Assembly (NCBI GenBank): GCA_947642635.1
Contig: CANRTI010000003.1
Coordinates: 1-64,000 of the forward strand
Origin: an uncultured Mycoplasma sp.
Lineage (GTDB): Bacteria; Bacillota_I; Bacilli_A; RF39; UBA660
DNA length: 64,000 nt
Reading direction: 5' to 3'
Made by a program: the position numbers and the translations under genes. This document shows positions 1 to 64,000 of the stretch, one piece after another. A model generated the notes under the pieces. The model searched no databases and was not told the origin of the DNA. It saw only the letters and a program-made list of their open reading frames with translations. Within the stretch, counting starts at the first letter, position 1. Every line of letters starts with the position of its first letter.

Positions 1-3000
1 GTATTATTTAAATCTTTACTTATTAATCTTCCTAAGTAATCATATTGATAATTTAGAGTGTTATTATCAAATATTACTTTAGTTGGTGCATCATCTTTGT
101 TATACTCATAACTTACTTCTTCATTACCATAACTATCTAAAAAATATTTTTTATTTACTATATTATCATTTACATCATAATCATAATCAATTGAATTTAT
201 TGAACCATAATAATTTTCTTCGTATTTACTTAATCTCTTTGATAAATCATAATAATAATTATATTGATAATTTGTTTCATCTTTAATTCTTGCCAAGTTA
301 CCTTCATTATCATAAATATTAGTATAGGTATGATTATCTGTTTTGATAGTTTTTACTCGATCTAAATCATCATAAGTATATTCTATTACCGAATTATTGC
401 CATAAGTTGATTTGGTTAAATTACCATTATTACTTTCATATTCATTAGTTATCAAAGTATTATCATTAATTTTAATGTCTTTAGTATTTAGAAAATCATC
501 ATAACTAAATTGATACTCTTTATTACCACTAGTAATTTTACTCAATAAATTATTACTATTATATTCATAATTTACCACTTTTTCATTCTTTTCTACTTTA
601 GTTATTCTTTCTTTATTATCATAAGTATAATGGGTTGTTGTTTCACTTGGATCAGTTATACTATTGGTAAGACCAGTTACTTCATCAATATCATATACTG
701 TTTTTCTTCCTAAAGAATCAATAGTTTCTGTAACAAATTTTTTACTTTCATCATAAATTGCTTTTGTTTCAATAAACATTGGAGTAAGAACATCTTCGAA
801 ATAAAATTCTTCAGTATTATCTTTTAGACTTTTATCTTTTAAAGTTATTGCATCATTATTAACACTTAAAACTTTATTTTCAGCGATTTTAGGAATTATT
901 AAATAACTACCATTATTATTCTTTTCAATTTTGAATAAAGTACTATTTTCACTATTATAACCATAGATTAAGACATTATTACTGATTGTTAAATAATCTC
1001 TTCCTAATTTAAATTGATAATAATCATTATTTTTAATTACTTCAAAATAATCAGGATTACAATTATCTTCTTTTAGATAAATATTTTTATCAACATGATT
1101 GATATCAAAATATTTATCTGTTGCTTTTAATCTAATATAGTATTTATGATTATTTAACACTTCATTGTCGGGATTTACATTGTTAATAATAGTTTTAATG
1201 GGATTACCATTTTCATCATATTTGATTTCATTACTAATCCCAGTTGGGCTTATCCCTTTTAAAACTCTTGTTATTTTTGTATTATCATATTCAAATTGAA
1301 AATTGTTTCCTTTCGGATTAAACAAACCAGTTAATTGATTATTTTTATCATATTTGAATTCTGATATAGCTTCTTTATTACGAAAACTATCCATATTACC
1401 TGTTTCATGATTATATATAGCTTGATCATGAGAGATATCTTTGGTAATAGAAATGTTAGTAATATAAAAATTATTTAGAGAAGAACCAAATAGTAGTGCA
1501 AAATAAATAGAGGTATAATCTTCATAAGCTACAAAGCTTCCAGAAAAAAATTGCCATTCATTATCATGATTATTTAAAGGCATTTTATCCGGTTCACCAG
1601 GAATTTTAGAATCTTCTTTTTCAATATAACCGAAATCTAATAAGGCTAAAACTGTATCATTTAATAACTCATGTTTTCCTTGATTTTTATACCAAAAAGA
1701 TAAATTATAAATGTCACCTTTTTTACCGTTCATTATAATTAATTTAGATAAGTCACTTTGAATAGTTGGACCCCCAGGTAATTTTAAAGCATTGACGTTA
1801 TTAGGCAAGGTAATAACATCATAATCATATATAGGTAAGCCCTCTTCATCTTCTAAAATGTCTCTTTTTTCACAAGATATATTCCATCCTTCAAAGCCAT
1901 TTTCAAAACAAGGATTTTCAACTAAATTATAATAATTAGCAATATCGCCTTCTTCAAATTGAATATCATCCATATAAGCAACTTCTTCACTGTAAAGTTT
2001 AAGACACGCTAACCCTTCAGAATCTGTTTTAAAAGTTAAGTTATATCTTGTGAAGTCATTATTGGGTGGAATATTTAGAGTACTAAGGATTATTTCACCA
2101 CTTAAAATACGTAAATTAATCGATTTATTATTTTTAAAATAGCCACTGAATGTGTAGGTTTTTTTACCTTCTAAAGTATTTTCTAAATATTTAGGGCCAT
2201 CTATTTTAAATGAATAGTTTCCGCTTCTAGCACATTCATTAGTCTGGTTAGGGCAATTACTTTCAAAACTAGTATTACTAATTAAGTTTTTAGTAAATTT
2301 TATTGGTGGGTAATCTATTTGTAACTTGTTAATATTTTTATTAATTTTGGTATTATAAAGATTGTCTTTATCATAAATACTAATTTTCCCCATCGCATTA
2401 TTTAAATTATTATCATGGTTTAAATTAGTAACATTAATTGTGTTACCTCGATTATTAAAAGTATAAGTAATATATTTACCATTATTGTCAATAATTCTTG
2501 TAACACAAAAACCATATTCAAAGTTTAAATACTCACCAATAGCATTATTTAAACCATAATGCGTTACTTTTTTAACTTTATAAGGTATAACATCAAAATA
2601 TTCTAAGCCAAAACTTAAACCATTAACATCAAAAATTTTAGTAATTATTTTATTGTTATATTTTATTTGATAAGTTCCTTTTTTAGTAATAATTTTTTCT
2701 AAAATATCATTATTATACTCTAATTTAGTTGTTTCATAATCACTGGTAATAGTTATATCATTATTATAAGTAATATTAATAGTCTTATCATCAGCATCTT
2801 TAACTTGAATAATTCGATTATTATTATCATATTTAACTTCTACTTGATTGTTTTCAGCGTCTTCTAAATATCTTAAATACCATTTATTGTTATTTTTAAT
2901 AAATGTTAATTTATTATTATCTTTATCTGTAATAATATAATTATTATTTTCTAATACTGCAACTAATCCCAAACCATCTTCATCAATATAATTATTTTCT

Positions 3001-4511
3001 TCATTGACAAAATAATGAGTAGTACCATCACCATCAACATATTTTAAATATTGATAATTATCAATATTTACTTCTTCGATAGTTTCATGTAAATTAAAGT
3101 TCCAACCTAAACCATACCCCAAATTATTTTCTAAAACAACATCATTAGTATTATATATTAAGTTTAAACTAATAGGATATTTACCTGCAATTGTTTTATT
3201 TACATTAAAAGTTGTTGTTAAATTACCAGTTAAGTTATTGATATGAATTGTACCTTCGGTTATACTCTTGGAAGTATAAGTCATATAATCTTCTAAGCCG
3301 TTTTGATTACGATAAGTAATAATAACACATGGTCTTAAACCCGTACCATTATAAATGTCATAAGTCTTAGATAAAAACTTAAATGGCGCTACTTCATAAT
3401 CTGATTCGTTATCATATTTAAGCATAATTCCATTATTAGTTAAACCAGCATACCATTTTTTAACCAAACCAGTAATATCAAAACTAGCGCCACCATTAAC
3501 TTCGGGATCCGCTGAAATAACAGTTCTTTGCATTTTGGCAGCATCTTCAAGTAATGGGTTGTAGTTATTCGCCATATTATTCCAAGTTGCTGTAGTTTCA
3601 TCCCATAAAGAAGTTATTTCGTGAACATCTGCATAGGGATGGTGTTCATAAGGTATATCGTATTCTTTATCATAAGGATTTAAAAAACATTTAGCTTCAA
3701 TAATGTCATCTCCAGTCCCAATTGTCGGTAAATTAAAACGCATTAATATTCGACATACTTCATCCATTGTTGATCCAATTTTTAAAAATGTATCATAATT
3801 AAATGTTGTATCAGGATATTTACTCGAAATATAAGTATCAAAAACATCATTGTTATGGCCATTTACAATTGTTGGATCGATTGTAACTGGATAGATCCGT
3901 TCACTATCTTTTAACCATTCATAATCTAATATTAAAGTTAAATTTTTATCTTTTAATTGGTAATCTAAACAATAATTTATATTACCGATTGCATCAACCA
4001 TAAAGGGTGATTCCACAACAAAGATTATTTCATCTTTATTTTTAGCTAAAATTTCTTTATTTTCAGTTAATTCTAAATCTAAATTCGTTTCAACCAAAAA
4101 TTCAATTTGGGAAGGAATAGTTTCTTTACAATTTAAAATAATTGATTCTTTTATTTTAGAACCAATTATTTGATATTTAAAATCAATATTATTGTGTAAA
4201 TTTTTGTATTCAATATTTCCGTTATTTAATTTTGCTACTAACTTATCTTCTTTCTTTAAATAAATTTTCAAATAATAATCATCTTTTGTAATACTAACTA
4301 AATCACTACTATTCTTATAAAAAACTGAATGAAATTCATTATTCTTGTTTTCGAATCGGTCAGTTGTTTCGATTAATTGATTATCAATCTCTTCATATTC
4401 ACCATTTTTTAAATAATGAACGTCATGATTATACATATAACAAGTAATAGTACCATCATTATTCAAAAAATGTTTTTCTCTTTTTTTTCTTAATTTTTTT
4501 AATTCTTCCAT
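1..4511 (-). CDS. DNRLRE / ricin-like / YD-repeat (Rhs, WapA-type) giant protein, 3' end beyond the window
   Basis: An uninterrupted minus-strand frame runs from an ATG at 4511 (preceded by AAGGAAAG) to the window edge, giving 1,503 residues without a stop. Seen in order: an N-terminal region of the type that precedes DNRLRE domains; a DNRLRE domain around residues 220-470 (motif DTYISSKYPDTTFNYDT); jelly-roll, carbohydrate-binding-like segments around 740-1020; a ricin-like beta-trefoil segment around 1110-1240; and YD repeats after about 1290 (YTYDNKERI, YTYDDLDRV, YQYDYLGRL). Related proteins are wall-associated or polymorphic toxins whose variable tip is C-terminal, here outside the window. 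Oddly, no signal peptide or membrane segment is visible: the N-terminus starts MEELKKLRKKREKHF. The family assignment is firm; toxin function is not shown. Confidence 0.9.
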   Translation of the reverse strand, partial: MEELKKLRKKREKHFLNNDGTITCYMYNHDVHYLKNGEYEEIDNQLIETTDRFENKNNEFHSVFYKNSSDLVSITKDDYYLKIYLKKEDKLVAKLNNGNIEYKNLHNNIDFKYQIIGSKIKESIILNCKETIPSQIEFLVETNLDLELTENKEILAKNKDEIIFVVESPFMVDAIGNINYCLDYQLKDKNLTLILDYEWLKDSERIYPVTIDPTIVNGHNNDVFDTYISSKYPDTTFNYDTFLKIGSTMDEVCRILMRFNLPTIGTGDDIIEAKCFLNPYDKEYDIPYEHHPYADVHEITSLWDETTATWNNMANNYNPLLEDAAKMQRTVISADPEVNGGASFDITGLVKKWYAGLTNNGIMLKYDNESDYEVAPFKFLSKTYDIYNGTGLRPCVIITYRNQNGLEDYMTYTSKSITEGTIHINNLTGNLTTTFNVNKTIAGKYPISLNLIYNTNDVVLENNLGYGLGWNFNLHETIEEVNIDNYQYLKYVDGDGTTHYFVNEENNYIDEDGLGLVAVLENNNYIITDKDNNKLTFIKNNNKWYLRYLEDAENNQVEVKYDNNNRIIQVKDADDKTINITYNNDITITSDYETTKLEYNNDILEKIITKKGTYQIKYNNKIITKIFDVNGLSFGLEYFDVIPYKVKKVTHYGLNNAIGEYLNFEYGFCVTRIIDNNGKYITYTFNNRGNTINVTNLNHDNNLNNAMGKISIYDKDNLYNTKINKNINKLQIDYPPIKFTKNLISNTSFESNCPNQTNECARSGNYSFKIDGPKYLENTLEGKKTYTFSGYFKNNKSINLRILSGEIILSTLNIPPNNDFTRYNLTFKTDSEGLACLKLYSEEVAYMDDIQFEEGDIANYYNLVENPCFENGFEGWNISCEKRDILEDEEGLPIYDYDVITLPNNVNALKLPGGPTIQSDLSKLIIMNGKKGDIYNLSFWYKNQGKHELLNDTVLALLDFGYIEKEDSKIPGEPDKMPLNNHDNEWQFFSGSFVAYEDYTSIYFALLFGSSLNNFYITNISITKDISHDQAIYNHETGNMDSFRNKEAISEFKYDKNNQLTGLFNPKGNNFQFEYDNTKITRVLKGISPTGISNEIKYDENGNPIKTIINNVNPDNEVLNNHKYYIRLKATDKYFDINHVDKNIYLKEDNCNPDYFEVIKNNDYYQFKLGRDYLTISNNVLIYGYNSENSTLFKIEKNNNGSYLIIPKIAENKVLSVNNDAITLKDKSLKDNTEEFYFEDVLTPMFIETKAIYDESKKFVTETIDSLGRKTVYDIDEVTGLTNSITDPSETTTHYTYDNKERITKVEKNEKVVNYEYNSNNLLSKITSGNKEYQFSYDDFLNTKDIKINDNTLITNEYESNNGNLTKSTYGNNSVIEYTYDDLDRVKTIKTDNHTYTNIYDNEGNLARIKDETNYQYNYYYDLSKRLSKYEENYYGSINSIDYDYDVNDNIVNKKYFLDSYGNEEVSYEYNKDDAPTKVIFDNNTLNYQYDYLGRLISKDLNN

Positions 4512-4592
4512 AAACTTTCCTTCTTTCTTTTAAAAATTATTTTTCTAAAAAAAATGAACTAATTGCTGCAGTCAATTAATCCATTTTACTCT

Positions 4593-4620
4593 ATTATAAC
4601 TATTTAATTGTTTTTGTCTA
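4593..4620 (-). promoter_or_regulatory. Likely sigma-A promoter of the Rhs-type gene
   Basis: On the minus strand TAGACA (4620-4615) is followed after 16 nt by TATAAT (4598-4593). The resulting leader of about 75 nt contains a near-palindrome, AATTG-CTGCAGT-CAATT (4561-4577), that could be an operator or a hairpin. This is pattern-based only. Confidence 0.5.
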
Positions 4621-4655
4621 TAAACTTTTTTGTATAAATTTTGTAAACTTTTTTA

Positions 4656-5531
4656 CTAATTTTTTACTAAAATATCGCCACAATTATTATTGATTTTTAA
4701 AACAGTATCTGATTCACGATAATTATGATTGATATCAACATCACCAAGTGAAGAATGAACATCAAAATATATTGCATTACTATTACCAATTTCAATATTA
4801 CCCAAATCATTTGCAATTTTAGAATTTTTATTAATGTAGACATTATTGATGGTAATATCGCCACAATTATTTTTTACATCTAAATAATTTGTAACTTTTT
4901 TGATAAAAATGTCACCTAAATCATTTTGAACTTTTAAATCATTTGCTTCTTCAATAGAAATATCACCTGCTGATGCTTCTACTAAAGCATTTTGAACTTT
5001 ACCAATTTCAATATTGCCTAAATCATTGGTAACATTAACATTTAGAGCATTACCTAAAGTAATATCGCCGTAATCTTCTTCAATATTTATTGTTGCATTT
5101 GAATATTCAGCTATTAAAATATCACCATAGGCATTAGTAATATCAATTAAACCAGAATAATTTTCAGGTAAATAAATTTCTATTTTAGCTCTTTTAATAT
5201 TCCAACAAAAGAAATGACATTTTTGCTTGGAATTATCAATTTCTAAATCATGTAAATTTTTTTCAACTTGAACAATCTCTTGGTCGCCATAAATTACAAC
5301 GCGGGTAAATTCATCTTTTGAATGTTTAATAAATATGTCACTAGCGCCACCATTTATTTTAATACTTTCAAAATCATTTTGATATGTTTCATCTTTAACA
5401 ACTTCTTGATAATAATTATGGGAAAAGAAAAACAAATGTTTATCATTTAAAAAATAAATCATGATGCCTAATAAAACTATAATACCTAGAGAAGCTAGAG
5501 CAATTAATACTTTAATAGTTGTCTTACTCAT
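4656..5531 (-). CDS. Membrane-anchored DUF4097 (putative adhesin, beta-helix) protein
   Basis: The 291-residue protein has one N-terminal membrane segment (about residues 7-28, IKVLIALASLGIIVLLG) and an extracytoplasmic region. That region repeats a GDI.I / NDLGNIEIG motif roughly every 18-20 residues, which is typical of the right-handed beta-helix called DUF4097. Proteins of this family often pair with membrane-embedded regulators and respond to envelope stress (LiaX-like), but no function is proved here. Its ATG touches the stop of the upstream XRE-type regulator, so the two are co-transcribed and that regulator probably controls it. Family confidence is good; ligand and role are unknown. 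Confidence 0.8.
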   Translation of the reverse strand: MSKTTIKVLIALASLGIIVLLGIMIYFLNDKHLFFFSHNYYQEVVKDETYQNDFESIKINGGASDIFIKHSKDEFTRVVIYGDQEIVQVEKNLHDLEIDNSKQKCHFFCWNIKRAKIEIYLPENYSGLIDITNAYGDILIAEYSNATINIEEDYGDITLGNALNVNVTNDLGNIEIGKVQNALVEASAGDISIEEANDLKVQNDLGDIFIKKVTNYLDVKNNCGDITINNVYINKNSKIANDLGNIEIGNSNAIYFDVHSSLGDVDINHNYRESDTVLKINNNCGDILVKN

Positions 5532-6154
5532 TATTCTAACCCCTTTAACATAAATACTAATTTTACAATTTCACACACAAGACCATACACAATCCATAAA
5601 ATCCATGTAATATACCATGCAAAAGTTGAAAAACTAATAATTAAATAAATGATTGTAAATAAAATAGCTAAAATTAAATTAATTTGATGACGTAATTTAT
5701 GAGGGATTTTATTTTTTACTTCTTTAACTTTATAAACTGAGGTAGTATAAATAATAAAAAATGTTGCCAAACCACAAATAACTAAAAATATGGAACTTGC
5801 TATAATAGGATTCATTTTAAATACTGGTATAGTGATAGTTACCCAAGCAATAGCAATAAAATATAGTAATATTCCACTACTAATACCTAAAGCTCTTTTT
5901 TTCTTATTAATAATTTGGTTAGTTGAATCTATAATAGGCATTTCTTTCTTAACTTCTTTTTTGCCTCTCAATAATTCTTCAGTTGATATAGCATATAGTT
6001 CACATAAAGGTATTATTTTATCAAAATCCGGCGTACTTTGATCAGTTTCCCATTTAGAAATTGTTTGCCTTGATACTTCTAATTTTTCAGCCACCTCTTC
6101 TTGTGATAAATTTTTCTTTTTTCTTAATTCTAATAATTTTTGTCCTAAACTCAT
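5531..6154 (-). CDS. XRE-family HTH regulator with C-terminal membrane segments
   Basis: Residues 1-65 form a Cro/CI-type helix-turn-helix (LSQEEVAEKLEVSRQTISKWE). The C-terminal half carries about four hydrophobic segments, so this is a membrane-attached regulator. A longer frame exists from 6229, but the start at 6154 is chosen because AAGGAG lies 9 nt upstream of that ATG and the HTH begins immediately. It is translationally coupled to the DUF4097 gene downstream, a frequent pairing in Bacillota, and probably senses an envelope or membrane signal for it (inference). Confidence 0.85.
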   Translation of the reverse strand: MSLGQKLLELRKKKNLSQEEVAEKLEVSRQTISKWETDQSTPDFDKIIPLCELYAISTEELLRGKKEVKKEMPIIDSTNQIINKKKRALGISSGILLYFIAIAWVTITIPVFKMNPIIASSIFLVICGLATFFIIYTTSVYKVKEVKNKIPHKLRHQINLILAILFTIIYLIISFSTFAWYITWILWIVYGLVCEIVKLVFMLKGLE

Positions 6155-6225
6155 AATCTTTCTCCTTACATTTTTAGTATAGTATTCTTCAATGGTTTTT
6201 TCTAGCAATTTGAGTTGGAAATTTG

Positions 6226-6909
6226 TCAACTATCTTTAACATTAGAATTATTTATAGTATCTTTAAGTTTAGCATTAATTATTTTATCACTTATTTCTTT
6301 ACTAAATAAACAGCCACAATAATTTTGACGATATAAATCATACTGTTTAGAAATGGTAATACTTTTTTTATAACCATCTTTCTTTTTAAAATCACTATAT
6401 AACCATTTTAAATTATATAAGTTTGCTAAATTATTTCCAATAGCATTAATTAAAGTGGCGTTTTTGTGAGGACTTACTGTTAAAGTAGTTCCAAAGTATT
6501 CAAAATTATGAAGTTTTGCAATATTGGCGGTATAACTAAGGCGAAGATTAAAACATCTTTCGCATCTTTTTCCACCTTCTAATTCTTTTTCATAACCTTT
6601 ACAAATATTCCGAAATTCAGAATTCTCATAATCACAATCTAAAAATTTTAAAGTGGGAATATTTAATTCTTTAATTAATCTTTTTTGTTCATTTTTCCTT
6701 TTTAAGTATTCTTCTTCTGGTTCAATATTTGGATTGTAATAAAGAATTGTAATATCAAAATAATCTTTTAAATAAGTAATAACATAACTAGAACAAGGTC
6801 CGCAACAACTATGAAGAAGTAATTTTGGTTGATAATTAAGTTCTGAGATAATTTCTATTAATTTTTGATCATAATTAATTTTTATTTCATTCACTATCTT
6901 CACCACCAT
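6226..6909 (-). CDS. queH: Epoxyqueuosine reductase QueH
   Basis: This is the QueH (formerly DUF208) family, which reduces epoxyqueuosine to queuosine at the wobble base of GUN-anticodon tRNAs in organisms lacking the cobalamin enzyme QueG. The cysteine sets that bind the Fe-S cluster and the second metal are visible: HSCCGPCSS near the N-terminus, KRCERCFN in the middle and YCGC near the C-terminus. The gene overlaps the 3' end of divIB. The start is uncertain: an ATG at 6909 or a GTG at 6894 are the best choices, and the more upstream ATG at 6951 would add a non-conserved extension. Function assignment is firm. Confidence 0.9.
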   Translation of the reverse strand: MVVKIVNEIKINYDQKLIEIISELNYQPKLLLHSCCGPCSSYVITYLKDYFDITILYYNPNIEPEEEYLKRKNEQKRLIKELNIPTLKFLDCDYENSEFRNICKGYEKELEGGKRCERCFNLRLSYTANIAKLHNFEYFGTTLTVSPHKNATLINAIGNNLANLYNLKWLYSDFKKKDGYKKSITISKQYDLYRQNYCGCLFSKEISDKIINAKLKDTINNSNVKDS

Positions 6910-7636
6910 TACTAGGAAGTTCTTCGCAATTATTAAAATGATTTGTATCACTATTACTATCTAAATATAAACAACCTTTTACATTACCCTTTTTATTAAC
7001 TATTCCTTCATATATTTCCGCATAATTATTAATTTTTTCGATATTAATTGTGTTAATATAAACAATGTTTCCGTCATTCATTCGAAAAATAAATCTTTTA
7101 TCGTCAACAACTTTATCATTAATCATTGATCTACTATACTCTATTTCACTAATTAATGAGAATACCGAAATATCTACTTTGTTTAACTTTTCAATTAATT
7201 CTTGATATATTTCATCAGGAACAATATTAATTAAAACAGGAACTCCTAAATAATTATCATTATATTCAATTTCTTTCCCACTTGATAATACTAGTTTTTT
7301 ATTATTCCAATTGTAAAAGAATATTTTATCTTCTATAATATTAATTTCTAATTTTCCCAAGTAATTTTTTGAAACTGAAACATCACTTATTAACTCTATT
7401 TTTTTCAATTTTTCGACAATATCATGTTTACTAACACTTATAATAGAGGCATTTTCTAAATCAAGATAAGAAATCAAATAATTATCTTTTAAATAATAAT
7501 TTCCGACTATTTCAATATTTTTAATCGGCAAAGACAAAAAATGGTATACTAAAGTACCCAATAAATATAAGGCTAAAATTAAAATTAAAAGACCCTTTAA
7601 ACGAATTTTCTTTTTTGATTTTTTTTGCTCTTCCAT
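6887..7636 (-). CDS. divIB: Cell division protein DivIB/FtsQ
   Basis: This is a bitopic division protein of the FtsL-DivIC-DivIB subcomplex. It has a short basic cytoplasmic N-terminus (EEQKKSKKKIRLKG), one membrane helix (about residues 16-35), then a POTRA domain starting LPIKNIEIVGNYYL and a beta domain. The length of 249 residues is normal. It sits directly downstream of murB within a murG-murB-divIB run, the usual dcw neighbourhood. The start at 7636 (MEEQKK) is preferred over 7648, because the latter would overlap murB further and the family begins with the basic segment. It ends in TGA, which shows that TGA is a stop here. Confidence 0.88.
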   Translation of the reverse strand: MEEQKKSKKKIRLKGLLILILALYLLGTLVYHFLSLPIKNIEIVGNYYLKDNYLISYLDLENASIISVSKHDIVEKLKKIELISDVSVSKNYLGKLEINIIEDKIFFYNWNNKKLVLSSGKEIEYNDNYLGVPVLINIVPDEIYQELIEKLNKVDISVFSLISEIEYSRSMINDKVVDDKRFIFRMNDGNIVYINTINIEKINNYAEIYEGIVNKKGNVKGCLYLDSNSDTNHFNNCEELPSNGGEDSE

Positions 7637-7638
7637 TA

Positions 7639-8514
7639 TTATTCCCATTCTATAATTCTTTGTTCTAATACTAGTTCTATTTTATAATGTTCTTGAACTT
7701 TTTTTTGAATATATTTAATTAATTCTTTAATATCTTTGCTAGTGGCCGAATCCTTATTGATAATAAAATTAGCATGTTTATCTGATATATAAGCATCATT
7801 AATATGATAACCTTTTAAATTTAAATCATCAATTAATTTACCTGCGGCATATCCTTCAGGATTACGAAATACACTTCCAGCATTACTATATTCTAAAGGT
7901 TGAGTTTTTGTTCGCATAGCACGATTATCAGCAACTACTTGTTGTAATTCCTCTTTATTTCCAGGTGTTAGGACAAAAACAGCTTTAACTAAAATATCTT
8001 GGGAATTTTGAAAAGAAGTTTGACGGTAATCAATCTTAATCTCTTCTTTTTTGATCGTAATTAACTCATTATTTCTAAGTACCTCTACACTAATTAAATA
8101 ATCATAAATCGAATGATTTTTTACGCCAGCATTTCCAAAAAGAGCTCCTCCAACTGACCCAGGAATAAGTGCTAAGTGTTCTAAACCTTGTAAATTATTA
8201 TCTATTAATTTTTTAACTAAAACTCCTAATATTGCACCACATTCGACAGTAACTTTGTTTTCTTCAATAGTTATTTGATTAATTTTTTCTAAACTAATGA
8301 TACAACCATTAAAGGGGTTATCTGGTAAAATTACATTACTACCTTTTCCTAGAATTAAATATGGTATCTTATTTTTTTCTAAATATATTAATAAAGACTG
8401 TAATGAAGCAATATTTGTTGGTTTAGCTAAATATTTAGAAGTAGTTTTGATACGATATGTATTATAGTTTTCTAAAGAAACGTTTTCTTCAACAATTCCA
8501 AAATCATTTAGCAT
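7639..8514 (-). CDS. murB: UDP-N-acetylenolpyruvoylglucosamine reductase MurB
   Basis: MurB is a FAD-dependent enzyme that reduces UDP-GlcNAc-enolpyruvate to UDP-MurNAc with NADPH in the cytoplasmic phase of peptidoglycan synthesis. The FAD-binding motifs GKGSNVIL (about residue 56) and ALIPGSVGGALFGNAG (about 111) are clear. The catalytic-serine region YSNAGSVFRNP is near 209, followed by a type-II style C-terminal domain (HANFIINKDSATSKDI). The length of 291 residues fits type II MurB of Bacillota. Its start overlaps the end of murG by 11 bp, indicating translational coupling. Confidence 0.96.
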   Translation of the reverse strand: MLNDFGIVEENVSLENYNTYRIKTTSKYLAKPTNIASLQSLLIYLEKNKIPYLILGKGSNVILPDNPFNGCIISLEKINQITIEENKVTVECGAILGVLVKKLIDNNLQGLEHLALIPGSVGGALFGNAGVKNHSIYDYLISVEVLRNNELITIKKEEIKIDYRQTSFQNSQDILVKAVFVLTPGNKEELQQVVADNRAMRTKTQPLEYSNAGSVFRNPEGYAAGKLIDDLNLKGYHINDAYISDKHANFIINKDSATSKDIKELIKYIQKKVQEHYKIELVLEQRIIEWE

Positions 8515-9592
8515 TTTTAATCACCTTTAATATTTCTTGATATATTATTTCACTACTAGAAGTTTGCACTCTTTTATTTAAATTTTCTTTAATAGTTTGA
8601 AATAGTTTACTATTATTTAATAATTCTTTTACTAATTTGTATAATTCTGCGCCTTCTAAATCTTTTTCTTCAATCATTAGGGCTTCTTTATTATCAGCAA
8701 GAGACTTAGCATTGTAATACTGATGATTATTAGCAACATTGGGACTTGGTATTAAAATGGCCGGGGTTTTAGCAGCACAAATTTCCGCAATTGTTCCGGC
8801 TCCGGCTCGACTAATAATTAAATCACAATTTTTAAAAAAAGCTGCAAGATTATCTAAGTAAGAAATTATTTTGATATTTTTCGAAAAGTGGTTATTTCCT
8901 ATAAACTCTTCATAATTTCTTTTTCCAGTTAGAAAAACTATTTCATAATCTTCTTTTTCGCTAAGTTTAAGAAATTCTAGTAGTTTATTATTCATTGCAC
9001 TACTACCAAGAGAACCAGACGTTATTAAAACTAATTTTTTATTTTTAGTAAGTCCTAGGGAAGATTTACTAATTGGTTTTAGTAAGTTAACATTATCAGC
9101 AGCTGGATTACCAGAATAAATACAATTAACATTTTTTTTAAAATAATTTTGACTTTCTTTAAAAGAAGTAAAAACAATATCTACTCCCCCACTTAAAAAT
9201 TTATTAGTTTTTCCTGGAATGCTATTTTGTTCATGAATAACACATTTTATTTTCAAACGATTTGCGGCCATAATAACTGGCATAGTAACATATCCACCAG
9301 CCCCAATGACAATATCTGGTTTGAATTCTTTCATAATTTTTAAACATTTATTAAAAGATTTACATAAAAGGCCAATATTTTGAAAATCATGCCAAATATT
9401 TTTTGTAAAACCATAGATTTTTAAACTTTGGTATGGAATATTATGCTCAGGAATTATGGTATTTTCCATTCGGTTGTGAGTTCCAATATAAAGCACTTCT
9501 AAATTTGGATTTTTTTCTTGAAATTTTTTGATAATTGCTAGTGCAGGATAAATATGTCCTCCAGTTCCACCGGCAGAAATTAAAAGACGCAT
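8504..9592 (-). CDS. murG: MurG, lipid II-forming N-acetylglucosaminyltransferase
   Basis: MurG transfers GlcNAc from UDP-GlcNAc to lipid I on the inner face of the membrane, making lipid II. The N-terminal loop ISAGGTGGHIYPALAI, the hydrophobic membrane-contact region, the GAGGYVTMPVI loop and the C-terminal donor motif ISRAGAGTIAEICAAKTPAIL are intact. The start at 9592 (MRLLIS) is chosen over the frame start at 9604 because the family begins at the first Rossmann strand and GGGTGATG lies just upstream. It is the first gene of the murG-murB-divIB-queH run and is divergent from the fic gene. Confidence 0.96.
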   Translation of the reverse strand: MRLLISAGGTGGHIYPALAIIKKFQEKNPNLEVLYIGTHNRMENTIIPEHNIPYQSLKIYGFTKNIWHDFQNIGLLCKSFNKCLKIMKEFKPDIVIGAGGYVTMPVIMAANRLKIKCVIHEQNSIPGKTNKFLSGGVDIVFTSFKESQNYFKKNVNCIYSGNPAADNVNLLKPISKSSLGLTKNKKLVLITSGSLGSSAMNNKLLEFLKLSEKEDYEIVFLTGKRNYEEFIGNNHFSKNIKIISYLDNLAAFFKNCDLIISRAGAGTIAEICAAKTPAILIPSPNVANNHQYYNAKSLADNKEALMIEEKDLEGAELYKLVKELLNNSKLFQTIKENLNKRVQTSSSEIIYQEILKVIKNAK

Positions 9593-9643
9593 AACATCAC
9601 CCATAGTAATTATACTATAAAAATTATTAAATTAGTAGTTTAC

Positions 9644-9707
9644 TATCCCCCTTTACTTGAAAAATAGTAAAGTTTTTGTTATAATAACTATCATTTAAAG
9701 GGGGATA
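9644..9707. promoter_or_regulatory. fic promoter enclosed by a perfect 12-bp inverted repeat
   Basis: TATCCCCCTTTA (9644-9655) and its exact reverse complement TAAAGGGGGATA (9696-9707) flank the fic promoter. The -35 TTGAAA is at 9657-9662 and, after 17 nt, the -10 TATAAT is at 9680-9685. The right arm contains the fic Shine-Dalgarno. Runs of five C/G are striking in such AT-rich DNA. The left arm lies upstream of the expected transcription start, so a DNA operator, perhaps bridging two sites, is more likely than an mRNA hairpin (inference). Confidence 0.65.
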
Positions 9708-9709
9708 TA

Positions 9710-10837
9710 ATGGAAAAATTACCATTAACTTTTACTGATGGACGAGCATTAAGAATAAATTGTGATAAATTTAAACCAATACAAGAAGAGTTAGAAGTAT
9801 TTGTTAGAGATACAGGAATTTTAAGCTCTTTAGAAGCAATTAAAGATGTAATGTTTTCTTATGAATTAAAAAATAACAATTTAGTTGAAGGATATACAGA
9901 CGATTTTTCAATAATCGATAAGATAATTAAAGATAAGAAATATGCCACTGCTGATATTGAACAAGTACGAAGAATTAGTAATCTTTACCAAGGTTATAAA
10001 TATATTTTGCAAGGTCGTGCAATAAGTCCAGGAACATTACAAGAACTTTATCAAATTTTATCCAAAGAATTACTGCCCAAAAGTGATGTTGTTAGAATGG
10101 GAAGCCACTATCGGACAGCTAAAGGTTTTATTTTACATAAAGGAGTATTAAGTGGCGATTTAGAAGAAACTATGGAACCAGAGTTAATTGAAAGCTTTAT
10201 GGGACAATATTTTAACTTTTTAAATAATTTGGACTATTCACAATCAATAACCGATGAGTTTATAAAAAGTCAAATCTTACATTTTTATTTTGTTTACATA
10301 CATCCTTATTTTGATGTTAATGGAAGAACTAGTAGAACCTTAGCAATGTGGTATTTATTATTAAAGAAAGCTTATCCTTTTATTATTTTTAATAGAGGAA
10401 TTGCTTTATGTTCTAATTATGATGAAGCTATTATTGAAGCTAAAAGATACCATGATATTTCTTACTTTATAAAATATATGTTGGAAACAGTCCAAGCAGA
10501 ACTTGAAAAAGAATATATTTTGCAAATAGTAGATGAGTTATCAAGCCATCCGTTTTCAACTTTGGATTATCAAACATTACAATATGTTTTAACAATGAAT
10601 GGTATCATAACCGCAATTGATTTTGCAACAATGTATAATCGTTTTAATGATAAAAGAAAAACGGAAGATATATATGTATCAATGTTAAGTCCATTAATTC
10701 ATGACAATGTTTTACAAGTTGTTAGAACTACTAATAAGAATATGTTTAGAGGTTTACCAAATGAGGTATTACAAATTAATCCAGCACTAATGACTTATGA
10801 TAGAGGACGTATTCGGCAATTAAAAAAATTCAAATAA
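9710..10837 (+). CDS. Fic-domain protein (probable AMP transferase)
   Basis: The 375-residue protein has the Fic catalytic loop HPYFDVNGRTSR near residue 203, matching HxFx(D/E)xN(G/K)R with Val where many members have Gly. An NNLVEGY segment near residue 62 resembles the alpha-inhibitory (S/T)xxxE(G/N) motif found N-terminal to the core in class II Fic proteins, with Asn in place of Ser. A C-terminal winged-helix-like region follows. Fic enzymes usually AMPylate target proteins, and many are toxins of toxin-antitoxin pairs or self-regulated enzymes. No antitoxin gene is adjacent, so a self-inhibited type is likely. It stands alone, divergent from murG, with its own strong promoter. Confidence 0.85.
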   Translation: MEKLPLTFTDGRALRINCDKFKPIQEELEVFVRDTGILSSLEAIKDVMFSYELKNNNLVEGYTDDFSIIDKIIKDKKYATADIEQVRRISNLYQGYKYILQGRAISPGTLQELYQILSKELLPKSDVVRMGSHYRTAKGFILHKGVLSGDLEETMEPELIESFMGQYFNFLNNLDYSQSITDEFIKSQILHFYFVYIHPYFDVNGRTSRTLAMWYLLLKKAYPFIIFNRGIALCSNYDEAIIEAKRYHDISYFIKYMLETVQAELEKEYILQIVDELSSHPFSTLDYQTLQYVLTMNGIITAIDFATMYNRFNDKRKTEDIYVSMLSPLIHDNVLQVVRTTNKNMFRGLPNEVLQINPALMTYDRGRIRQLKKFK

Positions 10838-10878
10838 AAAAGAATTAAACTAGAAACAACTATTTAATTCTTTTTATT
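10836..10878. terminator. Bidirectional terminator between fic and the small membrane protein
   Basis: The AAAAAGAATTAAA and TTTAATTCTTTTT arms with a 13-nt loop lie between convergent genes. The A-run and T-run on either side would serve both strands. Confidence 0.8.
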
Positions 10879-11275
10879 TTACTCGCATAACAGGAATATC
10901 TGAATTGTGTTCATCAGGAACAATAGCACTGTATTTACCATTTTCTTTTGTCACTTTAAAATTTGAATCAACATTATAACCATCTGGTATTACATAATCT
11001 ATCGCACCATTTGAAAGTGGCACTGCATAAGCATACTGATCTTCTTCACTAAAATAATCACGTTTGTAAGCAAATTCAACTTTTCGGTTATATTGTTTTA
11101 GATAATCTTTTTCCATTTCTTTTGTTTGATGAAAATGATTTAGTTTTCCAAATAAGCAAACATCTTTAGTGTGATCGAAGTTAGTATCATAAACTGCTAT
11201 GCCACCAACAGCAATACAAGCCGCATAAATTAAAGCCATGCCACCATGTTTTATAATATTTCTTTTTTTTAGCAT
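10874..11275 (-). CDS. Small membrane-anchored protein of unknown function
   Basis: The 133-residue protein has a basic N-terminus (MLKKRNIIKHGG), one membrane helix at about residues 12-29, and an extracytoplasmic domain with a single Cys. I do not recognise the family. It has a convincing Shine-Dalgarno (GGAGGGTTAATAA) before the ATG. It precedes the GDPD-like gene's terminus region but appears to be its own transcription unit, ending at the bidirectional terminator shared with fic. Confidence 0.65.
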   Translation of the reverse strand: MLKKRNIIKHGGMALIYAACIAVGGIAVYDTNFDHTKDVCLFGKLNHFHQTKEMEKDYLKQYNRKVEFAYKRDYFSEEDQYAYAVPLSNGAIDYVIPDGYNVDSNFKVTKENGKYSAIVPDEHNSDIPVMRVK

Positions 11276-11313
11276 TTATTAACCCTCCTACTTAGAAAAT
11301 AGCATAATTCTTT

Positions 11314-11904
11314 TTATTCGTCAACAATATAGTAAACATTAGAATATTCTTTTTTAGATATTTTTTCTATGATACCATAAGAAAATATTTCTAAATAGTT
11401 AAGATTATTAATAATGTCTTTATTTAATAAATTATTTAATATACATATAAAATCTAGTTTTTTTATATATTCTTCTGTATTTAAAACATAATTTAATAAT
11501 CCTATTTTATATTGGCGATTTACAACATCAATTTTTTTAATATAACTGTTTATAAAACTCATAACATATATTTTTTTAGAACTATATTTATTTAATAATT
11601 TTATAAATTTATCAATGCTTTTAATTTCTTTTATTTCTACTAAAAAGATTTTGGCAGTTTTAATTTTAAGAATATCTCTAAGTCTAGGAATATATTTAGG
11701 TAGTTCTAAATATTTTATACTACTAATTGGTTTTCCTTTATATAAACTATTATGATAAATAACAAATTCATGATCTAGTGTTTCACGAACGTCAAATTCA
11801 ACTCCAACATATAAGTTATCATCAAAAGCTTTTTTGATGGCTTCATAAGTATTTTCCTTAATATATTGATTATGAGAGCCACGGTGTTTGATTAGTTTTT
11901 TCAT
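11314..11904 (-). CDS. Short glycerophosphodiester phosphodiesterase-like protein
   Basis: The N-terminus carries the GDPD signature: HRGSHNQYIKENT, then EFDVRETLDHEFVIYHN with the metal-binding Glu/Asp and the second catalytic His. The family hydrolyses glycerophosphodiesters to glycerol 3-phosphate. At 196 residues it is clearly shorter than usual (about 240 or more); the first half of the TIM barrel is conserved and the C-terminal half is shortened. There is no signal peptide, so it is cytoplasmic. It may be active on small diesters or lipid head groups; the substrate cannot be read from sequence. Confidence 0.8.
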   Translation of the reverse strand: MKKLIKHRGSHNQYIKENTYEAIKKAFDDNLYVGVEFDVRETLDHEFVIYHNSLYKGKPISSIKYLELPKYIPRLRDILKIKTAKIFLVEIKEIKSIDKFIKLLNKYSSKKIYVMSFINSYIKKIDVVNRQYKIGLLNYVLNTEEYIKKLDFICILNNLLNKDIINNLNYLEIFSYGIIEKISKKEYSNVYYIVDE

Positions 11905-11949
11905 ATTTTGTCTCCTAGTAAAGTATATGTTTTAACTAGAAAACAATTA

Positions 11950-11975
11950 AAAAGCAAGAAAATTAATTCTTACTT
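11950..11975 (-). terminator. Hairpin terminator after the cadherin-like gene
   Basis: On the minus strand AAGTAAGAATTAATTTTCTTGCTT is followed by TTTAATTG. The 5' arm overlaps the last codons of the gene at 11963-12379. Confidence 0.6.
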
Positions 11976-12379
11976 AAATTATTTGATTTTTTTCTTTTAA
12001 ATAAAAGACTAAATACTATCACAAGTATTAAAAACAAACCACAAGATAATAGTTGGACTTGATATATTTCAATATTTTTGTTGCTTTTAACTTCAAGACT
12101 TTTCTTATAATTGTCAATCATACTGACAGTATTACTACTCTCTTTAGTAACATGAAAAGTATAAGTTATTTCATGATTAACATCATATACATCTAAATAA
12201 ACTGTATTTTCTTTAGAATCTAAAATATTATCTCTAATTAGAACATTACATTCTGGTAATAATTTATATTCAAACTCTAAAGATGTAACATCATCTTCTA
12301 CAGTTACTGTATACTCATATGTATACTCATTATATTTTAATTCCAAATCACCATTTAATATTTTCAAATTTTCTAACAT
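11963..12379 (-). CDS. Cadherin-like beta-sandwich domain protein with C-terminal anchor
   Basis: The 138-residue protein begins LKILNGDLELKYNEYTYEYTV, the typical first strands of the bacterial cadherin-like beta-sandwich domain (PF12733 type) that tiles many surface proteins. A membrane helix at about residues 112-127 (LLSCGLFLILVIVFSLLF) is followed by a basic tail (KRKKSNN). There is no signal peptide, so either it is a tail-anchored protein or the export signal has been lost. The partner is unknown. It is near, but not overlapping, hemW. Confidence 0.65.
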   Translation of the reverse strand: MLENLKILNGDLELKYNEYTYEYTVTVEDDVTSLEFEYKLLPECNVLIRDNILDSKENTVYLDVYDVNHEITYTFHVTKESSNTVSMIDNYKKSLEVKSNKNIEIYQVQLLSCGLFLILVIVFSLLFKRKKSNNLSKN

Positions 12380-12416
12380 AATATCACTATTAATAGTTTG
12401 AAAATTTTAAAAAAAA

Positions 12417-13505
12417 TTATACTATTTTTAATAATATTTCATTCATAATATATATTTTAGTGGGATTAATTTTAACATAACCATTTTGATGTATTAAATC
12501 ACCTGTTTGTAAAAGAGGTTTGATGGGATAAGCATCTTGTAAATTAACTTGATATTTATCATAAAATTCTTTTAAGTTAATTCCTTCTAATTTGCGAAAA
12601 TTTAACATAACTTCATAATTCATAATATCTTCTTTGGATAAAAGAGTTTCTTTACTATTAACATGACCATCTAAATATTGGGATAAGCTTCTAGTATTAT
12701 CATATCTTACCCCTCCAACATAACCAGATGCCCCACTACCAAAACCATAATATTCTTGATTGCTCCAGTAAACGAGATTATGTTTAGATTTATACCCTGG
12801 TTTAGCAAAATTACTAACTTCATAGTGTTCATAACCACTTTTACTTAATTTTTTGCAAATATAATCATACATTTTAGCATCTAAGTCTTCTTCAATATTA
12901 TTTACTTTTTGATATTTTAAAAATGTATTATCTTCTAACATTAAACTATATGTACTAATGTGTTCAGGATTAAGTTTCAAAAAAAGTTTAACATCTTTTT
13001 TGACAATCTTATATTCTTCTTCAGGAAGAGCATACATTAAATCTAAATTAATATTATCAAAACCTTTAATACGCATTAAAGCCATTTTATTTTTAACATC
13101 TTCAAAAACGGATTTTCTTTTCATAAAACGTAAATTAATAGAATCAAATGATTGAACGCCAACACTGAGACGATTAACATGATGTTTTTTTAATAAATCT
13201 AATAATTCTTCGGTTATATCTTCAACATTGCATTCAAAAGTAAATTCTTGTAATTTATCTTTATGAAATAAATTAGTTAAATTTAATAAGTATTCAATTT
13301 CTTTTAAAGATAAGGCACTAGGAGTACCACCACCAATATAAATTGTACTTATTTCTTCACCCATGTAACGATTTTGAATTTCATTTTTAAGTGATTTTAA
13401 ATAGTTAACAGCCCACTCTTTTGTATATAAAACCTTACAAAAATCACAGTATGAACAAATTGATTTACAAAAAGGAATATGGATATATACACTAGAAGGT
13501 GTCAT
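12417..13505 (-). CDS. hemW: HemW-type radical SAM protein (heme chaperone)
   Basis: The radical SAM cluster motif is present as CKSICSYCDFC near residue 13 (CxxxCxxC), followed by the GGGTPSAL motif and the HemW C-terminal domain. Once annotated as oxygen-independent coproporphyrinogen oxidase, this family is now thought to be a heme trafficking protein. The position after lepA is typical for Bacilli. Its ATG overlaps the stop of the upstream HTH gene (ATGA), so the two are coupled. Whether this organism makes heme cannot be judged from the window. Confidence 0.9.
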   Translation of the reverse strand: MTPSSVYIHIPFCKSICSYCDFCKVLYTKEWAVNYLKSLKNEIQNRYMGEEISTIYIGGGTPSALSLKEIEYLLNLTNLFHKDKLQEFTFECNVEDITEELLDLLKKHHVNRLSVGVQSFDSINLRFMKRKSVFEDVKNKMALMRIKGFDNINLDLMYALPEEEYKIVKKDVKLFLKLNPEHISTYSLMLEDNTFLKYQKVNNIEEDLDAKMYDYICKKLSKSGYEHYEVSNFAKPGYKSKHNLVYWSNQEYYGFGSGASGYVGGVRYDNTRSLSQYLDGHVNSKETLLSKEDIMNYEVMLNFRKLEGINLKEFYDKYQVNLQDAYPIKPLLQTGDLIHQNGYVKINPTKIYIMNEILLKIV

Positions 13506-14362
13506 GTTGTGCGACCTTTTTTAACGGAATAATAACTTATTAAAAAATCATATTGACGATTTAATTCAGGATTAAGTTCTAATAATCTTTTTACACGTTC
13601 TCGGTAATTATGGATATTTATGCCAAAAATTTGACATGTACTTCTAGTGCTAATAAAATATTTTAATTGATAAATTAAAATAATCATTAAATCTTTATCG
13701 CTAATAATTTCCCCAGATTGACGATTTTTAATTATACTTTCGGCTTTATTGTCTGTGACAGCCATTAATAGTTCATGTAACATTCCTTTTTGACCATTCT
13801 TTAATGCCTCAAGTAACTCTTGATAATATCTAACAAATCTTATTTTTGCTTCCTCTTGATCAAAATAATACTGTTTTAAATTATAAAAATAATAAGAGCT
13901 ACCCGGTTTAGCTTTTGTCATTTGCCGTTCTAGATCTCTTTCGGATATTTGAAGTAAATCAGCTAATGTTGATAACTCTGTTTTGAAAGTAAGAGCCATG
14001 TGATAAATAAAAATCAAGCTAGATTGAGGATTTTTAAAAAGAACATCAAATCTTAAAGCAGGAACAGAATTTATATTATCGCGGTTAAAGTTCTTGTTTA
14101 GTAAAGATATTTGACTACCCATAATTTTTCCTTTTTCTATGTTTTGCTGACGCTTTTTAGCTATTTCTTCATATAATTCTTCGCCATTATCGGGAAATGC
14201 TTTCATAATCCATTCTTTATTTGTAAGTCTTCTTCCTACTGTTGATGAGGAAATCTTAGTTAATTTACTTAAGTCAACATCTGAACAATTGGTTTTAAGA
14301 AATAATTTAACTAAAAATACTGTTTCATGAATTATTTTTTCAGTTTGTTCATTATTTACCAC
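13502..14362 (-). CDS. HTH protein of unknown function between lepA and hemW
   Basis: The N-terminal segment ([18 protein letters not shown]) looks like a helix-turn-helix of the SpoIIID kind. A C-terminal stretch ([19 protein letters not shown]) may be a second HTH. The rest is helical and not recognised. A GTG at 14362 is preferred as start, 8 nt after AGGAGG; in-frame GTG and ATG codons at 14371/14368 sit too close to that site. The gene overlaps the 3' end of lepA and the 5' end of hemW, so it is translated with them. It resembles a DNA-binding regulator, but a target cannot be inferred. Confidence 0.6.
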
Positions 14363-16145
14363 TCTCATCACCTCCTAAAATACTTAAGAATGCTTCACTT
14401 GGCACTTCCACTCTTCCAACCATTTTCATTCTCTTCTTTCCCTCTTTTTGACTTTCTAATAATTTTCTTTTTCTAGAAATATCGCCACCATAACATTTGG
14501 CTAAAACATTTTTACGCATAGCACTAATATTTTCTCTTGCAATAATTTTAGAGCCAACACTTGCTTGAATACTAACTTGAAACATTTGTCTTGGAATTAC
14601 ATTACGAAGTTTATTAGTTATACTTCTTCCTTTTTCATAGGCAAAATCTTTATGAATAATTAAAGATAAGGCATCAACTTTTTCGCCATTTAATAAAATA
14701 TCCATTTTAACTAAATTACTTTCTTGATAGCCAATTAACTCATAATCAAAAGATGCATAACCATTCGTCCGACTTTTTAATTTGTCATAAAAATCATAAA
14801 CTACTTCACTAAGTGGTAATTCATAATGAATATTTACTCTTGTATCATTAATATAATCAATAGATTTATAATTCCCCCGTTTATTTTGACATAACTCCAT
14901 AATACTGCCAACATATGAAGATGGCGCAATAATATTTGTATAAATATAGGGTTCACATATTTTACTAATTTTTTCTCTAGTTGGCATTTTATTAGGACTA
15001 TCTATAATTAATTTTTCGCCATCAGTTAAATAAACTTCATAAACTACACTAGGACTTGTAACTACAATATCTAAGTTAAATTCTCTTTCTAATCTAGTAG
15101 TAATAATTTCTGAATGTAGTAAACCTAAAAATCCTGTATGAAAACCAAAGCCAAGAGCTTCTGATGTAACTGGTTCAAAAACTAAAGAAGCATCATTTAA
15201 CTTTAATTTATTTAAAGCATCTCTTAGCATTTCATATTTATTGGATTCAATTGGATAGATTCCTGAATAAACCATGGGTTTCATTTTTTGATAACCTTCT
15301 AATGGTTCAGTGGCAGGATTATCCAAAATGGTTATTGTGTCGCCAACATGAACAGTAGATATATCTTTAATTGCTCCAGTTAAAAAACCTACTTCACCAC
15401 TAGATAAAGATTCCACTAATTCTTCTTTAGGAGTTTTAACGCCTAATTCAGTTATTTCATAAATTTTATCAGATTCAAACATTTTAATTTTATCTTTAAC
15501 TTTTAAAATGCCATCAACTACTTTAACTAAAAGAACAACTCCTTTATAACTATCAAAATAAGAGTCATATATTAAAGCTCTTGTTTTTTTAGTTGTATCA
15601 ACATTAGGTGCTGGAATTCTTTTAATAATAGCATCTAATAATTCATCTACACCTACCCCAGTTTTACCACTACATAGAATAATTTCTTCTTCTTTAAAAC
15701 CTAAAACATCTTTTAATTCTTTTGTAACTTTTGCAATATCAGCATTTGGCAAATCAATTTTATTAATAACTGGGATTATTTTTAAATCTTGCATCATAGC
15801 TAAATAGAGATTAGCAAGAGTTTGAGCTTCAATACCTTGAGCCGCATCAACTACTAATACTGCTCCTTCACAAGCTGCTAAACTACGACTAACTTCATAA
15901 GAAAAATCGACGTGACCAGGAGTATCAATTAAATTTAAAATACAATCTTGATATTTTAATTTAACTGTATTTAATTTGATAGTAATCCCACGTTCTCTTT
16001 CAATATCCATATTATCTAAAAGTTGATTTTTCATTTCTCTTTTTGAAACTGCTCCGGTTAATTCTAAAATTCGATCTGCAAGAGTACTTTTCCCATGATC
16101 GATATGGGCAATTATTGAAAAATTGCGAATATTTGATTTGCTCAT
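14352..16145 (-). CDS. lepA: Translation elongation factor 4 (LepA)
   Basis: EF4 is a ribosomal GTPase that acts on stalled or mis-translocated ribosomes. The GTPase motifs [15 protein letters not shown] (P-loop), DTPGH and NKIDLP are intact. The LepA C-terminal domain with [20 protein letters not shown] is present. The start at 16145 (MSKSNIRNF) is chosen over 16166 because it matches the family length (597 residues) and is preceded by GGTG. It heads the lepA-HTH-hemW unit. The 3' end overlaps the next gene. Confidence 0.97.
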
Positions 16146-16230
16146 ATTTAACACCAAAAATATCATACCATAAAAATAACTTTTTGCAAATACACCACAT
16201 TTTGAAAGAAATTCTAATTATTGACATTTT

Positions 16231-16259
16231 TTGACGTTTAAGAGATTTTATGCTATAAT
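16231..16259 (+). promoter_or_regulatory. Promoter of the 16283-17591 operon
   Basis: TTGACG (16231-16236), a 17-nt spacer and TATAAT (16254-16259) lie 24 nt before the start codon at 16283, which has the Shine-Dalgarno AAGGGGAAG. Confidence 0.8.
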
Positions 16260-16282
16260 CTAAATTGTTAAGGGGAAGTTTT

Positions 16283-17059
16283 ATGCGGTATTGTTTGGTT
16301 CTTTATAATGATAATAATTTGATTGAAATTAATGATTTTTCTTCTTTGAAGGGTTGTCAAGATTATAATCCTAATACATTAAGAGATATAGTTAATTTTA
16401 CCCATCACTTTCTAGATGAAATGGAATTAAAGGAGTTTTTAAAATCTCATAATTTAGTTCCTTCTGATATTCAAAATTATGCATTAGGAATTGTTTATTT
16501 TTGCAGTCGTGATGCTGCTCCCAAATTATTAGAAAATGGTATTTCTTATGAGGCAGATGACTATTTCTATAACCCCGATAATTTAGAACATTTTTTGATA
16601 ACACATCTAGATGATTTAAATTTAATGGCTTGTTTTTTAAAAAAGTATAATACTTATTTACGTAAAGTTGCTATTTATTCTGAACCTTTAGATTATTTAG
16701 TTGATGGTTTTAATAATTTTCAAAAAACAGGTAGAATTTCTGCTAGTTATCGATTAGCAATGATTTCTTTTTTTAAATTTTTTACTACTAAGAAAAATAA
16801 AGACAATACTTTTTCGGATAATTTTCGAAATATTAGAGATTTAGCCATGTTTGTTATCGATTATTTAAATCAAACTTATGAACCAGCAAGTTATAGCGAA
16901 GATTATGATACTGAATTACATCATTTAAAACTGGCAGTTAGTGCTGGTACTTTAACAGATGAACAAGCGGATTATTTGGGAATGCGAATTACAGAATTAG
17001 AACAAATACAAGATAAAAGAAGTAGAAGGAAGGGAAATTATGCAACTACCAAAAATTAA
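16283..17059 (+). CDS. Lineage-specific protein of unknown function, upstream of def
   Basis: The 258-residue soluble protein is not one I recognise. The start at 16283 (MRYCLVLYND) has a good Shine-Dalgarno, whereas the upstream in-frame start at 16265 does not. Its first 60 residues resemble the N-terminus of the protein at 43048-43620: LVL, NLI(E/D)IN, then FT..F.E.EL.E..K..N.V..D occur in the same order. The C-terminal 45 residues (HLKLAVSAGTLTDEQADYLG) look helical. It overlaps def by 20 bp and is co-transcribed with it. Function unknown. Confidence 0.75.
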   Translation: MRYCLVLYNDNNLIEINDFSSLKGCQDYNPNTLRDIVNFTHHFLDEMELKEFLKSHNLVPSDIQNYALGIVYFCSRDAAPKLLENGISYEADDYFYNPDNLEHFLITHLDDLNLMACFLKKYNTYLRKVAIYSEPLDYLVDGFNNFQKTGRISASYRLAMISFFKFFTTKKNKDNTFSDNFRNIRDLAMFVIDYLNQTYEPASYSEDYDTELHHLKLAVSAGTLTDEQADYLGMRITELEQIQDKRSRRKGNYATTKN

Positions 17060-17591
17060 AATATTAGATGAATTAGATAAAACACTAAGAATTAAAAGTA
17101 ATGAAGTAATATTTCCATTAAGTAAAGAAGATAAAAAAACTATTCAAGATATAATTACTTATTTAACAATGAGCCAAATTGAAGAATATTTTAAAAAGTA
17201 TGATTTAAGACCAGGAATGGGCCTTGCTTTTATTCAATTAGGAATTCCGAAAAATATTTTTGTAGTTGTTGAAGAAGTTGATGAGGAAGAGTTTGAAAAT
17301 TATGTCATCATTAATCCTAAAATTATAAGTCATAGTGAAGAATTAATATACGTTGGTGAGGGTGAAGGTTGTTTAAGTGTCAATCGTGATGTCGATGGGA
17401 TTGTGCCAAGATACGCAAGAATGCGGATAAGTTATCAAGATATTGATGGCAATAAAAAAGAAATACGCGTTCGAGAAGATATTTCAGTAGCTTTTCAACA
17501 TGAAATGGATCATTTAAATGGTATATTATTTATAGATAAAATTGATAAAAATAATCCATTCAAAAATAAAAATAAAATGCGAGAAATATAA
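17040..17591 (+). CDS. def: Peptide deformylase
   Basis: Deformylase removes the N-formyl group from nascent proteins. The three family motifs are all present: GMGLAFIQLG (motif 1), GEGCLSV (motif 2, metal-binding Cys) and QHEMDHLNG (motif 3, HExxH). At 183 residues and with an insertion between motifs 1 and 2, it fits the type II enzymes of Bacilli. Its ATG at 17040 overlaps the preceding gene. A strong terminator follows. Confidence 0.95.
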   Translation: MQLPKIKILDELDKTLRIKSNEVIFPLSKEDKKTIQDIITYLTMSQIEEYFKKYDLRPGMGLAFIQLGIPKNIFVVVEEVDEEEFENYVIINPKIISHSEELIYVGEGEGCLSVNRDVDGIVPRYARMRISYQDIDGNKKEIRVREDISVAFQHEMDHLNGILFIDKIDKNNPFKNKNKMREI

Positions 17592-17602
17592 TTAATGAAG
17601 TC

Positions 17603-17638
17603 AAAACAGAGTTATGTCTACTCTGTTGTTTTTTTATA
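17603..17638 (+). terminator. Terminator after def
   Basis: AACAGAGT / ACTCTGTT arms with a 7-nt loop are followed by a run of seven T. Confidence 0.85.
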
Positions 17639-17677
17639 AAAAATCTATTGGCCAATACTTTTTAATATAATAAGCAA

Positions 17678-17740
17678 TTGTTTTAATTAAAAAAGTTAGA
17701 TATAATTATGATAGGTAGTCTTGATAAAGAACAGTCGCGT
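17678..17740 (+). repeat. Promoter-plus-leader direct repeat, copy 1
   Basis: A promoter (-35 TTGTTT 17678-17683, 17 nt, -10 TATAAT 17701-17706) runs into a 29-bp block (17712-17740) that is identical to one 1,021 bp downstream (18733-18761); 38 of 40 bp match from the -10 onward. After 17740 the copies diverge, although copy 1 goes on with a short Tyr/Asn-codon-rich stretch (GYINSNYRA in the shared frame) before the end of dinD. It looks like a truncated copy of the element at 18699-18908. Confidence 0.75.
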
Positions 17741-17796
17741 GATGGTTATATTAACAGTAATTATCGGGCTTATTTTTTCACACACTTAAGATTTTT

Positions 17797-18630
17797 TCAT
17801 ATTTTGGCACAATTTTTTATTTCTTTCTCTAATTGTTTCAAACTTTTCTTTGGTGTTGGTAAGTCTTCTGGCATCGTTCCTCCAAGTTCTTTTATTGTCT
17901 TTCTTATTTTTGAGCCAACTTCATAATGGGCTTTATTAGCTTCTTTTTCACTTTGAATATTATCTTTCTTTAATTTTTGGTCTGTTTGAGATATTCTAAA
18001 TAAATTTGCTATAAGTTCATCACTTCCCATATTATCTAAAATATCTTCTCTATACCTTAATTCTTTTCTTTTAGCAATATCATCAGCTGTTTCTCCATTG
18101 TATAAACCTTTATAGCCATAATTATGAAATTTATCAAAATTTTTGACACCCGCATTCTTGGCTGTTTGATTAAGTGAATAATTTCCTTTTTTAGTTAAAT
18201 TTCTTTGATAAAAACGTTTTTCGTCTTCTGTTAATTTGTTATATTCCTGTTCATTAATTTCTTGTTTTCTAGTTTGGACTGCAAAATATGTTTGTGCAAG
18301 AGCAACGACCTTTTTTCTAGTATCCCCATTTTGAGCTATTAAATAACAAGCATAACGAGTTAGTTTATAATCTTTTTGTTTTCTTTCTGCTCCTGAACCT
18401 ATTTGTACCATTTTGTCAACGTCGACAAAATGGTCAAAAACACTAAAATCACTGTTTTTACAAGATTCTTTAGCTTTATTTATTACATTTTCAAATTTTC
18501 GCCATTCCTTATAATTTAAAACTATTTGCAATTCTCGAGCATACCAGTATTCTATCCCATTTTCTTCAATACGTTTTATATCTTCAAAACTTTTATTGGT
18601 ATAATTTTCTTTTTTAGCTAGTTTATTCAT
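17797..18630 (-). CDS. dinD: DinD-like (BRO-N / damage-inducible D) protein
   Basis: The 277-residue protein matches the DinD type. An N-terminal BRO-N-like domain includes YWYARELQIVLNYKEWRKFE and DYKLTRYACYLIAQNGD. Downstream are FAVQTRKQE and the KNFDKFHNYGYKGLY region. DinD family proteins are SOS- or phage-associated, and E. coli DinD modulates RecA filaments. Such genes are frequent cargo of mobile DNA. Here the gene lies on the minus strand between two direct copies of a plus-strand promoter/leader repeat, consistent with acquisition by insertion. I saw no clear LexA box upstream. Confidence 0.85.
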   Translation of the reverse strand: MNKLAKKENYTNKSFEDIKRIEENGIEYWYARELQIVLNYKEWRKFENVINKAKESCKNSDFSVFDHFVDVDKMVQIGSGAERKQKDYKLTRYACYLIAQNGDTRKKVVALAQTYFAVQTRKQEINEQEYNKLTEDEKRFYQRNLTKKGNYSLNQTAKNAGVKNFDKFHNYGYKGLYNGETADDIAKRKELRYREDILDNMGSDELIANLFRISQTDQKLKKDNIQSEKEANKAHYEVGSKIRKTIKELGGTMPEDLPTPKKSLKQLEKEIKNCAKI

Positions 18631-18698
18631 TTGAAATCATTCTCCTTTTTTATTTTATACTAATTTAATTATTTAAGACATTTTAGCATAAATAGTAA

Positions 18699-18908
18699 TT
18701 GTTTTCAATCATTGAATTAGTTATAATTATATTAGGTAGTCTTGATAAAGAACAGTCGCGTTACGGTAATTCGGGTGGTTACAATGCGTGGAATGTGAAT
18801 TCGAACGGCAATGTCAACAATAACAATTTGCATAATACGAATTCGGTTCGCCCAGCCCACTATAACTTGAAAGATAATATGGCTAAGGTTATATTTTTGG
18901 GAAGATAG
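18699..18908 (+). ncRNA. Retroelement-like template/variable repeat with its own promoter (repeat copy 2)
   Basis: A promoter (TTGTTT 18699-18704, 17 nt, TATAAT 18722-18727) is followed by the shared 29-bp block and then a region much richer in G+C than its surroundings. Read in the open frame it gives YNAWNVNSNGNVNNNN then NTNSVRPA, before a TAG at 18906. Such AAY-rich sequence ending in VRPA is the pattern of diversity-generating retroelement template and variable repeats. There is no start codon after the promoter (the frame's only start, a TTG, is the -35 itself), so the transcript is probably non-coding. No reverse transcriptase lies in the window. It may be a template RNA, an orphan variable repeat or a remnant. 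Confidence 0.5.
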
Positions 18909-18957
18909 AGGACAAAGATTATCTAAGATGAAATGATTTAATATTTTGTCTAAATTA

Positions 18958-19012
18958 AAAACAGAGATGATTAAGTTATACGTAACTTATCTATTACTCT
19001 GTTATTTTTATT
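18958..19012. terminator. Bidirectional terminator between the repeat element and smc
   Basis: A long stem pairs AAAACAGAGAT...TTAAGTTA with TAACTTAT...TACTCTGTTAT. T-rich tails on both strands would stop smc transcription and any rightward transcript from the repeat element. Confidence 0.75.
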
Positions 19013-21946
19013 TTATAAATCGGCTAACTCTACTCCAACTACTTTACTAATACCAGCATTTTGCATAGTAACACCATATAATACATCAGCATATTCCATC
19101 ATTCTTTTTTTATGAGTAATTAAAATATATTGACTACTCATTTTTTTACGATTTAAATATTCGCCAAATAAATCCACATTAACTTCATCTAATGCTGCTT
19201 CAACTTCATCTAAAATAATAAATGGGACAGGAGAAACATTTAAAATAGCAAATAGTAGACAAATAGCTGTTAAAGATTTTTCGCCTCCAGAAAGACTTTG
19301 AGTATTATGTAGTTTTTTACCTGGTGGAATAACTATCATATCAATTCCTGTATGTAAATAATCTTTTGGATCAGTTAATTCTAACTTTCCAATACCGCCT
19401 TGAAACATAATTTTAAATACTTTACTAAATTCGGCACTTACACTTTCAAATGTAGTTTTGAATTTATCAGTCATAATATTATCCATATCATTAATAACTT
19501 CTAAGAGATTATTCATTGATATTTCTAAATCGTTTTTTTGATTTAATAAGAATTCATAGCGAGTATTAATTCGTTCATACTCAGCAATACTTCCAGTATT
19601 TACTTCTCCTAAAGCTTTAATATCATTTTTCAATTTACTTACTTTACTTCTGGCAATATCTACTTCAACTTCTAATTCATAGTTAGCAGCAGCATATTCA
19701 TAAGTCATACTATAATCTTCATTAAGAGTTAAAAGCAGATTATCTAGTTTAATATTGATTTTACCAATGTTAAGACTAATTTTATTAATCTCTGCTAGTG
19801 TGGCTTTATATTCAGAATTAACTAAACTATTGGCATCTTCTAAAGATTTTAAATTATTATTTAATTCTTCTTTTTTATTTTTTAACTCTAAAATATTTTG
19901 ATCAATTTTTTCTTTTTCAATATTTAAAACATTTAATCTAGCCATAAGATTATCTAATTCTGTATCAATTAAATTATCTTTTAAATTGTTCATTCCTGTG
20001 ATATCATTTTTAACTATTTTTAGTTTTTCTTCAAAATTGTGTAAATCATTTAATTTATTATCTTTAATATTATTTAAATTAATTAATTCTTTATCATTAT
20101 TTAATATATTATCACTAATAATTTCATATTCACTATTTAAATCTTTTAAAGAATTATTTAAAATTTCTATTTTATCAATAATATTATCTAACTTTGTTTT
20201 GTGATTAGACAATTCATTTTTTAAGGAAACACCATTATTTTTAATAGCTCCGCCACCACTTATAGAACCACCAGCATAAATAATACTACCATCAAGGGAA
20301 ATAACACGATATTTGTAGTCTAAAATTTTAGCCACTAAATTCATAGCATCAATATTTTCAACAACAATAATATTTCCCAATTGATTTTCAATAATATTTT
20401 GATATAAGGAATTATATTGGATTAATTCCGATAAAATACCAACATAACCATTTACTTGAACAAGACGAGATTTAACTTCTGCATTAATTAACCGAGATTT
20501 AATAATGTTAAGCGGTAAAAAAGTTGCACGACCAATTTTCTTCTCTTTTAAATAGTTAATTGCCTCTTTAGCAACATTTTCATTATCAACAACTAAAAAA
20601 TTACTAGATGCTCCTAGAGCAACTTCTGTAGCGGTAATAAATTCATCAGGAATAGTAATTAAATTACTTATAGTATTGTGAATACCAGATAATCTTGGAT
20701 TATTTAATAAATTTTTAACACTTAATGGTAAATGTTCATTGTTTAAAAGATTATTTTCAATTATATCAATGCGATTTTCTAAATTAAACTTCTCTTTTAA
20801 TAAATCATTTAAGTCTTGATTATAAATATTTTTCTTAGACACAATATTTTTATAATCAATAGTTTTTTCTTGATTAATTTTAGTCTTTTCATTAATATTA
20901 TTTTTTAATATATCTATTTCATTATTAAGTAATTCAATTTCTTTAATTAATTTTAATTCTTCTTCTTTTAAATTAAGTAAATTATTTTGAACTTTATCTT
21001 CACTGTATTCGTATTTGATACGTTCTAAATTTATTCTTTTTTCACTATCTAATAAAGATATTTCTTCTGTTAAATTAAGTAATTTTTTATTAGCAGCATT
21101 CAAATCATCATCTATTTTATAAATATCTAACTTTACTTTTTCTATTTCATTAGCATTAATTGAATGTTCCATACTCTCTAACTTTTTATTTAAAGTATCT
21201 TCTTTATTCTTTAGTTCTTTATATTCCTTATTAATATTTGTAATATCACTACTAATTAAAGCAATTTCCATATTTTTTAATTCATTTTTTAAATCTAAAT
21301 AAATCTTGGCTACTTCAGCTTGTTTTTTTAAAGGCAAAACAGATTGTTCTAGTTCATTAATAACTAATTTAACACTCTCTAAATTATCTTTTGTTTTATC
21401 TAATTTTTTTAAACTCTCTTCTTTACGTTTTTTATATTTTAAAACCCCAGCTGCACTTTCAAATATAACCCGTCTTTCTAAGGGCTTAGAATTAACAATA
21501 TCAGTAACTGTTCCTTGAGAAATAATATTAAATGCTTCGCCAGAAGCTCCCGAGTCAATAAATAATTCTAAAATGTCTTTTAAACGAACTCGGGTATTAT
21601 TTAAATAATATTCACTTTCACCACTCTTATAAACAGTTCTTTTAACAGCAATTTCCGTAAATTCACTATTTAAATATTTATCACTATTATCAAAAGTCAA
21701 AATAACTGATGCTTTATTTAAAGCGTCTTTATATTCGGAACCACTAAAAATGACATCACTCATGCTTGAAGCACCACGCAAAGATTTTACTGATTGCTCT
21801 CCTAAAACCCATCTAACAGCATCAACTATATTACTTTTACCACTACCATTAGGACCAACAACAGCAGTTATACCTTTATTAAGTTCAAAAGTCGTTTTCT
21901 CGGCAAACGACTTAAATCCTTCTAATTTAATACTTTTTAAATACAT
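19013..21946 (-). CDS. smc: Chromosome condensation protein SMC (short arms)
   Basis: SMC is the ATPase that organises and segregates the chromosome with ScpA/ScpB. The N-terminal ATPase lobe has GPNGSGKSNIVDAVRW. Two coiled-coil arms flank a hinge at about residues 415-530 (ending near ATFLPLNI), and the C-terminal lobe has LSGGEKSLTAICLLFAI and FIILDEVEAALDE. All catalytic motifs are intact. At 977 residues it is about 200 shorter than the usual bacterial 1,180, and the loss is in the coiled coils. It follows rnc with a 15-bp gap, the normal rnc-smc order of Bacilli. Confidence 0.96.
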   Translation of the reverse strand: MYLKSIKLEGFKSFAEKTTFELNKGITAVVGPNGSGKSNIVDAVRWVLGEQSVKSLRGASSMSDVIFSGSEYKDALNKASVILTFDNSDKYLNSEFTEIAVKRTVYKSGESEYYLNNTRVRLKDILELFIDSGASGEAFNIISQGTVTDIVNSKPLERRVIFESAAGVLKYKKRKEESLKKLDKTKDNLESVKLVINELEQSVLPLKKQAEVAKIYLDLKNELKNMEIALISSDITNINKEYKELKNKEDTLNKKLESMEHSINANEIEKVKLDIYKIDDDLNAANKKLLNLTEEISLLDSEKRINLERIKYEYSEDKVQNNLLNLKEEELKLIKEIELLNNEIDILKNNINEKTKINQEKTIDYKNIVSKKNIYNQDLNDLLKEKFNLENRIDIIENNLLNNEHLPLSVKNLLNNPRLSGIHNTISNLITIPDEFITATEVALGASSNFLVVDNENVAKEAINYLKEKKIGRATFLPLNIIKSRLINAEVKSRLVQVNGYVGILSELIQYNSLYQNIIENQLGNIIVVENIDAMNLVAKILDYKYRVISLDGSIIYAGGSISGGGAIKNNGVSLKNELSNHKTKLDNIIDKIEILNNSLKDLNSEYEIISDNILNNDKELINLNNIKDNKLNDLHNFEEKLKIVKNDITGMNNLKDNLIDTELDNLMARLNVLNIEKEKIDQNILELKNKKEELNNNLKSLEDANSLVNSEYKATLAEINKISLNIGKINIKLDNLLLTLNEDYSMTYEYAAANYELEVEVDIARSKVSKLKNDIKALGEVNTGSIAEYERINTRYEFLLNQKNDLEISMNNLLEVINDMDNIMTDKFKTTFESVSAEFSKVFKIMFQGGIGKLELTDPKDYLHTGIDMIVIPPGKKLHNTQSLSGGEKSLTAICLLFAILNVSPVPFIILDEVEAALDEVNVDLFGEYLNRKKMSSQYILITHKKRMMEYADVLYGVTMQNAGISKVVGVELADL

Positions 21947-21961
21947 AATTCACCACCATAA

Positions 21962-22612
21962 TTATTTTGCTGACTTTTTGTAAGCATCAAAAGCCGCTTT
22001 TTGTTCTGCTTCTTTTTTAGTTTTTCCAACCCCGCGACCATAAATTATATTATCTATTTTAACCTCAATTTCAAAAGTCTTATTGTGAGCTTCTCCATAT
22101 TCTTTAACTAAAACATATTCTAAAGATTTCTTATCCGTTTGAACATATTCTTGTAACATTGTTTTGTAATCATCAAAAAATTCATAACCTTTTTCAATGT
22201 ATGGTATTACAACTTGATAAATATATTTTTGAGCAACAGAAAAACCATTTGTTAAATAAATAGCTCCTAGTAAGCTTTCAAAAATATCGGCAATAATTGT
22301 ATCGTTAATATTATTAACTTGCCCATGGCCAACACGGATATATTTGATATAACCAATATCCTTCGCATAATGTGCAAGTGCTTGTTCACAAACAAAACTA
22401 GCACGTTTTTTAGTCATAATTCCTTCTTTATAGGAAGTGTTTTGATAAAAGTATTCACTTGTAATTAATTCTAAAACAGCATCACCTAAAAATTCTAAAC
22501 GTTCATAATTAGGACATTCTTTATGTTCATTCGAGTAACTACTATGAGTTAGAGCTTCTATAAATAATGGATTATCAGTATTTTGAATATTATATTTTTT
22601 TAAGAACTCCAT
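21962..22612 (-). CDS. rnc: Ribonuclease III
   Basis: RNase III cleaves double-stranded RNA in rRNA and mRNA processing. The signature ERLEFLGDAVLELI lies near residue 33 and a second acidic cluster is in DIFESLLGAIYL. A C-terminal double-stranded RNA-binding domain ends KKEAEQKAAFDAYKK. The start at 22612 (MEFLKKYN) is preferred over 22624 because GGTGATT precedes it. It is directly upstream of smc in the same unit. Confidence 0.95.
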   Translation of the reverse strand: MEFLKKYNIQNTDNPLFIEALTHSSYSNEHKECPNYERLEFLGDAVLELITSEYFYQNTSYKEGIMTKKRASFVCEQALAHYAKDIGYIKYIRVGHGQVNNINDTIIADIFESLLGAIYLTNGFSVAQKYIYQVVIPYIEKGYEFFDDYKTMLQEYVQTDKKSLEYVLVKEYGEAHNKTFEIEVKIDNIIYGRGVGKTKKEAEQKAAFDAYKKSAK

Positions 22613-22667
22613 TTTAATCACCATATTAAAATTATATCATAAATTTTATTTTTTGCCATTATTTAAA

Positions 22668-22693
22668 AATAAAAAAGCAATTTCTTGCTTTTC
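22668..22693 (-). terminator. Terminator after the small XRE regulator
   Basis: On the minus strand AAAAGCAA-GAAA-TTGCTTTT is followed by TTATTTTT. It separates the regulator from rnc. Confidence 0.8.
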
Positions 22694-22704
22694 TGTTTTC
22701 ATGT

Positions 22705-22959
22705 TTATATTTCTAAAATGTTACAAAATTTCAATTTTTTTTCTAAGATTATTTCATTACCTTCTAAAATATCATCTATTTTAATATCAAAAATTGTACT
22801 TAAGCATTTTAAAGAATCAATATCAGGAAATCCCAAATTCCTTTCCCATTTTGAAATGCATTGTCTGGTAACATGCATTTCATCTGCTAATTGCTGCTGT
22901 GTCCAATTTCTGTTTTCTCTTAATTTCTTGATGTAATTTCCTATTTTATCTTGTTTCAT
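22705..22959 (-). CDS. Small XRE-family HTH regulator
   Basis: The 84-residue protein consists almost entirely of a Cro/CI-type HTH (WTQQQLADEMHVTRQCISKWE) plus a short tail. It has its own Shine-Dalgarno (GAGGT) and terminator. It lies next to the ECF sigma module and the secreted protein, but there is no proof that it controls them. It could equally be a free-standing housekeeping regulator. Confidence 0.8.
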   Translation of the reverse strand: MKQDKIGNYIKKLRENRNWTQQQLADEMHVTRQCISKWERNLGFPDIDSLKCLSTIFDIKIDDILEGNEIILEKKLKFCNILEI

Positions 22960-22987
22960 TTTTACCTCTTTATTCTCTAGTTATATC

Positions 22988-23025
22988 AAAAAGCAAATTA
23001 AATTTAATTATTTGATTTGCCCTTT
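22988..23025 (-). terminator. Terminator after the secreted-protein gene
   Basis: On the minus strand GGGCAAAT...ATTTGC is followed by TTTTTGAT, just after the stop of the gene at 23038. Confidence 0.65.
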
Positions 23026-23037
23026 GTAAATTATTCA

Positions 23038-23919
23038 TTAAAATGTTGTTTTTACTCCACCCATACCATCATAATATCCACGAATTGTCGCATTACTGTA
23101 ATATAATACGCCACCTAAACCGTTAGCTGAGAAACTATATGATTTAGATTGAGCTAATGTTACATTTTTAGTTGCATGTTGGTATGTGGCAGCAACTTCC
23201 ATATTACCCCATAATTCTCCTGTAATATCTAGTTCATTATTAAGTTCATATGTTACATTGTCAAAAATATTCATCGAAATTCCGATTCCATTACTTGATT
23301 TTATCATATTATTACCACCATCTTGATATCGTTGTTCTAACAAACGATCATTACCAGTTTGAACTCCTGTAGAATATAAAGGTGTAAAAGAAGCTCCAGG
23401 ATAAACATCCCATCTAGCTGCAATAACATCATAAGATTTAGTTTTAGGAACGCCGTCCCAAGAAACTTTTACGTTAATTCTTGCCCTAGGTATATTATAA
23501 ATATATGTTGCTAATGTTATACCTTTTGTAGTTGTGTTATATGATACAGTATTATCTAATTGCATGGGTATATTTGGTTTATTTATCTTATAATTTAAAT
23601 ATTCTTCTTTACTTATCTCTTTAGATAATGTTCCTATTGTTTCTCCTAAAATATTATAAGTTGTTGTTTCTAAAAAATATTTTGTTTCCTCAGTCTTTGA
23701 AATAACTTCATGGTTTATTTCGAATTCAAATTGTTCATTAGACATATTCCTAATTAAAGCTTCGCTAAAATTCTTAGCAATTTTATCATATTGTTCTTTC
23801 GTCATTTCGACACCATTGTTATTAATGTAATATGGTTTTTCTAGTGCTTGTACACTATTTGATGTTATAAAAAATACTATTGTTAAAAATAATGGTAAAA
23901 TTATTTTTTTAAATTTCAT
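23038..23919 (-). CDS. Secreted protein of unknown function in an ECF sigma module
   Basis: A classic signal peptide is present (MKFKKIILPLFLTIVFFITS, cleavage probably after VQA near residue 25). The mature part of about 270 residues has a helical N-terminal third and a beta-rich, Gly/Asn/Tyr-rich C-terminal part (SYSFSANGLGGVLYYSN). I recognise no catalytic motif. The start at 23919 is chosen for the AAGGAAA site and the signal peptide. It lies directly after the sigma and anti-sigma genes in the same direction and is the most likely product of that regulon (inference). Confidence 0.7.
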   Translation of the reverse strand: MKFKKIILPLFLTIVFFITSNSVQALEKPYYINNNGVEMTKEQYDKIAKNFSEALIRNMSNEQFEFEINHEVISKTEETKYFLETTTYNILGETIGTLSKEISKEEYLNYKINKPNIPMQLDNTVSYNTTTKGITLATYIYNIPRARINVKVSWDGVPKTKSYDVIAARWDVYPGASFTPLYSTGVQTGNDRLLEQRYQDGGNNMIKSSNGIGISMNIFDNVTYELNNELDITGELWGNMEVAATYQHATKNVTLAQSKSYSFSANGLGGVLYYSNATIRGYYDGMGGVKTTF

Positions 23920-24055
23920 AAATTTTTTTCCTTTCATTTTAAATAATATGGCCAATTATTTTAGTAGTTTCTATATTAAACTACACTTTAAATTTAATAT
24001 ATTAATTTAATAAAGTAAAGCAACTTTCCGTTTCTATTTCGGCATTGATAACTAT

Positions 24056-24847
24056 TTAATATTTCAAATTTTCTAATATATCAATTAACTCTGTTTTTGT
24101 AATATTAAGGCCTTCTATATTATAAATAACATTGTTGTAAATAAAGAAACAAAATGTATTTGGCCAGCCAGTTTCTTCAGAAAGCCAAATTACAATATTT
24201 GCTTTAATATTCAAATTTTCAATATAATATTCTTCTGTTATATCTTCTAATCCTTTTTTTGGCCCTTTTAACATTAAATATTCTTTAAAATATTCTTCAT
24301 CTATATTATCAGCATAATTGGTCATAAATTCTATTTTTAAATTTAAATATTTCTTATTTCGATCTACTTTTTGCTCTTTAGCAAAATCAACATGAAAATT
24401 ATCATCATTCTCAATGGCTACTCTTTTGATATTACCTTTTTTATCTTTTTTTATAATACATTTATCAAATGTATCTTTATTATAAAAATTAGTTTTTAAC
24501 AATTTTATTTTTAAACCTTCTTCAACATTTTGAATAGTTAAATCCTTATTACATATTAAATTATTATCTTTTGCAACTAAAACTTTACCTTCCATATCAA
24601 TACTAACTGATGCTCCACCACTACCATCGTCTACCCAGTTAATAATAAATTCTTTTATATAGTCTTTGGCTACAACTCCTATTGTAGTAAAAGAAGCAAA
24701 AACAATAAAAATAATTGCATATTTAAGTATTAATTTTTTATTATTAAATTTTTCTTTATAAATAGTTTCATTTAAAATTTTATTATCTAATTCTTCACTA
24801 ACTAAGATGTTGTTATAAATACTTTTGATTTTATCTCTATTTTTCAT
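24056..24847 (-). CDS. Membrane-spanning probable anti-sigma factor
   Basis: A basic cytoplasmic N-terminus of about 38 residues is followed by a membrane helix (about residues 39-60, LILKYAIIFIVFASFTTIGVV) and a large extracytoplasmic domain. This layout, together with an 11-bp overlap with the sigma factor gene just upstream, fits an anti-sigma factor that binds the sigma factor with its cytoplasmic segment and senses an external signal. The extracytoplasmic domain resembles no family I can name; DUF4179-like proteins have a similar layout. Confidence 0.7.
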   Translation of the reverse strand: MKNRDKIKSIYNNILVSEELDNKILNETIYKEKFNNKKLILKYAIIFIVFASFTTIGVVAKDYIKEFIINWVDDGSGGASVSIDMEGKVLVAKDNNLICNKDLTIQNVEEGLKIKLLKTNFYNKDTFDKCIIKKDKKGNIKRVAIENDDNFHVDFAKEQKVDRNKKYLNLKIEFMTNYADNIDEEYFKEYLMLKGPKKGLEDITEEYYIENLNIKANIVIWLSEETGWPNTFCFFIYNNVIYNIEGLNITKTELIDILENLKY

Positions 24848-25322
24848 CTTCCCACTCTCCTTTCAAAATATCTTTTAATTTTTTACGAGCTCGATTTAGT
24901 TTTGTTTGAACACTATGTGAATTCATTTTTAAAATAGTAGCAATTTCCTTTACTTTATATCCTTCATAATAATAAAAATAAATGATTATTCGTTCTTTCG
25001 TTGGTAAATTAAATAAAGCTTCTTGTAAATTATTATCAGAATTATTAATAGTGAAATTGCTATGTACAAAATGATCCTCTAAAGGCAAAATTTTTCGATA
25101 CCAATAGCTTAAAAAATAATTCTTGCATTCATTAGCAGTAACAGTCATTAACCATTTTTTTAAATGATTGTCGTCACGAAAATTATTAATATTTTTATAT
25201 AGTTTAATAAAAACATTTTGAGTTATGTCTTCGGCATCACTTAATTTTCTAGTATAACTATAGGCTAGTCTTAACACTGCATCTTTGTTAATATTATAGA
25301 CACGTTGAAATTCTTCTTTCAT
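24837..25322 (-). CDS. ECF-type RNA polymerase sigma factor
   Basis: The 161-residue sigma-70 family protein has region 2 (LAYSYTRKLSDAEDITQNVF, core binding and -10 recognition) and region 4 (VKEIATILKMNSHSVQTKLN, -35 recognition), without region 1 or 3. Shine-Dalgarno GGAGGTG precedes its ATG. It is coupled to the probable anti-sigma gene, the standard ECF arrangement. A perfect 14-bp palindrome lies just upstream. The target promoters are not identified. Confidence 0.92.
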   Translation of the reverse strand: MKEEFQRVYNINKDAVLRLAYSYTRKLSDAEDITQNVFIKLYKNINNFRDDNHLKKWLMTVTANECKNYFLSYWYRKILPLEDHFVHSNFTINNSDNNLQEALFNLPTKERIIIYFYYYEGYKVKEIATILKMNSHSVQTKLNRARKKLKDILKGEWEDEK

Positions 25323-25337
25323 ATTTCACCTCCATGT

Positions 25338-25351
25338 TGAAAGTACTTTCA
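25338..25351. promoter_or_regulatory. Palindromic operator candidate upstream of the ECF sigma gene
   Basis: TGAAAGTACTTTCA is a perfect 14-bp palindrome, 16 bp upstream of the start codon and directly downstream of an AT-rich, -10-like TATATAT. The position fits a repressor site or part of an autoregulated promoter. Confidence 0.5.
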
Positions 25352-25442
25352 TATATATAACAATTCAGAATTGAAAAATAATTCATTTTTTTACATTTTT
25401 TACAAATAATTGCGATTTCTCTTTAAAATATAATACTTCATT

Positions 25443-25472
25443 AAAAAAAACGCAACTAATAGAAGCGTTTTA
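25443..25472 (-). terminator. Terminator of the MBOAT cassette
   Basis: On the minus strand AAAACGC / GCGTTTT arms with an 11-nt loop are followed by TTTT, just downstream of the gene at 25485. Confidence 0.8.
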
Positions 25473-25484
25473 AGGAAACAATTA

Positions 25485-26537
25485 TTATTTTAATAAGTGA
25501 CTATTATTGATACTAAGAGTGCTATACATAAATAAAATGTCTTGATTATTAAATTCAATATGTTTTAAAACATTATCCATATTTATATATCGTAAATCAA
25601 TTAAAGTTATTTTTTGATAATAGGAAATTAATAAAGGTGCTAAACTACTACCAAAAGAATCTCTAAAAATAACTAATTCTCGATTATTATTTTGAGCATT
25701 ATTTTGAATAGTTATGAAACTACTTGGACCATTTAAAAAAACATTATAAGCATCTATACTTTGTAATTCACTTTCATTATAAACTAAAGTTGTAGGATAT
25801 TCTAAATGATAAGTTAGCGCATTATTTAAAATATCATTAGTGTAATAATTTAAACTTTCGGGTTTTTGAAATGGGACTTTAGAATATGATGACCCTTTAA
25901 AATTCGAAAATGTATTTTTTTGATAAGTTATATTTTGGAAATCAAAATTGTAGTAACTTGCTAATTTTGGTAAAACTTTAAAATAAGCTTCTTGTTTCAA
26001 ATGGATATCTGTTTTATAAAAATCTGTTAATTTAAATAAATTAGTAACATCGACATTAGTAAAATTAATCTTTTCTTGAAGGGGCTCAAACATTTTAGAA
26101 TAATCAATTTTTAGGGAGTGTTTTTCTTTAACATAATAATTTTTATCAGGAATTACTATAAGTGCTTTTTTGTTATTTATTAAATATTTTTCAGATATAT
26201 TATTGATTTTATTAATAAAGTTATCAAGACTTTTCGTATCAAGAGGATATAATTCTTCAATTAAATAATCACTTTCTAATAATACTTGATTATGACTACG
26301 ATCACCCAAAACAAAACGTTTTAAGCTATTATTAATATTTAAGAAAAAATTTCGTAAAGGCATTTGATCACTTAGATAATCATCCATTTTAGCTAAGAAA
26401 TCCTCTTTTAAATTAGTAGTAGTTGTAAGTTTTCTTCTTTCACTAAAAGAAATTTTATTATCAGGTAGACAAATACTTAGAACTGCAATACCAAATATGA
26501 TTGTAATAAAACAAATTGTTAATATTCTCTCTTTCAT
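25485..26537 (-). CDS. DHHW/AlgJ-like SGNH-fold protein, partner of the MBOAT protein
   Basis: The 350-residue protein has one N-terminal membrane segment (about residues 5-23) and an extracytoplasmic domain typical of DHHW/AlgX-AlgJ-like acetyltransferase partners: FSERRKLTT, FLAKMDDYLSDQMPLRN and the Ser motif FRDSFGSSLAP. The conserved DHHW-type motif appears as TDIHLK, so the second His-Trp pair is not standard. Such proteins transfer or accept acyl groups passed across the membrane by an MBOAT partner. It follows the MBOAT gene by 2 bp and ends the operon. Confidence 0.82.
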   Translation of the reverse strand: MKERILTICFITIIFGIAVLSICLPDNKISFSERRKLTTTTNLKEDFLAKMDDYLSDQMPLRNFFLNINNSLKRFVLGDRSHNQVLLESDYLIEELYPLDTKSLDNFINKINNISEKYLINNKKALIVIPDKNYYVKEKHSLKIDYSKMFEPLQEKINFTNVDVTNLFKLTDFYKTDIHLKQEAYFKVLPKLASYYNFDFQNITYQKNTFSNFKGSSYSKVPFQKPESLNYYTNDILNNALTYHLEYPTTLVYNESELQSIDAYNVFLNGPSSFITIQNNAQNNNRELVIFRDSFGSSLAPLLISYYQKITLIDLRYINMDNVLKHIEFNNQDILFMYSTLSINNSHLLK

Positions 26538-26539
26538 TA

Positions 26540-27916
26540 TTAAAACCTAAAATATATAAATGGTTGAAATGTTGAAGAAATTGTACTGGCAATTACTAGT
26601 AAAAACAATAAAATTAACCAAAGGCATTCTCCAATAGCAAATAATTTATACATTTTTCCTTTCTCAAGTATTTTTATTTTATTTTTTAAAAATGGACTAA
26701 TTCCTAAAAAGGCAATTATTAATATAATATAATTATTTTTTAAATAATGTAAACATTCAAAATTAGTAAATAAATAGCCAATACCTAGAAGACCTTTAAA
26801 GAAAGTAATTAATTCCTCTATATTATTTGTATTAAATATTATAAAACTAATAATTACAATACTTAAAGTATAAATGTGGGCCAAAAACTTATTAGTTAAG
26901 CGGTTTTTTAAAATAAATTTTTCAAAAATAAGAAAGATAAAGTAATATATACCCCATATTATAAAATTCCAACTGGCACCATGCCATAAACCAGTTAAAA
27001 ACCACACAATTAAAAGGTTACGGATATGTTTTAAAAAACTACAACGATTACCTCCTAAGGGAATATATACATAATCTTTAAAGAAACTAGATAAAGAAAT
27101 ATGCCACCGTCGCCAAAAATCAGTTATTGAAATGGCCCATAATGGATAATTAAAATTCTCTGAAAAATTAAAACCAAACATTTTACCAAGACCAATTGCC
27201 ATATCAGAATATCCTGAAAAATCATAATAAATTTGTAATGTATAAGAAATAGCCACGATTATATAAGTCAAACTAGACATTTGGGAATTAAGAAGATTAT
27301 TAGCTAAAAAATAAAGAGAATCAGCAATCAATATTTTCTTAGCTAAACCAATAATAAATCTCTCTACTCCCTTTCCAAATAAAGTTATACTTTCTTCGCG
27401 ATTTTCTATTTCCTGAGCAACATTTTGATAGCGAATAATTGGTCCCGCGATTAATTGAGGAAATAAAGTTATATATAAAGTGTATTTGAAAATATTTGTA
27501 GCAGGCATGACATCCTTACGGTATACATCAATTAAATAACTCAGATTTTGAAAAGTAAAAAAACTAATTCCTAAAGGTAAAATTATTTGGAATATTGGAA
27601 AATCAATCGGAAACACAATTGAAAAAGTATTTAAGAAAAAATTAGTATACTTAAAATAAATTAAAAGCGCTAGATTAATAACTAAACCAATAATTAAATA
27701 AATTTTAGAATGTTTTTTATTAATTAATAAACCCAAAAAATAATTTATCACACATGTTGCTAATAGTAAAAAGACATACCATTTTTCACCCCAAAAATAG
27801 AAAAAAATATTAAAAATTAGTAAAACATAATTCCGCCACTTTTTGGGAGTAAGATAATAACAAAGTAAAAGTAATGGCAAAAAAAAGAAGAGAAAACTTA
27901 CACTTGAAAATACCAT
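26540..27916 (-). CDS. MBOAT-family membrane O-acyltransferase (AlgI/DltB-like)
   Basis: The 458-residue polytopic protein carries the AlgI-type core ITDFWRRWHISLSSFFKDY and YIPLGGNR, and the catalytic-His motif WHGASWNF. It moves acyl groups, usually acetyl, through the membrane for modification of envelope polysaccharides. It lies between a DUF4358 lipoprotein gene and the DHHW-like gene in one run, the combination commonly found in gut Bacillota. The glycan acylated here is unknown. Confidence 0.92.
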   Translation of the reverse strand: MVFSSVSFLFFFLPLLLLCYYLTPKKWRNYVLLIFNIFFYFWGEKWYVFLLLATCVINYFLGLLINKKHSKIYLIIGLVINLALLIYFKYTNFFLNTFSIVFPIDFPIFQIILPLGISFFTFQNLSYLIDVYRKDVMPATNIFKYTLYITLFPQLIAGPIIRYQNVAQEIENREESITLFGKGVERFIIGLAKKILIADSLYFLANNLLNSQMSSLTYIIVAISYTLQIYYDFSGYSDMAIGLGKMFGFNFSENFNYPLWAISITDFWRRWHISLSSFFKDYVYIPLGGNRCSFLKHIRNLLIVWFLTGLWHGASWNFIIWGIYYFIFLIFEKFILKNRLTNKFLAHIYTLSIVIISFIIFNTNNIEELITFFKGLLGIGYLFTNFECLHYLKNNYIILIIAFLGISPFLKNKIKILEKGKMYKLFAIGECLWLILLFLLVIASTISSTFQPFIYFRF

Positions 27917-27933
27917 AAATTTTCTCCTTCCTC

Positions 27934-28386
27934 TTATTTTAAATTTTCAAAATTAGCTTTGATTTTAGGGGCTAATTCATTTGACATTATTAGAACTACT
28001 AAATCTCCTTTACTTAGTACTTCTACATTTTCTGCTTCAACACAAATCCATTTTCTTGGATCAGCTTTTTCTTTAATTTCTTTAACTGCTGCTTCTGCAT
28101 CTTTAGCATCTTTTAATCTAATTAATACTACAGAATGTGGTGTTGAACCAGTCATTGATTCACTAGCGATTGCGTCTTGATATTTAATATCAGCAAAGGC
28201 AAAATTTTGGAAATTTTCTTCTGTTAAAGGAATGTTTTCAGTCATCATTGGTAATTCATCTTCTTTAATTCCTGAATATAATTTCTCCATGATATCTGGT
28301 AATTCACCAGCGATATTTTTATTACCACATCCTACTAGAAAAAGACTAAAGCTAAATATTGCTAGCATACAAAATATTTTTTTCAT
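27934..28386 (-). CDS. DUF4358 lipoprotein
   Basis: A lipoprotein signal peptide ends in the lipobox LVGC (Cys near residue 20). The mature domain matches DUF4358 (VVLIRLKDAKDAEAAVKEIK, then RKWICVEAENVEVLSKGDLV). DUF4358 genes often sit with MBOAT and DHHW genes, as here. The ATG at 28386 is preferred to the GTG at 28395 because the signal peptide starts there and AAGAAGAG precedes it. It is the first gene of the acylation cassette; its role is unproven. Confidence 0.85.
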   Translation of the reverse strand: MKKIFCMLAIFSFSLFLVGCGNKNIAGELPDIMEKLYSGIKEDELPMMTENIPLTEENFQNFAFADIKYQDAIASESMTGSTPHSVVLIRLKDAKDAEAAVKEIKEKADPRKWICVEAENVEVLSKGDLVVLIMSNELAPKIKANFENLK

Positions 28387-28435
28387 TTTATCCACTCTTC
28401 TTTCTATTTAAGAATATCATATTTTTAAAAATAAG

Positions 28436-28477
28436 AAAAGAGGATATTAAAAATATTTAGTCATTTTCTAACCTCTT
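28436..28477. repeat. Terminator-bearing direct repeat, left copy
   Basis: The 26 bp at 28436-28461 are identical to 31959-31984, and the match continues with one mismatch to 28471. On the minus strand it forms a hairpin (AAGAGGTTA...TAATATCCTCTT) followed by TTCTTATTTTT, acting as terminator of the ABC cassette. The stop of the gene at 28468 lies inside the repeat. Confidence 0.8.
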
Positions 28478-28977
28478 CTTTTTATTCTGTAAAATAAGTA
28501 AATTATCCCAACTATAATTGTAAGTAGTAAATAAATAATAATATTTAAGAAAAAAGTTTCAAAATGAAATTTTATGTATGGAAAGCAAAAATTTATAATT
28601 ACAAATAATATAATTCTTATGATTATAATAAAAAATGTTAAAATAATAAATTTATTTATCATAATTTTTGTTTTTTTCTCTCTTAATCTAATAAATTCAG
28701 GCGAATTATCTAAATCATAGGAATAAACTTTATAAGAAATAAAAATAGTTACAAATAATTGAAAGCCAATCCAAATATATTCTAAAAATCCACAATATTT
28801 ATTAAATATTCCTAATGTATATTGGAATTGAAATATACTAATGAGATTTTCATCAATATAATAAGGTGTTATTTTTGCAATATAAATCATACTAATAAAA
28901 AAAATTAACATAATCAATAATAATTTATAGAAATTTCTTTTTAATAAATTTTTTAAGATTAATACCTGATATTTCAT
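28468..28977 (-). CDS. Small integral membrane protein of the ABC cassette
   Basis: The 169-residue, highly hydrophobic protein has about four membrane segments, including LLLIMLIFFISMIYIA near the N-terminus. I do not recognise a family. Its start overlaps the preceding membrane-protein gene by 4 bp, and it is the last gene of the transporter cassette. It is probably a permease component or an accessory/immunity subunit (inference from context). Confidence 0.7.
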   Translation of the reverse strand: MKYQVLILKNLLKRNFYKLLLIMLIFFISMIYIAKITPYYIDENLISIFQFQYTLGIFNKYCGFLEYIWIGFQLFVTIFISYKVYSYDLDNSPEFIRLREKKTKIMINKFIILTFFIIIIRIILFVIINFCFPYIKFHFETFFLNIIIYLLLTIIVGIIYLFYRIKRRG

Positions 28978-29702
28978 TTCAATTTATCCTCTTGATTTTT
29001 TTCAACTTTATAATAGTACAAAATGTAAATTACTGATAATAAAAAAGCAAATTGCATTATAGTAGCAGTAATTTCCAAAGAAAAATTAGAAAATGGGACA
29101 ATTTCAAAATATCTACTTGTTATAATAGGCGCCTCAAAAATATCAGTAATAATTCCTGAAAATAACACTGGAAAATATAACGAGGATATAATGAAAACGA
29201 TAAACATTCCAGAAATAGTTGGATGAAAATTTAAACGGATAAGATAAAAAATTATTGATAAAAATATAGATATTATAAAAACTCGCAAATAATATAAAAA
29301 TACAAATAACCAAATTGGGATATTATAATAAATATAATTATAAATTTCAAAATTTCCTTTTGTAACTATTAAAGATCCTATAATTACAGAAAATATAGTA
29401 ATCACAAATAATAAAACATTAATTTTTATGATATTTTTAATTATGTCTTTTATGTAACTGCTTAAATTATATTGTCTTAATAATATATTAGAAGAATGAT
29501 TTTTTTTGTATAATTCATCTATGAAAATAATAATTCCTATTAAATAGAATAATATAAATGATGAATTTGAAACTGTGCTAATCATTTTCCATAAAACATC
29601 TGTTTTAATTGATGCTGAATATATCCCAATTAAAGCACCGAGTAAACATGAAATTATAGAAATTATTATTTTTTTATTATTTAAATATTTAGTAAATTTC
29701 AT
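28974..29702 (-). CDS. Membrane permease-like protein of the ABC cassette
   Basis: The 242-residue protein has six predicted membrane segments in an ABC-2-like pattern. No named family motif is evident. It follows the ATPase gene after 17 bp and overlaps the next gene, so it most likely forms a transmembrane part of the transporter with the ATPase at 29720. Confidence 0.7.
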   Translation of the reverse strand: MKFTKYLNNKKIIISIISCLLGALIGIYSASIKTDVLWKMISTVSNSSFILFYLIGIIIFIDELYKKNHSSNILLRQYNLSSYIKDIIKNIIKINVLLFVITIFSVIIGSLIVTKGNFEIYNYIYYNIPIWLFVFLYYLRVFIISIFLSIIFYLIRLNFHPTISGMFIVFIISSLYFPVLFSGIITDIFEAPIITSRYFEIVPFSNFSLEITATIMQFAFLLSVIYILYYYKVEKNQEDKLK

Positions 29703-29719
29703 TCAACAATATTCCCTTC

Positions 29720-30364
29720 TCAATTAGATAGCTCTTTTATTTCAATGTTTCCATTGTCAAAATAATAAAGTATATCTGATAGTTTCTCTAAATCTTCCTT
29801 AATATGTGTTGAAATAATTATTATTTTTCCTTTTTTCTTTTCTTCTAATAAGTAATTAGTAATTTTTTTAACACTTGTATTTTCTATGCCATTAAATGGT
29901 TCATCCAATATTAACACATGTGGATTTTCCATTATGGCTTGGGCAATACCTAATTTTTGTTTCATTCCTAAAGAGTAATTTGAATACTTTTTATCTTTTT
30001 CTTCAATTATATTAACAATTTCCATGGCTTTATAAATATCTTCATCACTTATTTTGTTTTGAATTTTAGCTAACAACTTTAAATTTTCAAAACCGCTTAA
30101 ATCTGGAAAAAAACAAGGTTTCTCAATTAAAGCTCTCAAAGACGGCACAAACATATTTGAATGATTATAATTCTTATTATCAAATAGAATTTCCCCTTCA
30201 TTTGGAGCATATATTCCACAAATAATTTTTAAAAGCACACTTTTTCCTGAACCATTTCTACCACTGAAACCATAAATTTTTCCATCCTCAAAAGTCATAT
30301 TAATATTTTTCAAAATATAATTATTTTTAAATTTTTTTCCTACATTCTTAACCTCTATTTTCAT
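29720..30364 (-). CDS. ABC transporter ATP-binding protein
   Basis: The 214-residue ATPase has Walker A GRNGSGKSVLLK (about residue 36), signature NYSLGMKQKLGIAQ (note YSLGMKQ in place of LSGGQ), Walker B VLILDEPFNGIEN and the switch His in IISTHIKED. It resembles the drug- or peptide-exporter ATPases that pair with ABC-2 permeases. It sits amid three membrane proteins and behind a secreted-protein gene, so it probably powers export of, or immunity to, that product. Confidence 0.92.
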   Translation of the reverse strand: MKIEVKNVGKKFKNNYILKNINMTFEDGKIYGFSGRNGSGKSVLLKIICGIYAPNEGEILFDNKNYNHSNMFVPSLRALIEKPCFFPDLSGFENLKLLAKIQNKISDEDIYKAMEIVNIIEEKDKKYSNYSLGMKQKLGIAQAIMENPHVLILDEPFNGIENTSVKKITNYLLEEKKKGKIIIISTHIKEDLEKLSDILYYFDNGNIEIKELSN

Positions 30365-30372
30365 AATTCCTC

Positions 30373-31281
30373 CTAATTATTTTTTTCACAGTCAATTACT
30401 AATTTTTCAAAATTTTTATAACTAAAATAAACTATTATACTTGTAATAATTAACAAAAATGTTGAAAATGTTAGTAACAATGGGATGCCATACGTATCAT
30501 TAAATGTAAATAAATTTATGGTTAATAATAACGAACTATAATCCACTTTAAAAAGCATGTTTAAAATTATTCCATTAACTATAACTTCAAAAAACAAATC
30601 CATTCCTAAATATATTAAAATAGATATAATTATCGCTCCAATATAATTGTGTATTTTTCTTGCTGCAATGAGACCAATATTAATATATACAATAGAATAT
30701 ATAAAAATATTTAAAATATACAATATGATAAATAAAAATGGTTTATAGACTATCGAAGAGCTCCAAATTGATGTACTATTTTCTAAACCGAATTTAGGAA
30801 TAAAAGTTGTGTTAAATGCGCAAAATAATATTAGTACCAATGCAACTAAAGGCAATAACCAAATATATTTATAAGATGTTTTAAAAAAGTCTATAAAAAT
30901 ATCTCTCTTACTTTCTCTTGGTACACAATTTATAATATACTTATTTTTTAATTTTTTGCAAACTCCAACTAATGTTGGAATAATCAATATTATAAAAGCT
31001 AAAGGATTTAACAATCTAACTCTTGTAACAATCATATTAGTCATTTTAGTATAAAAATCAATCTGGACATTGGCACTATTTTTAACAATTTGGCAATATT
31101 CTATTATACTTTTATCTTCTGTATCTTTCCATTCATTTTCACATTTTTCTTTAACCTTTTTTGTTTCTGCAATCCCTATATTTTCATTTTTGACATATTG
31201 ATTACAATTATAAAATAAGTATCCAAATATTATAATTGTAAAAATTATTATTAGCCAATTATTTTTTATAAAATTTTTCAT
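30373..31281 (-). CDS. Membrane protein of the ABC cassette with an extracytoplasmic N-terminal loop
   Basis: The 302-residue protein has an N-terminal membrane helix, a charged extracytoplasmic segment of about 60 residues with two Cys (KEKCENEW and IIEYCQIV), then about five further helices. The layout resembles ABC-2 type permeases. It is 8 bp upstream of the ATPase gene and 48 bp after the secreted-protein gene. Function in the cassette is inferred. Confidence 0.72.
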   Translation of the reverse strand: MKNFIKNNWLIIIFTIIIFGYLFYNCNQYVKNENIGIAETKKVKEKCENEWKDTEDKSIIEYCQIVKNSANVQIDFYTKMTNMIVTRVRLLNPLAFIILIIPTLVGVCKKLKNKYIINCVPRESKRDIFIDFFKTSYKYIWLLPLVALVLILFCAFNTTFIPKFGLENSTSIWSSSIVYKPFLFIILYILNIFIYSIVYINIGLIAARKIHNYIGAIIISILIYLGMDLFFEVIVNGIILNMLFKVDYSSLLLTINLFTFNDTYGIPLLLTFSTFLLIITSIIVYFSYKNFEKLVIDCEKNN

Positions 31282-31329
31282 ATATTTGCTCCTTTTTAAA
31301 ATTTAGCGAGAAAATTTGGAAGTTTTTAA

Positions 31330-31749
31330 TTATACAGTTAAATACCAAATAAAATCAGCAGCTGTTTTTAATAAAGAAAAATCAAGTCTTTGGGCTTGCA
31401 ATTCATATCTTCCAGCACCATATATGGTTGCATCATTAGTAGCAAATCTTTTCGTTTGTCCACTTTTTAATGTAATTACATTTGATTTATAACCACTTGC
31501 AGTGTTTTCTACTTGAAACCATAATTCACAATTTGGACAAGGATTTGTCATAGATGTTGATGCTTTTACTAAATTAACAGATTGATCTCCAGGATTTTTC
31601 TTAGTTTGTGTAGTTAAAGTAGTAAATTTTGACATTTCAATTATTTGTGGCACACATAAATATACCGATTCTACTGCTTTAACTCCTACTGATGTAATTA
31701 CAAACATAAAAGCTAAAGCAACTAGCAATGTTTTATAAGTTTTTTTCAT
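31330..31749 (-). CDS. Secreted Cys-containing small protein, probable cassette product
   Basis: A signal peptide (KTLLVALAFMFVITSVGVKA, cleavage near residue 25) is followed by a beta-rich mature domain of about 114 residues. It has three Cys, two in NPCPNCELWF, and a C-terminal hydrophobic tail (AADFIWYLTV). It is the first gene of the repeat-bounded transporter cassette. Small exported proteins at the head of ABC/permease operons are often bacteriocin-like (lactococcin 972 loci have comparable organisation), but I see no family motif that proves this. It might also be an adhesin or a signal protein. Confidence 0.65.
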   Translation of the reverse strand: MKKTYKTLLVALAFMFVITSVGVKAVESVYLCVPQIIEMSKFTTLTTQTKKNPGDQSVNLVKASTSMTNPCPNCELWFQVENTASGYKSNVITLKSGQTKRFATNDATIYGAGRYELQAQRLDFSLLKTAADFIWYLTV

Positions 31750-31958
31750 ATTATTTCTCCATTCTATTTACCAAATTTTCTCACTTACATTCTAACATTT
31801 TAAAAAACCTCTAACAATGTCATTGCACTACCGTTGATAATACCGAAGAGATTGGCGTAAAATTATATCAATATAATTATACTATAATAAGTATTTTTAA
31901 TAAATAAAATTTATAATGGAAGTGTGTTTTTTCAAAAAGTTTTACACATAGAAATAAT
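31750..31958. other. Promoter region of the secreted-protein/ABC cassette
   Basis: This gene-free stretch contains several TATAAT-like sequences on the minus strand around 31866-31895 and a short palindrome CAATG-A-CATTG near 31815-31827. I can support no gene. It is probably the regulatory region of the cassette at 28468-31749. Confidence 0.45.
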
Positions 31959-32003
31959 AAAAGAGGATATTAAAAATATTTAGTTATTTTCTAATACCCT
32001 CTT
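31959..32003. repeat. Terminator-bearing direct repeat, right copy
   Basis: This is the second copy of the 28436-28477 repeat (35 of the first 36 bp match). On the minus strand the arms AAGAGGGTATTA and TAATATCCTCTT form the terminator of comEC. The two copies bracket exactly the ABC/secreted-protein cassette. Confidence 0.8.
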
Positions 32004-32037
32004 AAATCTATATAAACATTATATAATGTATTATATT

Positions 32038-34065
32038 TTATGGTTCATAAGTAGTAATTGTGTAGTTGTTTTTATTAATTGTAATTTCAATAGTACCACT
32101 TTCTTGAGTATTTAAATAAGAAATGTTTAATTTTTCTAATGTTTTAATCGTTTCTTTGGATGGATGATGGTATAAATTGTTGCGACCACTAGAAATAATG
32201 GCTTTTTTTAAATTAAAATTTTTTAAAAATTTCTCTCCACTACTTGTTTTGGAACCATGGTGGCCTAGTTTTAAAAAATCACATTTAATATTATAATCAT
32301 CAATCAATTGTAGCTCCACTTCCTTAGGACTATCGCCCATATAAAGAAAATGATAGTTAAAAATATCAAAATAAGTAATTTGACTACTATAATTTTCATC
32401 AGAATTATAATAATCATTAATATTTTTATAATTAAAATATTTACTTTGGTAATCCATAACAATATGTCCTACTTTGCTTATTTCTTGTTCTAATAAATTA
32501 TAGTTTCCTTTATTTAGTATTATATTATTAATTGAATATTTTTTTAAAATATTGATGGTTTCCTTAGCATGATCGGCATCTCCATGAGAGATAATTAATA
32601 AATCAATCTTTTTAATTCCTAAACTTTTTAAAAATAATATAACATTATTGGAAACATGATAATCACTATTTAGAGCGCCACCTGTATCAATCATTATAAC
32701 TTCTTTTCGAAAAGGAGAAATTAAGATACTACAATCTCCTTGCCCAACATCTAAATAATAAACATGATAATTTTTATCCATAGGAGAAATAAAAATGTGA
32801 ATAGGAATAAGAAGAAACATGGCTGTTAAATATATTTTATTAAGTTTTTTAGTATAAAGAAATAAAAATGTGTAATAAAGAGTTATAACTATTATGGGAA
32901 TTTTAGGAATTATTAAGTTCAATTTCCAAGAATAAAGGAAATTATTTAAATACTCTAAAATTATTAAACAAAAACTTAAGATTGGTTCTAAGAAGGAAAA
33001 GCCAAAAGTTAAAATACTTAATGGAAAAACTATTAAAGAAATAAAAGGAACAAAAATAATATTTAAAATTAAACTTAAAAAATTTATTTCATAATTAAGA
33101 TTTACTGTAATAGGAAGACTAACAATAAATGCTAAAAGACTAATTTTAAATATTTTAGTTAAATAATTTCCAGTTAGATGTTTACTCCATGTCATAATAC
33201 TAAAAGTAATTAAAAAAGAATATTGAAAACCATTGTTATAAATCATAAAGGGATTAATAATTAAAATAGTAAAAGCAACTAAAAATAAAATTTTTCTATT
33301 ATCTAGAGATAACTTAAATAAATGACATAAATTTTTAAAAAAATAGAAAAATGTAGCCCGTAAAACAGAAGCTGAAAAATTAGTTAAAAACATAAAATAA
33401 CTTAAGACAATACTAATAATAATTGGCGATATTTTAAAGCGTTTTAAAACTTTATCTAAAACTAAAATAATTAAGCCAATATGCATACCAGAAACTGCAA
33501 ATAAATGCCATATGCCATTAGTACGATATTGTTCATATGTTTCACTTTCTAAAAAATCTTTATCACCTAAAATAAATAAATTTAAATAACTTCTACTAAG
33601 ATTATCGTAATTAGATACTCTTTTAATAATTTTATTTTTTATTTGATAGAAAATATTTTCTTTGCTAGTAATTTTAATATCTTTTACTTTATATGCTAAA
33701 TAAATTTTATTATTATATAAATATTTTTGATAATTGAAAGTATTGGGAATAGTATTTTTATTAATTTTAGTTGGTTCACCAAAAACTTGAACTTTTTTCC
33801 CTAAAAGATCGGTTACTTTATATATAATATTTTTACTATAATAACTACATTTTATTTTTTCAGTATTTTTTAAAATAAAACTAATTTGATTATTTTTAAT
33901 CGAAACATCGGTAATAATTCCTTCAATAGAAGAACTATCATAATATTTTGTATTATATTTAATTACAACTGTTTTTAACAAAACCCAAATAAACAGCACA
34001 AGAAAGAGGAATAAGTAAAAGAGTTTAGACTGTAATATTGTCTTTAATCTTTGCAAACAATGCAT
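32038..34065 (-). CDS. comEC: ComEC/Rec2 DNA-uptake channel
   Basis: ComEC forms the membrane channel for single-stranded DNA during transformation. The N-terminal OB-like domain (ISFILKN region), the polytopic Competence domain (HLFAVSGMHIGLIILVLD near residue 190) and the C-terminal metallo-beta-lactamase-like nuclease domain (DVGQGDCSIL, ISHGDADHAKET, LKLGHHGSKTSS) are all intact. At 675 residues it is somewhat shorter than B. subtilis ComEC (about 776). The start at 34065 (MHCLQRLK) is the likelier of two in-frame ATGs. It overlaps comEA, as in Bacilli. Competence regulators are not in the window. Confidence 0.95.
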   Translation of the reverse strand: MHCLQRLKTILQSKLFYLFLFLVLFIWVLLKTVVIKYNTKYYDSSSIEGIITDVSIKNNQISFILKNTEKIKCSYYSKNIIYKVTDLLGKKVQVFGEPTKINKNTIPNTFNYQKYLYNNKIYLAYKVKDIKITSKENIFYQIKNKIIKRVSNYDNLSRSYLNLFILGDKDFLESETYEQYRTNGIWHLFAVSGMHIGLIILVLDKVLKRFKISPIIISIVLSYFMFLTNFSASVLRATFFYFFKNLCHLFKLSLDNRKILFLVAFTILIINPFMIYNNGFQYSFLITFSIMTWSKHLTGNYLTKIFKISLLAFIVSLPITVNLNYEINFLSLILNIIFVPFISLIVFPLSILTFGFSFLEPILSFCLIILEYLNNFLYSWKLNLIIPKIPIIVITLYYTFLFLYTKKLNKIYLTAMFLLIPIHIFISPMDKNYHVYYLDVGQGDCSILISPFRKEVIMIDTGGALNSDYHVSNNVILFLKSLGIKKIDLLIISHGDADHAKETINILKKYSINNIILNKGNYNLLEQEISKVGHIVMDYQSKYFNYKNINDYYNSDENYSSQITYFDIFNYHFLYMGDSPKEVELQLIDDYNIKCDFLKLGHHGSKTSSGEKFLKNFNLKKAIISSGRNNLYHHPSKETIKTLEKLNISYLNTQESGTIEITINKNNYTITTYEP

Positions 34066-34753
34066 CGCCAATACCACTTACATTTTTAATGTCTTCAATA
34101 GTTTTAAAATTACCATTACTAGTACGATAATTAATTATATCATTAGCTTTAGCTTCACCAATTCCTGATAATTTAATTAGTTCATTAGCACTAGCAGTAT
34201 TAATATTAATTAAAATGGTTTCAGTATTAGTATCGCTTTTACTTGGTTCATTTTTATCAAAAACTGTATCTTTATCACTAGCAATAATTTCACTAGAAAA
34301 ATTATCAGTACAATTTCCTATGTCATAAGTTGCACATTCACAAGGTTTTACTACTTCAACTATTTTAGTTTTTTTATATTCTGTCTTATTATAAATATAA
34401 ACAACTAATTCATTAGATACTTTTCTACTCAAATTAATATTATTAGTATAAGCATTTTTAGTAAAACCACCAGCAACTTTAATAAGGTCATTTATAATAT
34501 TGTTGGAATTCATTTCATAAACGCCAGGACTTTTAACAGCACCTTTAATTTCGACAAAAAAAGTGGGAATTTCTTCTTTGACATTCGTATTTTCAGCAGT
34601 AGCTAGAGATTTATTAGTGGTAGAAGAAGGACATTGATAAGTTTGGTATTTATAAATCATAAAACCACTAAAGATGCCAAAGAGTACATTTAAACTAATA
34701 CTAATTATAAGAATGACTAATTTTTTATTTTCCCAAAATTCTAAAAAATTCAT
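34025..34753 (-). CDS. comEA: ComEA DNA receptor
   Basis: ComEA binds incoming double-stranded DNA at the cell surface. It has an N-terminal membrane helix (about residues 12-33), an SLBB-like domain (VEIKGAVKSPGVYEM), a linker, and a C-terminal pair of helix-hairpin-helix motifs (INTASANELIKLSGIGEAKA and IKNVSGIGDALFAKI). At 242 residues it is complete. It is translationally linked to comEC through a 41-bp overlap. Its Shine-Dalgarno lies in a hairpin (34763-34793), suggesting translational control. Confidence 0.95.
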   Translation of the reverse strand: MNFLEFWENKKLVILIISISLNVLFGIFSGFMIYKYQTYQCPSSTTNKSLATAENTNVKEEIPTFFVEIKGAVKSPGVYEMNSNNIINDLIKVAGGFTKNAYTNNINLSRKVSNELVVYIYNKTEYKKTKIVEVVKPCECATYDIGNCTDNFSSEIIASDKDTVFDKNEPSKSDTNTETILININTASANELIKLSGIGEAKANDIINYRTSNGNFKTIEDIKNVSGIGDALFAKIKDNITV

Positions 34754-34762
34754 ATTTTACCT

Positions 34763-34793
34763 CCTTTCACTATTATTTATACGCAGTGAAAGG
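34763..34793 (-). promoter_or_regulatory. Hairpin sequestering the comEA Shine-Dalgarno
   Basis: On the minus strand CCTTTCACT (34793-34785) pairs perfectly with AGTGAAAGG (34771-34763) across a 13-nt loop. The second arm overlaps AAAGGAGG, the ribosome-binding site of comEA. A shorter alternative hairpin, AAAGG-AAATCGG-CCTTT, would free the site. Competing folds suggest regulated translation or partial termination. Confidence 0.6.
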
Positions 34794-34833
34794 CCGATTT
34801 CCTTTTTTTAGAAGTAATTTTTATAAAAAAATA

Positions 34834-36000
34834 TTAATTTGCTAATTTTTTTAATTCTAATTTGTACTTAGTTGTTTTATTTTCAATGGCAACTCGTTCT
34901 GTAATAAAAATCATCGCCACAAAGTTGATAGTTGATGATCCACCATAGCTAAGAAGCGGAAGAGGAACACCAGTTAATGGTAAAATGGCAAGCATTCCCG
35001 ATAAATTAATTATTATATGGAAAACAAATAACCAAAATGTTCCGTAAGCTAACATAGAATTTCGTAAATTATAAGCTTCTTTAGCAATTTTTAAAATGCG
35101 ATATAATAAAAGACCATAAATAATTAAAACAGCTATTCCTGCTAATAAACCTAATTCTTCAATAAGAATGGCAAAAATAAAATCTGTATGACTTTCAGGT
35201 AAATACATATACTTTTGTGTACTATTACCAATCCCTACCCCAGTTAAACCACCATTGTTAATTGCAATATACCCATTACAAACTTGGTAACCTGTTTTTT
35301 CTTTATATCTTTGACATGGATTTTGGAATTGAAAACGACTCATTTGCTCACTATTTAATATTTCAGCACCACTATAAAGTAGGACTAAAACTGATAGGAT
35401 ACCACCAATCCCAACAATCATAATAATTTTTGGAAGAATGCTTTTTTTCATTGGAACACTTAAAAATAGACAAAAAGCAATTGCCAAAAGAATTGCTGCA
35501 CTACCAAAATCGGGTTGCATTAATATTAAAACTCCTAAGACTAGTGCTACTGATAAAGGAATTAAATATAAATATATCTTACTAGATTTTTTTCTTATTA
35601 AAGTATTATAAAAAGAAGCCATAAATATTATAATACATGACTTAGCAAATTCTGCAGGTTGAATAGCAAAGCCAGTTCCTGGAATATAAAACCAACTTTG
35701 AACATGACTAGTAATACTACCATAAATAAGTAAAAGAATTAAAGCAACAATTATCCCAATAATTAACAACCAAGAAATACTTTTATACCACTTAGTAGGA
35801 ATACGCATTATAATTATCCCACCAATAAATGACACAACAAAAAATATCAGTTGCCGAACAAAAAAGTAAGTGATATCTTTATCATACCTTAGGATTGCCG
35901 CCGCTGATGAAGCACTAAAAACCATAATTAAGCCAATCATACATAAAAGAATTGTCAAAATTAAAAGTGGTTTATCAATTTTAGAAAATATCTTATTCAT
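34834..36000 (-). CDS. ftsW: SEDS-family peptidoglycan glycosyltransferase (FtsW/SpoVE type)
   Basis: The 388-residue, ten-helix SEDS protein polymerises lipid II together with a class B PBP. Landmarks are LIMVFSASSAAAI near the N-terminus, the extracellular loop with LPESHTDFIFAILIEELG (catalytic Asp region), and the C-terminal LPLTGVPLPLLSYGGSS. These features fit FtsW/SpoVE better than RodA. No PBP gene is adjacent to decide between division and spore-cortex roles. It is upstream of comEA in the same direction. Confidence 0.92.
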   Translation of the reverse strand: MNKIFSKIDKPLLILTILLCMIGLIMVFSASSAAAILRYDKDITYFFVRQLIFFVVSFIGGIIIMRIPTKWYKSISWLLIIGIIVALILLLIYGSITSHVQSWFYIPGTGFAIQPAEFAKSCIIIFMASFYNTLIRKKSSKIYLYLIPLSVALVLGVLILMQPDFGSAAILLAIAFCLFLSVPMKKSILPKIIMIVGIGGILSVLVLLYSGAEILNSEQMSRFQFQNPCQRYKEKTGYQVCNGYIAINNGGLTGVGIGNSTQKYMYLPESHTDFIFAILIEELGLLAGIAVLIIYGLLLYRILKIAKEAYNLRNSMLAYGTFWLFVFHIIINLSGMLAILPLTGVPLPLLSYGGSSTINFVAMIFITERVAIENKTTKYKLELKKLAN

Positions 36001-36110
36001 ATATTTATAATACCATAAAAAAAGCCAGATAAAAATAAATTATTAATTTTTTGATGTCAAAATATGACTATGATTAATAAAATATAATAGATACATAAAG
36101 GAGGTATAAT

Positions 36111-36308
36111 ATGTATTATTATGGAAATAATGGTTACTATGGTGGTAACTATGCTGCTTCTGCCCCTTGCTGTGGCGCTACCTATGCCGGATACACAAGT
36201 GGATATGGCTTAGGAGCTGCTATATGGATTGTATTATTTATTCTATTAGTTATCATAATTGGCGCTGGCTGGTTTGGTAATAACAATAATAATCACAATT
36301 ATAACTAA
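36111..36308 (+). CDS. YjcZ-like small sporulation/coat protein
   Basis: The 65-residue protein is rich in Gly, Tyr and Asn (MYYYGNNGYYGGNY) and has one C-terminal hydrophobic helix (AIWIVLFILLVIIIGAGWF), the hallmark of the YjcZ/YrrI/SscA-type small spore proteins of Bacilli. A strong Shine-Dalgarno (AAAGGAGG) precedes the ATG. It stands alone between two minus-strand genes. Together with the SpoVID-like and YsxE-like genes it supports a spore-coat programme. A sporulation promoter could not be assigned with confidence. Confidence 0.8.
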   Translation: MYYYGNNGYYGGNYAASAPCCGATYAGYTSGYGLGAAIWIVLFILLVIIIGAGWFGNNNNNHNYN

Positions 36309-36325
36309 GGAGTTTTAGCTCCTTT

Positions 36326-36553
36326 TTATTTTAAATATTTTTCATATTCGGTTTTGTTATAACCTAATTTTTTTAGCTTAGTTTTAAACTGTTTTAAAAT
36401 TTTATTGTGTAAAATTTGATTGGTTTTCTCGATATCTTCTAATAATTTTTCTTCTGGATAATTCATTAAATAACGAAGAAAATAAGTTTCAACGAATAAT
36501 TCACTAAAATTATTAGTAATTTCTTCAATAAAATCTTGTGTGTTTTCTTTCAT
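36326..36553 (-). CDS. Small helical protein of unknown function
   Basis: The 75-residue acidic, helical protein (FIEEITNNFSELFVETYFLR) ends in a basic segment. The start at 36553 is chosen because GAGGGAGAG precedes it; upstream codons in the frame look non-coding. I recognise no family. It is convergent with the YjcZ-like gene. Confidence 0.55.
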   Translation of the reverse strand: MKENTQDFIEEITNNFSELFVETYFLRYLMNYPEEKLLEDIEKTNQILHNKILKQFKTKLKKLGYNKTEYEKYLK

Positions 36554-36675
36554 AAAAATCTCTCCCTCTACTATCTTTATACGATTTATTGTGGCAATTT
36601 CCTTTAAAAAAATGTAACAAATTAAAAAATGTGTAATATTATACACATTTTTGACAATTCTTTAATAAAATATAA

Positions 36676-37773
36676 TCATTTTCTGAAATTAGGATTTTGA
36701 ATTTTAGAATTGGTAATTAAATTAAAAATTTCATTAAAAACTAAGCTATTACTTATAAAAGTTCGTTCTATTTGAATATTAAGATTAGATGATTCAATTG
36801 TGGGAATAGTTATAAAATTAATACCAGTACTAACTTCGGCTATTTTGATAAAATAACGAATAAAGGTATTAGTTATGTTGTTTTGGATTGTTTCTTGGCT
36901 GCTAAGCATATCTTGAAAAGGCAGATCAGGATTTATCTTCATTCTTTGATATATAGCTATTCTTTTAGCATTCCAACGCTCTACTAAAAAAGGTATTATT
37001 TCTAAAGAGGTATCTTTACTAAAAGCTAAAGCCATCATAGCTGCTAAGAAGTAATGCTCAGGAGCACCTTTAATTTTAGAAGTTACCCCCCCCCGAATTT
37101 TTTTCAGATATTCTTTTTCGCTATCTAAAGAATTAGAATCGCCTTTTTGAATTGCATATAATTGATAATTAAAGCCCGTATTGCCGATATAAATTAATGG
37201 CAATGCTAATTTATAACCATCATCAAAGTGTAGATAACTTCTTATACGATAAGGTGTTTCGTTCTTGACTGAACATATTTCTTCGGCAACATGAATACTG
37301 GCACCAATACTTTCAATATATCCTAATTCCATTTTGCTATCATTATCAAGAATATTATGGTCAAACATATTAATCCTAGAATTTAAAAAGCTAAGTGGGT
37401 TGGCAAAATCGTTAAAAGAGGCATTAGCAAATAAAGATGCTATTATATATTTAACTTGGTATGCTTTTTTTAAACTATCATTATTGGCAATTTCAAAGAA
37501 ATCATTTAAAAAATTAAAATCATTGGGGTTATAAAATTCTAGAGCTTTTCTTACATATTTAACCAGTAAAGAATCAAATAATTCTTTGTCAGTAACCTTT
37601 AAAGTAGGAATAATAATACTTTCATAAGGTAATTTTTCACATGTGCTAATCTCAGTATTATTAATTATTAGATTAAATGCAATATTTAAAATCATACAAC
37701 AATTAATTTTACCTTCTTTAGCTTCAGGAACAATTTGGCTATAAAAAATATTAATAATTTGTATATCAGTCAT
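36676..37773 (-). CDS. Unknown protein with an internal G9 tract (candidate phase-variable gene)
   Basis: The 365-residue protein is apparently cytoplasmic and I cannot place it in a family. A run of nine G in the coding strand (37094-37086) encodes the RGGV stretch around residues 226-229. In the sequence given the frame is open across the tract, but gain or loss of one G would truncate the protein. Shine-Dalgarno GAGGAG precedes the ATG. Immediately upstream lies a degenerate copy of the ppdK 3' end. The location beside an Abi gene suggests an accessory or defence-related role, but this is context only. Confidence 0.65.
   Translation of the reverse strand: MTDIQIINIFYSQIVPEAKEGKINCCMILNIAFNLIINNTEISTCEKLPYESIIIPTLKVTDKELFDSLLVKYVRKALEFYNPNDFNFLNDFFEIANNDSLKKAYQVKYIIASLFANASFNDFANPLSFLNSRINMFDHNILDNDSKMELGYIESIGASIHVAEEICSVKNETPYRIRSYLHFDDGYKLALPLIYIGNTGFNYQLYAIQKGDSNSLDSEKEYLKKIRGGVTSKIKGAPEHYFLAAMMALAFSKDTSLEIIPFLVERWNAKRIAIYQRMKINPDLPFQDMLSSQETIQNNITNTFIRYFIKIAEVSTGINFITIPTIESSNLNIQIERTFISNSLVFNEIFNLITNSKIQNPNFRK
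37086..37094. repeat. C9/G9 homopolymer inside the 36676-37773 gene
   Basis: Nine consecutive C on the plus strand. In DNA this AT-rich such a tract is exceptional, and it is placed inside a coding frame, the arrangement of contingency loci that switch by slipped-strand mispairing. Confidence 0.85.
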
Positions 37774-37808
37774 AAATTCTCCTCTTTTATATTATAAATA
37801 AAATTATT

Positions 37809-37888
37809 TTGTAGATTAAAAAATAAATTATAATTATCTTTTTATTTTGATTGGTTCTTCTTTATAGACGCTTGTACTACTATCCGTT
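37809..37888 (-). repeat. Degenerate copy of the ppdK 3' end
   Basis: Compared with the ppdK end (39394-39470), shared blocks in the same order are TTGTAGATTAAAAA (14/14), AATTATCTT (9/9), TTTATAG (7/7) and GCTTGT. The reading frame of this copy is broken. Only the copy at 39412 is an intact gene end. It looks like the decayed half of a duplication made by insertion or recombination at the ppdK 3' end. Confidence 0.45.
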
Positions 37889-37894
37889 GGCATG

Positions 37895-37927
37895 AAAAAT
37901 AGGGCTCTATCCTAGAATAGACCCCTT
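37895..37927 (-). terminator. Terminator-like hairpin after the Abi_2 pseudogene
   Basis: On the minus strand GGGTCTA-TTCTAGGA-TAGAGCCC, with one bulged base, is followed by TATTTTTC. Confidence 0.65.
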
Positions 37928-37992
37928 ACAAAAATGATTTAACATTTTTTCCTTGCATAGATAATATATCACAAAATGATATCTATGTCAAA

Positions 37993-38989
37993 CTACTCAT
38001 ACAAAATTTCTTTATAATTTTTTTCGATTATTTTATCAAAATATTCATAAATAGATTTAAGTAGTCCATTATTATTATAGTATTTTCTATTAAGGATTAT
38101 TCTTCTATAAAATAATTTGCTAATTTCGTGTTTAACATTATTTTTTACCCCTTCACTGCTTACAATTATATTAAATAGATAAAGAGTATATGTTATTTGT
38201 CTTATTCTTGAATTTTTCAGTTTATTATTTCTATTTTCTTTTCCTATACCACAATTTTTTAAATAATTAATAACTAAAGTATCTGGTCTAAAGTTGTTAT
38301 CTTTTTTATTCAATTCAGATAACACACAAGAATTATGAGCAACTGCATTTCTAAGTTTATTTACTTCTCTTAAAATAAATACATATCTATTATCTTCTAA
38401 ATTATAATTTTGAGTAAAGAATTCAAAAAAATTGATTAATTCTCCGAAAGTAATTATTTCTAAAAATTCCCATATTGGAATATTTTCAAGTTTTTTATCT
38501 TTGTCTAAATCATATTTTGAAAATATTTTTTGATAGTATTCATTAGAAACTTTTTTCATGATATTATCATGTAATCTTTTAGGAAACTTCATCATTATAA
38601 TCCTTATCAAAATATAAGTTTACAATGTTATAGCCATCTTCAAATTCTAATTCTTCTATACTATTTAATATTTTTATTTTTAAATAATGTTCAATATCTA
38701 TTATTATTTTAAATAATACAATTCTAGTTCTATAATCAATAATAGACAAATCTTTTAAATATGCAAAATCTAAATCAATGTATTTGCCTTTTAATTCACC
38801 ACATGGATATTTAAAAAAATTATTTTTATATGAAATTACATTGAAATAATTGTTATTTTCTTTAAGATATTTTTCTGCTTCTTTCGCTAAACATTCTTCA
38901 AACTTAATATTTTTTTCTTTTAAATATGGAACCATTTCAGAAATTTTTAACATTGGTTTTAGAGTATTTGGTATAAATTTATTAATCAT
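37993..38989 (-). pseudogene. Abi_2-family abortive-infection protein, split by a frameshift
   Basis: Two frames make one Abi_2 (AbiD/AbiF-type) protein. The N-terminal part (38989 down to about 38579) has KPMLKISEMVPYLKEKNI and DYRTRIVLFKIIIDIEHYLK. The C-terminal part (about 38610 to 37993) has the conserved LRNAVAHNSCVL motif. Frame 1 stops after DKDYNDEVS, and frame 2 continues one base on as PKRLHDNIMKKVS. A single-base indel is the simplest cause; a programmed +1 shift near TTTCCTAAAA is possible but less likely. Family members abort phage infection and are HEPN-like RNase candidates. A terminator follows. Confidence 0.8.
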
Positions 38990-39012
38990 GCTATCACCTT
39001 TTTATGAAAAAT

Positions 39013-39411
39013 ATTATAATCATTATTTATTATTATAAAGTAGTAAATTAACTTAAAAATTTTACATGTACATCTTAAAATAAAGAATTTTAATTATAAA
39101 TTAAACTTTTTAAATAAAATAAAATTATTTTAGTTTAAAAAATTTATTACATCTCAATAAATAATATAATAGCACAAAGCAAAAGAAAACTCCATCTCAC
39201 GATGAAGCGATTCTACATTTTCAACCAGGATCATTTATTAGTCACACCACCTGGAAGCGAAAAACATTTGTAGGTAACTGCTTGTACACTACTTTTGTTT
39301 TTGTTGGCTAAAATAACTTATATCACCATTAATGTTTAAAAACACCTAAATTCTAGGTAAATTGACTTAATACTTCGTAATTTTATAAACACTTTGTAGA
39401 TTAAAAAGCAA
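39013..39411. other. Gene-free stretch with an out-of-character segment (39190-39310)
   Basis: I can support no gene in these 400 bp. The first 180 bp are extremely AT-rich and probably hold the promoter of the Abi gene. The segment 39190-39310 has about 40% G+C and reads open for 40 codons on the plus strand (SHDEAILHFQPGSF, then FVGNCLY). It could be a decayed mobile element or a structured RNA. A block GCTTGTAC..ACTAC..GTTGGC near 39281-39312 recurs at 37869-37888. Confidence 0.5.
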
Positions 39412-42048
39412 TTATCTTCTATTTCGTTTATTTGCTTTTATAGTAGCTTGTGCAGCAGCCAGCTTAGCAATAGGAATACGATACGCTGAACAAGAGACAT
39501 AAGTTAATCCTAATTCTTCACAATAGAAAATACTTTTGGGATCACCACCATGTTCACCACAAATTCCTAATTTTATATTCTTATTAACACTTCTTCCCTT
39601 TTGAATACCAATTTCCATTAATTTACCAACACCTTTTTGGTCAATTCTTTGAAAAGGATCGAAATCATAAATTTGTTTTTGATAATAATCATCTAAAAAT
39701 TTAGCGGCATCATCTCTAGAATATCCAAAAGTCATTTGGGTTAAATCATTAGTGCCAAAAGAGAAAAATTCAGCATGTTTAGCTATTTCATCTGCCATAA
39801 GACATGCTCTTGGAACTTCAATCATTGTTCCAATATGATATTCTAAATTACTATTATATTCCCTTGTTATTTCTTCAGCTGTTTTAATAACTACTTCTTT
39901 AATGTATTTTAATTCATTAACATCCCCAATTAAAGGAATCATTATTTCTGGAACAATGGTAATATTTTCTTTTTGACTAATTTTAATAGCAGCTTCAATT
40001 AAAGCTTTTGTTTGCATGATAGCAATTTCGGGATAAGTTATTGCTAAACGACATCCTCGATGTCCCATCATCGGATTAAATTCATGAAGTTCTGCACATT
40101 TATTTTTAATTACTTCTTCACTAACATGCATTTCTTTAGCTAATTCAGTAATTTCTTTAATATCTTTTGGTAAAAATTCATGTAAAGGGGGATCTAAATA
40201 ACGAACTGTTAATGGTAAACCTTTTAAAATACTAAATATTTTTTCAAAATCACTTTTTTGAAATTCTAATAATTCATTTAAAACTTTTTCTCTATCTTTT
40301 TTCGAATTAGCTAGAATCATTTTACGAATTTTAGGAATTCTTTCTTTAGCAAAAAACATATGTTCTGTTCGACAAAGTCCAATTCCTTCAGCACCTAAAT
40401 TAATTGCAGTTAAAGTATCCGCTGGATTATCAGCATTAGCTCTAATACCTAAATTACGATAACTATCTGCCCAGTTCATAATTGTTTCAAAATCCCCTGC
40501 TATTGTATTAGGAATTGTCGGTATGTCACCTTTATAAATATATCCGGTCGCTCCATCTAAAGAAATGTAATCGCCCTCTTTAAAAATATGTTTACCTATT
40601 GTAAGAGTTTTATTAGCATTATCAATAACAGCATCAGAACACCCTGATACACAACATGTTCCCATTCCTCTTGCTACCACGGCAGCATGACTAGTCATAC
40701 CACCTCGACCAGTTAATACACCTTCACTAGCAAGCATTCCTTCAATATCTTCTGGTGTAGTCTCTAGCCGTACTAAAATTACTCGTTCATTTTTTTGATG
40801 CATTTTTTTGGCAGTCGTTGCATCAAATACAATTTTTCCAGCACCAGCTCCAGGAGATGCAGGTAAAGCAGTCGCAATAACTTCAGCTTTTTTTAAGGCA
40901 TTTGGTTCAAAAGTCGGATGCAATAATTGATCTAAACTTTTTGCATCTATTTTTAATAAAGCTTCTTTTTTAGTTAGTTTATTCTCTTTTACTAAATCAC
41001 AAACAATTTTAATGGCTGCTTGGGCCGTTCTTTTCCCACTACGAGTTTGTAAAATATATAAACGCCCATTTTCGATAGTAAACTCCATGTCTTGCATATC
41101 ACAATAATGATTTTCTAACTTTTGGGCAATTTTTACAAATTCTTGATAACAATTAGGTAAGTCTTCAGCTAATTTTTGAATTGGCTCTGGGGTTCTTATT
41201 CCTGCTACTACATCTTCACCTTGAGCATTAATTAAGTACTCACCATAAATTTGATTTTCACCAGTAGCAGGATTTCTAGTAAAAGCAACACCAGAACCAG
41301 ATGTATTTCCCATATTACCAAAAACCATTATTTGAACATTCACTGCTGTTCCCCAATTACTATCTATATCATTCATACGCCGATAAATTATAGCTCGTTC
41401 ATTATTCCAGGATTTAAAAACGGCTTCAATAGCACACATAAGTTGATCATATACATCTTGTGGAAATTTTTCGTGTAATGTTTCTTGATATAAATTTTGA
41501 TATTCAGCAATAATATTTTGTAAATCACTAGTGGTAAAATCTTGATCAGACTCATAGCTATTAATTTTTTTAATATTATCTAATATTTCTTCAAATTGAG
41601 ATTTGGGAACACCTTTAACAACATCAGCATACATTTGAATAAAGCGCCGATAAGAATCATATGCAAACCGCGGATTATTAGAGTGTACTGCAAATCCTTT
41701 TACTGATTCGTCATTTAAACCTAAATTTAAAATTGTATCCATCATTCCTGGCATACTTATACGAGCACCACTACGAATTGATAATAACAAAGGGTTTTTA
41801 ATATCACCAAATTTCTTACCACTAATTTTTTCTAATTTTTTAACGCTCTCAACAATCTCTTTCTTTATTTTATTGTTGATAACTAAGTTATTTTTATAAT
41901 AATCATTACAAGCCATTGTACTAACTGTAAAGCCTTGTGGAATTGGCAATTTTAATTGAGTCATTTCAGCTAAATTAGCGCCTTTTCCTCCTAAGATATC
42001 CAACATATCTTTATGGCCTTCGCTAAACAAATAAACATATTTTTTCAT
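39412..42048 (-). CDS. ppdK: Pyruvate, phosphate dikinase
   Basis: PPDK interconverts pyruvate + ATP + Pi and phosphoenolpyruvate + AMP + PPi. It is a glycolytic or gluconeogenic enzyme common in anaerobes. The ATP-grasp domain (GGKGANLAEMTQLKLPIP at the N-terminus), the phospho-His domain (GRGGMTSHAAVVARGMGT) and the PEP-utilising TIM barrel (EIMIPLIGDV and CGEHGGDPKS) are complete. At 878 residues it is full length. Shine-Dalgarno GGAGG precedes the ATG. The 3' end appears to have been duplicated 1.6 kb away. Confidence 0.98.
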   Translation of the reverse strand: MKKYVYLFSEGHKDMLDILGGKGANLAEMTQLKLPIPQGFTVSTMACNDYYKNNLVINNKIKKEIVESVKKLEKISGKKFGDIKNPLLLSIRSGARISMPGMMDTILNLGLNDESVKGFAVHSNNPRFAYDSYRRFIQMYADVVKGVPKSQFEEILDNIKKINSYESDQDFTTSDLQNIIAEYQNLYQETLHEKFPQDVYDQLMCAIEAVFKSWNNERAIIYRRMNDIDSNWGTAVNVQIMVFGNMGNTSGSGVAFTRNPATGENQIYGEYLINAQGEDVVAGIRTPEPIQKLAEDLPNCYQEFVKIAQKLENHYCDMQDMEFTIENGRLYILQTRSGKRTAQAAIKIVCDLVKENKLTKKEALLKIDAKSLDQLLHPTFEPNALKKAEVIATALPASPGAGAGKIVFDATTAKKMHQKNERVILVRLETTPEDIEGMLASEGVLTGRGGMTSHAAVVARGMGTCCVSGCSDAVIDNANKTLTIGKHIFKEGDYISLDGATGYIYKGDIPTIPNTIAGDFETIMNWADSYRNLGIRANADNPADTLTAINLGAEGIGLCRTEHMFFAKERIPKIRKMILANSKKDREKVLNELLEFQKSDFEKIFSILKGLPLTVRYLDPPLHEFLPKDIKEITELAKEMHVSEEVIKNKCAELHEFNPMMGHRGCRLAITYPEIAIMQTKALIEAAIKISQKENITIVPEIMIPLIGDVNELKYIKEVVIKTAEEITREYNSNLEYHIGTMIEVPRACLMADEIAKHAEFFSFGTNDLTQMTFGYSRDDAAKFLDDYYQKQIYDFDPFQRIDQKGVGKLMEIGIQKGRSVNKNIKLGICGEHGGDPKSIFYCEELGLTYVSCSAYRIPIAKLAAAQATIKANKRNRR

Positions 42049-42112
42049 AACTTTTAATCCTCCAAATTTATTGTAACACCAGAAATCTAAATTATTTGGT
42101 ACACTTTAGGAC

Positions 42113-43015
42113 TTAGACATTTTTTTGACGGTTTTTATTGGGATGAAATTTTAAATAAGCTGCTCTTAGGCGTTCATTACTCACATGGGTATAAATCTCT
42201 GTAGTATTTAAATTTTCATGTCCTAACATTTCTTGAACACTTTTTAAATCAGCTCCATTATCTAATAGATGAGTTGCAAAAGTATGTCTTAAAGTATGGG
42301 GAGATATTTTCCGAGCAACTGATGAAGTTTTTAGAATTTTATCAATTATATATTCGACACTTTCTCTACTAATTGGGTTTCCTTCTCTATTAACAAAAAG
42401 AAATTCATTAGTTTGAGGTTTAAACAAAGACCTAATTTTTAAATATTTTTCTAAACTAAGAGATGCTATACGGCCATAATACACTATTCGTTCTTTGTTT
42501 CCCTTACCAATAATTCGAATTGTTTTTTCACTTAAATTAAGATCATTCAAACTTATATTACATAATTCACTTACTCTTATTCCAGTTGAATAAAAAATTT
42601 CAAAAATACATTTATTGCGAATTCCATCATTACTACTTTCATCAATACTATCTAAAATTTTTTCAATTTCAACCATACTTAAATAATTGGGTAATTTTTT
42701 TTCAACTTTAGGATTTCTAATTCTTTTAAAAATATTATTTTCTAATAGTTTAATATCATTTAAAAAAGTATAAAAACTACGAAGAGCACTTAAAATACGA
42801 GAAATACTTTTGTTACTATATTTTAATTTATCTAAATATTTTAAAAATCCAATAATATCTTTTTTATCAATTGTTAAATAATTAATTTGCATTTTTTTTA
42901 AATATTCTAAATATCTAAATAAATCTCGCTCATAGTTTTCTTTTGTTTTTTCACTATAGTTTAATTCTTTAATTAAATATTCTAAAAATTTTGATATTGC
43001 TTCTTCTATCTTCAT
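42113..43015 (-). CDS. xerD: Xer-family tyrosine recombinase (XerC/XerD-like)
   Basis: The 300-residue protein has the SAM-like N-terminal DNA-binding domain and the catalytic domain with Arg in STGIRVSELCNI, Lys in GKGNKERIV, the HTLRHTFATHLLDNG box and the terminal Tyr in EIYTHV. This size fits the chromosomal dimer resolvases XerC/XerD rather than phage integrases, although whether it is XerC or XerD is not decided here. It is a single gene between ppdK and the lineage-specific paralogue. Confidence 0.88.
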   Translation of the reverse strand: MKIEEAISKFLEYLIKELNYSEKTKENYERDLFRYLEYLKKMQINYLTIDKKDIIGFLKYLDKLKYSNKSISRILSALRSFYTFLNDIKLLENNIFKRIRNPKVEKKLPNYLSMVEIEKILDSIDESSNDGIRNKCIFEIFYSTGIRVSELCNISLNDLNLSEKTIRIIGKGNKERIVYYGRIASLSLEKYLKIRSLFKPQTNEFLFVNREGNPISRESVEYIIDKILKTSSVARKISPHTLRHTFATHLLDNGADLKSVQEMLGHENLNTTEIYTHVSNERLRAAYLKFHPNKNRQKNV

Positions 43016-43047
43016 AATTCAATTATATAACAAAAAAAATTAAATGA

Positions 43048-43620
43048 CTATGCTACATCACTTAATTTTTCTAATTTTCGTAATTTTTCAAGATTTCTTT
43101 TTTGAACTTCACTTGCTATAGTTAAATAAATACTTCGACTTTTATGATAAGGTAATTCCAAAATCATTTGAAACATTGCCTCTTTTGAATTATTTCGTAA
43201 TACTTCTTTGAATCTATCTAATAGACCACGAATAAAATCGGGATGTGTAAATACACTTTCAACAATTTTTTTATACATGCCAAATATTTTATTTTTTAAA
43301 TTTTGATCAATCTCTTCTGAAACTTCTTGATAGTTTATTACATTTAAATAATCATCTTTTGTTAAAATGGCTAAATTATGTTTTAAATCACTAATTATTC
43401 TTAAGCTACCAATGATATAATCATCTTGGACCATGTTACTTCTTTTTACTGCTTCGCGTAATTCATTCTCACTAAAATTAGAAGTAAAAGCATCAATACT
43501 TACTATATCATTTGGAATATATTGGGCGCAAATATCTAGCTTATTAATATCAATTAAATTGTAGTCACCAGGTCGTTTTTCTAAAACTAAATAATATCCC
43601 ACATTACCATTATCTAGCAT
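43048..43620 (-). CDS. Lineage-specific protein, N-terminal paralogue of the protein at 16283
   Basis: The 190-residue soluble protein is of unknown function. Its first 65 residues match the N-terminal part of the 16283-17059 product: YLVL, NLIDIN, FTSNFSENELREAVK and NMVQDD align with CLVL, NLIEIN, FTHHFLDEMELKEFLK and NLVPSD. The start at 43620 (MLDNGN) is chosen for the AAGGAG site 7 nt upstream. The rest is helical. The two proteins seem to share a small undescribed domain. Confidence 0.7.
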   Translation of the reverse strand: MLDNGNVGYYLVLEKRPGDYNLIDINKLDICAQYIPNDIVSIDAFTSNFSENELREAVKRSNMVQDDYIIGSLRIISDLKHNLAILTKDDYLNVINYQEVSEEIDQNLKNKIFGMYKKIVESVFTHPDFIRGLLDRFKEVLRNNSKEAMFQMILELPYHKSRSIYLTIASEVQKRNLEKLRKLEKLSDVA

Positions 43621-43706
43621 AGCCATTCTCCTTTCAAGGGTTAATTATTATATCATATTTACATTTAAATTGTCAATCTGTTCAAAGCTCGTGTTAGATA
43701 AATAGA

Positions 43707-44057
43707 TTATTCGCTCCACTTTCTAGATATATTGATTCTTTCTTTTGCTAAAATAGATTCAAATAAATTGATATTTAAAGTATTACAAATAGATGTTAAA
43801 ACGATAAAGACATCTGCTATTTCATTTTCGACAGTATCATAATTAGCAATTTTATTTTTATCAATAGTCATATTAGTTTTTTCTTTTCTAATGGCTTTAG
43901 CTAGTTCTCCGACTTCTTCAATTAAAAGTAAAACGGTTTGTTCAATTGGTTGATTTTTAAATCCTCTTATATCAATAACTTCTCTAATATAATTTTGAAT
44001 AGTATCTAAATTACTATACTTATCTAATTTGCTATATAAATCTCCTTGATTATTCAT
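43707..44057 (-). CDS. MazG-like nucleotide pyrophosphohydrolase
   Basis: The 116-residue all-alpha NTP-PPase-like protein has EEVGELAKAIRKEK followed by ENEIADVFIVLTSICN, the acidic clusters that bind Mg2+. The family hydrolyses (d)NTPs to monophosphates, for house-cleaning or stress. It lies 20 bp after the AI-2E permease gene in the same direction. Confidence 0.88.
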   Translation of the reverse strand: MNNQGDLYSKLDKYSNLDTIQNYIREVIDIRGFKNQPIEQTVLLLIEEVGELAKAIRKEKTNMTIDKNKIANYDTVENEIADVFIVLTSICNTLNINLFESILAKERINISRKWSE

Positions 44058-44077
44058 AAATATACCTCTTTTAAATT

Positions 44078-45211
44078 TTAATTACTTTGTTTTCTCTCTA
44101 ATTTTTCTTTGGTAAATTCAAATATTACTCGTAAAATTGTTAAAGTAGGCGTTGCAAAAATCATCCCAATAATTCCAAAAAAGTGACCAAATACTAATAA
44201 AGCAATAATTATTGCTACTGGGTGAACACTACTAGCTCGACTCATAACAATTGGTTGCAAAATATAATTTTCAAATATTTGAACAATAATACAGATGATA
44301 AGAGCACCAATTCCAATTAACGGATCTTGAGTTAAACCAACAATAACTGCTGCTGCCCCACCAATATATGGTCCGATAAAGGGAATTAAATCAGTTAAGC
44401 CACAGAAGAAACCAAATAATACAGGAGCATTTAAACCAATTAAAGCAAAACCAACCGAATCACAAATAAGTACTACTAAAGCGACTAAAAATGTTCCATT
44501 AACGCATTTTCTTACTTCGGTACTCATTCGGGAAGATAAATGATGAACATCATCTTGTAGCGATTTAGGGAATAATTTTTTAATATGTCTTGCAATACTT
44601 TCATAATCAACTAACATGTAAAGGCCAATTATTAAGCCCATGGCAAACGAACCAATTCCACTAAATAAAGCAACAATAAAATTAATTAGAATATTAGGTA
44701 GTTCTTTAACAATATCGGTACCATAATTAGAAATTGTAGTTAAAAGCTTATTTTGGAAATCTCCTAAAGCTAAACCTCTAATTTCTAAATTAGTAAATAT
44801 TTCTTTAATACTAGAAGTTATTTTTTCGACAAACCCTGGTATTAAACCAACTATTTCATTTCCTTCATTATAAATTGTTGGTATAAAAATATATAATAAA
44901 AAGAAAATGACAGCAATAAATACTAAAAAAACAATCATCGAACTTAAAGTGTTATTTTTGATTTTAGTATTTAATTTTAAAACTAGTGGTCTTAGAAGCC
45001 ATGCCAGAATAAAACCAATAAAAAATGGACTAATAACTCCCATAAATTCTAAAATGGTTTTTAAAATGTTTAGTTTTTGTAATGCTACAATACCAAAAAG
45101 TATTAGACAAGCAATAAAAACAATGTAAAGTACTTTTAAAATTTTTTTAGATAGACTAATTACTTCATTTAATTCTTTTTTATTAATCTCTTTATCAATT
45201 TTGTTTTTCAT
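44078..45211 (-). CDS. AI-2E family transporter (DUF20 permease)
   Basis: The 377-residue protein has eight or so membrane helices. It carries the conserved C-terminal pair GLTDLIPFIGPYIGGAAAVI and GIIGMIFATPTLTIL that define the AI-2E/PerM family. Members export small molecules or act as Na+/H+ antiporters; the name from AI-2 export does not fix the substrate. It is co-directional with the MazG-like gene. Confidence 0.9.
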   Translation of the reverse strand: MKNKIDKEINKKELNEVISLSKKILKVLYIVFIACLILFGIVALQKLNILKTILEFMGVISPFFIGFILAWLLRPLVLKLNTKIKNNTLSSMIVFLVFIAVIFFLLYIFIPTIYNEGNEIVGLIPGFVEKITSSIKEIFTNLEIRGLALGDFQNKLLTTISNYGTDIVKELPNILINFIVALFSGIGSFAMGLIIGLYMLVDYESIARHIKKLFPKSLQDDVHHLSSRMSTEVRKCVNGTFLVALVVLICDSVGFALIGLNAPVLFGFFCGLTDLIPFIGPYIGGAAAVIVGLTQDPLIGIGALIICIIVQIFENYILQPIVMSRASSVHPVAIIIALLVFGHFFGIIGMIFATPTLTILRVIFEFTKEKLERKQSN

Positions 45212-45261
45212 TTTTTCACATCCTTAATTATATTATACTATTAATTAATTAAAATAACATT

Positions 45262-45296
45262 AAAAAAAATAAATAAAGGTATCAACCTCTATTTAT
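45262..45296 (-). terminator. Terminator after the 53-residue protein
   Basis: On the minus strand AATAAATAGAGGT-TGAT-ACCTTTATTTATT is followed by a run of T. It overlaps the stop codon. Confidence 0.8.
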
Positions 45297-45450
45297 TCAT
45301 ATTATTACTTGACATAGAATTGGCTTTATCTAATAAATTATTAATTAATCTATCAGCTTTACCTTTGGTATTCTTATTCATTAAAGTATAAGCACCAACA
45401 CCAATTAAACTAGCCATTAATAAACCTGATACAACTTCTATCTTTTTCAT
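45289..45450 (-). CDS. 53-residue single-pass membrane protein
   Basis: This short gene is supported by a good Shine-Dalgarno (GAGGTGGTTGAA before ATG) and a terminator directly at its stop. The product starts MKKIEVVSGLLMASLIGVGA, one membrane helix, followed by a basic then Asn/Ser-rich tail (NNLLDKANSMSSNN). It resembles small YtxH-like membrane proteins in layout, but no family is claimed. It lies 41 bp downstream of recD2 and is probably co-transcribed with it. Confidence 0.7.
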   Translation of the reverse strand: MKKIEVVSGLLMASLIGVGAYTLMNKNTKGKADRLINNLLDKANSMSSNNMNK

Positions 45451-45491
45451 TTCAACCACCTCTAATAGTAGTATGGCTCTAAATAAATAAA

Positions 45492-47696
45492 TTATGTATC
45501 TAAAAATTTATTATTTAATTGTTCTTGTAAAGTCGTTTTACGCATATTGCCATAATCATTCATAACCCCTTTATAAAATGCTTCAATATCACCAATTAAA
45601 ATTAAACTTTTTTTAGCCCGACTAACACCAGTATATAATATTTTATTATAAAGCATAGTTCGATATTGGTATGTTATTGGCATTATGACATGATCAAATT
45701 CACTACCTTGACTTTTATGAATAGTAATAGCATAAGCATGCCGAATATTTTTTAAATTCTTTTTCTGATACATAACTAGATTACCATCAAAATCAATATT
45801 CACAACTTCTTTTTTATAAGGAGTATTAATTGTAGCAATACTTTTAATAAACCCAATATCACCATTAAAGACGTTATTATCAGCATCATTTACTAATTGT
45901 AAAACTTTATCACCTTCTTTAAAATATACATCTCCATAAAGAATTTTTCGTTGCCCAACGTCAGCATTAAATATTTCACATAACATGATATTTAAATTAT
46001 CAATGCCATTTTCTCCTTTGTACATAGGAGCTAAAACTTGTAATTTATTCTCATCATAACCTTTAGTAATACCCGCTTCAATAATCTTTTTAATACTTAA
46101 TTTAATATTTTTAGTATCTATATTAATAAAATTATAATCATCTTTTTTATTCATAAATTCTTCGGCTAACTCTTTATTTTTTATTTCTTTAGCAAGATAA
46201 GGAATATAAGAATTTTCACTTTGACGATAAATATGATTTAAAGGTATATAATTAAATAAATCACTACTAATAAGGTCATTTAACAATAAACCAGGGCCAA
46301 CAGAAGGAAGTTGAAAGGCATCTCCTACTAAAATAAGTTGAACATAACTTGGAATTCCTTTTAAAAGTGCCGCAAATAAACTATTATCAACCATACTAAC
46401 TTCATCAACTATTACTAATCTTTGAAAGTTTTTATTATTTTCATTAATCATAAAATCATTAGTATCTTTATTCCATTTTAAATAACGATGGATTGTTGAT
46501 GCTGGTAGACCTGTTGATGTACTCATTTTTTTACTAGCCCGACCAGTTGGAGCTAAAAGAGCAATTTGTTCAATAACTTCTAAATTACTTAACTTATTCT
46601 TTTCAACATATAATTTAACAATCGCATTGATAATTGTCGTTTTACCAGTACCAGGGCCACCACTAATAATTGTAATATTATTATTTAAGGCATCATTAAT
46701 TGCTTTTTTTTGATCTTTATTATATTCAATTTTTAATTTTTGTTCTAATTTATTAATTTTTTCATTATAATCAAACTTATTGATATCTCTTTTTGAAATC
46801 TTTTTTAAAAGCTCAGCAATAATTACTTCAGCTTCATAATTCTCTTGTAAATAATATCTATTTTCTAAATCTATAACAATGAATAATTCTTCTTCTAATT
46901 CTTTTAAATAATCTAAGTAAGTTTCATAATCTACATTAATATTAAATATTTTTTCTAAATAAGAAAATATATCTTCAGGTTTATAATATATATCTCCTGT
47001 ATTATTAGATAGTGCTTTCATACCTTCTAGAATACATGCCTTGACTCTTCTTTTATCAAAACGATCGCTACAATTGTTTAAAAAGATATTATCTAATCTT
47101 TTAAAATCAATTATTTCATTTAATAAATAAATATTACTATTGATTATGTCTTCAATGCAATCTTTATATTTAATGTATATACGGCCAGATTCTTCAATAG
47201 AAAAACCTAGATTTTTTAGTTTTAAAATAACATCACTACTTTTAGAATAATTCATTAATGAATTATGAATATTTTCTCTTTTATTTTCATTCATGCCTTC
47301 AACTTTATCTAAAGCAAACTTGTCTTCTTTAATGATTTCTAGACTTTTAGCCCCATACATTTTTACAATATTTTCGGCGGTTTTTTTGCCACATCCTTTA
47401 ATAAAAGAACTACTCAAAAACTCAATAATATCATCATTATCTTCTGGAATAATTATAGTATATTTCTCAATTTTAAATTGATTACCAAACCGTTCATGGA
47501 TAGTAAAATCTCCTTCAATTCGCATTAAAGTATCTAATTTTAAATCTAGAATGGTTCCTGTTATAGTTATACTCTTCTTTAAATATGCTTTGTTTTGATC
47601 GTTATATATTTTAGACACGCGAAAAATTGCTACTAGATATCCATTAGCTTCATTATGATAAATAACACTTTTAATTTTCCCTTCAAAACAATTCAT
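45492..47696 (-). CDS. recD2: RecD2-type DNA helicase
   Basis: The 734-residue SF1B helicase has the RecD2-specific N-terminal extension with HhH motifs (FIKGCGKKTAENIVKMYG). Walker A is GGPGTGKTTIINAIV, Walker B is RLVIVDEVSMVD, and the C-terminal UvrD-like motifs include YAITIHKSQGSEFDHV. In organisms without RecBC it acts in replication-fork and mismatch repair. It is full length. No other repair gene is adjacent. Confidence 0.95.
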   Translation of the reverse strand: MNCFEGKIKSVIYHNEANGYLVAIFRVSKIYNDQNKAYLKKSITITGTILDLKLDTLMRIEGDFTIHERFGNQFKIEKYTIIIPEDNDDIIEFLSSSFIKGCGKKTAENIVKMYGAKSLEIIKEDKFALDKVEGMNENKRENIHNSLMNYSKSSDVILKLKNLGFSIEESGRIYIKYKDCIEDIINSNIYLLNEIIDFKRLDNIFLNNCSDRFDKRRVKACILEGMKALSNNTGDIYYKPEDIFSYLEKIFNINVDYETYLDYLKELEEELFIVIDLENRYYLQENYEAEVIIAELLKKISKRDINKFDYNEKINKLEQKLKIEYNKDQKKAINDALNNNITIISGGPGTGKTTIINAIVKLYVEKNKLSNLEVIEQIALLAPTGRASKKMSTSTGLPASTIHRYLKWNKDTNDFMINENNKNFQRLVIVDEVSMVDNSLFAALLKGIPSYVQLILVGDAFQLPSVGPGLLLNDLISSDLFNYIPLNHIYRQSENSYIPYLAKEIKNKELAEEFMNKKDDYNFINIDTKNIKLSIKKIIEAGITKGYDENKLQVLAPMYKGENGIDNLNIMLCEIFNADVGQRKILYGDVYFKEGDKVLQLVNDADNNVFNGDIGFIKSIATINTPYKKEVVNIDFDGNLVMYQKKNLKNIRHAYAITIHKSQGSEFDHVIMPITYQYRTMLYNKILYTGVSRAKKSLILIGDIEAFYKGVMNDYGNMRKTTLQEQLNNKFLDT

Positions 47697-47759
47697 AAAA
47701 TTAATTATACTCTATAAAATTTAAAAACACCATTAAATAATTAAAAAAATGTATATTTT

Positions 47760-47843
47760 TTATTTTATCGGTAATAATAAGAATACGAAAGAAAGAAAAA
47801 TTGTACTAAACTTATTAAAATTATTTTTTTTGGATTCTTCCAT
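47760..47843 (-). CDS. Possible 27-residue hydrophobic peptide
   Basis: A short frame starts with ATG at 47843 (MEESKKNNFNK) and continues as a hydrophobic segment (FSTIFLSFVFLLLPIK) to a TAA. A perfect 11-bp inverted repeat pairs the region just upstream of the start (47860-47870) with codons inside it (47785-47795), so translation could be blocked by a hairpin. The Shine-Dalgarno is weak. It could be a type I-toxin-like peptide or chance. Confidence 0.3.
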   Translation of the reverse strand: MEESKKNNFNKFSTIFLSFVFLLLPIK

Positions 47844-47924
47844 ATTCTTTTATATCTCGCTTTCTTTCGTTTTTTTATGCCTTTTTTTCTAATTATTTAT
47901 ATTGTGTAGTCAAATTTAAGCATT

Positions 47925-47945
47925 AAAAAACCCCATAAAGGGGAT
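47925..47945 (-). terminator. Terminator of tRNA-Ser
   Basis: On the minus strand CCCC-TTTAT-GGGG is followed by TTTTTT, just downstream of the tRNA. Confidence 0.85.
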
Positions 47946-47956
47946 TAATTTACTAA

Positions 47957-48047
47957 TGGCGGAGCAGGAGAGATTTGAACTCTCGCGCCGGTTACCCGAC
48001 CTACACCCTTAGCAGGGGCGCCTCTTCAGCCTCTTGAGTACTACTCC
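47957..48047 (-). tRNA. tRNA-Ser, anticodon GCU (codons AGC/AGU)
   Basis: The minus strand folds as a class II tRNA of 91 nt with encoded CCA. Acceptor arms are GGAGTAG and CTGCTCC, the discriminator is G, and the anticodon stem CGCCC/GGGTG encloses the loop CTGCTAA. A long variable arm follows and the T-arm reads GAGAGTTCAAATCTCTC. The long variable arm and GCU anticodon identify serine. Confidence 0.95.
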
Positions 48048-48143
48048 ATACCAAGAATACTTCTATAGTTTAACATAATAATTAAACATAGTCAATTCTA
48101 AACCTAAACATTTTTAGTATACGTTTAAAATGCTAGTTTATAC

Positions 48144-48172
48144 AAAAAATCTAAAACTTAGGTGTTTTAGAT
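48144..48172 (-). terminator. Terminator of the ZnuA-like lipoprotein gene
   Basis: On the minus strand ATCTAAAAC-ACCTAA-GTTTTAGAT is followed by TTTTT. Confidence 0.85.
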
Positions 48173-49045
48173 CTATTTAATTAATAAATTTCTAATTAAA
48201 GCAATATTTTCGTATTGAATTGAGATATAATCACTAGATGAATCAGCATTAGTTGTTATATCTTTAATTTCAATAACGGTTGCTTTATATTTTTCAACTA
48301 GTTCAGTAATTAATTCCGTATCGCTTTCATTAGCTAATTTAATAATGGAAGAATATTTGGCATTCTTAAATTTGTTTTTTATTTCATTAAGGGCATTTTC
48401 ACTATCAGAGGCCACTATTTCTTCTAAAGAAATAACATTAAAGCCATAGTGTTCTAAAAATTTGAAAACATTAGATGAAACAACAAGAGTGTTATTATCA
48501 TTTTCTTTAGCTTCTTTAGCAATGCTTCTTAATTCAGCATCAATCCAAGATACTTTGACATATAAATCATCGTATTTTTTATTAATTTCTTCGGCTTTAA
48601 GAGAATTATCTAAATACTCAATTAAAGAATTTTTGATATTTTTGGCAAGCATTAAGAAATTGTTGGGAGCAACCCATAATTCTTCTACACTATTAATATT
48701 ATCGCTTAAACCATAAGTCGCATCAATTATTAATAAAGCATTATTTTCATTAAGAAAAGACTTAGCGAGTCTTTCTTCATGACCTAAACCTAAATAAACA
48801 AATAAATCTCCTTTAGCATACTCTTTGATTTGCTTATCAGTTAATTTATAACTATCTAAATCTACTTCACTAGGATAAATACTTAAAATAGTGCTATTGT
48901 CGCCATATAAATAATTGGTTATGAATGATACTGGATAAGTAGTTGTATAAATAGTAGCATTGTCCAGATTGTTTTTGTTAAAACTACAACCACTAGTAAA
49001 TAAAATACTAATAATTAATAAACAAATAATTTTAATTTTTTTCAT
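48173..49045 (-). CDS. ZnuA/TroA-fold lipoprotein lacking the metal-ligand histidines
   Basis: A lipoprotein signal (MKKIKIICLLIISILFTSGC) is followed by a cluster A-1 (zinc/manganese) binding-protein fold: TIYTTTYPVSFITNYLYGD, then KQIKEYAKGDLFVYLGLGHE. The usual ligand positions are changed. The first His (DPHxYEP type) is Asp in VDLDSYKLT, the second (HxWxDP type) is Glu in VEELWVAPN, and the third (SHxAFxY type) is SSNVFKFL. The start at 49045 is chosen for the signal peptide. No ABC ATPase or permease is nearby. It may have been repurposed. Confidence 0.8.
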   Translation of the reverse strand: MKKIKIICLLIISILFTSGCSFNKNNLDNATIYTTTYPVSFITNYLYGDNSTILSIYPSEVDLDSYKLTDKQIKEYAKGDLFVYLGLGHEERLAKSFLNENNALLIIDATYGLSDNINSVEELWVAPNNFLMLAKNIKNSLIEYLDNSLKAEEINKKYDDLYVKVSWIDAELRSIAKEAKENDNNTLVVSSNVFKFLEHYGFNVISLEEIVASDSENALNEIKNKFKNAKYSSIIKLANESDTELITELVEKYKATVIEIKDITTNADSSSDYISIQYENIALIRNLLIK

Positions 49046-49073
49046 ATAGTCACTCAATTCTTCTAATATTTTA

Positions 49074-49685
49074 CTATATCCATTTGTTTTTATCAATATA
49101 ATATGTAATAGTTAAAAGAATAATTCCTGAAACTAAGAAACCACCAATAATATCACTAGCATAATGGGCTCCTAAATAAATGCGGCTCATTCCAACTAAA
49201 ACAGGGATAATTCCTAATATAATACTGAAAATTAATTTCATTTTCTTAGATAAATTACTCTTAATTACTAAATAAATTAAAATTCCATACATAGAAAATG
49301 CAGCCATGGCATGACCACTTGGATAACTAAATGTGTGTTCTTCAACTAAACGTAAAACACTAGGACGATCTCTTCTAATTATTAGTTTAATAACATTATT
49401 AATAACTGTTGAAATAATTAAAGTAGCCGCCACCACAAAACCTTTATTTCTTTTTTTGAAAAAAATAAAACACCCTAAAAATAGCAAAACTAATATAATA
49501 ATAAATAAAGTACTACCTAAAAAAGTAAAACATTTATATATGGTAGTTAAAGTACTATTCATATTTCTAGTAAGAAAATTATAAATTGCAGTATCAAAAC
49601 TAGCCATATTAGAAGTTTTGACTAAGACTGTTAATATTAAAAATAATACACCTAAACTAATTATATACCATTTACGATTTTTCAT
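49074..49685 (-). CDS. PAP2-family membrane phosphatase
   Basis: The 203-residue protein has six membrane helices and the three PAP2 motifs: KLIIRRDRPS, YPSGHAMAAFS and SRIYLGAHYASDIIGG. Such enzymes dephosphorylate undecaprenyl pyrophosphate (BcrC-like) or phosphatidate. The neighbouring glycosyltransferase-GtrA gene, 2 bp away, fits a role in lipid-carrier recycling. Confidence 0.9.
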   Translation of the reverse strand: MKNRKWYIISLGVLFLILTVLVKTSNMASFDTAIYNFLTRNMNSTLTTIYKCFTFLGSTLFIIILVLLFLGCFIFFKKRNKGFVVAATLIISTVINNVIKLIIRRDRPSVLRLVEEHTFSYPSGHAMAAFSMYGILIYLVIKSNLSKKMKLIFSIILGIIPVLVGMSRIYLGAHYASDIIGGFLVSGIILLTITYYIDKNKWI

Positions 49686-49687
49686 TT

Positions 49688-50719
49688 CTATTCTCCTTTA
49701 AATACAAACTCTCTTTGAATAACTAAATTGATTATCCAAAGGATAAAATCTGTTAATATTTTAATTAAAATAACTGGGATATTTAATAAATTAAATAAAT
49801 AAGTAACAAAACATCCTGAAATAAACATTTGAATTATTACTAAAAAATAATATTTAATTAAAGATGGAATACTCATGTTTTTAAAGACTAAATTAGCATT
49901 AACAATATAATTATAAATTGATGATACTACTCGAGATAAAATAGTAGCTGCTAATATTTTACTATCAATAGTTAATATTCCTAAAATACAACTAAATAAA
50001 GTTATATCTAAAACAAAAGATGAAAAAGATGCGAGAAAATATTTTAAAAATAATTTATAAATCATTATGGAATCTTTTAAAGGATTAAAATGACTATTCG
50101 CATTACTATTTAAATAAATTGTTTCAATTAATACTTCTTTAATTGTAATATTAAATTCTTTACAAGCTATTAGCATATTTGTTTCATATTCATAACGCTC
50201 ACCTGGTAAATCAACAAATTTTTCCAGTAAATTTTTGCCTAAAGCTCGTAGTCCTGTTTGTGTGTCACTAATCTCTAAACCAATAAATATTTTAAAAATA
50301 TTGCGAGTAATTTTATTTCCATGTTTACTTTTAAAAGGAACATTATCAAGTTCAAAATCTCTCACTCCTAGAACTAATTCATTAGGATGCTTTAGAAGAG
50401 TTTCAGCACACTTTTTGATATCTTTTACACTATGTTGCCCATCACAATCACACATAACTACCCCACTTAATTTGGGATGATTATTTAACAAATAGTTAAA
50501 AGCGTTTTTTAAAGCCCGCCCTTTACCTAAATTTTTATAATGAGTTAGAACTTCATAACCAGAATTTTTTAGTTCCTCAAAAAATTTATTATGACTTTTT
50601 TTACTTCCATCATTAACAATTAAGATATTTTTAAATTCTTTGTGTAAATCTTTTAAAAATTTTTGCATTATTTTTTCTTCAGGATCTAAAGCAGGGACTA
50701 TTATATAAATATCTTTCAT
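49688..50719 (-). CDS. Fused family 2 glycosyltransferase and GtrA-like flippase domain
   Basis: Residues 1-210 form a GT-A domain with IIVPALDPEEKI, NDGSKKSHN, the DXD-like CDCDGQH and TQTGLRALG. Residues 220-343 form four membrane helices of the GtrA type (FSSFVLDITLFSCILGIL). Together they resemble enzymes that make polyprenyl-phosphate sugars and help flip them for glycan or teichoic-acid decoration. It is in one run with the PAP2 and membrane-protein genes. Confidence 0.9.
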   Translation of the reverse strand: MKDIYIIVPALDPEEKIMQKFLKDLHKEFKNILIVNDGSKKSHNKFFEELKNSGYEVLTHYKNLGKGRALKNAFNYLLNNHPKLSGVVMCDCDGQHSVKDIKKCAETLLKHPNELVLGVRDFELDNVPFKSKHGNKITRNIFKIFIGLEISDTQTGLRALGKNLLEKFVDLPGERYEYETNMLIACKEFNITIKEVLIETIYLNSNANSHFNPLKDSIMIYKLFLKYFLASFSSFVLDITLFSCILGILTIDSKILAATILSRVVSSIYNYIVNANLVFKNMSIPSLIKYYFLVIIQMFISGCFVTYLFNLLNIPVILIKILTDFILWIINLVIQREFVFKGE

Positions 50720-50729
50720 TTTAAAACTC

Positions 50730-51878
50730 CTAATCTTTTATTGCTTCCATATTGACTAATTTATAACCATTTTCATAATAAATGAAATATAAACGATCAT
50801 GCATTACATCAACTTTATCCTCACTACCAACAACCATATTCTTTTCTAAATAAACTTCACAACTAAAAGCTAAATCATTATATGATACACAATTTTTAAC
50901 TGTTTCATTCGTAAAAACTGGATTTTTTAAACGATGTCTACTAACAAAAGTAATATCCACATTATGAGCCCAACCATAAGCCATATCATACATATATGAA
51001 CCATTAATTAAGTAAGGTGTTAAAACATTAAAACCATGATAACTACCTTGTAAATCATCAGTTAAAAACAAACTCCAATTTTCAGCTAATTTTAGAACAT
51101 CAAAATCAGTTTTTAAATGACTTTTTAAACTATTAAAATCCGGATATTCTTGATAATTTTTCGTAACATTTATGACATTATCTTTAACTTCATATTTTAC
51201 TTCTTTATGATTTTCATCAAATATTTTAATAACAGGTTCATAAACTAAATTTTTAATTTCATATTTTTTACTTTTAGCAATTTCAATATATTCAGTTAAA
51301 CGTTCTAATCCTTCAACATCACCTTCTTTAGCTACATCATCACTAGTAAGCTCTTGATTATTAATTACTACTTGATAATTACTAGGAACAGTTATTTCAT
51401 AATTATAAATTCCATTTTCAAAATGTGTTTTATTATCTATTATTTCCCATTCATCAATTTTTAAAATCCCCATTCTCGTATAAGAATTTATACTTTTTAA
51501 AGATACAGTACTAACTAATTTATCCTTATTATATAAATTATAAGCATAAATATCATCTTTTGTTAATTTACTATTTTTCTTAATAGTTAAATTAGCACTT
51601 TTATATAATTTATTAACTCCATCAATTATTTTAGCATTACTATTTTCAAATTTACTTATCGAAAACAAATTATTATCAATATTTTTAGTAAGTTTTCCTG
51701 AAGACGCTAAATAACTAATATAATTATCAACTAAATTACGTTCATAAACAATCATACTATTATAAACATATCCTAAAAAAATACCGCCCAAAACCAGCAT
51801 AATAAGACTAAAGATAATTAAACCTTTTTTATAAAGACTAGTCTTTTGAAAACGACGAATTAATCTTAATTTGCGCAT
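50730..51878 (-). CDS. Membrane-anchored extracytoplasmic protein of unknown function
   Basis: The 382-residue protein has a basic cytoplasmic N-terminus, one membrane helix (about residues 18-40, KGLIIFSLIMLVLGGIFLGY) and a long extracytoplasmic region. The last 110 residues look like an NTF2-like fold (DVLKLAENWSLFLTDDLQG). I cannot assign a function. It lies between the phosphodiester glycosidase and the glycosyltransferase, with 4- and 10-bp gaps, so a role in surface glycan assembly is inferred from context. Confidence 0.75.
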   Translation of the reverse strand: MRKLRLIRRFQKTSLYKKGLIIFSLIMLVLGGIFLGYVYNSMIVYERNLVDNYISYLASSGKLTKNIDNNLFSISKFENSNAKIIDGVNKLYKSANLTIKKNSKLTKDDIYAYNLYNKDKLVSTVSLKSINSYTRMGILKIDEWEIIDNKTHFENGIYNYEITVPSNYQVVINNQELTSDDVAKEGDVEGLERLTEYIEIAKSKKYEIKNLVYEPVIKIFDENHKEVKYEVKDNVINVTKNYQEYPDFNSLKSHLKTDFDVLKLAENWSLFLTDDLQGSYHGFNVLTPYLINGSYMYDMAYGWAHNVDITFVSRHRLKNPVFTNETVKNCVSYNDLAFSCEVYLEKNMVVGSEDKVDVMHDRLYFIYYENGYKLVNMEAIKD

Positions 51879-51882
51879 ATAT

Positions 51883-52926
51883 TTACCTCTTTTCTACAAT
51901 AAATCCAGTAGGCAATTTCCAAGAAGAATTAGAATAATATAACGTAACAGAAGTCATTTCATATTTATCATCATAATACATACTTGATGATGAACCGCCA
52001 TCGATATTAGCGGCATTGATTGCCCCATATTCACTCATTAAATCAATTAAATCGGAAGCTGTAGCACCTAAATGCCCATTTGCCCCACGTCCATCAGTTA
52101 CTAAAAGGAGTACTGTTCCATCTGCTCTTTGACCTATAGCTGTTCTAGGGTTTGCTCCACTACCAGAACCCTTAGTTTCTCTTTCTTCGCCATTAATAAT
52201 TAATTTAACAAAATGGTTATTGGCATCACTACTCTCTTCTTGGAAAGCAACAGCATCACGAATTTTTTCTTCTTTAATTATTTTTTCTACTGCACTCGCA
52301 TTTTTACCACTTAAATCAATTATTTTTAACAAATTATCTTCATTAAAACCAACTAAGTGAAGACCAGCTATACCACTAGGACTATTAAATTCAATTTTGC
52401 CATCTCGCACTACTAAGCCCATTGGTCTTCCTCCTTTATTACTATCAGAGACGTAAAGGCCACCATTAATACCAGCAAAAGCATCATTATCTTTAACTAA
52501 TTTATCTAAAGTTACGCCATATTCTTTCCAACTCCCATCAAAAATAGTGGCTAGTTTAACACGAGAAGGATCATTTACAATAATCATTTTAGCAGCATAA
52601 GTACTACCAGCAATTTCTACTAACTCAATACCATCTTTATCTGGTTTTGATGTATCAATGTCAATTAAGCTATTATCTATTTCTTCATCTAAAGTCGCCA
52701 TACTATTACTATCAACAATTTTTTGAACTTTACTATCACTCATAAACAATTTAACTACAAATTTCATTTGACCTGTTTCTAACAAGGTTGTGACAAATAA
52801 ATTTCTTGCATGCTCGCTAGGGCCATAACAAAATATTAAGCCCATGGAATAGACAGTAACTAAAAGAACTAATACAAAAATTCCAATAAAACTAAAAACC
52901 TTTCCAATCATTTTTACTACTTTCAT
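51883..52926 (-). CDS. Phosphodiester glycosidase (NAGPA/DUF2233 domain)
   Basis: An N-terminal membrane helix (residues 7-30) is followed by a domain with the family motifs AGINGGLYVSD, NPRTAIGQRADGTVLLLVTDG and AANIDGGSSSSMYYDD. Bacterial members are thought to cleave or process phosphodiester-linked sugars in surface polysaccharides. It is the first gene of the envelope run 52926-49074. Confidence 0.9.
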   Translation of the reverse strand: MKVVKMIGKVFSFIGIFVLVLLVTVYSMGLIFCYGPSEHARNLFVTTLLETGQMKFVVKLFMSDSKVQKIVDSNSMATLDEEIDNSLIDIDTSKPDKDGIELVEIAGSTYAAKMIIVNDPSRVKLATIFDGSWKEYGVTLDKLVKDNDAFAGINGGLYVSDSNKGGRPMGLVVRDGKIEFNSPSGIAGLHLVGFNEDNLLKIIDLSGKNASAVEKIIKEEKIRDAVAFQEESSDANNHFVKLIINGEERETKGSGSGANPRTAIGQRADGTVLLLVTDGRGANGHLGATASDLIDLMSEYGAINAANIDGGSSSSMYYDDKYEMTSVTLYYSNSSWKLPTGFIVEKR

Positions 52927-53025
52927 AAAACAACTCCACTTCCTAACTACATTTTGTTCTAAGTATCACTAACTATTATCATAAATATAATTATACATCA
53001 AAAGTATAAAAAAAGAAATAAATTT

Positions 53026-54282
53026 TTAATTTACTTCTTCTAAAATCTTGGGTGCATACTCTATTTCATAGATTTTATTTTTTTCGAATTTTTTTTCAGT
53101 AACTACTTTTAAATAATTACTAGTATGCCCAATACTTTTATTATCTTTTACTTCTTCAATTAAAACTGCTACTTTTTGACCAATAAATTTTTGTTGATAC
53201 TTATTTTCTAAAATTCGTGATAATTCTAATAATTTTTGAACTCGTTGTTTTTTTTCTAAACTAGCTACTTCAGGCATTTTGCTAGCTACTGTTTTTGATC
53301 TTTTAGAATATGGAAAAACATGTATTTTACTAAATTCTAGCTCTCTTGCAAGGTTATATGTTTCTAAAAAATCAGAAGATGTTTCCGAAGGAAAACCAAC
53401 AATAATATCGGTAGTAATAGAGATATCTGGTCTAATAGATCTAATTAAAGCAATTTTCTTCCGAAAATAATCGGGATCATATTTACGATTCATTAATTTT
53501 AAAATCTTTTGACTACCTGCTTGCAGTGGAATATGTAAGTGGTTACAAAACTTGGGATTTTCTTTTAACATCTCCATAAATTTAGCATTTAGCTCTGTTA
53601 TTTCGACACTAGATAATCTAATTCTTTCTAAATTAGGAATTTTACTTAAAGCGTTAATAACATCTATTAAATCATAATCATTATAATGATAACTACCAGT
53701 ATGAATTCCCGTTAAAACTATTTCTTTGTGATTGTTTTGAACTAAAGTTTTGGCTTCGCAAATAATTTTAGAAAACTCTTTACTTCTATTTACTCCTCTC
53801 ATGAAAGGAATAATACAATAGGAACAAAAGTTATCACAACCATCTTGAATTTTAATAAAAGCTCTAGTATGATTAAATTTATTAATAACCATATCTTCAA
53901 AAGGTAAATTTCGGTTTTCTCCAATGAAGCAATATGGTTTTTTAGTTACAAGAAATTCTTTTAAAATTTTGGCAATTAAAGACTTATTAGTATTACCCAA
54001 AAGAATATCTACTCCCATTTCTTGATATTCTTGGTAATTATTTTGCACACTACAACCAACAACAATTAAGATACTTTGGATGTTTTCTCGCCGAACTTTC
54101 CGAACATATTTTTTGCATTTTTTATCAGCTGTATTAGTAACAGTACAAGTATTGATAACAATTATATCAGCTTCTAACATATTTGATGTAAAAAGAAAGC
54201 CATTAGTTTGTAATGACTCACTCATATAATTTGATTCATATGTATTTACTTTGCAGCCAAAAGTTTCAATATAAAACTTCAT
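53026..54282 (-). CDS. mtaB: tRNA t6A37 methylthiotransferase MtaB
   Basis: MtaB converts t6A37 to ms2t6A37 in ANN-decoding tRNAs. The UPF0004 domain begins KFYIETFGCKVNTYESN; the radical SAM motif is CDNFCSYCIIPFMRG. The C-terminal TRAM domain is present (KVAVLIEEVKDNKSIGHTSN). The KVN after GC in the first motif distinguishes MtaB from MiaB (QMN). At 418 residues it is full length. Confidence 0.95.
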   Translation of the reverse strand: MKFYIETFGCKVNTYESNYMSESLQTNGFLFTSNMLEADIIVINTCTVTNTADKKCKKYVRKVRRENIQSILIVVGCSVQNNYQEYQEMGVDILLGNTNKSLIAKILKEFLVTKKPYCFIGENRNLPFEDMVINKFNHTRAFIKIQDGCDNFCSYCIIPFMRGVNRSKEFSKIICEAKTLVQNNHKEIVLTGIHTGSYHYNDYDLIDVINALSKIPNLERIRLSSVEITELNAKFMEMLKENPKFCNHLHIPLQAGSQKILKLMNRKYDPDYFRKKIALIRSIRPDISITTDIIVGFPSETSSDFLETYNLARELEFSKIHVFPYSKRSKTVASKMPEVASLEKKQRVQKLLELSRILENKYQQKFIGQKVAVLIEEVKDNKSIGHTSNYLKVVTEKKFEKNKIYEIEYAPKILEEVN

Positions 54283-54293
54283 AAATAATCCCC

Positions 54294-54902
54294 CTAATTT
54301 AGTATGCTATTTAATTCTTTTAAAGCACTCAAGAATGCTTCTTCTTTTTGATAACTAATAACTCTTACGTCTTTAATTTCATCCCTTATGTTGGTATTTA
54401 CTAAATCATTCAAATCGACCTTTTTAACAACTACATCATCTAATACTTCTTCTTTTTCATAATTAATCGCATAACCAGTTTTATGATTTACTAATTCATC
54501 ATAGCTAATAATGGCTTTTTCTTCTTGGTCTTTTTCATATTCATCACAACTAAGCCGCTCATTTTTTTCAGATTGTAATTTTTTAGTTAAAGAGTCTAAA
54601 TCTAAAAGCACTCCTTCTTCATCATCATCAAAATAATTTGCTTCCTTCAGCGGTTCTTTTTGCGGTTCTTGTTCTAAATTTCTCACAATTTCATTTATTA
54701 CTGGATCTAATTTATCTTGCTTTTTAAGACCACTAAATTTATTTTTTATATTTTCTTCTTCATTCAAAACTTCTTTATTAATTTTAATAAAATAAACTAA
54801 AGTGACTAGTAAAATTAATAAAGTTATAATTGCTCCAAAAAATATTATATCAACAAAATTTAAATAATTAAAAAACTTAGAGATATCTTTAATAAAATTC
54901 AT
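54294..54902 (-). CDS. Acidic single-pass membrane protein of unknown function
   Basis: The 202-residue protein has one N-terminal membrane helix (about residues 17-38) and a long, very acidic cytoplasmic-type tail (EANYFDDDEEGVLLDLDSL). No family is recognised. It is 11 bp upstream of mtaB and probably co-transcribed. An inverted repeat AACACTTA...TAAGTGTT (54926-54954) lies upstream in the leader or promoter region. Confidence 0.7.
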   Translation of the reverse strand: MNFIKDISKFFNYLNFVDIIFFGAIITLLILLVTLVYFIKINKEVLNEEENIKNKFSGLKKQDKLDPVINEIVRNLEQEPQKEPLKEANYFDDDEEGVLLDLDSLTKKLQSEKNERLSCDEYEKDQEEKAIISYDELVNHKTGYAINYEKEEVLDDVVVKKVDLNDLVNTNIRDEIKDVRVISYQKEEAFLSALKELNSILN

Positions 54903-55042
54903 TTATATCACCACATTATTATTCTAACACTTAACGTAAACAAAAATAAGTGTTCTGTATTTGCTTTACATGCTTTTTTGCAAATATTGACACTTATTAT
55001 AACATTTATCTTGACGGTATGCAATAAATAATTAATTCTTAA

Positions 55043-55580
55043 CTATCCCGCTATTTTAATTTTAGCTATATCACTTTCTTTTAAACCAGTAGCAGCAGCT
55101 ATATCTTGTTTTGATAACTTCCCTGTTTTTATAAGATTTCTGGCTGTACTAAGGGCTTTTTGTTTTTCTCCTTCAAGCCGCCCTATATTCCGGCCTTCTT
55201 TTAACTTCATTTGGGCAGTATGCTCGATATCGGCTGCATGATAACTCTTCTGCACATTTATAAAACTGAAGTATTCGCTTGCAAACTCACCTTTGCGAAA
55301 TCTCTCCATTACACTTTGCATCTCTGTTAATATTTTACTCCCTTCTACTATTTTTTGTTCTTCTTCTACACTCCTTGCTTTCATTAATAAAAACAATTTC
55401 TTTATATCCTCATCTACATCATATCTACTATCTTTATAATTGTCAATGTTGATAAAGTCTACTTGGATTAAGTCATCTACTAGTAGTTTATTATTTCTTT
55501 TAATTTTACTTCTGGTAATTTAACTGGTGTATTATTAAATGATTTATAAGCTAAATGAACTACACATATTAACCATTAGT
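55043..55580 (-). pseudogene. Rpn-family nuclease/putative transposase, 5'-truncated and frameshifted
   Basis: The frame 55043-55396 encodes the C-terminal part of an Rpn/YhgA-like PD-(D/E)XK protein (RFRKGEFASEYFSFINVQ, GRLEGEKQKALSTARNL, and an AATGL HTH-like end). Upstream DNA continues the homology as KLLVDDLIQVDFINIDNY and, after a frame change, as CVVHLAYKSFNNTPVKLPE. The N-terminal catalytic domain is largely missing. It is a decayed remnant. Confidence 0.75.
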
Positions 55581-55595
55581 CAAGTAACTTATACA

Positions 55596-55622
55596 ATAAA
55601 AAAGAAGTATAAAACTTCCATT
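55596..55622 (-). terminator. Terminator after the surface protein gene
   Basis: On the minus strand GGAAGTTTTATACTTC is followed by TTTTTTATTG. Confidence 0.8.
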
Positions 55623-56896
55623 TAATTTTTAACTATTTTATAAGGATCATTATAAGTACCACTACCAGTAACTTCAACATTCTTAATTAAATTAATAACT
55701 GGTCTTACACCCCGATATAAACTACCATCGATATCACTTCTTAAATTACCATTAATATCAATAGTAAAGAAATTTATAAATGTATCACTACCTTTAGCAC
55801 TACTCATTGTAAACCAAGGATTATTAATATTAGAATTATATAAATAATAACTTTGATTTGTTCCATGCGGTGTTGCCCCTGCTAAGATAACTTCATCAAC
55901 AGTAAGTAAGCCAATACTATCATTAACAGACTCTCCTAAACAATTTAGAGTAGGTATTTTATTAGTTAATACTCTACTAGCAGCAAGACTATTACCAGCA
56001 TTATCATTACTTATATCACTACAAAATTTAGCATTAGCTATATAACTTGTATATTCTCGTAAATTATCTTGAAACCAAGCATTTAATGTTGTTCTGATAG
56101 TACTATCTTTATAATTAAAGTTAGTATTTGTATAATAACTAGCAACATTATTAGTAATACCATCTAAAACTAATCTTACAGTTTCATCCCCATTAATTCG
56201 CACAATCCGAAAATATAAATTATTAATTAAAACATAATTATTTGAAATAGAACCTCTAAAATAATAAGAATTACCTATATCATCACTACTTTTAATTAAA
56301 CCTTCTTCTGTAGTAGCAGCTTCATAACCAACTCTCGTTAAACTCTCTTCTTTAAAAGGATTGTTTTTTAAAATAGTGTTCGCAAAAGTAGTTATATGTT
56401 TATTTTGCATTCTAATATTTATTAAACCATTTAGAGAATTATTTTCTTCACTATTAGTTATTTCTAAAGTATATATTTTAGTCATATTAGCATCAATACT
56501 TATATAATCAGTTGTTATTTCATCAGTACTTTTTAATATACCTTCTAAAACTATTTCCCCATCTAATAATAATTTATAAGTTCCATTTCCTCTTACTTTA
56601 CTAAAATTAATATGGTAATAACTAGTTTCAGCACTACTATTAGTGATGGAAAACTTAATTTGATTATTTTTAGTCACATTAAATTTTTTACCATCAACAT
56701 AATTTATCGAAAGAGTTCCATTAACTTCAATATCTGAGTCTAATATATTGTCACTACGATTAATATAAATAAATCCAAGTGCCATAACCATAATTATTAA
56801 TAAAGTAACTACAAATAATAAAAATTTATAAATCTTACGCATCTTTAATTTTACTAAAATTTCAGGTTTACTATTTTTATTCTTCAAATTTATCAT
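55622..56896 (-). CDS. Membrane-anchored surface protein with a DUF6273-like C-terminal domain
   Basis: A short cytoplasmic N-terminus and a membrane helix (about residues 21-45) are followed by a beta-rich region (residues 55-165). The C-terminal domain has the hallmarks of the DUF6273/FGE-like surface fold: RIVRINGDETVRLVLD, STIRTTLNAWFQDNL, LLTVDEVILAGA and LYRGVRPVINL. Such proteins are common on gut Bacillota. The start is uncertain: ATG 56896 is used, but the codon at 56899 or an internal Met (MRKIYKFLL) may be real. Confidence 0.75.
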   Translation of the reverse strand: MINLKNKNSKPEILVKLKMRKIYKFLLFVVTLLIIMVMALGFIYINRSDNILDSDIEVNGTLSINYVDGKKFNVTKNNQIKFSITNSSAETSYYHINFSKVRGNGTYKLLLDGEIVLEGILKSTDEITTDYISIDANMTKIYTLEITNSEENNSLNGLINIRMQNKHITTFANTILKNNPFKEESLTRVGYEAATTEEGLIKSSDDIGNSYYFRGSISNNYVLINNLYFRIVRINGDETVRLVLDGITNNVASYYTNTNFNYKDSTIRTTLNAWFQDNLREYTSYIANAKFCSDISNDNAGNSLAASRVLTNKIPTLNCLGESVNDSIGLLTVDEVILAGATPHGTNQSYYLYNSNINNPWFTMSSAKGSDTFINFFTIDINGNLRSDIDGSLYRGVRPVINLIKNVEVTGSGTYNDPYKIVKN

Positions 56897-56989
56897 CACC
56901 CTACTATTAAAGTATATTAAAAAGTCAATATATTGTCAACTGAAAAACCCAAAATTTAAAAACTTCTAGTTTTAAATGATTTATGGTAA

Positions 56990-57014
56990 TAAAAAAAGAT
57001 GGATTAACCATCAA
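56990..57014 (-). terminator. Terminator of the DUF177-rpmF operon
   Basis: On the minus strand GATGGTTAATCCATC is followed by seven T. An almost identical terminator follows tig. Confidence 0.85.
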
Positions 57015-57018
57015 TTTA

Positions 57019-57204
57019 TTATTCTGCTTCTTCTACTTTTAAAACATTTGCATTTTTATAGTTTCCACATTTTGTACAAGCTCTATGAGGTCTAAGTGCG
57101 GCCCCACATTTAGAACAGGTAGTTACTGCTCCAACTTCTTTTTTCAAGTGGGTACGACGCATTCTTTTCTTGGTTTTACTTGTTCTTCTAAAAGGAACTG
57201 CCAT
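57019..57204 (-). CDS. rpmF: Ribosomal protein bL32
   Basis: The 61-residue protein starts MAVPFRRTSKTKKRMRRTH. It has the zinc ribbon CSKCGAALRPHRACTKCG with two CxxC pairs, the zinc-binding form of bL32. It follows the DUF177 gene by 2 bp, the conserved pairing. Confidence 0.98.
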   Translation of the reverse strand: MAVPFRRTSKTKKRMRRTHLKKEVGAVTTCSKCGAALRPHRACTKCGNYKNANVLKVEEAE

Positions 57205-57206
57205 AA

Positions 57207-57692
57207 CTAATCATCACCTTTCAATAAGTCTTTTAGTTTTTGAAGTCTGGGATCAATTTCAGTCTCTTTTTTAGGACCACTTAATAATTCCCAACCATTC
57301 CCTTTTAAGTTTTTTGCAGTTTCTTCTAAAACTGTATAACTAATGGGAACTTCCAATACAATATTTTGCCATAAAATCCCTTTTAAATCAAGTCTATTTT
57401 GTACATTTTCATAACAATCAGTATAATTTTCAATAATTTCTTCTAAATTTTCTGTTATATCAATTTGAAAATCATACGGAACAGTTTTTAAAGTAATGGC
57501 ATCACTTAAAAACATTGTCCCTTTAAATTGTAAATCTAAGTTAATATTTGCTTCTCCATCTTTTGTAATAATCCCTTTAACAAAAGCATTTTGTAAATCA
57601 ATTATTCTCTTATCTAAATTGGCATCTTTCATTACTGGATAGTCTATAATAATTTTGTCTTCAACATTCAAAGTATTTAAATCAATAATCAT
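57207..57692 (-). CDS. YceD/DUF177 family protein (23S rRNA accumulation factor)
   Basis: The 161-residue protein has the DUF177 core (ITKDGEANINLDLQFKGT and the late LPISY-like segment LEVPISYTVLEE) and a C-terminal ending EIDPRLQKLKDLL. YceD homologues are linked to 23S rRNA accumulation and are almost always encoded just upstream of rpmF, as here. Confidence 0.9.
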   Translation of the reverse strand: MIIDLNTLNVEDKIIIDYPVMKDANLDKRIIDLQNAFVKGIITKDGEANINLDLQFKGTMFLSDAITLKTVPYDFQIDITENLEEIIENYTDCYENVQNRLDLKGILWQNIVLEVPISYTVLEETAKNLKGNGWELLSGPKKETEIDPRLQKLKDLLKGDD

Positions 57693-57777
57693 TTATTTCA
57701 CCAATTTTATCTTAACATAGATTAGAAAATTGTACAAGATAGGCACCAAGAAAAAATTTTTTAATATATTATAATAG

Positions 57778-57960
57778 GTGATGATGATGCCTAATAGATT
57801 TCCCCCTACTTTTTTTATTTTTGCGGCGATTGGTTTATGTATTTTAATTTTTTACCAATTAATTATTACTTTTATATTACCATTTCGTTATAATATTTTT
57901 ATTTTATTTATCGAAATAATTTTATTGTTCATTTGTATCAGTCGTATAATATGGTGCTAA
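57778..57960 (+). CDS. Possible 60-residue two-helix membrane protein
   Basis: A short plus-strand frame (MMMMPNRFPPTFF) has two hydrophobic helices separated by a short turn. It overlaps the 3' end of the ysxE-like gene by 39 bp in convergent orientation. A TATAAT-like sequence (57768-57773) sits close upstream, but the Shine-Dalgarno (GGTGATG) is poorly spaced, so the exact start is unsure. It may be real or a chance frame. Confidence 0.4.
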   Translation: MMMMPNRFPPTFFIFAAIGLCILIFYQLIITFILPFRYNIFILFIEIILLFICISRIIWC

Positions 57961-58821
57961 AAAAGCTTCTGTTTTATAAACATAATCAAGAATTTTGCCT
58001 AAATTTTTACAATTATTAAATTCATTATCTTGAAATTCAAATTCAGGTACTAAGGATATTAAAACAAAAAATAGTTTTTGTTCTTGTTCAGTTAAACTAG
58101 TAATACCTAAATACTTTTCATAAATAGTGGCAAACTCTAATTCCCAAAAATTATTTTGATATAATTTAACTAAATCTAAAACTGGTGTATCGAATTTGGC
58201 TTGATCCCAACTAATTAAATAGTCTTTTTCACTTCTTAAAAAGTGATCTAAACTAAGATTATTATGAATTAAACTAATTCTTTCACTTTTTTTATCTTGC
58301 ACAAGACTGTACCACTCATCTAATTCACGCGCTGAAAAATCTAAAGCGGCTTTTATTTTCGAATAATTACGAACAAATTCATACTTAGATGGAGCCATAT
58401 AAACTTCTGTTAAAAATAGTTCATAGTATTTTAAATAATAATCTTTTAAATAAAAAATATTATTTTGAATGTTTTCATAAATTTCTAAGTAAGTATCACT
58501 AGAAACCTCTTTATTAAAAGAGGTTTTAGAATGTAGTAGTCCAACTAATGTGATTAAGTCTTCACTCTTTTGGGGATCAACATTTCTTTTATCTTCAACA
58601 TATTCATAAATGTAATTGTCATCACGAAAATTATCATAAATATTGGGAAAAGAAGTAAAATTACGAGACTTTAAATATTCAAATATACTTACCAAATCTT
58701 TATTAGTTGGTTTTTTCTTAACAACAAAATTGCCACTGGTAGTTTCTAAAATAGTACAATTTCCTCTGATTGTATAACGATATGGTTTATATAGATTTTT
58801 AAGACTTTCTAACTTATTCAT
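57922..58821 (-). CDS. YsxE/CotS-type spore coat kinase-like protein
   Basis: The 299-residue protein has an aminoglycoside-phosphotransferase-like fold, with ISLIHNNLSLDHFLRSEKDY as the catalytic-loop region and ISWDQAKFDTPVLDLV as the metal-binding region. This matches the CotS/YsxE family of Bacilli. In B. subtilis ysxE is directly downstream of spoVID; the same order with an 8-bp overlap is found here, which strongly supports the assignment. YsxE is a coat-associated protein of unclear activity. Confidence 0.85.
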   Translation of the reverse strand: MNKLESLKNLYKPYRYTIRGNCTILETTSGNFVVKKKPTNKDLVSIFEYLKSRNFTSFPNIYDNFRDDNYIYEYVEDKRNVDPQKSEDLITLVGLLHSKTSFNKEVSSDTYLEIYENIQNNIFYLKDYYLKYYELFLTEVYMAPSKYEFVRNYSKIKAALDFSARELDEWYSLVQDKKSERISLIHNNLSLDHFLRSEKDYLISWDQAKFDTPVLDLVKLYQNNFWELEFATIYEKYLGITSLTEQEQKLFFVLISLVPEFEFQDNEFNNCKNLGKILDYVYKTEAFLAPYYTTDTNEQ

Positions 58822-59617
58822 CTATTTTAGGAATTAATATTTTATCGCCAGTACTTAAAGAATCAAATTCATTATATTCATCAACAATGTTTGCACTTAC
58901 ATTATATAGAGCACATATGCTTTCTTTAGTTTCACTTTCTTTAACAACATGAATATGATATGTTACAAAAGTATCATCACTATCTTGAATAGTTTCCATA
59001 ATAGTTTTTTCTTCTTCAGGATTTAATCTTTCATTTTCTTCTTTTACTGGTGTAACTTCAGGGATTTCTTCACTAATTGGAGTAATTTCTTCTTCGACTT
59101 TCTCTTCTTTTCTTTCTTCTTTAACGTCCTCTAATTTGGTAGCAACTTCTTCTTTAATTGATTCTTCATTATCTTTTTCTTCTTTATCATTAACTGGTTC
59201 AACAATTTGCGGATTTTCTAAAAAATCATCAATAAAAGATAATTCACTTTCTAACTCATCTTCATTAACTCTTTCAAATAATTCTTCTTCAACTTCAGCA
59301 GTTAAAGAATATTCAATATTAACTTTTAATTTGTTACCTTCCACTATTTCATATGCAAAATCTTCAATATTAAATTCTAAACTATCCTTTTTAATATCAT
59401 CTCGTAATTCGACAGTAAATGGTAAAGTGTGTTTAAAACTTTCGGTATTAATACTTACTTCATATACTTTATATTCCCCACTAATGTAGAAATTACCAAG
59501 TACAACTCCATCATTTACAAAAAAATCATGTTCTAAAGACATTTTAGTAATTTCACTAATATTAGTTTTAAAATCCACTATACTCTCAAAAGGTATCTTA
59601 GTAAACAAAATTATCAT
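58814..59617 (-). CDS. spoVID: SpoVID-like spore coat morphogenesis protein with LysM
   Basis: An N-terminal beta domain (residues 1-130, FVNDGVVLGNFYISGEYKVY) of the SpoVID/SPOCS type is followed by an acidic low-complexity Glu/Lys linker (about 140-215) and a C-terminal LysM domain (YHIHVVKESETKESICALYN). This three-part layout is that of SpoVID, which guides the encasement of the spore by coat proteins. At 267 residues it is much shorter than B. subtilis SpoVID (575), mainly in the linker. The adjacent ysxE-like gene supports the call. Confidence 0.82.
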   Translation of the reverse strand: MIILFTKIPFESIVDFKTNISEITKMSLEHDFFVNDGVVLGNFYISGEYKVYEVSINTESFKHTLPFTVELRDDIKKDSLEFNIEDFAYEIVEGNKLKVNIEYSLTAEVEEELFERVNEDELESELSFIDDFLENPQIVEPVNDKEEKDNEESIKEEVATKLEDVKEERKEEKVEEEITPISEEIPEVTPVKEENERLNPEEEKTIMETIQDSDDTFVTYHIHVVKESETKESICALYNVSANIVDEYNEFDSLSTGDKILIPKIDE

Positions 59618-59661
59618 CTCCTAAAAAAATATATGATTACAAAAAAATAATATAACTAATG

Positions 59662-61995
59662 TTATACTATTTTAACTACTTCTTTTTCTTTTAAATCTTT
59701 TAAATCATCTAAATTCTTATTAAATAAATCATTATAGATAGTATCATAATTATCCACTAAGTGAATATCTAAATTATCAAGGATTTTTTTAGGAATTTGT
59801 TTTAAATCATTTTTGTTATCTAAAGGAATATAAATAATTTCAATGCCTTGATTGTAAGCTGCCAAAATCTTTTCTTTGATTCCGCCTACTTTTAATATGT
59901 GACCTTTTAAAGAAATTTCACCCGTAAAAGCAATTTTTTCACTAACTATTTTATCTAATAATTTAGAAATAATTGTAGTTGTAATGGCTACACCACAAGA
60001 TGGTCCTTCTTTTTTAGTAGCCGTATCTTGCAGATGAATATGAATGGTATGATTATAAAACAAAGTATTACTAACATAATTTTTTTCTTTAATATATGAT
60101 ATAGCAACTTCGATACTTTCTTTTAAAACTGTCCCTAGAGAACCCGTAATAATATTTTTTTCTTCTCCATTATAAATTGAACACTCTACCCGAAATGTTG
60201 CACCACCAGCAGTAGTATAAGCAAGAGCATTAACAATACCTGCTTCTTTAATAATAGCATTTTTATCTTTTAGTAATGGTTCTTTTAAATATTTAATAAT
60301 ATCGGATTCATTTAAAGCATAACTAGGAATTTTAGCACTAATGATTTTAATAACTAACTTTCTTAAAATACGCGTTAAATTTCTAACACCAGCTTCTTTT
60401 GTATAATTATTGATTAAATAAATCAAAGTATCATCTTTCATGACAATTTTTTTGCTCATATTATAATCATTATAAATTGTTGGCAAAATATATTTTTTAG
60501 CAATGTCTACTTTTTCAAAAACTGTATAACTAGATAATTCAATTATTTCTAGACGATCAAATAAAGGAGCAGGAATATTTTTTAAACTATTAGCTGTTAG
60601 GACAAAAAAGATATTACTTAAATCAAATGGTTCTTCAATATAATTATCTACAAAAGTCTTATTTTGAGTACTATCTAAGATATCTAGTAATGCACTAGCA
60701 GGATCTCCCTTATAATCTTTTAACATTTTATCAATTTCATCAATTAATATAACAGGATTATTCGTATTACATTTTTTTAATCCTTGAATTATTTTTCCAG
60801 GTTGAGCTCCTAAATATGTTCTTCTACTACCAATTATCTCCGTCGTATCATTTAAACCACCAACACTTATTTTATAAAATTCCCGGTTAAGAGCGGATGC
60901 AATACTTGCCGTTATAGTAGTCTTTCCAATCCCTGGTGGTCCTACTAGACAAATTACTGGACTAGCAATATTCGGATTAACATTTTTAGTATTAATATAA
61001 TCTTCAATTTGTTCTTTTACTTCGGTTAATCCATAGTGACTTTTATTTAAAGTTCCCATTATCGTTTTTAAATTTAAATTTTCTAAGCTAGATAAATGCC
61101 ATGGAAGATTTAAGATGCAATCTAGATAATTTCTTATTACTGAATTTTCAGGAGAATTATCTGTTAAATTCTCTAGTTTGTGAATTTCTTGTAATAATTT
61201 ATCATGCGTTTTGGGATTAAGTTTTAATTCTTCTAATTTTGTAAGATATTTTTCAATATCGGCTGTTTTGATTTTTTGAATCCCCAAAACATTTTCTATT
61301 TCATTTATCTTTTCTTTTAAATAATATTCTTGTTGTTCTTTTGAAAGACGAACTTCAACTTTATTATCGATATTTTCTTCTAATTTATTATATTCCATTT
61401 CTAAATTTAAATCTTTAATTAAAGCAATAGCTCTTTTCTCGCCATTTAATTCTTGCATGTATTCTAATTTTTTAGAGGCGCTTAACGGAATAAAAGTAGC
61501 AACAACATCAGTTAAAAAATTTAAATCTTCCGTTTCTTGGACAGTTTTTAAAATACTATTAGAAATATTGGGAGCCGAATTTATGTATTTATTAACCGCA
61601 TCTTGTAATTTTTTTCGCACCACATTTTCGGTGTTTTCTTCTAATTTGGGTAAAACTATATCAGTTAATAAAGCATCAATAATATCTTTACTAAATGCTT
61701 CGTATCCTAAAACTCGACTTCTTTTTTCTCCTTTTAATGTAAGACGTAAATTTCCATTTGAAAGCTCAATTTTGCTTTTTATATAAGCTACTACTCCCAC
61801 ATTAGGTAAGTCTTCTGTCGATATTTCTTTAGTATGGTCGTTTTTAGGAGATAAGATTAAAACTCGATTATTAAATTTCTTTTCACTTATTTTAATAATC
61901 TTTTTACTTATCTCATCTTTTAATTCAAGTTTAATTTCTTGGAAAGGCAAAATGACTAAATCTTTTAAAAGTAAAACTAGTAGTGAGTAATCCAT
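59662..61995 (-). CDS. lon: ATP-dependent protease Lon
   Basis: LonA degrades damaged and regulatory proteins. The N-terminal LON substrate domain, the AAA+ module (VGPPGIGKTTI, NPVILIDEIDKM) and the C-terminal protease with catalytic Ser in KKEGPSCGVAIT and catalytic Lys in GEISLKGHILKVGGIKEK are complete over 777 residues. It is between tig and the spoVID-like gene, as in the tig-clpX-lon neighbourhood of Bacilli but without clpX. Confidence 0.97.
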   Translation of the reverse strand: MDYSLLVLLLKDLVILPFQEIKLELKDEISKKIIKISEKKFNNRVLILSPKNDHTKEISTEDLPNVGVVAYIKSKIELSNGNLRLTLKGEKRSRVLGYEAFSKDIIDALLTDIVLPKLEENTENVVRKKLQDAVNKYINSAPNISNSILKTVQETEDLNFLTDVVATFIPLSASKKLEYMQELNGEKRAIALIKDLNLEMEYNKLEENIDNKVEVRLSKEQQEYYLKEKINEIENVLGIQKIKTADIEKYLTKLEELKLNPKTHDKLLQEIHKLENLTDNSPENSVIRNYLDCILNLPWHLSSLENLNLKTIMGTLNKSHYGLTEVKEQIEDYINTKNVNPNIASPVICLVGPPGIGKTTITASIASALNREFYKISVGGLNDTTEIIGSRRTYLGAQPGKIIQGLKKCNTNNPVILIDEIDKMLKDYKGDPASALLDILDSTQNKTFVDNYIEEPFDLSNIFFVLTANSLKNIPAPLFDRLEIIELSSYTVFEKVDIAKKYILPTIYNDYNMSKKIVMKDDTLIYLINNYTKEAGVRNLTRILRKLVIKIISAKIPSYALNESDIIKYLKEPLLKDKNAIIKEAGIVNALAYTTAGGATFRVECSIYNGEEKNIITGSLGTVLKESIEVAISYIKEKNYVSNTLFYNHTIHIHLQDTATKKEGPSCGVAITTTIISKLLDKIVSEKIAFTGEISLKGHILKVGGIKEKILAAYNQGIEIIYIPLDNKNDLKQIPKKILDNLDIHLVDNYDTIYNDLFNKNLDDLKDLKEKEVVKIV

Positions 61996-62020
61996 TTTGC
62001 ACCTCCATAAGACAAGTTTT

Positions 62021-62049
62021 ATTATAAAGAATTATTTGCAGTTTGTAAA
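62021..62049 (-). promoter_or_regulatory. Promoter of lon
   Basis: On the minus strand TTTACA (62049-62044), a 17-nt spacer and TATAAT (62026-62021) are followed by GGAGGTG before the lon ATG. No CIRCE element is visible. Confidence 0.75.
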
Positions 62050-62131
62050 CATAAAAGTACAATAAATTAATGGTTTTTCTAAATATGAAAGTCGCTCTTA
62101 AAAATATATAATTAAAAATAAATTTTGAACA

Positions 62132-62158
62132 TAAAAAAAGATGGGATTAGCCATCAAT
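62132..62158 (-). terminator. Terminator of tig
   Basis: On the minus strand GATGGCTAATCCCATC (one mismatch) is followed by TTTTTTTAT. Confidence 0.85.
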
Positions 62159-63409
62159 TTATTTATTACTATCTTGTAATATTTCCAACGCTTTGTGCAT
62201 ACGCATGTCATATTTAACTACATCAAGTGTACCGTAAGCATCGATTAATTCTTCTAATTTAATACCATAATTTTCAGCCATTTCTTGAGCTTTGGCTTTA
62301 ACTTCTTTTTCAGTGAAATCAATTTTTTCTTGTTCGGCTATTTCTTCAATTATATAACGATATTTTAATCTTTTAATTGCCTCTGGTTCCATTTGTTTAT
62401 GTAAATCTTCATGAGAAGTACCAGTCATTTTGAAGAATGTTTCCATATCAATACCTTGCATTTTTAATTGATCCTCATAACCATGAATCATCCGATGTAC
62501 TTCATCCGAAATAATTTCAGGATTGATTTCAACTTCTAATTTAGATGTCGCAGCACTTAATAAGTCTTCAATAAATTTATCATTAATCTCAGCTTCTTTT
62601 CTTTCTTTGATTGTTTTTTCCACTTCTTTATTAAATTCTTCTTCAGTTTTAACATTTTCTAAACCTAAATCAGCATAAAAATCAGCATTGATTTCTGGTA
62701 AAACTTTAGTTTTTATTTCATGAATTTTAACTTTAAAAGTTACAGCTTTATTTTTTAACTCTTCAGTATAATTGTCAGGGAAAGTTAAATTTAATTCTAA
62801 TTCAGCATTTTCTTTTTGATCAATTAAACCTTCTTCAAATCCTGGAATAAAAGTATGGGAACCAATTTCTAAAGGGTAATTTTCCCCTTTACCACCATCA
62901 AGCGCTTTACCATCAACATATCCATCAAAATCGATTACAACAGTATCGCCTTCTTTAACAACTCCCTTTTCTTTAACAACAACTTCAGCTAGTTGATTTC
63001 TTAGTTTGGTAATTTCTTCATCAATTTCTTTTTTAGTAACTTTAACACTTTCTTTTTTTACTCCAAGATTTTTATAATCGTCTAATTTTACAGTCGGTCT
63101 CGTAATTATAGTAAACTTGAAAATAACAGAACTATCAGAAATTCCAATAACATCAACAGCAGGTTCTACAACTGGAGATAATTTATTATTATCTAATAAT
63201 TCTTTGTATGCAACATTAATAGCATCATTAATTGCTTCTTGATATAAACTTTCTAAACCATATTTTTTTAAATAAACATCTTTGGGAGCAGCACCTTTAC
63301 GAAAGCCATCAATTTTTGTTTCTTTATTTATTTTTTTAAAAGCTTTATCAAGGCAATTTGTCCACTTTTCACCTTCTAATTTAATTTCAATTTCGTGTAC
63401 GTTTTTCAT
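62159..63409 (-). CDS. tig: Trigger factor
   Basis: Trigger factor is the ribosome-bound chaperone with prolyl isomerase activity. The ribosome-binding N-terminal domain has the signature IDGFRKGAAPKDV (GFRxGxxP). The FKBP-like domain begins VKEGDTVVIDFDGYVDG, and the helical C-terminal chaperone domain follows. At 416 residues it is complete. It is a single-gene unit with its own promoter and terminator. Confidence 0.97.
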   Translation of the reverse strand: MKNVHEIEIKLEGEKWTNCLDKAFKKINKETKIDGFRKGAAPKDVYLKKYGLESLYQEAINDAINVAYKELLDNNKLSPVVEPAVDVIGISDSSVIFKFTIITRPTVKLDDYKNLGVKKESVKVTKKEIDEEITKLRNQLAEVVVKEKGVVKEGDTVVIDFDGYVDGKALDGGKGENYPLEIGSHTFIPGFEEGLIDQKENAELELNLTFPDNYTEELKNKAVTFKVKIHEIKTKVLPEINADFYADLGLENVKTEEEFNKEVEKTIKERKEAEINDKFIEDLLSAATSKLEVEINPEIISDEVHRMIHGYEDQLKMQGIDMETFFKMTGTSHEDLHKQMEPEAIKRLKYRYIIEEIAEQEKIDFTEKEVKAKAQEMAENYGIKLEELIDAYGTLDVVKYDMRMHKALEILQDSNK

Positions 63410-63430
63410 ATAAACCTTCTTTCAATGGTT

Positions 63431-63459
63431 ATTATAATATATCTAATTATTTTTTACAA
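63431..63459 (-). promoter_or_regulatory. Promoter of tig
   Basis: On the minus strand TTGTAA (63459-63454), 17 nt and TATAAT (63436-63431) are followed by GAAGG 5-9 nt before the ATG. Confidence 0.75.
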
Positions 63460-63801
63460 GTTATCATTGGAACTTTTTGGTTTTTCTCTAGTTAATTTTT
63501 GATGAAAAGAACTTTTCTTAAATTGTGTTAAAATGTTAAATAGATGAATAAATGCTGGATCTTCTAGATGAAAACACTCCACTAATTCAAATAATTTTAA
63601 AAATACTTTGATAATGTCATCAGATTCACAACTTATCCACTCTTCCCCATCTATAAAGGTAATTAAACGCCATTTATCCTCTTTATTAATAAAAAAATTA
63701 TTTAATTCATAATAATTATGCCACATACGTGCCCCATTTATGCTTGGAAATATATAGCTAATTAATTCCAAATAAACTTGTTCTTGTTTTTCAAAATCCA
63801 T
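63454..63801 (-). CDS. Small soluble protein of unknown function
   Basis: The 115-residue protein has aromatic-rich motifs (ARMWHNYYELNNFFINKED and WRLITFIDGEEWISCESDD) and a Lys/Ser-rich tail. No family is recognised and there is no membrane segment or signal. Shine-Dalgarno GGTGG precedes the ATG. Its 3' end overlaps the tig promoter. Confidence 0.65.
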   Translation of the reverse strand: MDFEKQEQVYLELISYIFPSINGARMWHNYYELNNFFINKEDKWRLITFIDGEEWISCESDDIIKVFLKLFELVECFHLEDPAFIHLFNILTQFKKSSFHQKLTREKPKSSNDNL

Positions 63802-63873
63802 TTGTTTACCACCCTTTCAAACTTTGGATAAAACCATTTTTTAAATAACTTAAACTCATAAATTAAGAATACT

Positions 63874-64000
63874 TTAATCTTTAATTTTAACACCTAAAAT
63901 AGTAATTAAAACTGATGCTTGAAATTGATCAATAATTATATCTTTTAACGATTCTTTATCAAAACTAATTCCTGTAATATTGGTAGTAGAAAAATCAACG
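63874..64000 (-). CDS. C-terminal end of an unidentified protein (partial)
   Basis: A minus-strand frame enters from the right edge and ends at TAA 63874-63876. The visible 41 residues (IIIDQFQASVLITILGVKIK at the end) are too few to place in a family. The bulk of the gene lies outside the window. Confidence 0.6.
   Translation of the reverse strand, partial: VDFSTTNITGISFDKESLKDIIIDQFQASVLITILGVKIKD

Follow-up and report, generated by a model that had tools for sequence, protein, structure and literature searches.

The DNA analysed here, referred to throughout as the window, is a 64,000-nucleotide stretch that forms the first 64 kb of contig C3 in the 1.31-Mb genome of an uncultured Mycoplasma sp., a gut bacterium; the assembly consists of 45 contigs and is 94.5% complete (our own labels G, C and L denote genomes, contigs and loci). 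Within the window, a 1.42-kb gap separates the peptide deformylase gene def (17040-17591) from smc (19013-21946, minus strand), and contains, in order, a truncated template repeat (TR) unit, a dinD-like gene on the minus strand and a complete TR unit. In the relatives G003 and G011, def and smc are directly adjacent, indicating that the material in the gap was either inserted in the window genome or lost in these relatives. The truncated unit (~17673-17771, plus strand) has a TATAAT at 17701-17706, a leader from 17713 and the start of a core, is devoid of the 3' part, and forms a direct repeat with the complete unit (own-genome match 17673-17749). The dinD-like gene occupies 17797-18630 (NF008573, E=5e-110; Bro-N).

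The complete TR unit spans 18699-19009 on the plus strand. Its promoter consists of TTGTTT (18699-18704) and, 17 nt further on, TATAAT (18722-18727), the latter being found in homologous units, and is followed by the 5' leader AGGTAGTCTT (18734-18743), which contains the inferred RNA start and is the aligned start of every copy. The 100-bp TR core (18756-18855) runs from TCGCGTTACGGT to GTTCGCCCAG, translates as RYGNSGGYNAWNVNSNGNVNNNNLHNTNSVRP and is homologous to the variable repeats (VRs) of target genes, as adenine-specific mismatches demonstrate for its sister TRs. Next comes a structured spacer (18856-18959) that comprises a hairpin at ~18857-18911, a strand that can pair with the leader (AAGATTATCT, 18915-18924) and a small third helix, as assessed by RNAalifold and pair counts. 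The unit ends in an intrinsic terminator (18960-19009), conserved and covarying, in which the stem AACAGAG (18960-18966) / CTCTGTT (18997-19003) precedes a T run. An earlier note on this DNA had described a promoter feeding an AAY-rich frame that has no start and is richer in G+C than its surroundings, and this is what the sequence contains: the frame RYGNSGGYNAWNVNSNGNVNNNNLHNTNSVRPA lies after the promoter, and there is no start codon from the inferred start at 18734 to the TR core. The same note had placed the element at 18699-18908; the start is correct, but the end is too early, as the conserved spacer and terminator reach ~19009.

Approximately ten TR units are present in this genome, ~85-91% identical over the whole unit and distributed over seven contigs (three on C4, two on C37, and one each on C3, C7, C17, C22 and C38). 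That the entire unit recurs about ten times indicates that the sequence at 18699-19009 is more than chance. The second C37 unit (C37b) and the C22 unit have a common core, and the C7 copy lacks the 3' end typical of the units. In the same genome, a covariance model built on the 3' module detected 9 complete copies plus 2 that are partial or damaged, and it gave 13 matches in G019, 12 in G026, 7 in G032 and 6 in each of G022 and G008; at least one match was obtained in 18 of the 38 genomes of the genus. One insertion in the spacer is common to all own-genome copies with a complete spacer and absent from the other genomes aligned, which points to amplification or homogenisation within the lineage. 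Many of the units reside deep inside long contigs and far from any reverse transcriptase (RT) gene, such as those at 31.5 and 54.7 kb of the 87-kb contig C7 of G022, indicating dispersal and not an artefact of assembly. Furthermore, gene neighbourhoods of TR units in G019 and G032 match at several sites, and two such pairs have cores that are 92% identical, suggesting that individual templates persist. Rfam holds no family for the TR unit, and no exact match to the spacer pattern was found in viral contigs. Named records that do carry the spacer motif are metagenome-assembled genomes of uncultured Bacilli, the samples being labelled as rabbit ("Lapin") or taken from goat rectum.

Several features indicate that the unit encodes an RNA. 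Among 50 related units from 12 genomes, 47 contain TATAAT, which in 46 of these is located 5-7 nt upstream of the GGTA[AG]TCTT leader and in 38 exactly 6 nt before it, while conservation is poor at the remaining upstream positions. Because these units were collected with the help of the leader motif, its invariance is partly due to selection; the position of TATAAT played no part in the collection. Spacer and terminator form five helices in which 97.4% of cells pair, compared to at most 53% when the partners are slid (RNAalifold and pair counts), and 14 of the 39 pairs of the 3' module show changes on both sides. In the predicted fold, the leader pairs over 10 bp with the spacer strand, enclosing the TR in a loop; support for this stem comes mainly from conservation, plus one unit with a matching G/C change. 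In several copies, stops interrupt the reading frame before the core is reached, which is to be expected if the RNA is non-coding. The proposal of a non-coding template RNA in the earlier note thus agrees with frames that are stop-broken or startless in the copies, with the covarying spacer and with the conserved leader and TATAAT position, and the window unit is, on its sequence features, a predicted autonomous RNA gene. The homology of the core to the 3' ends of target genes (DUF6273, a weak match at E=0.055) could alternatively mark a degraded, functionless fragment of such a gene. However, the sequence on either side of the core does not derive from a target gene, different species have kept the promoter, leader, spacer and terminator, with covariation, and TR units of G019 and G032, including those with the 92% identical cores, have corresponding neighbours. 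Covariation and a promoter common to the units contradict this explanation, to which we attach a negligible probability.

Diversity-generating retroelements (DGRs) are bacterial retroelements that randomise parts of surface proteins, and the usual picture is of one template and one or a few rewritten targets. Within the genus, adenine-specific transfer from TR to VR is evident, including between contigs. A VR on C6 of the window genome differs from a TR on C4 at 10/32 adenines and at 0/71 other positions; a pair in G004 differs at 15/37 adenines and 0/72 other positions, and one in G022 at 14/27 and 0/73. These three pairs, with 10-15 mismatches at adenine and none elsewhere, stand without pooling. 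When eight pairs from four genomes are pooled, mismatches occur at 110/266 adenines versus 13/549 other positions (Fisher p=1e-46), although the non-adenine rate is biased low because the pairs were picked for few non-adenine mismatches (at most four). The suggestion that the element is a DGR template, with near-identical copies elsewhere in the genome that differ at adenines, is therefore upheld: copies were found, the coding ones (VRs) differ from sister TRs almost only at TR adenines, and the architecture of the unit is conserved. Dispersed non-coding variants of a coding segment, with cores that look mosaic, would also be anticipated of silent cassettes whose donor segments are swapped with targets by homologous recombination and without reverse transcription. 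Gene conversion is faithful, though, whereas the VR-TR differences fall at adenines and nowhere else (0/71, 0/72 and 0/73), which is the mark of a DGR; in addition, RT and Avd are linked in relatives and the RNA structure is conserved. The adenine-specific mismatch pattern contradicts conversion cassettes, which we regard as highly improbable.

With transfer by a DGR as the preferred reading, the pairs also bear on how templates reach their targets. A target on C26 of G022 matches the second TR downstream and not the nearest, and cross-contig pairs with at most two non-adenine mismatches link C6 to C4 in the window genome and C38 to C7 in G022. Therefore, template choice is not simply determined by adjacency and templates appear to act in trans. 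TR and VR have GTTCGCCCAG in common and then diverge, and a check for IMH and hairpin sequences found short, weak inverted repeats after some VRs. In place of GTTCGCCCAGCC, the 3' end of the TR has GTTCGCCTTAAGCC or GTTCGCCAAAGCC in the L121-L140 loci of G019 and G032 and in units L097 and L115 of G026, a lineage-specific change at the presumed IMH* region.

The window genome contains 13 full-length target domains. Target proteins have an N-terminal hydrophobic segment and a C-terminal domain, end in an RYG...VRP segment as the TRs do, and carry their VRs near the C-terminus of the ORF; one of them reaches DUF6273. An AlphaFold model of the target domain from four sequences had a pLDDT of 37. 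Among the 13 targets no VR is clearly derived from the window TR, and the VRs on C16, C3 and C8 have no exactly matching TR in the assembly, both of which suggest that sequence is probably missing from the assembly. At 55622-56899 (minus strand) the window itself contains a 425-aa ORF that matches the DGR target domain distantly (E=7.5e-6). The 1.1-Mb genome G004 has 58 matches to the target-domain profile, a count that includes TR units themselves, and just one TR unit; profile counts were noted likewise for G022, G034 and G019.

Nearly every TR core is distinct: loop length varies, and so does the choice of AAY codons that have given way to fixed ones. In the window genome alone the NNNN stretch occurs as NNNN, NWNN, NNWN, NNNW, NRNN, NNPN, DNPN and GNTN, and individual genomes hold up to 10-13 dispersed, stand-alone TR genes. 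Mutagenesis of AAY codons at adenine cannot yield Trp, and Trp is enriched among hard-coded residues (15/151, p=4e-8 against a rate of 1/61), which is only suggestive, since variable codons align loosely and related units do not count as independent. These data could be explained if the autonomous template RNA genes formed a dispersed library, much as germline V segments do, in which each gene hard-codes its own loop lengths and residues, Trp for example, and every one is able to overwrite the VRs of targets in trans, such that receptor diversity would be the product of template choice and adenine mutagenesis; we consider the odds of this proposal to be even. Two further ideas were rejected. 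Hard-coded residues do not mainly supply the amino acids that AAY codons cannot reach, since that group is not enriched (19/151). Nor are the TRs themselves evidently mutated by the DGR: of five genomes, three show differences between TRs ~3-fold more often at adenine, the other two show a weaker bias or none, and significance is not reached when all are taken together; the bias is ~4-fold at most.

The earlier note had proposed looking for a DGR-type RT, and one is present beside TR units in close relatives but not in the window genome's own assembly, in which PF00078 and the RT protein of a close relative as queries detected none. Likewise, no Avd was found in that assembly beyond one chance-level match. 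In G022, G004, G001, G008 and G032 the gene order is target, TR(s), MutS-like ORF, Avd, RT, an ORF of ~100 aa and tmcAL. The relatives' RT contains GLPIGNMTSQ, with the SQ motif, and YMDD, and its best PDB match is 8ub7 (E=2e-24), a structure of the BPP-1 DGR RT. The Avd-like ORF matches NF033474 (E=1e-9) and PF22296 (E=6e-6), both below the curated cut-off, and adjoins the MutS_I-like ORF. The latter, a conserved ORF of ~129 aa with a match to MutS domain I, precedes Avd and RT in the relatives (L081 6084-6473, with homologues in L087, L088 and L089); MutS-like accessory ORFs occur in DGRs. Of the 38 genomes, 16 encode an orthologous RT, the gene being split or carrying several stops in G021 and G027. 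TR units occur in all 16 of these congeners, compared to 2 of the 22 genomes without the RT (the window genome and G029, the latter by a weak match), giving an exact hypergeometric p of about 7e-9 when calculated by hand and with relatedness ignored.

The missing RT admits two explanations. The lineage may have lost its RT-Avd core, making this a true orphan whose TR units and VRs are leftovers of a once-active DGR; no RT or Avd is found in an assembly that is 94.5% complete, the window TR has no recipient VR, and the RTs of G027 and G021 are split or have several stops. However, tmcAL, which flanks the RT in five relatives, is absent from the assembly as well, making an unassembled RT locus likelier than loss. 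In addition, TRs and VRs lie at or close to the ends of several contigs, the C6 VR continues to agree with its TR at every non-adenine site, and the TR units retain structure and promoter. We therefore regard loss as unlikely, and the RT-Avd locus is probably missing from the assembly. The element had been suggested to be an orphan or trans-acting template, or else a remnant. An orphan or trans-acting template fits, as the assembly has no RT or Avd and TRs match VRs on other contigs. Remnant seems the wrong description for the window unit, whose promoter, spacer structure and terminator are intact, and applies instead to the truncated copy at 17673-17771. Nor is the window unit a lone oddity: it belongs to a set of ~10 dispersed, self-contained TR genes.

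Our favoured interpretation, to which we assign a probability of roughly 0.8, is that an autonomous gene at 18699-19009 encodes a DGR template RNA and is one of ~10 dispersed TR genes that are served by one RT-Avd core and constitute a trans-acting library for ~13 membrane-anchored targets. Transcription from its own promoter would yield an RNA of ~275 nt, in which the 100-nt TR core is held between the 5' leader and the structured 3' spacer. By analogy with BPP-1, the spacer may recruit the RT-Avd complex; the RT would then copy the core with errors at adenines, and the cDNA would replace the VR of a target gene elsewhere. Each TR gene would hard-code distinct fixed residues and loop lengths, with one RT-Avd core serving all. 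On this view, the window copy would be expressed and currently active.

The BPP-1 DGR is organised as avd-TR-spacer-brt, with a single, cis-acting TR within the avd-TR-brt operon (PMC12875486). The system described here resembles it in the AAY-rich TR, the structured spacer 3' of the TR, the RT and Avd (here in relatives) and the adenine-specific transfer into the 3' end of a target gene, but differs in that ~10 TR genes stand alone, each with its own promoter and terminator, and appear to act in trans. In this respect it is closer to an engineered form of BPP-1, in which TR-RNA under a separate promoter works (PMC12875486). DGRs with remote targets have been reported in cyanobacteria (PMC7517822), Thiohalocapsa PB-PSB1 (PMC10907252) and Treponema denticola (PMC4891356), the last with TR variants between strains (PMC4891356). 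These likewise have several VRs per genome away from the RT, and trans action is inferred from non-adenine matches; however, dispersal there concerns the targets, whereas in the present genome it extends to the templates, which form discrete RNA genes. In the MetaCSST survey, about 20% of the DGRs with multiple VRs also have more than one TR (PMC6642488), a likeness to the present case; these TRs do not appear to be described there as autonomous, terminator-bounded RNA genes spread over the chromosome. The DiGReF and Roux et al. pipelines seek repeats near the RT (PMC3521204, PMC8144416) and would therefore miss stand-alone TR genes, so that such templates may be under-counted. We found no description of dispersed or orphan TRs in the open-access literature searched, and judged against that literature dispersed autonomous TR genes appear to be novel. 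Templates that are separate RNA genes add a second layer of diversity, namely which template is used, to adenine mutagenesis, and turn the DGR RNA into a discrete trans-acting part. The genus lends itself to studying how templates are matched with their targets, and protein-diversification tools could adopt the TR unit as a natural design for expressing TR-RNA separately.

Finally, the genes located beside or between TR units are often of the PD-(D/E)XK type (PDDEXK_2, Rpn-like), and the dinD-like gene of the window and a CdiA_C-like ORF of G022 take the same place (L088 3335-6434, L089 3011-3832, L135 3105-3989, L122 2882-3775, L131 2629-3474, window 17797-18630 and L081 5092-5628). TRs may serve these genes as landing sites or recombination partners. 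DUF3800 genes also adjoin several TR units in G019 and G032 (L123 3287-3982 and 4937-5626, L125 1528-2217 and L139 635-940).
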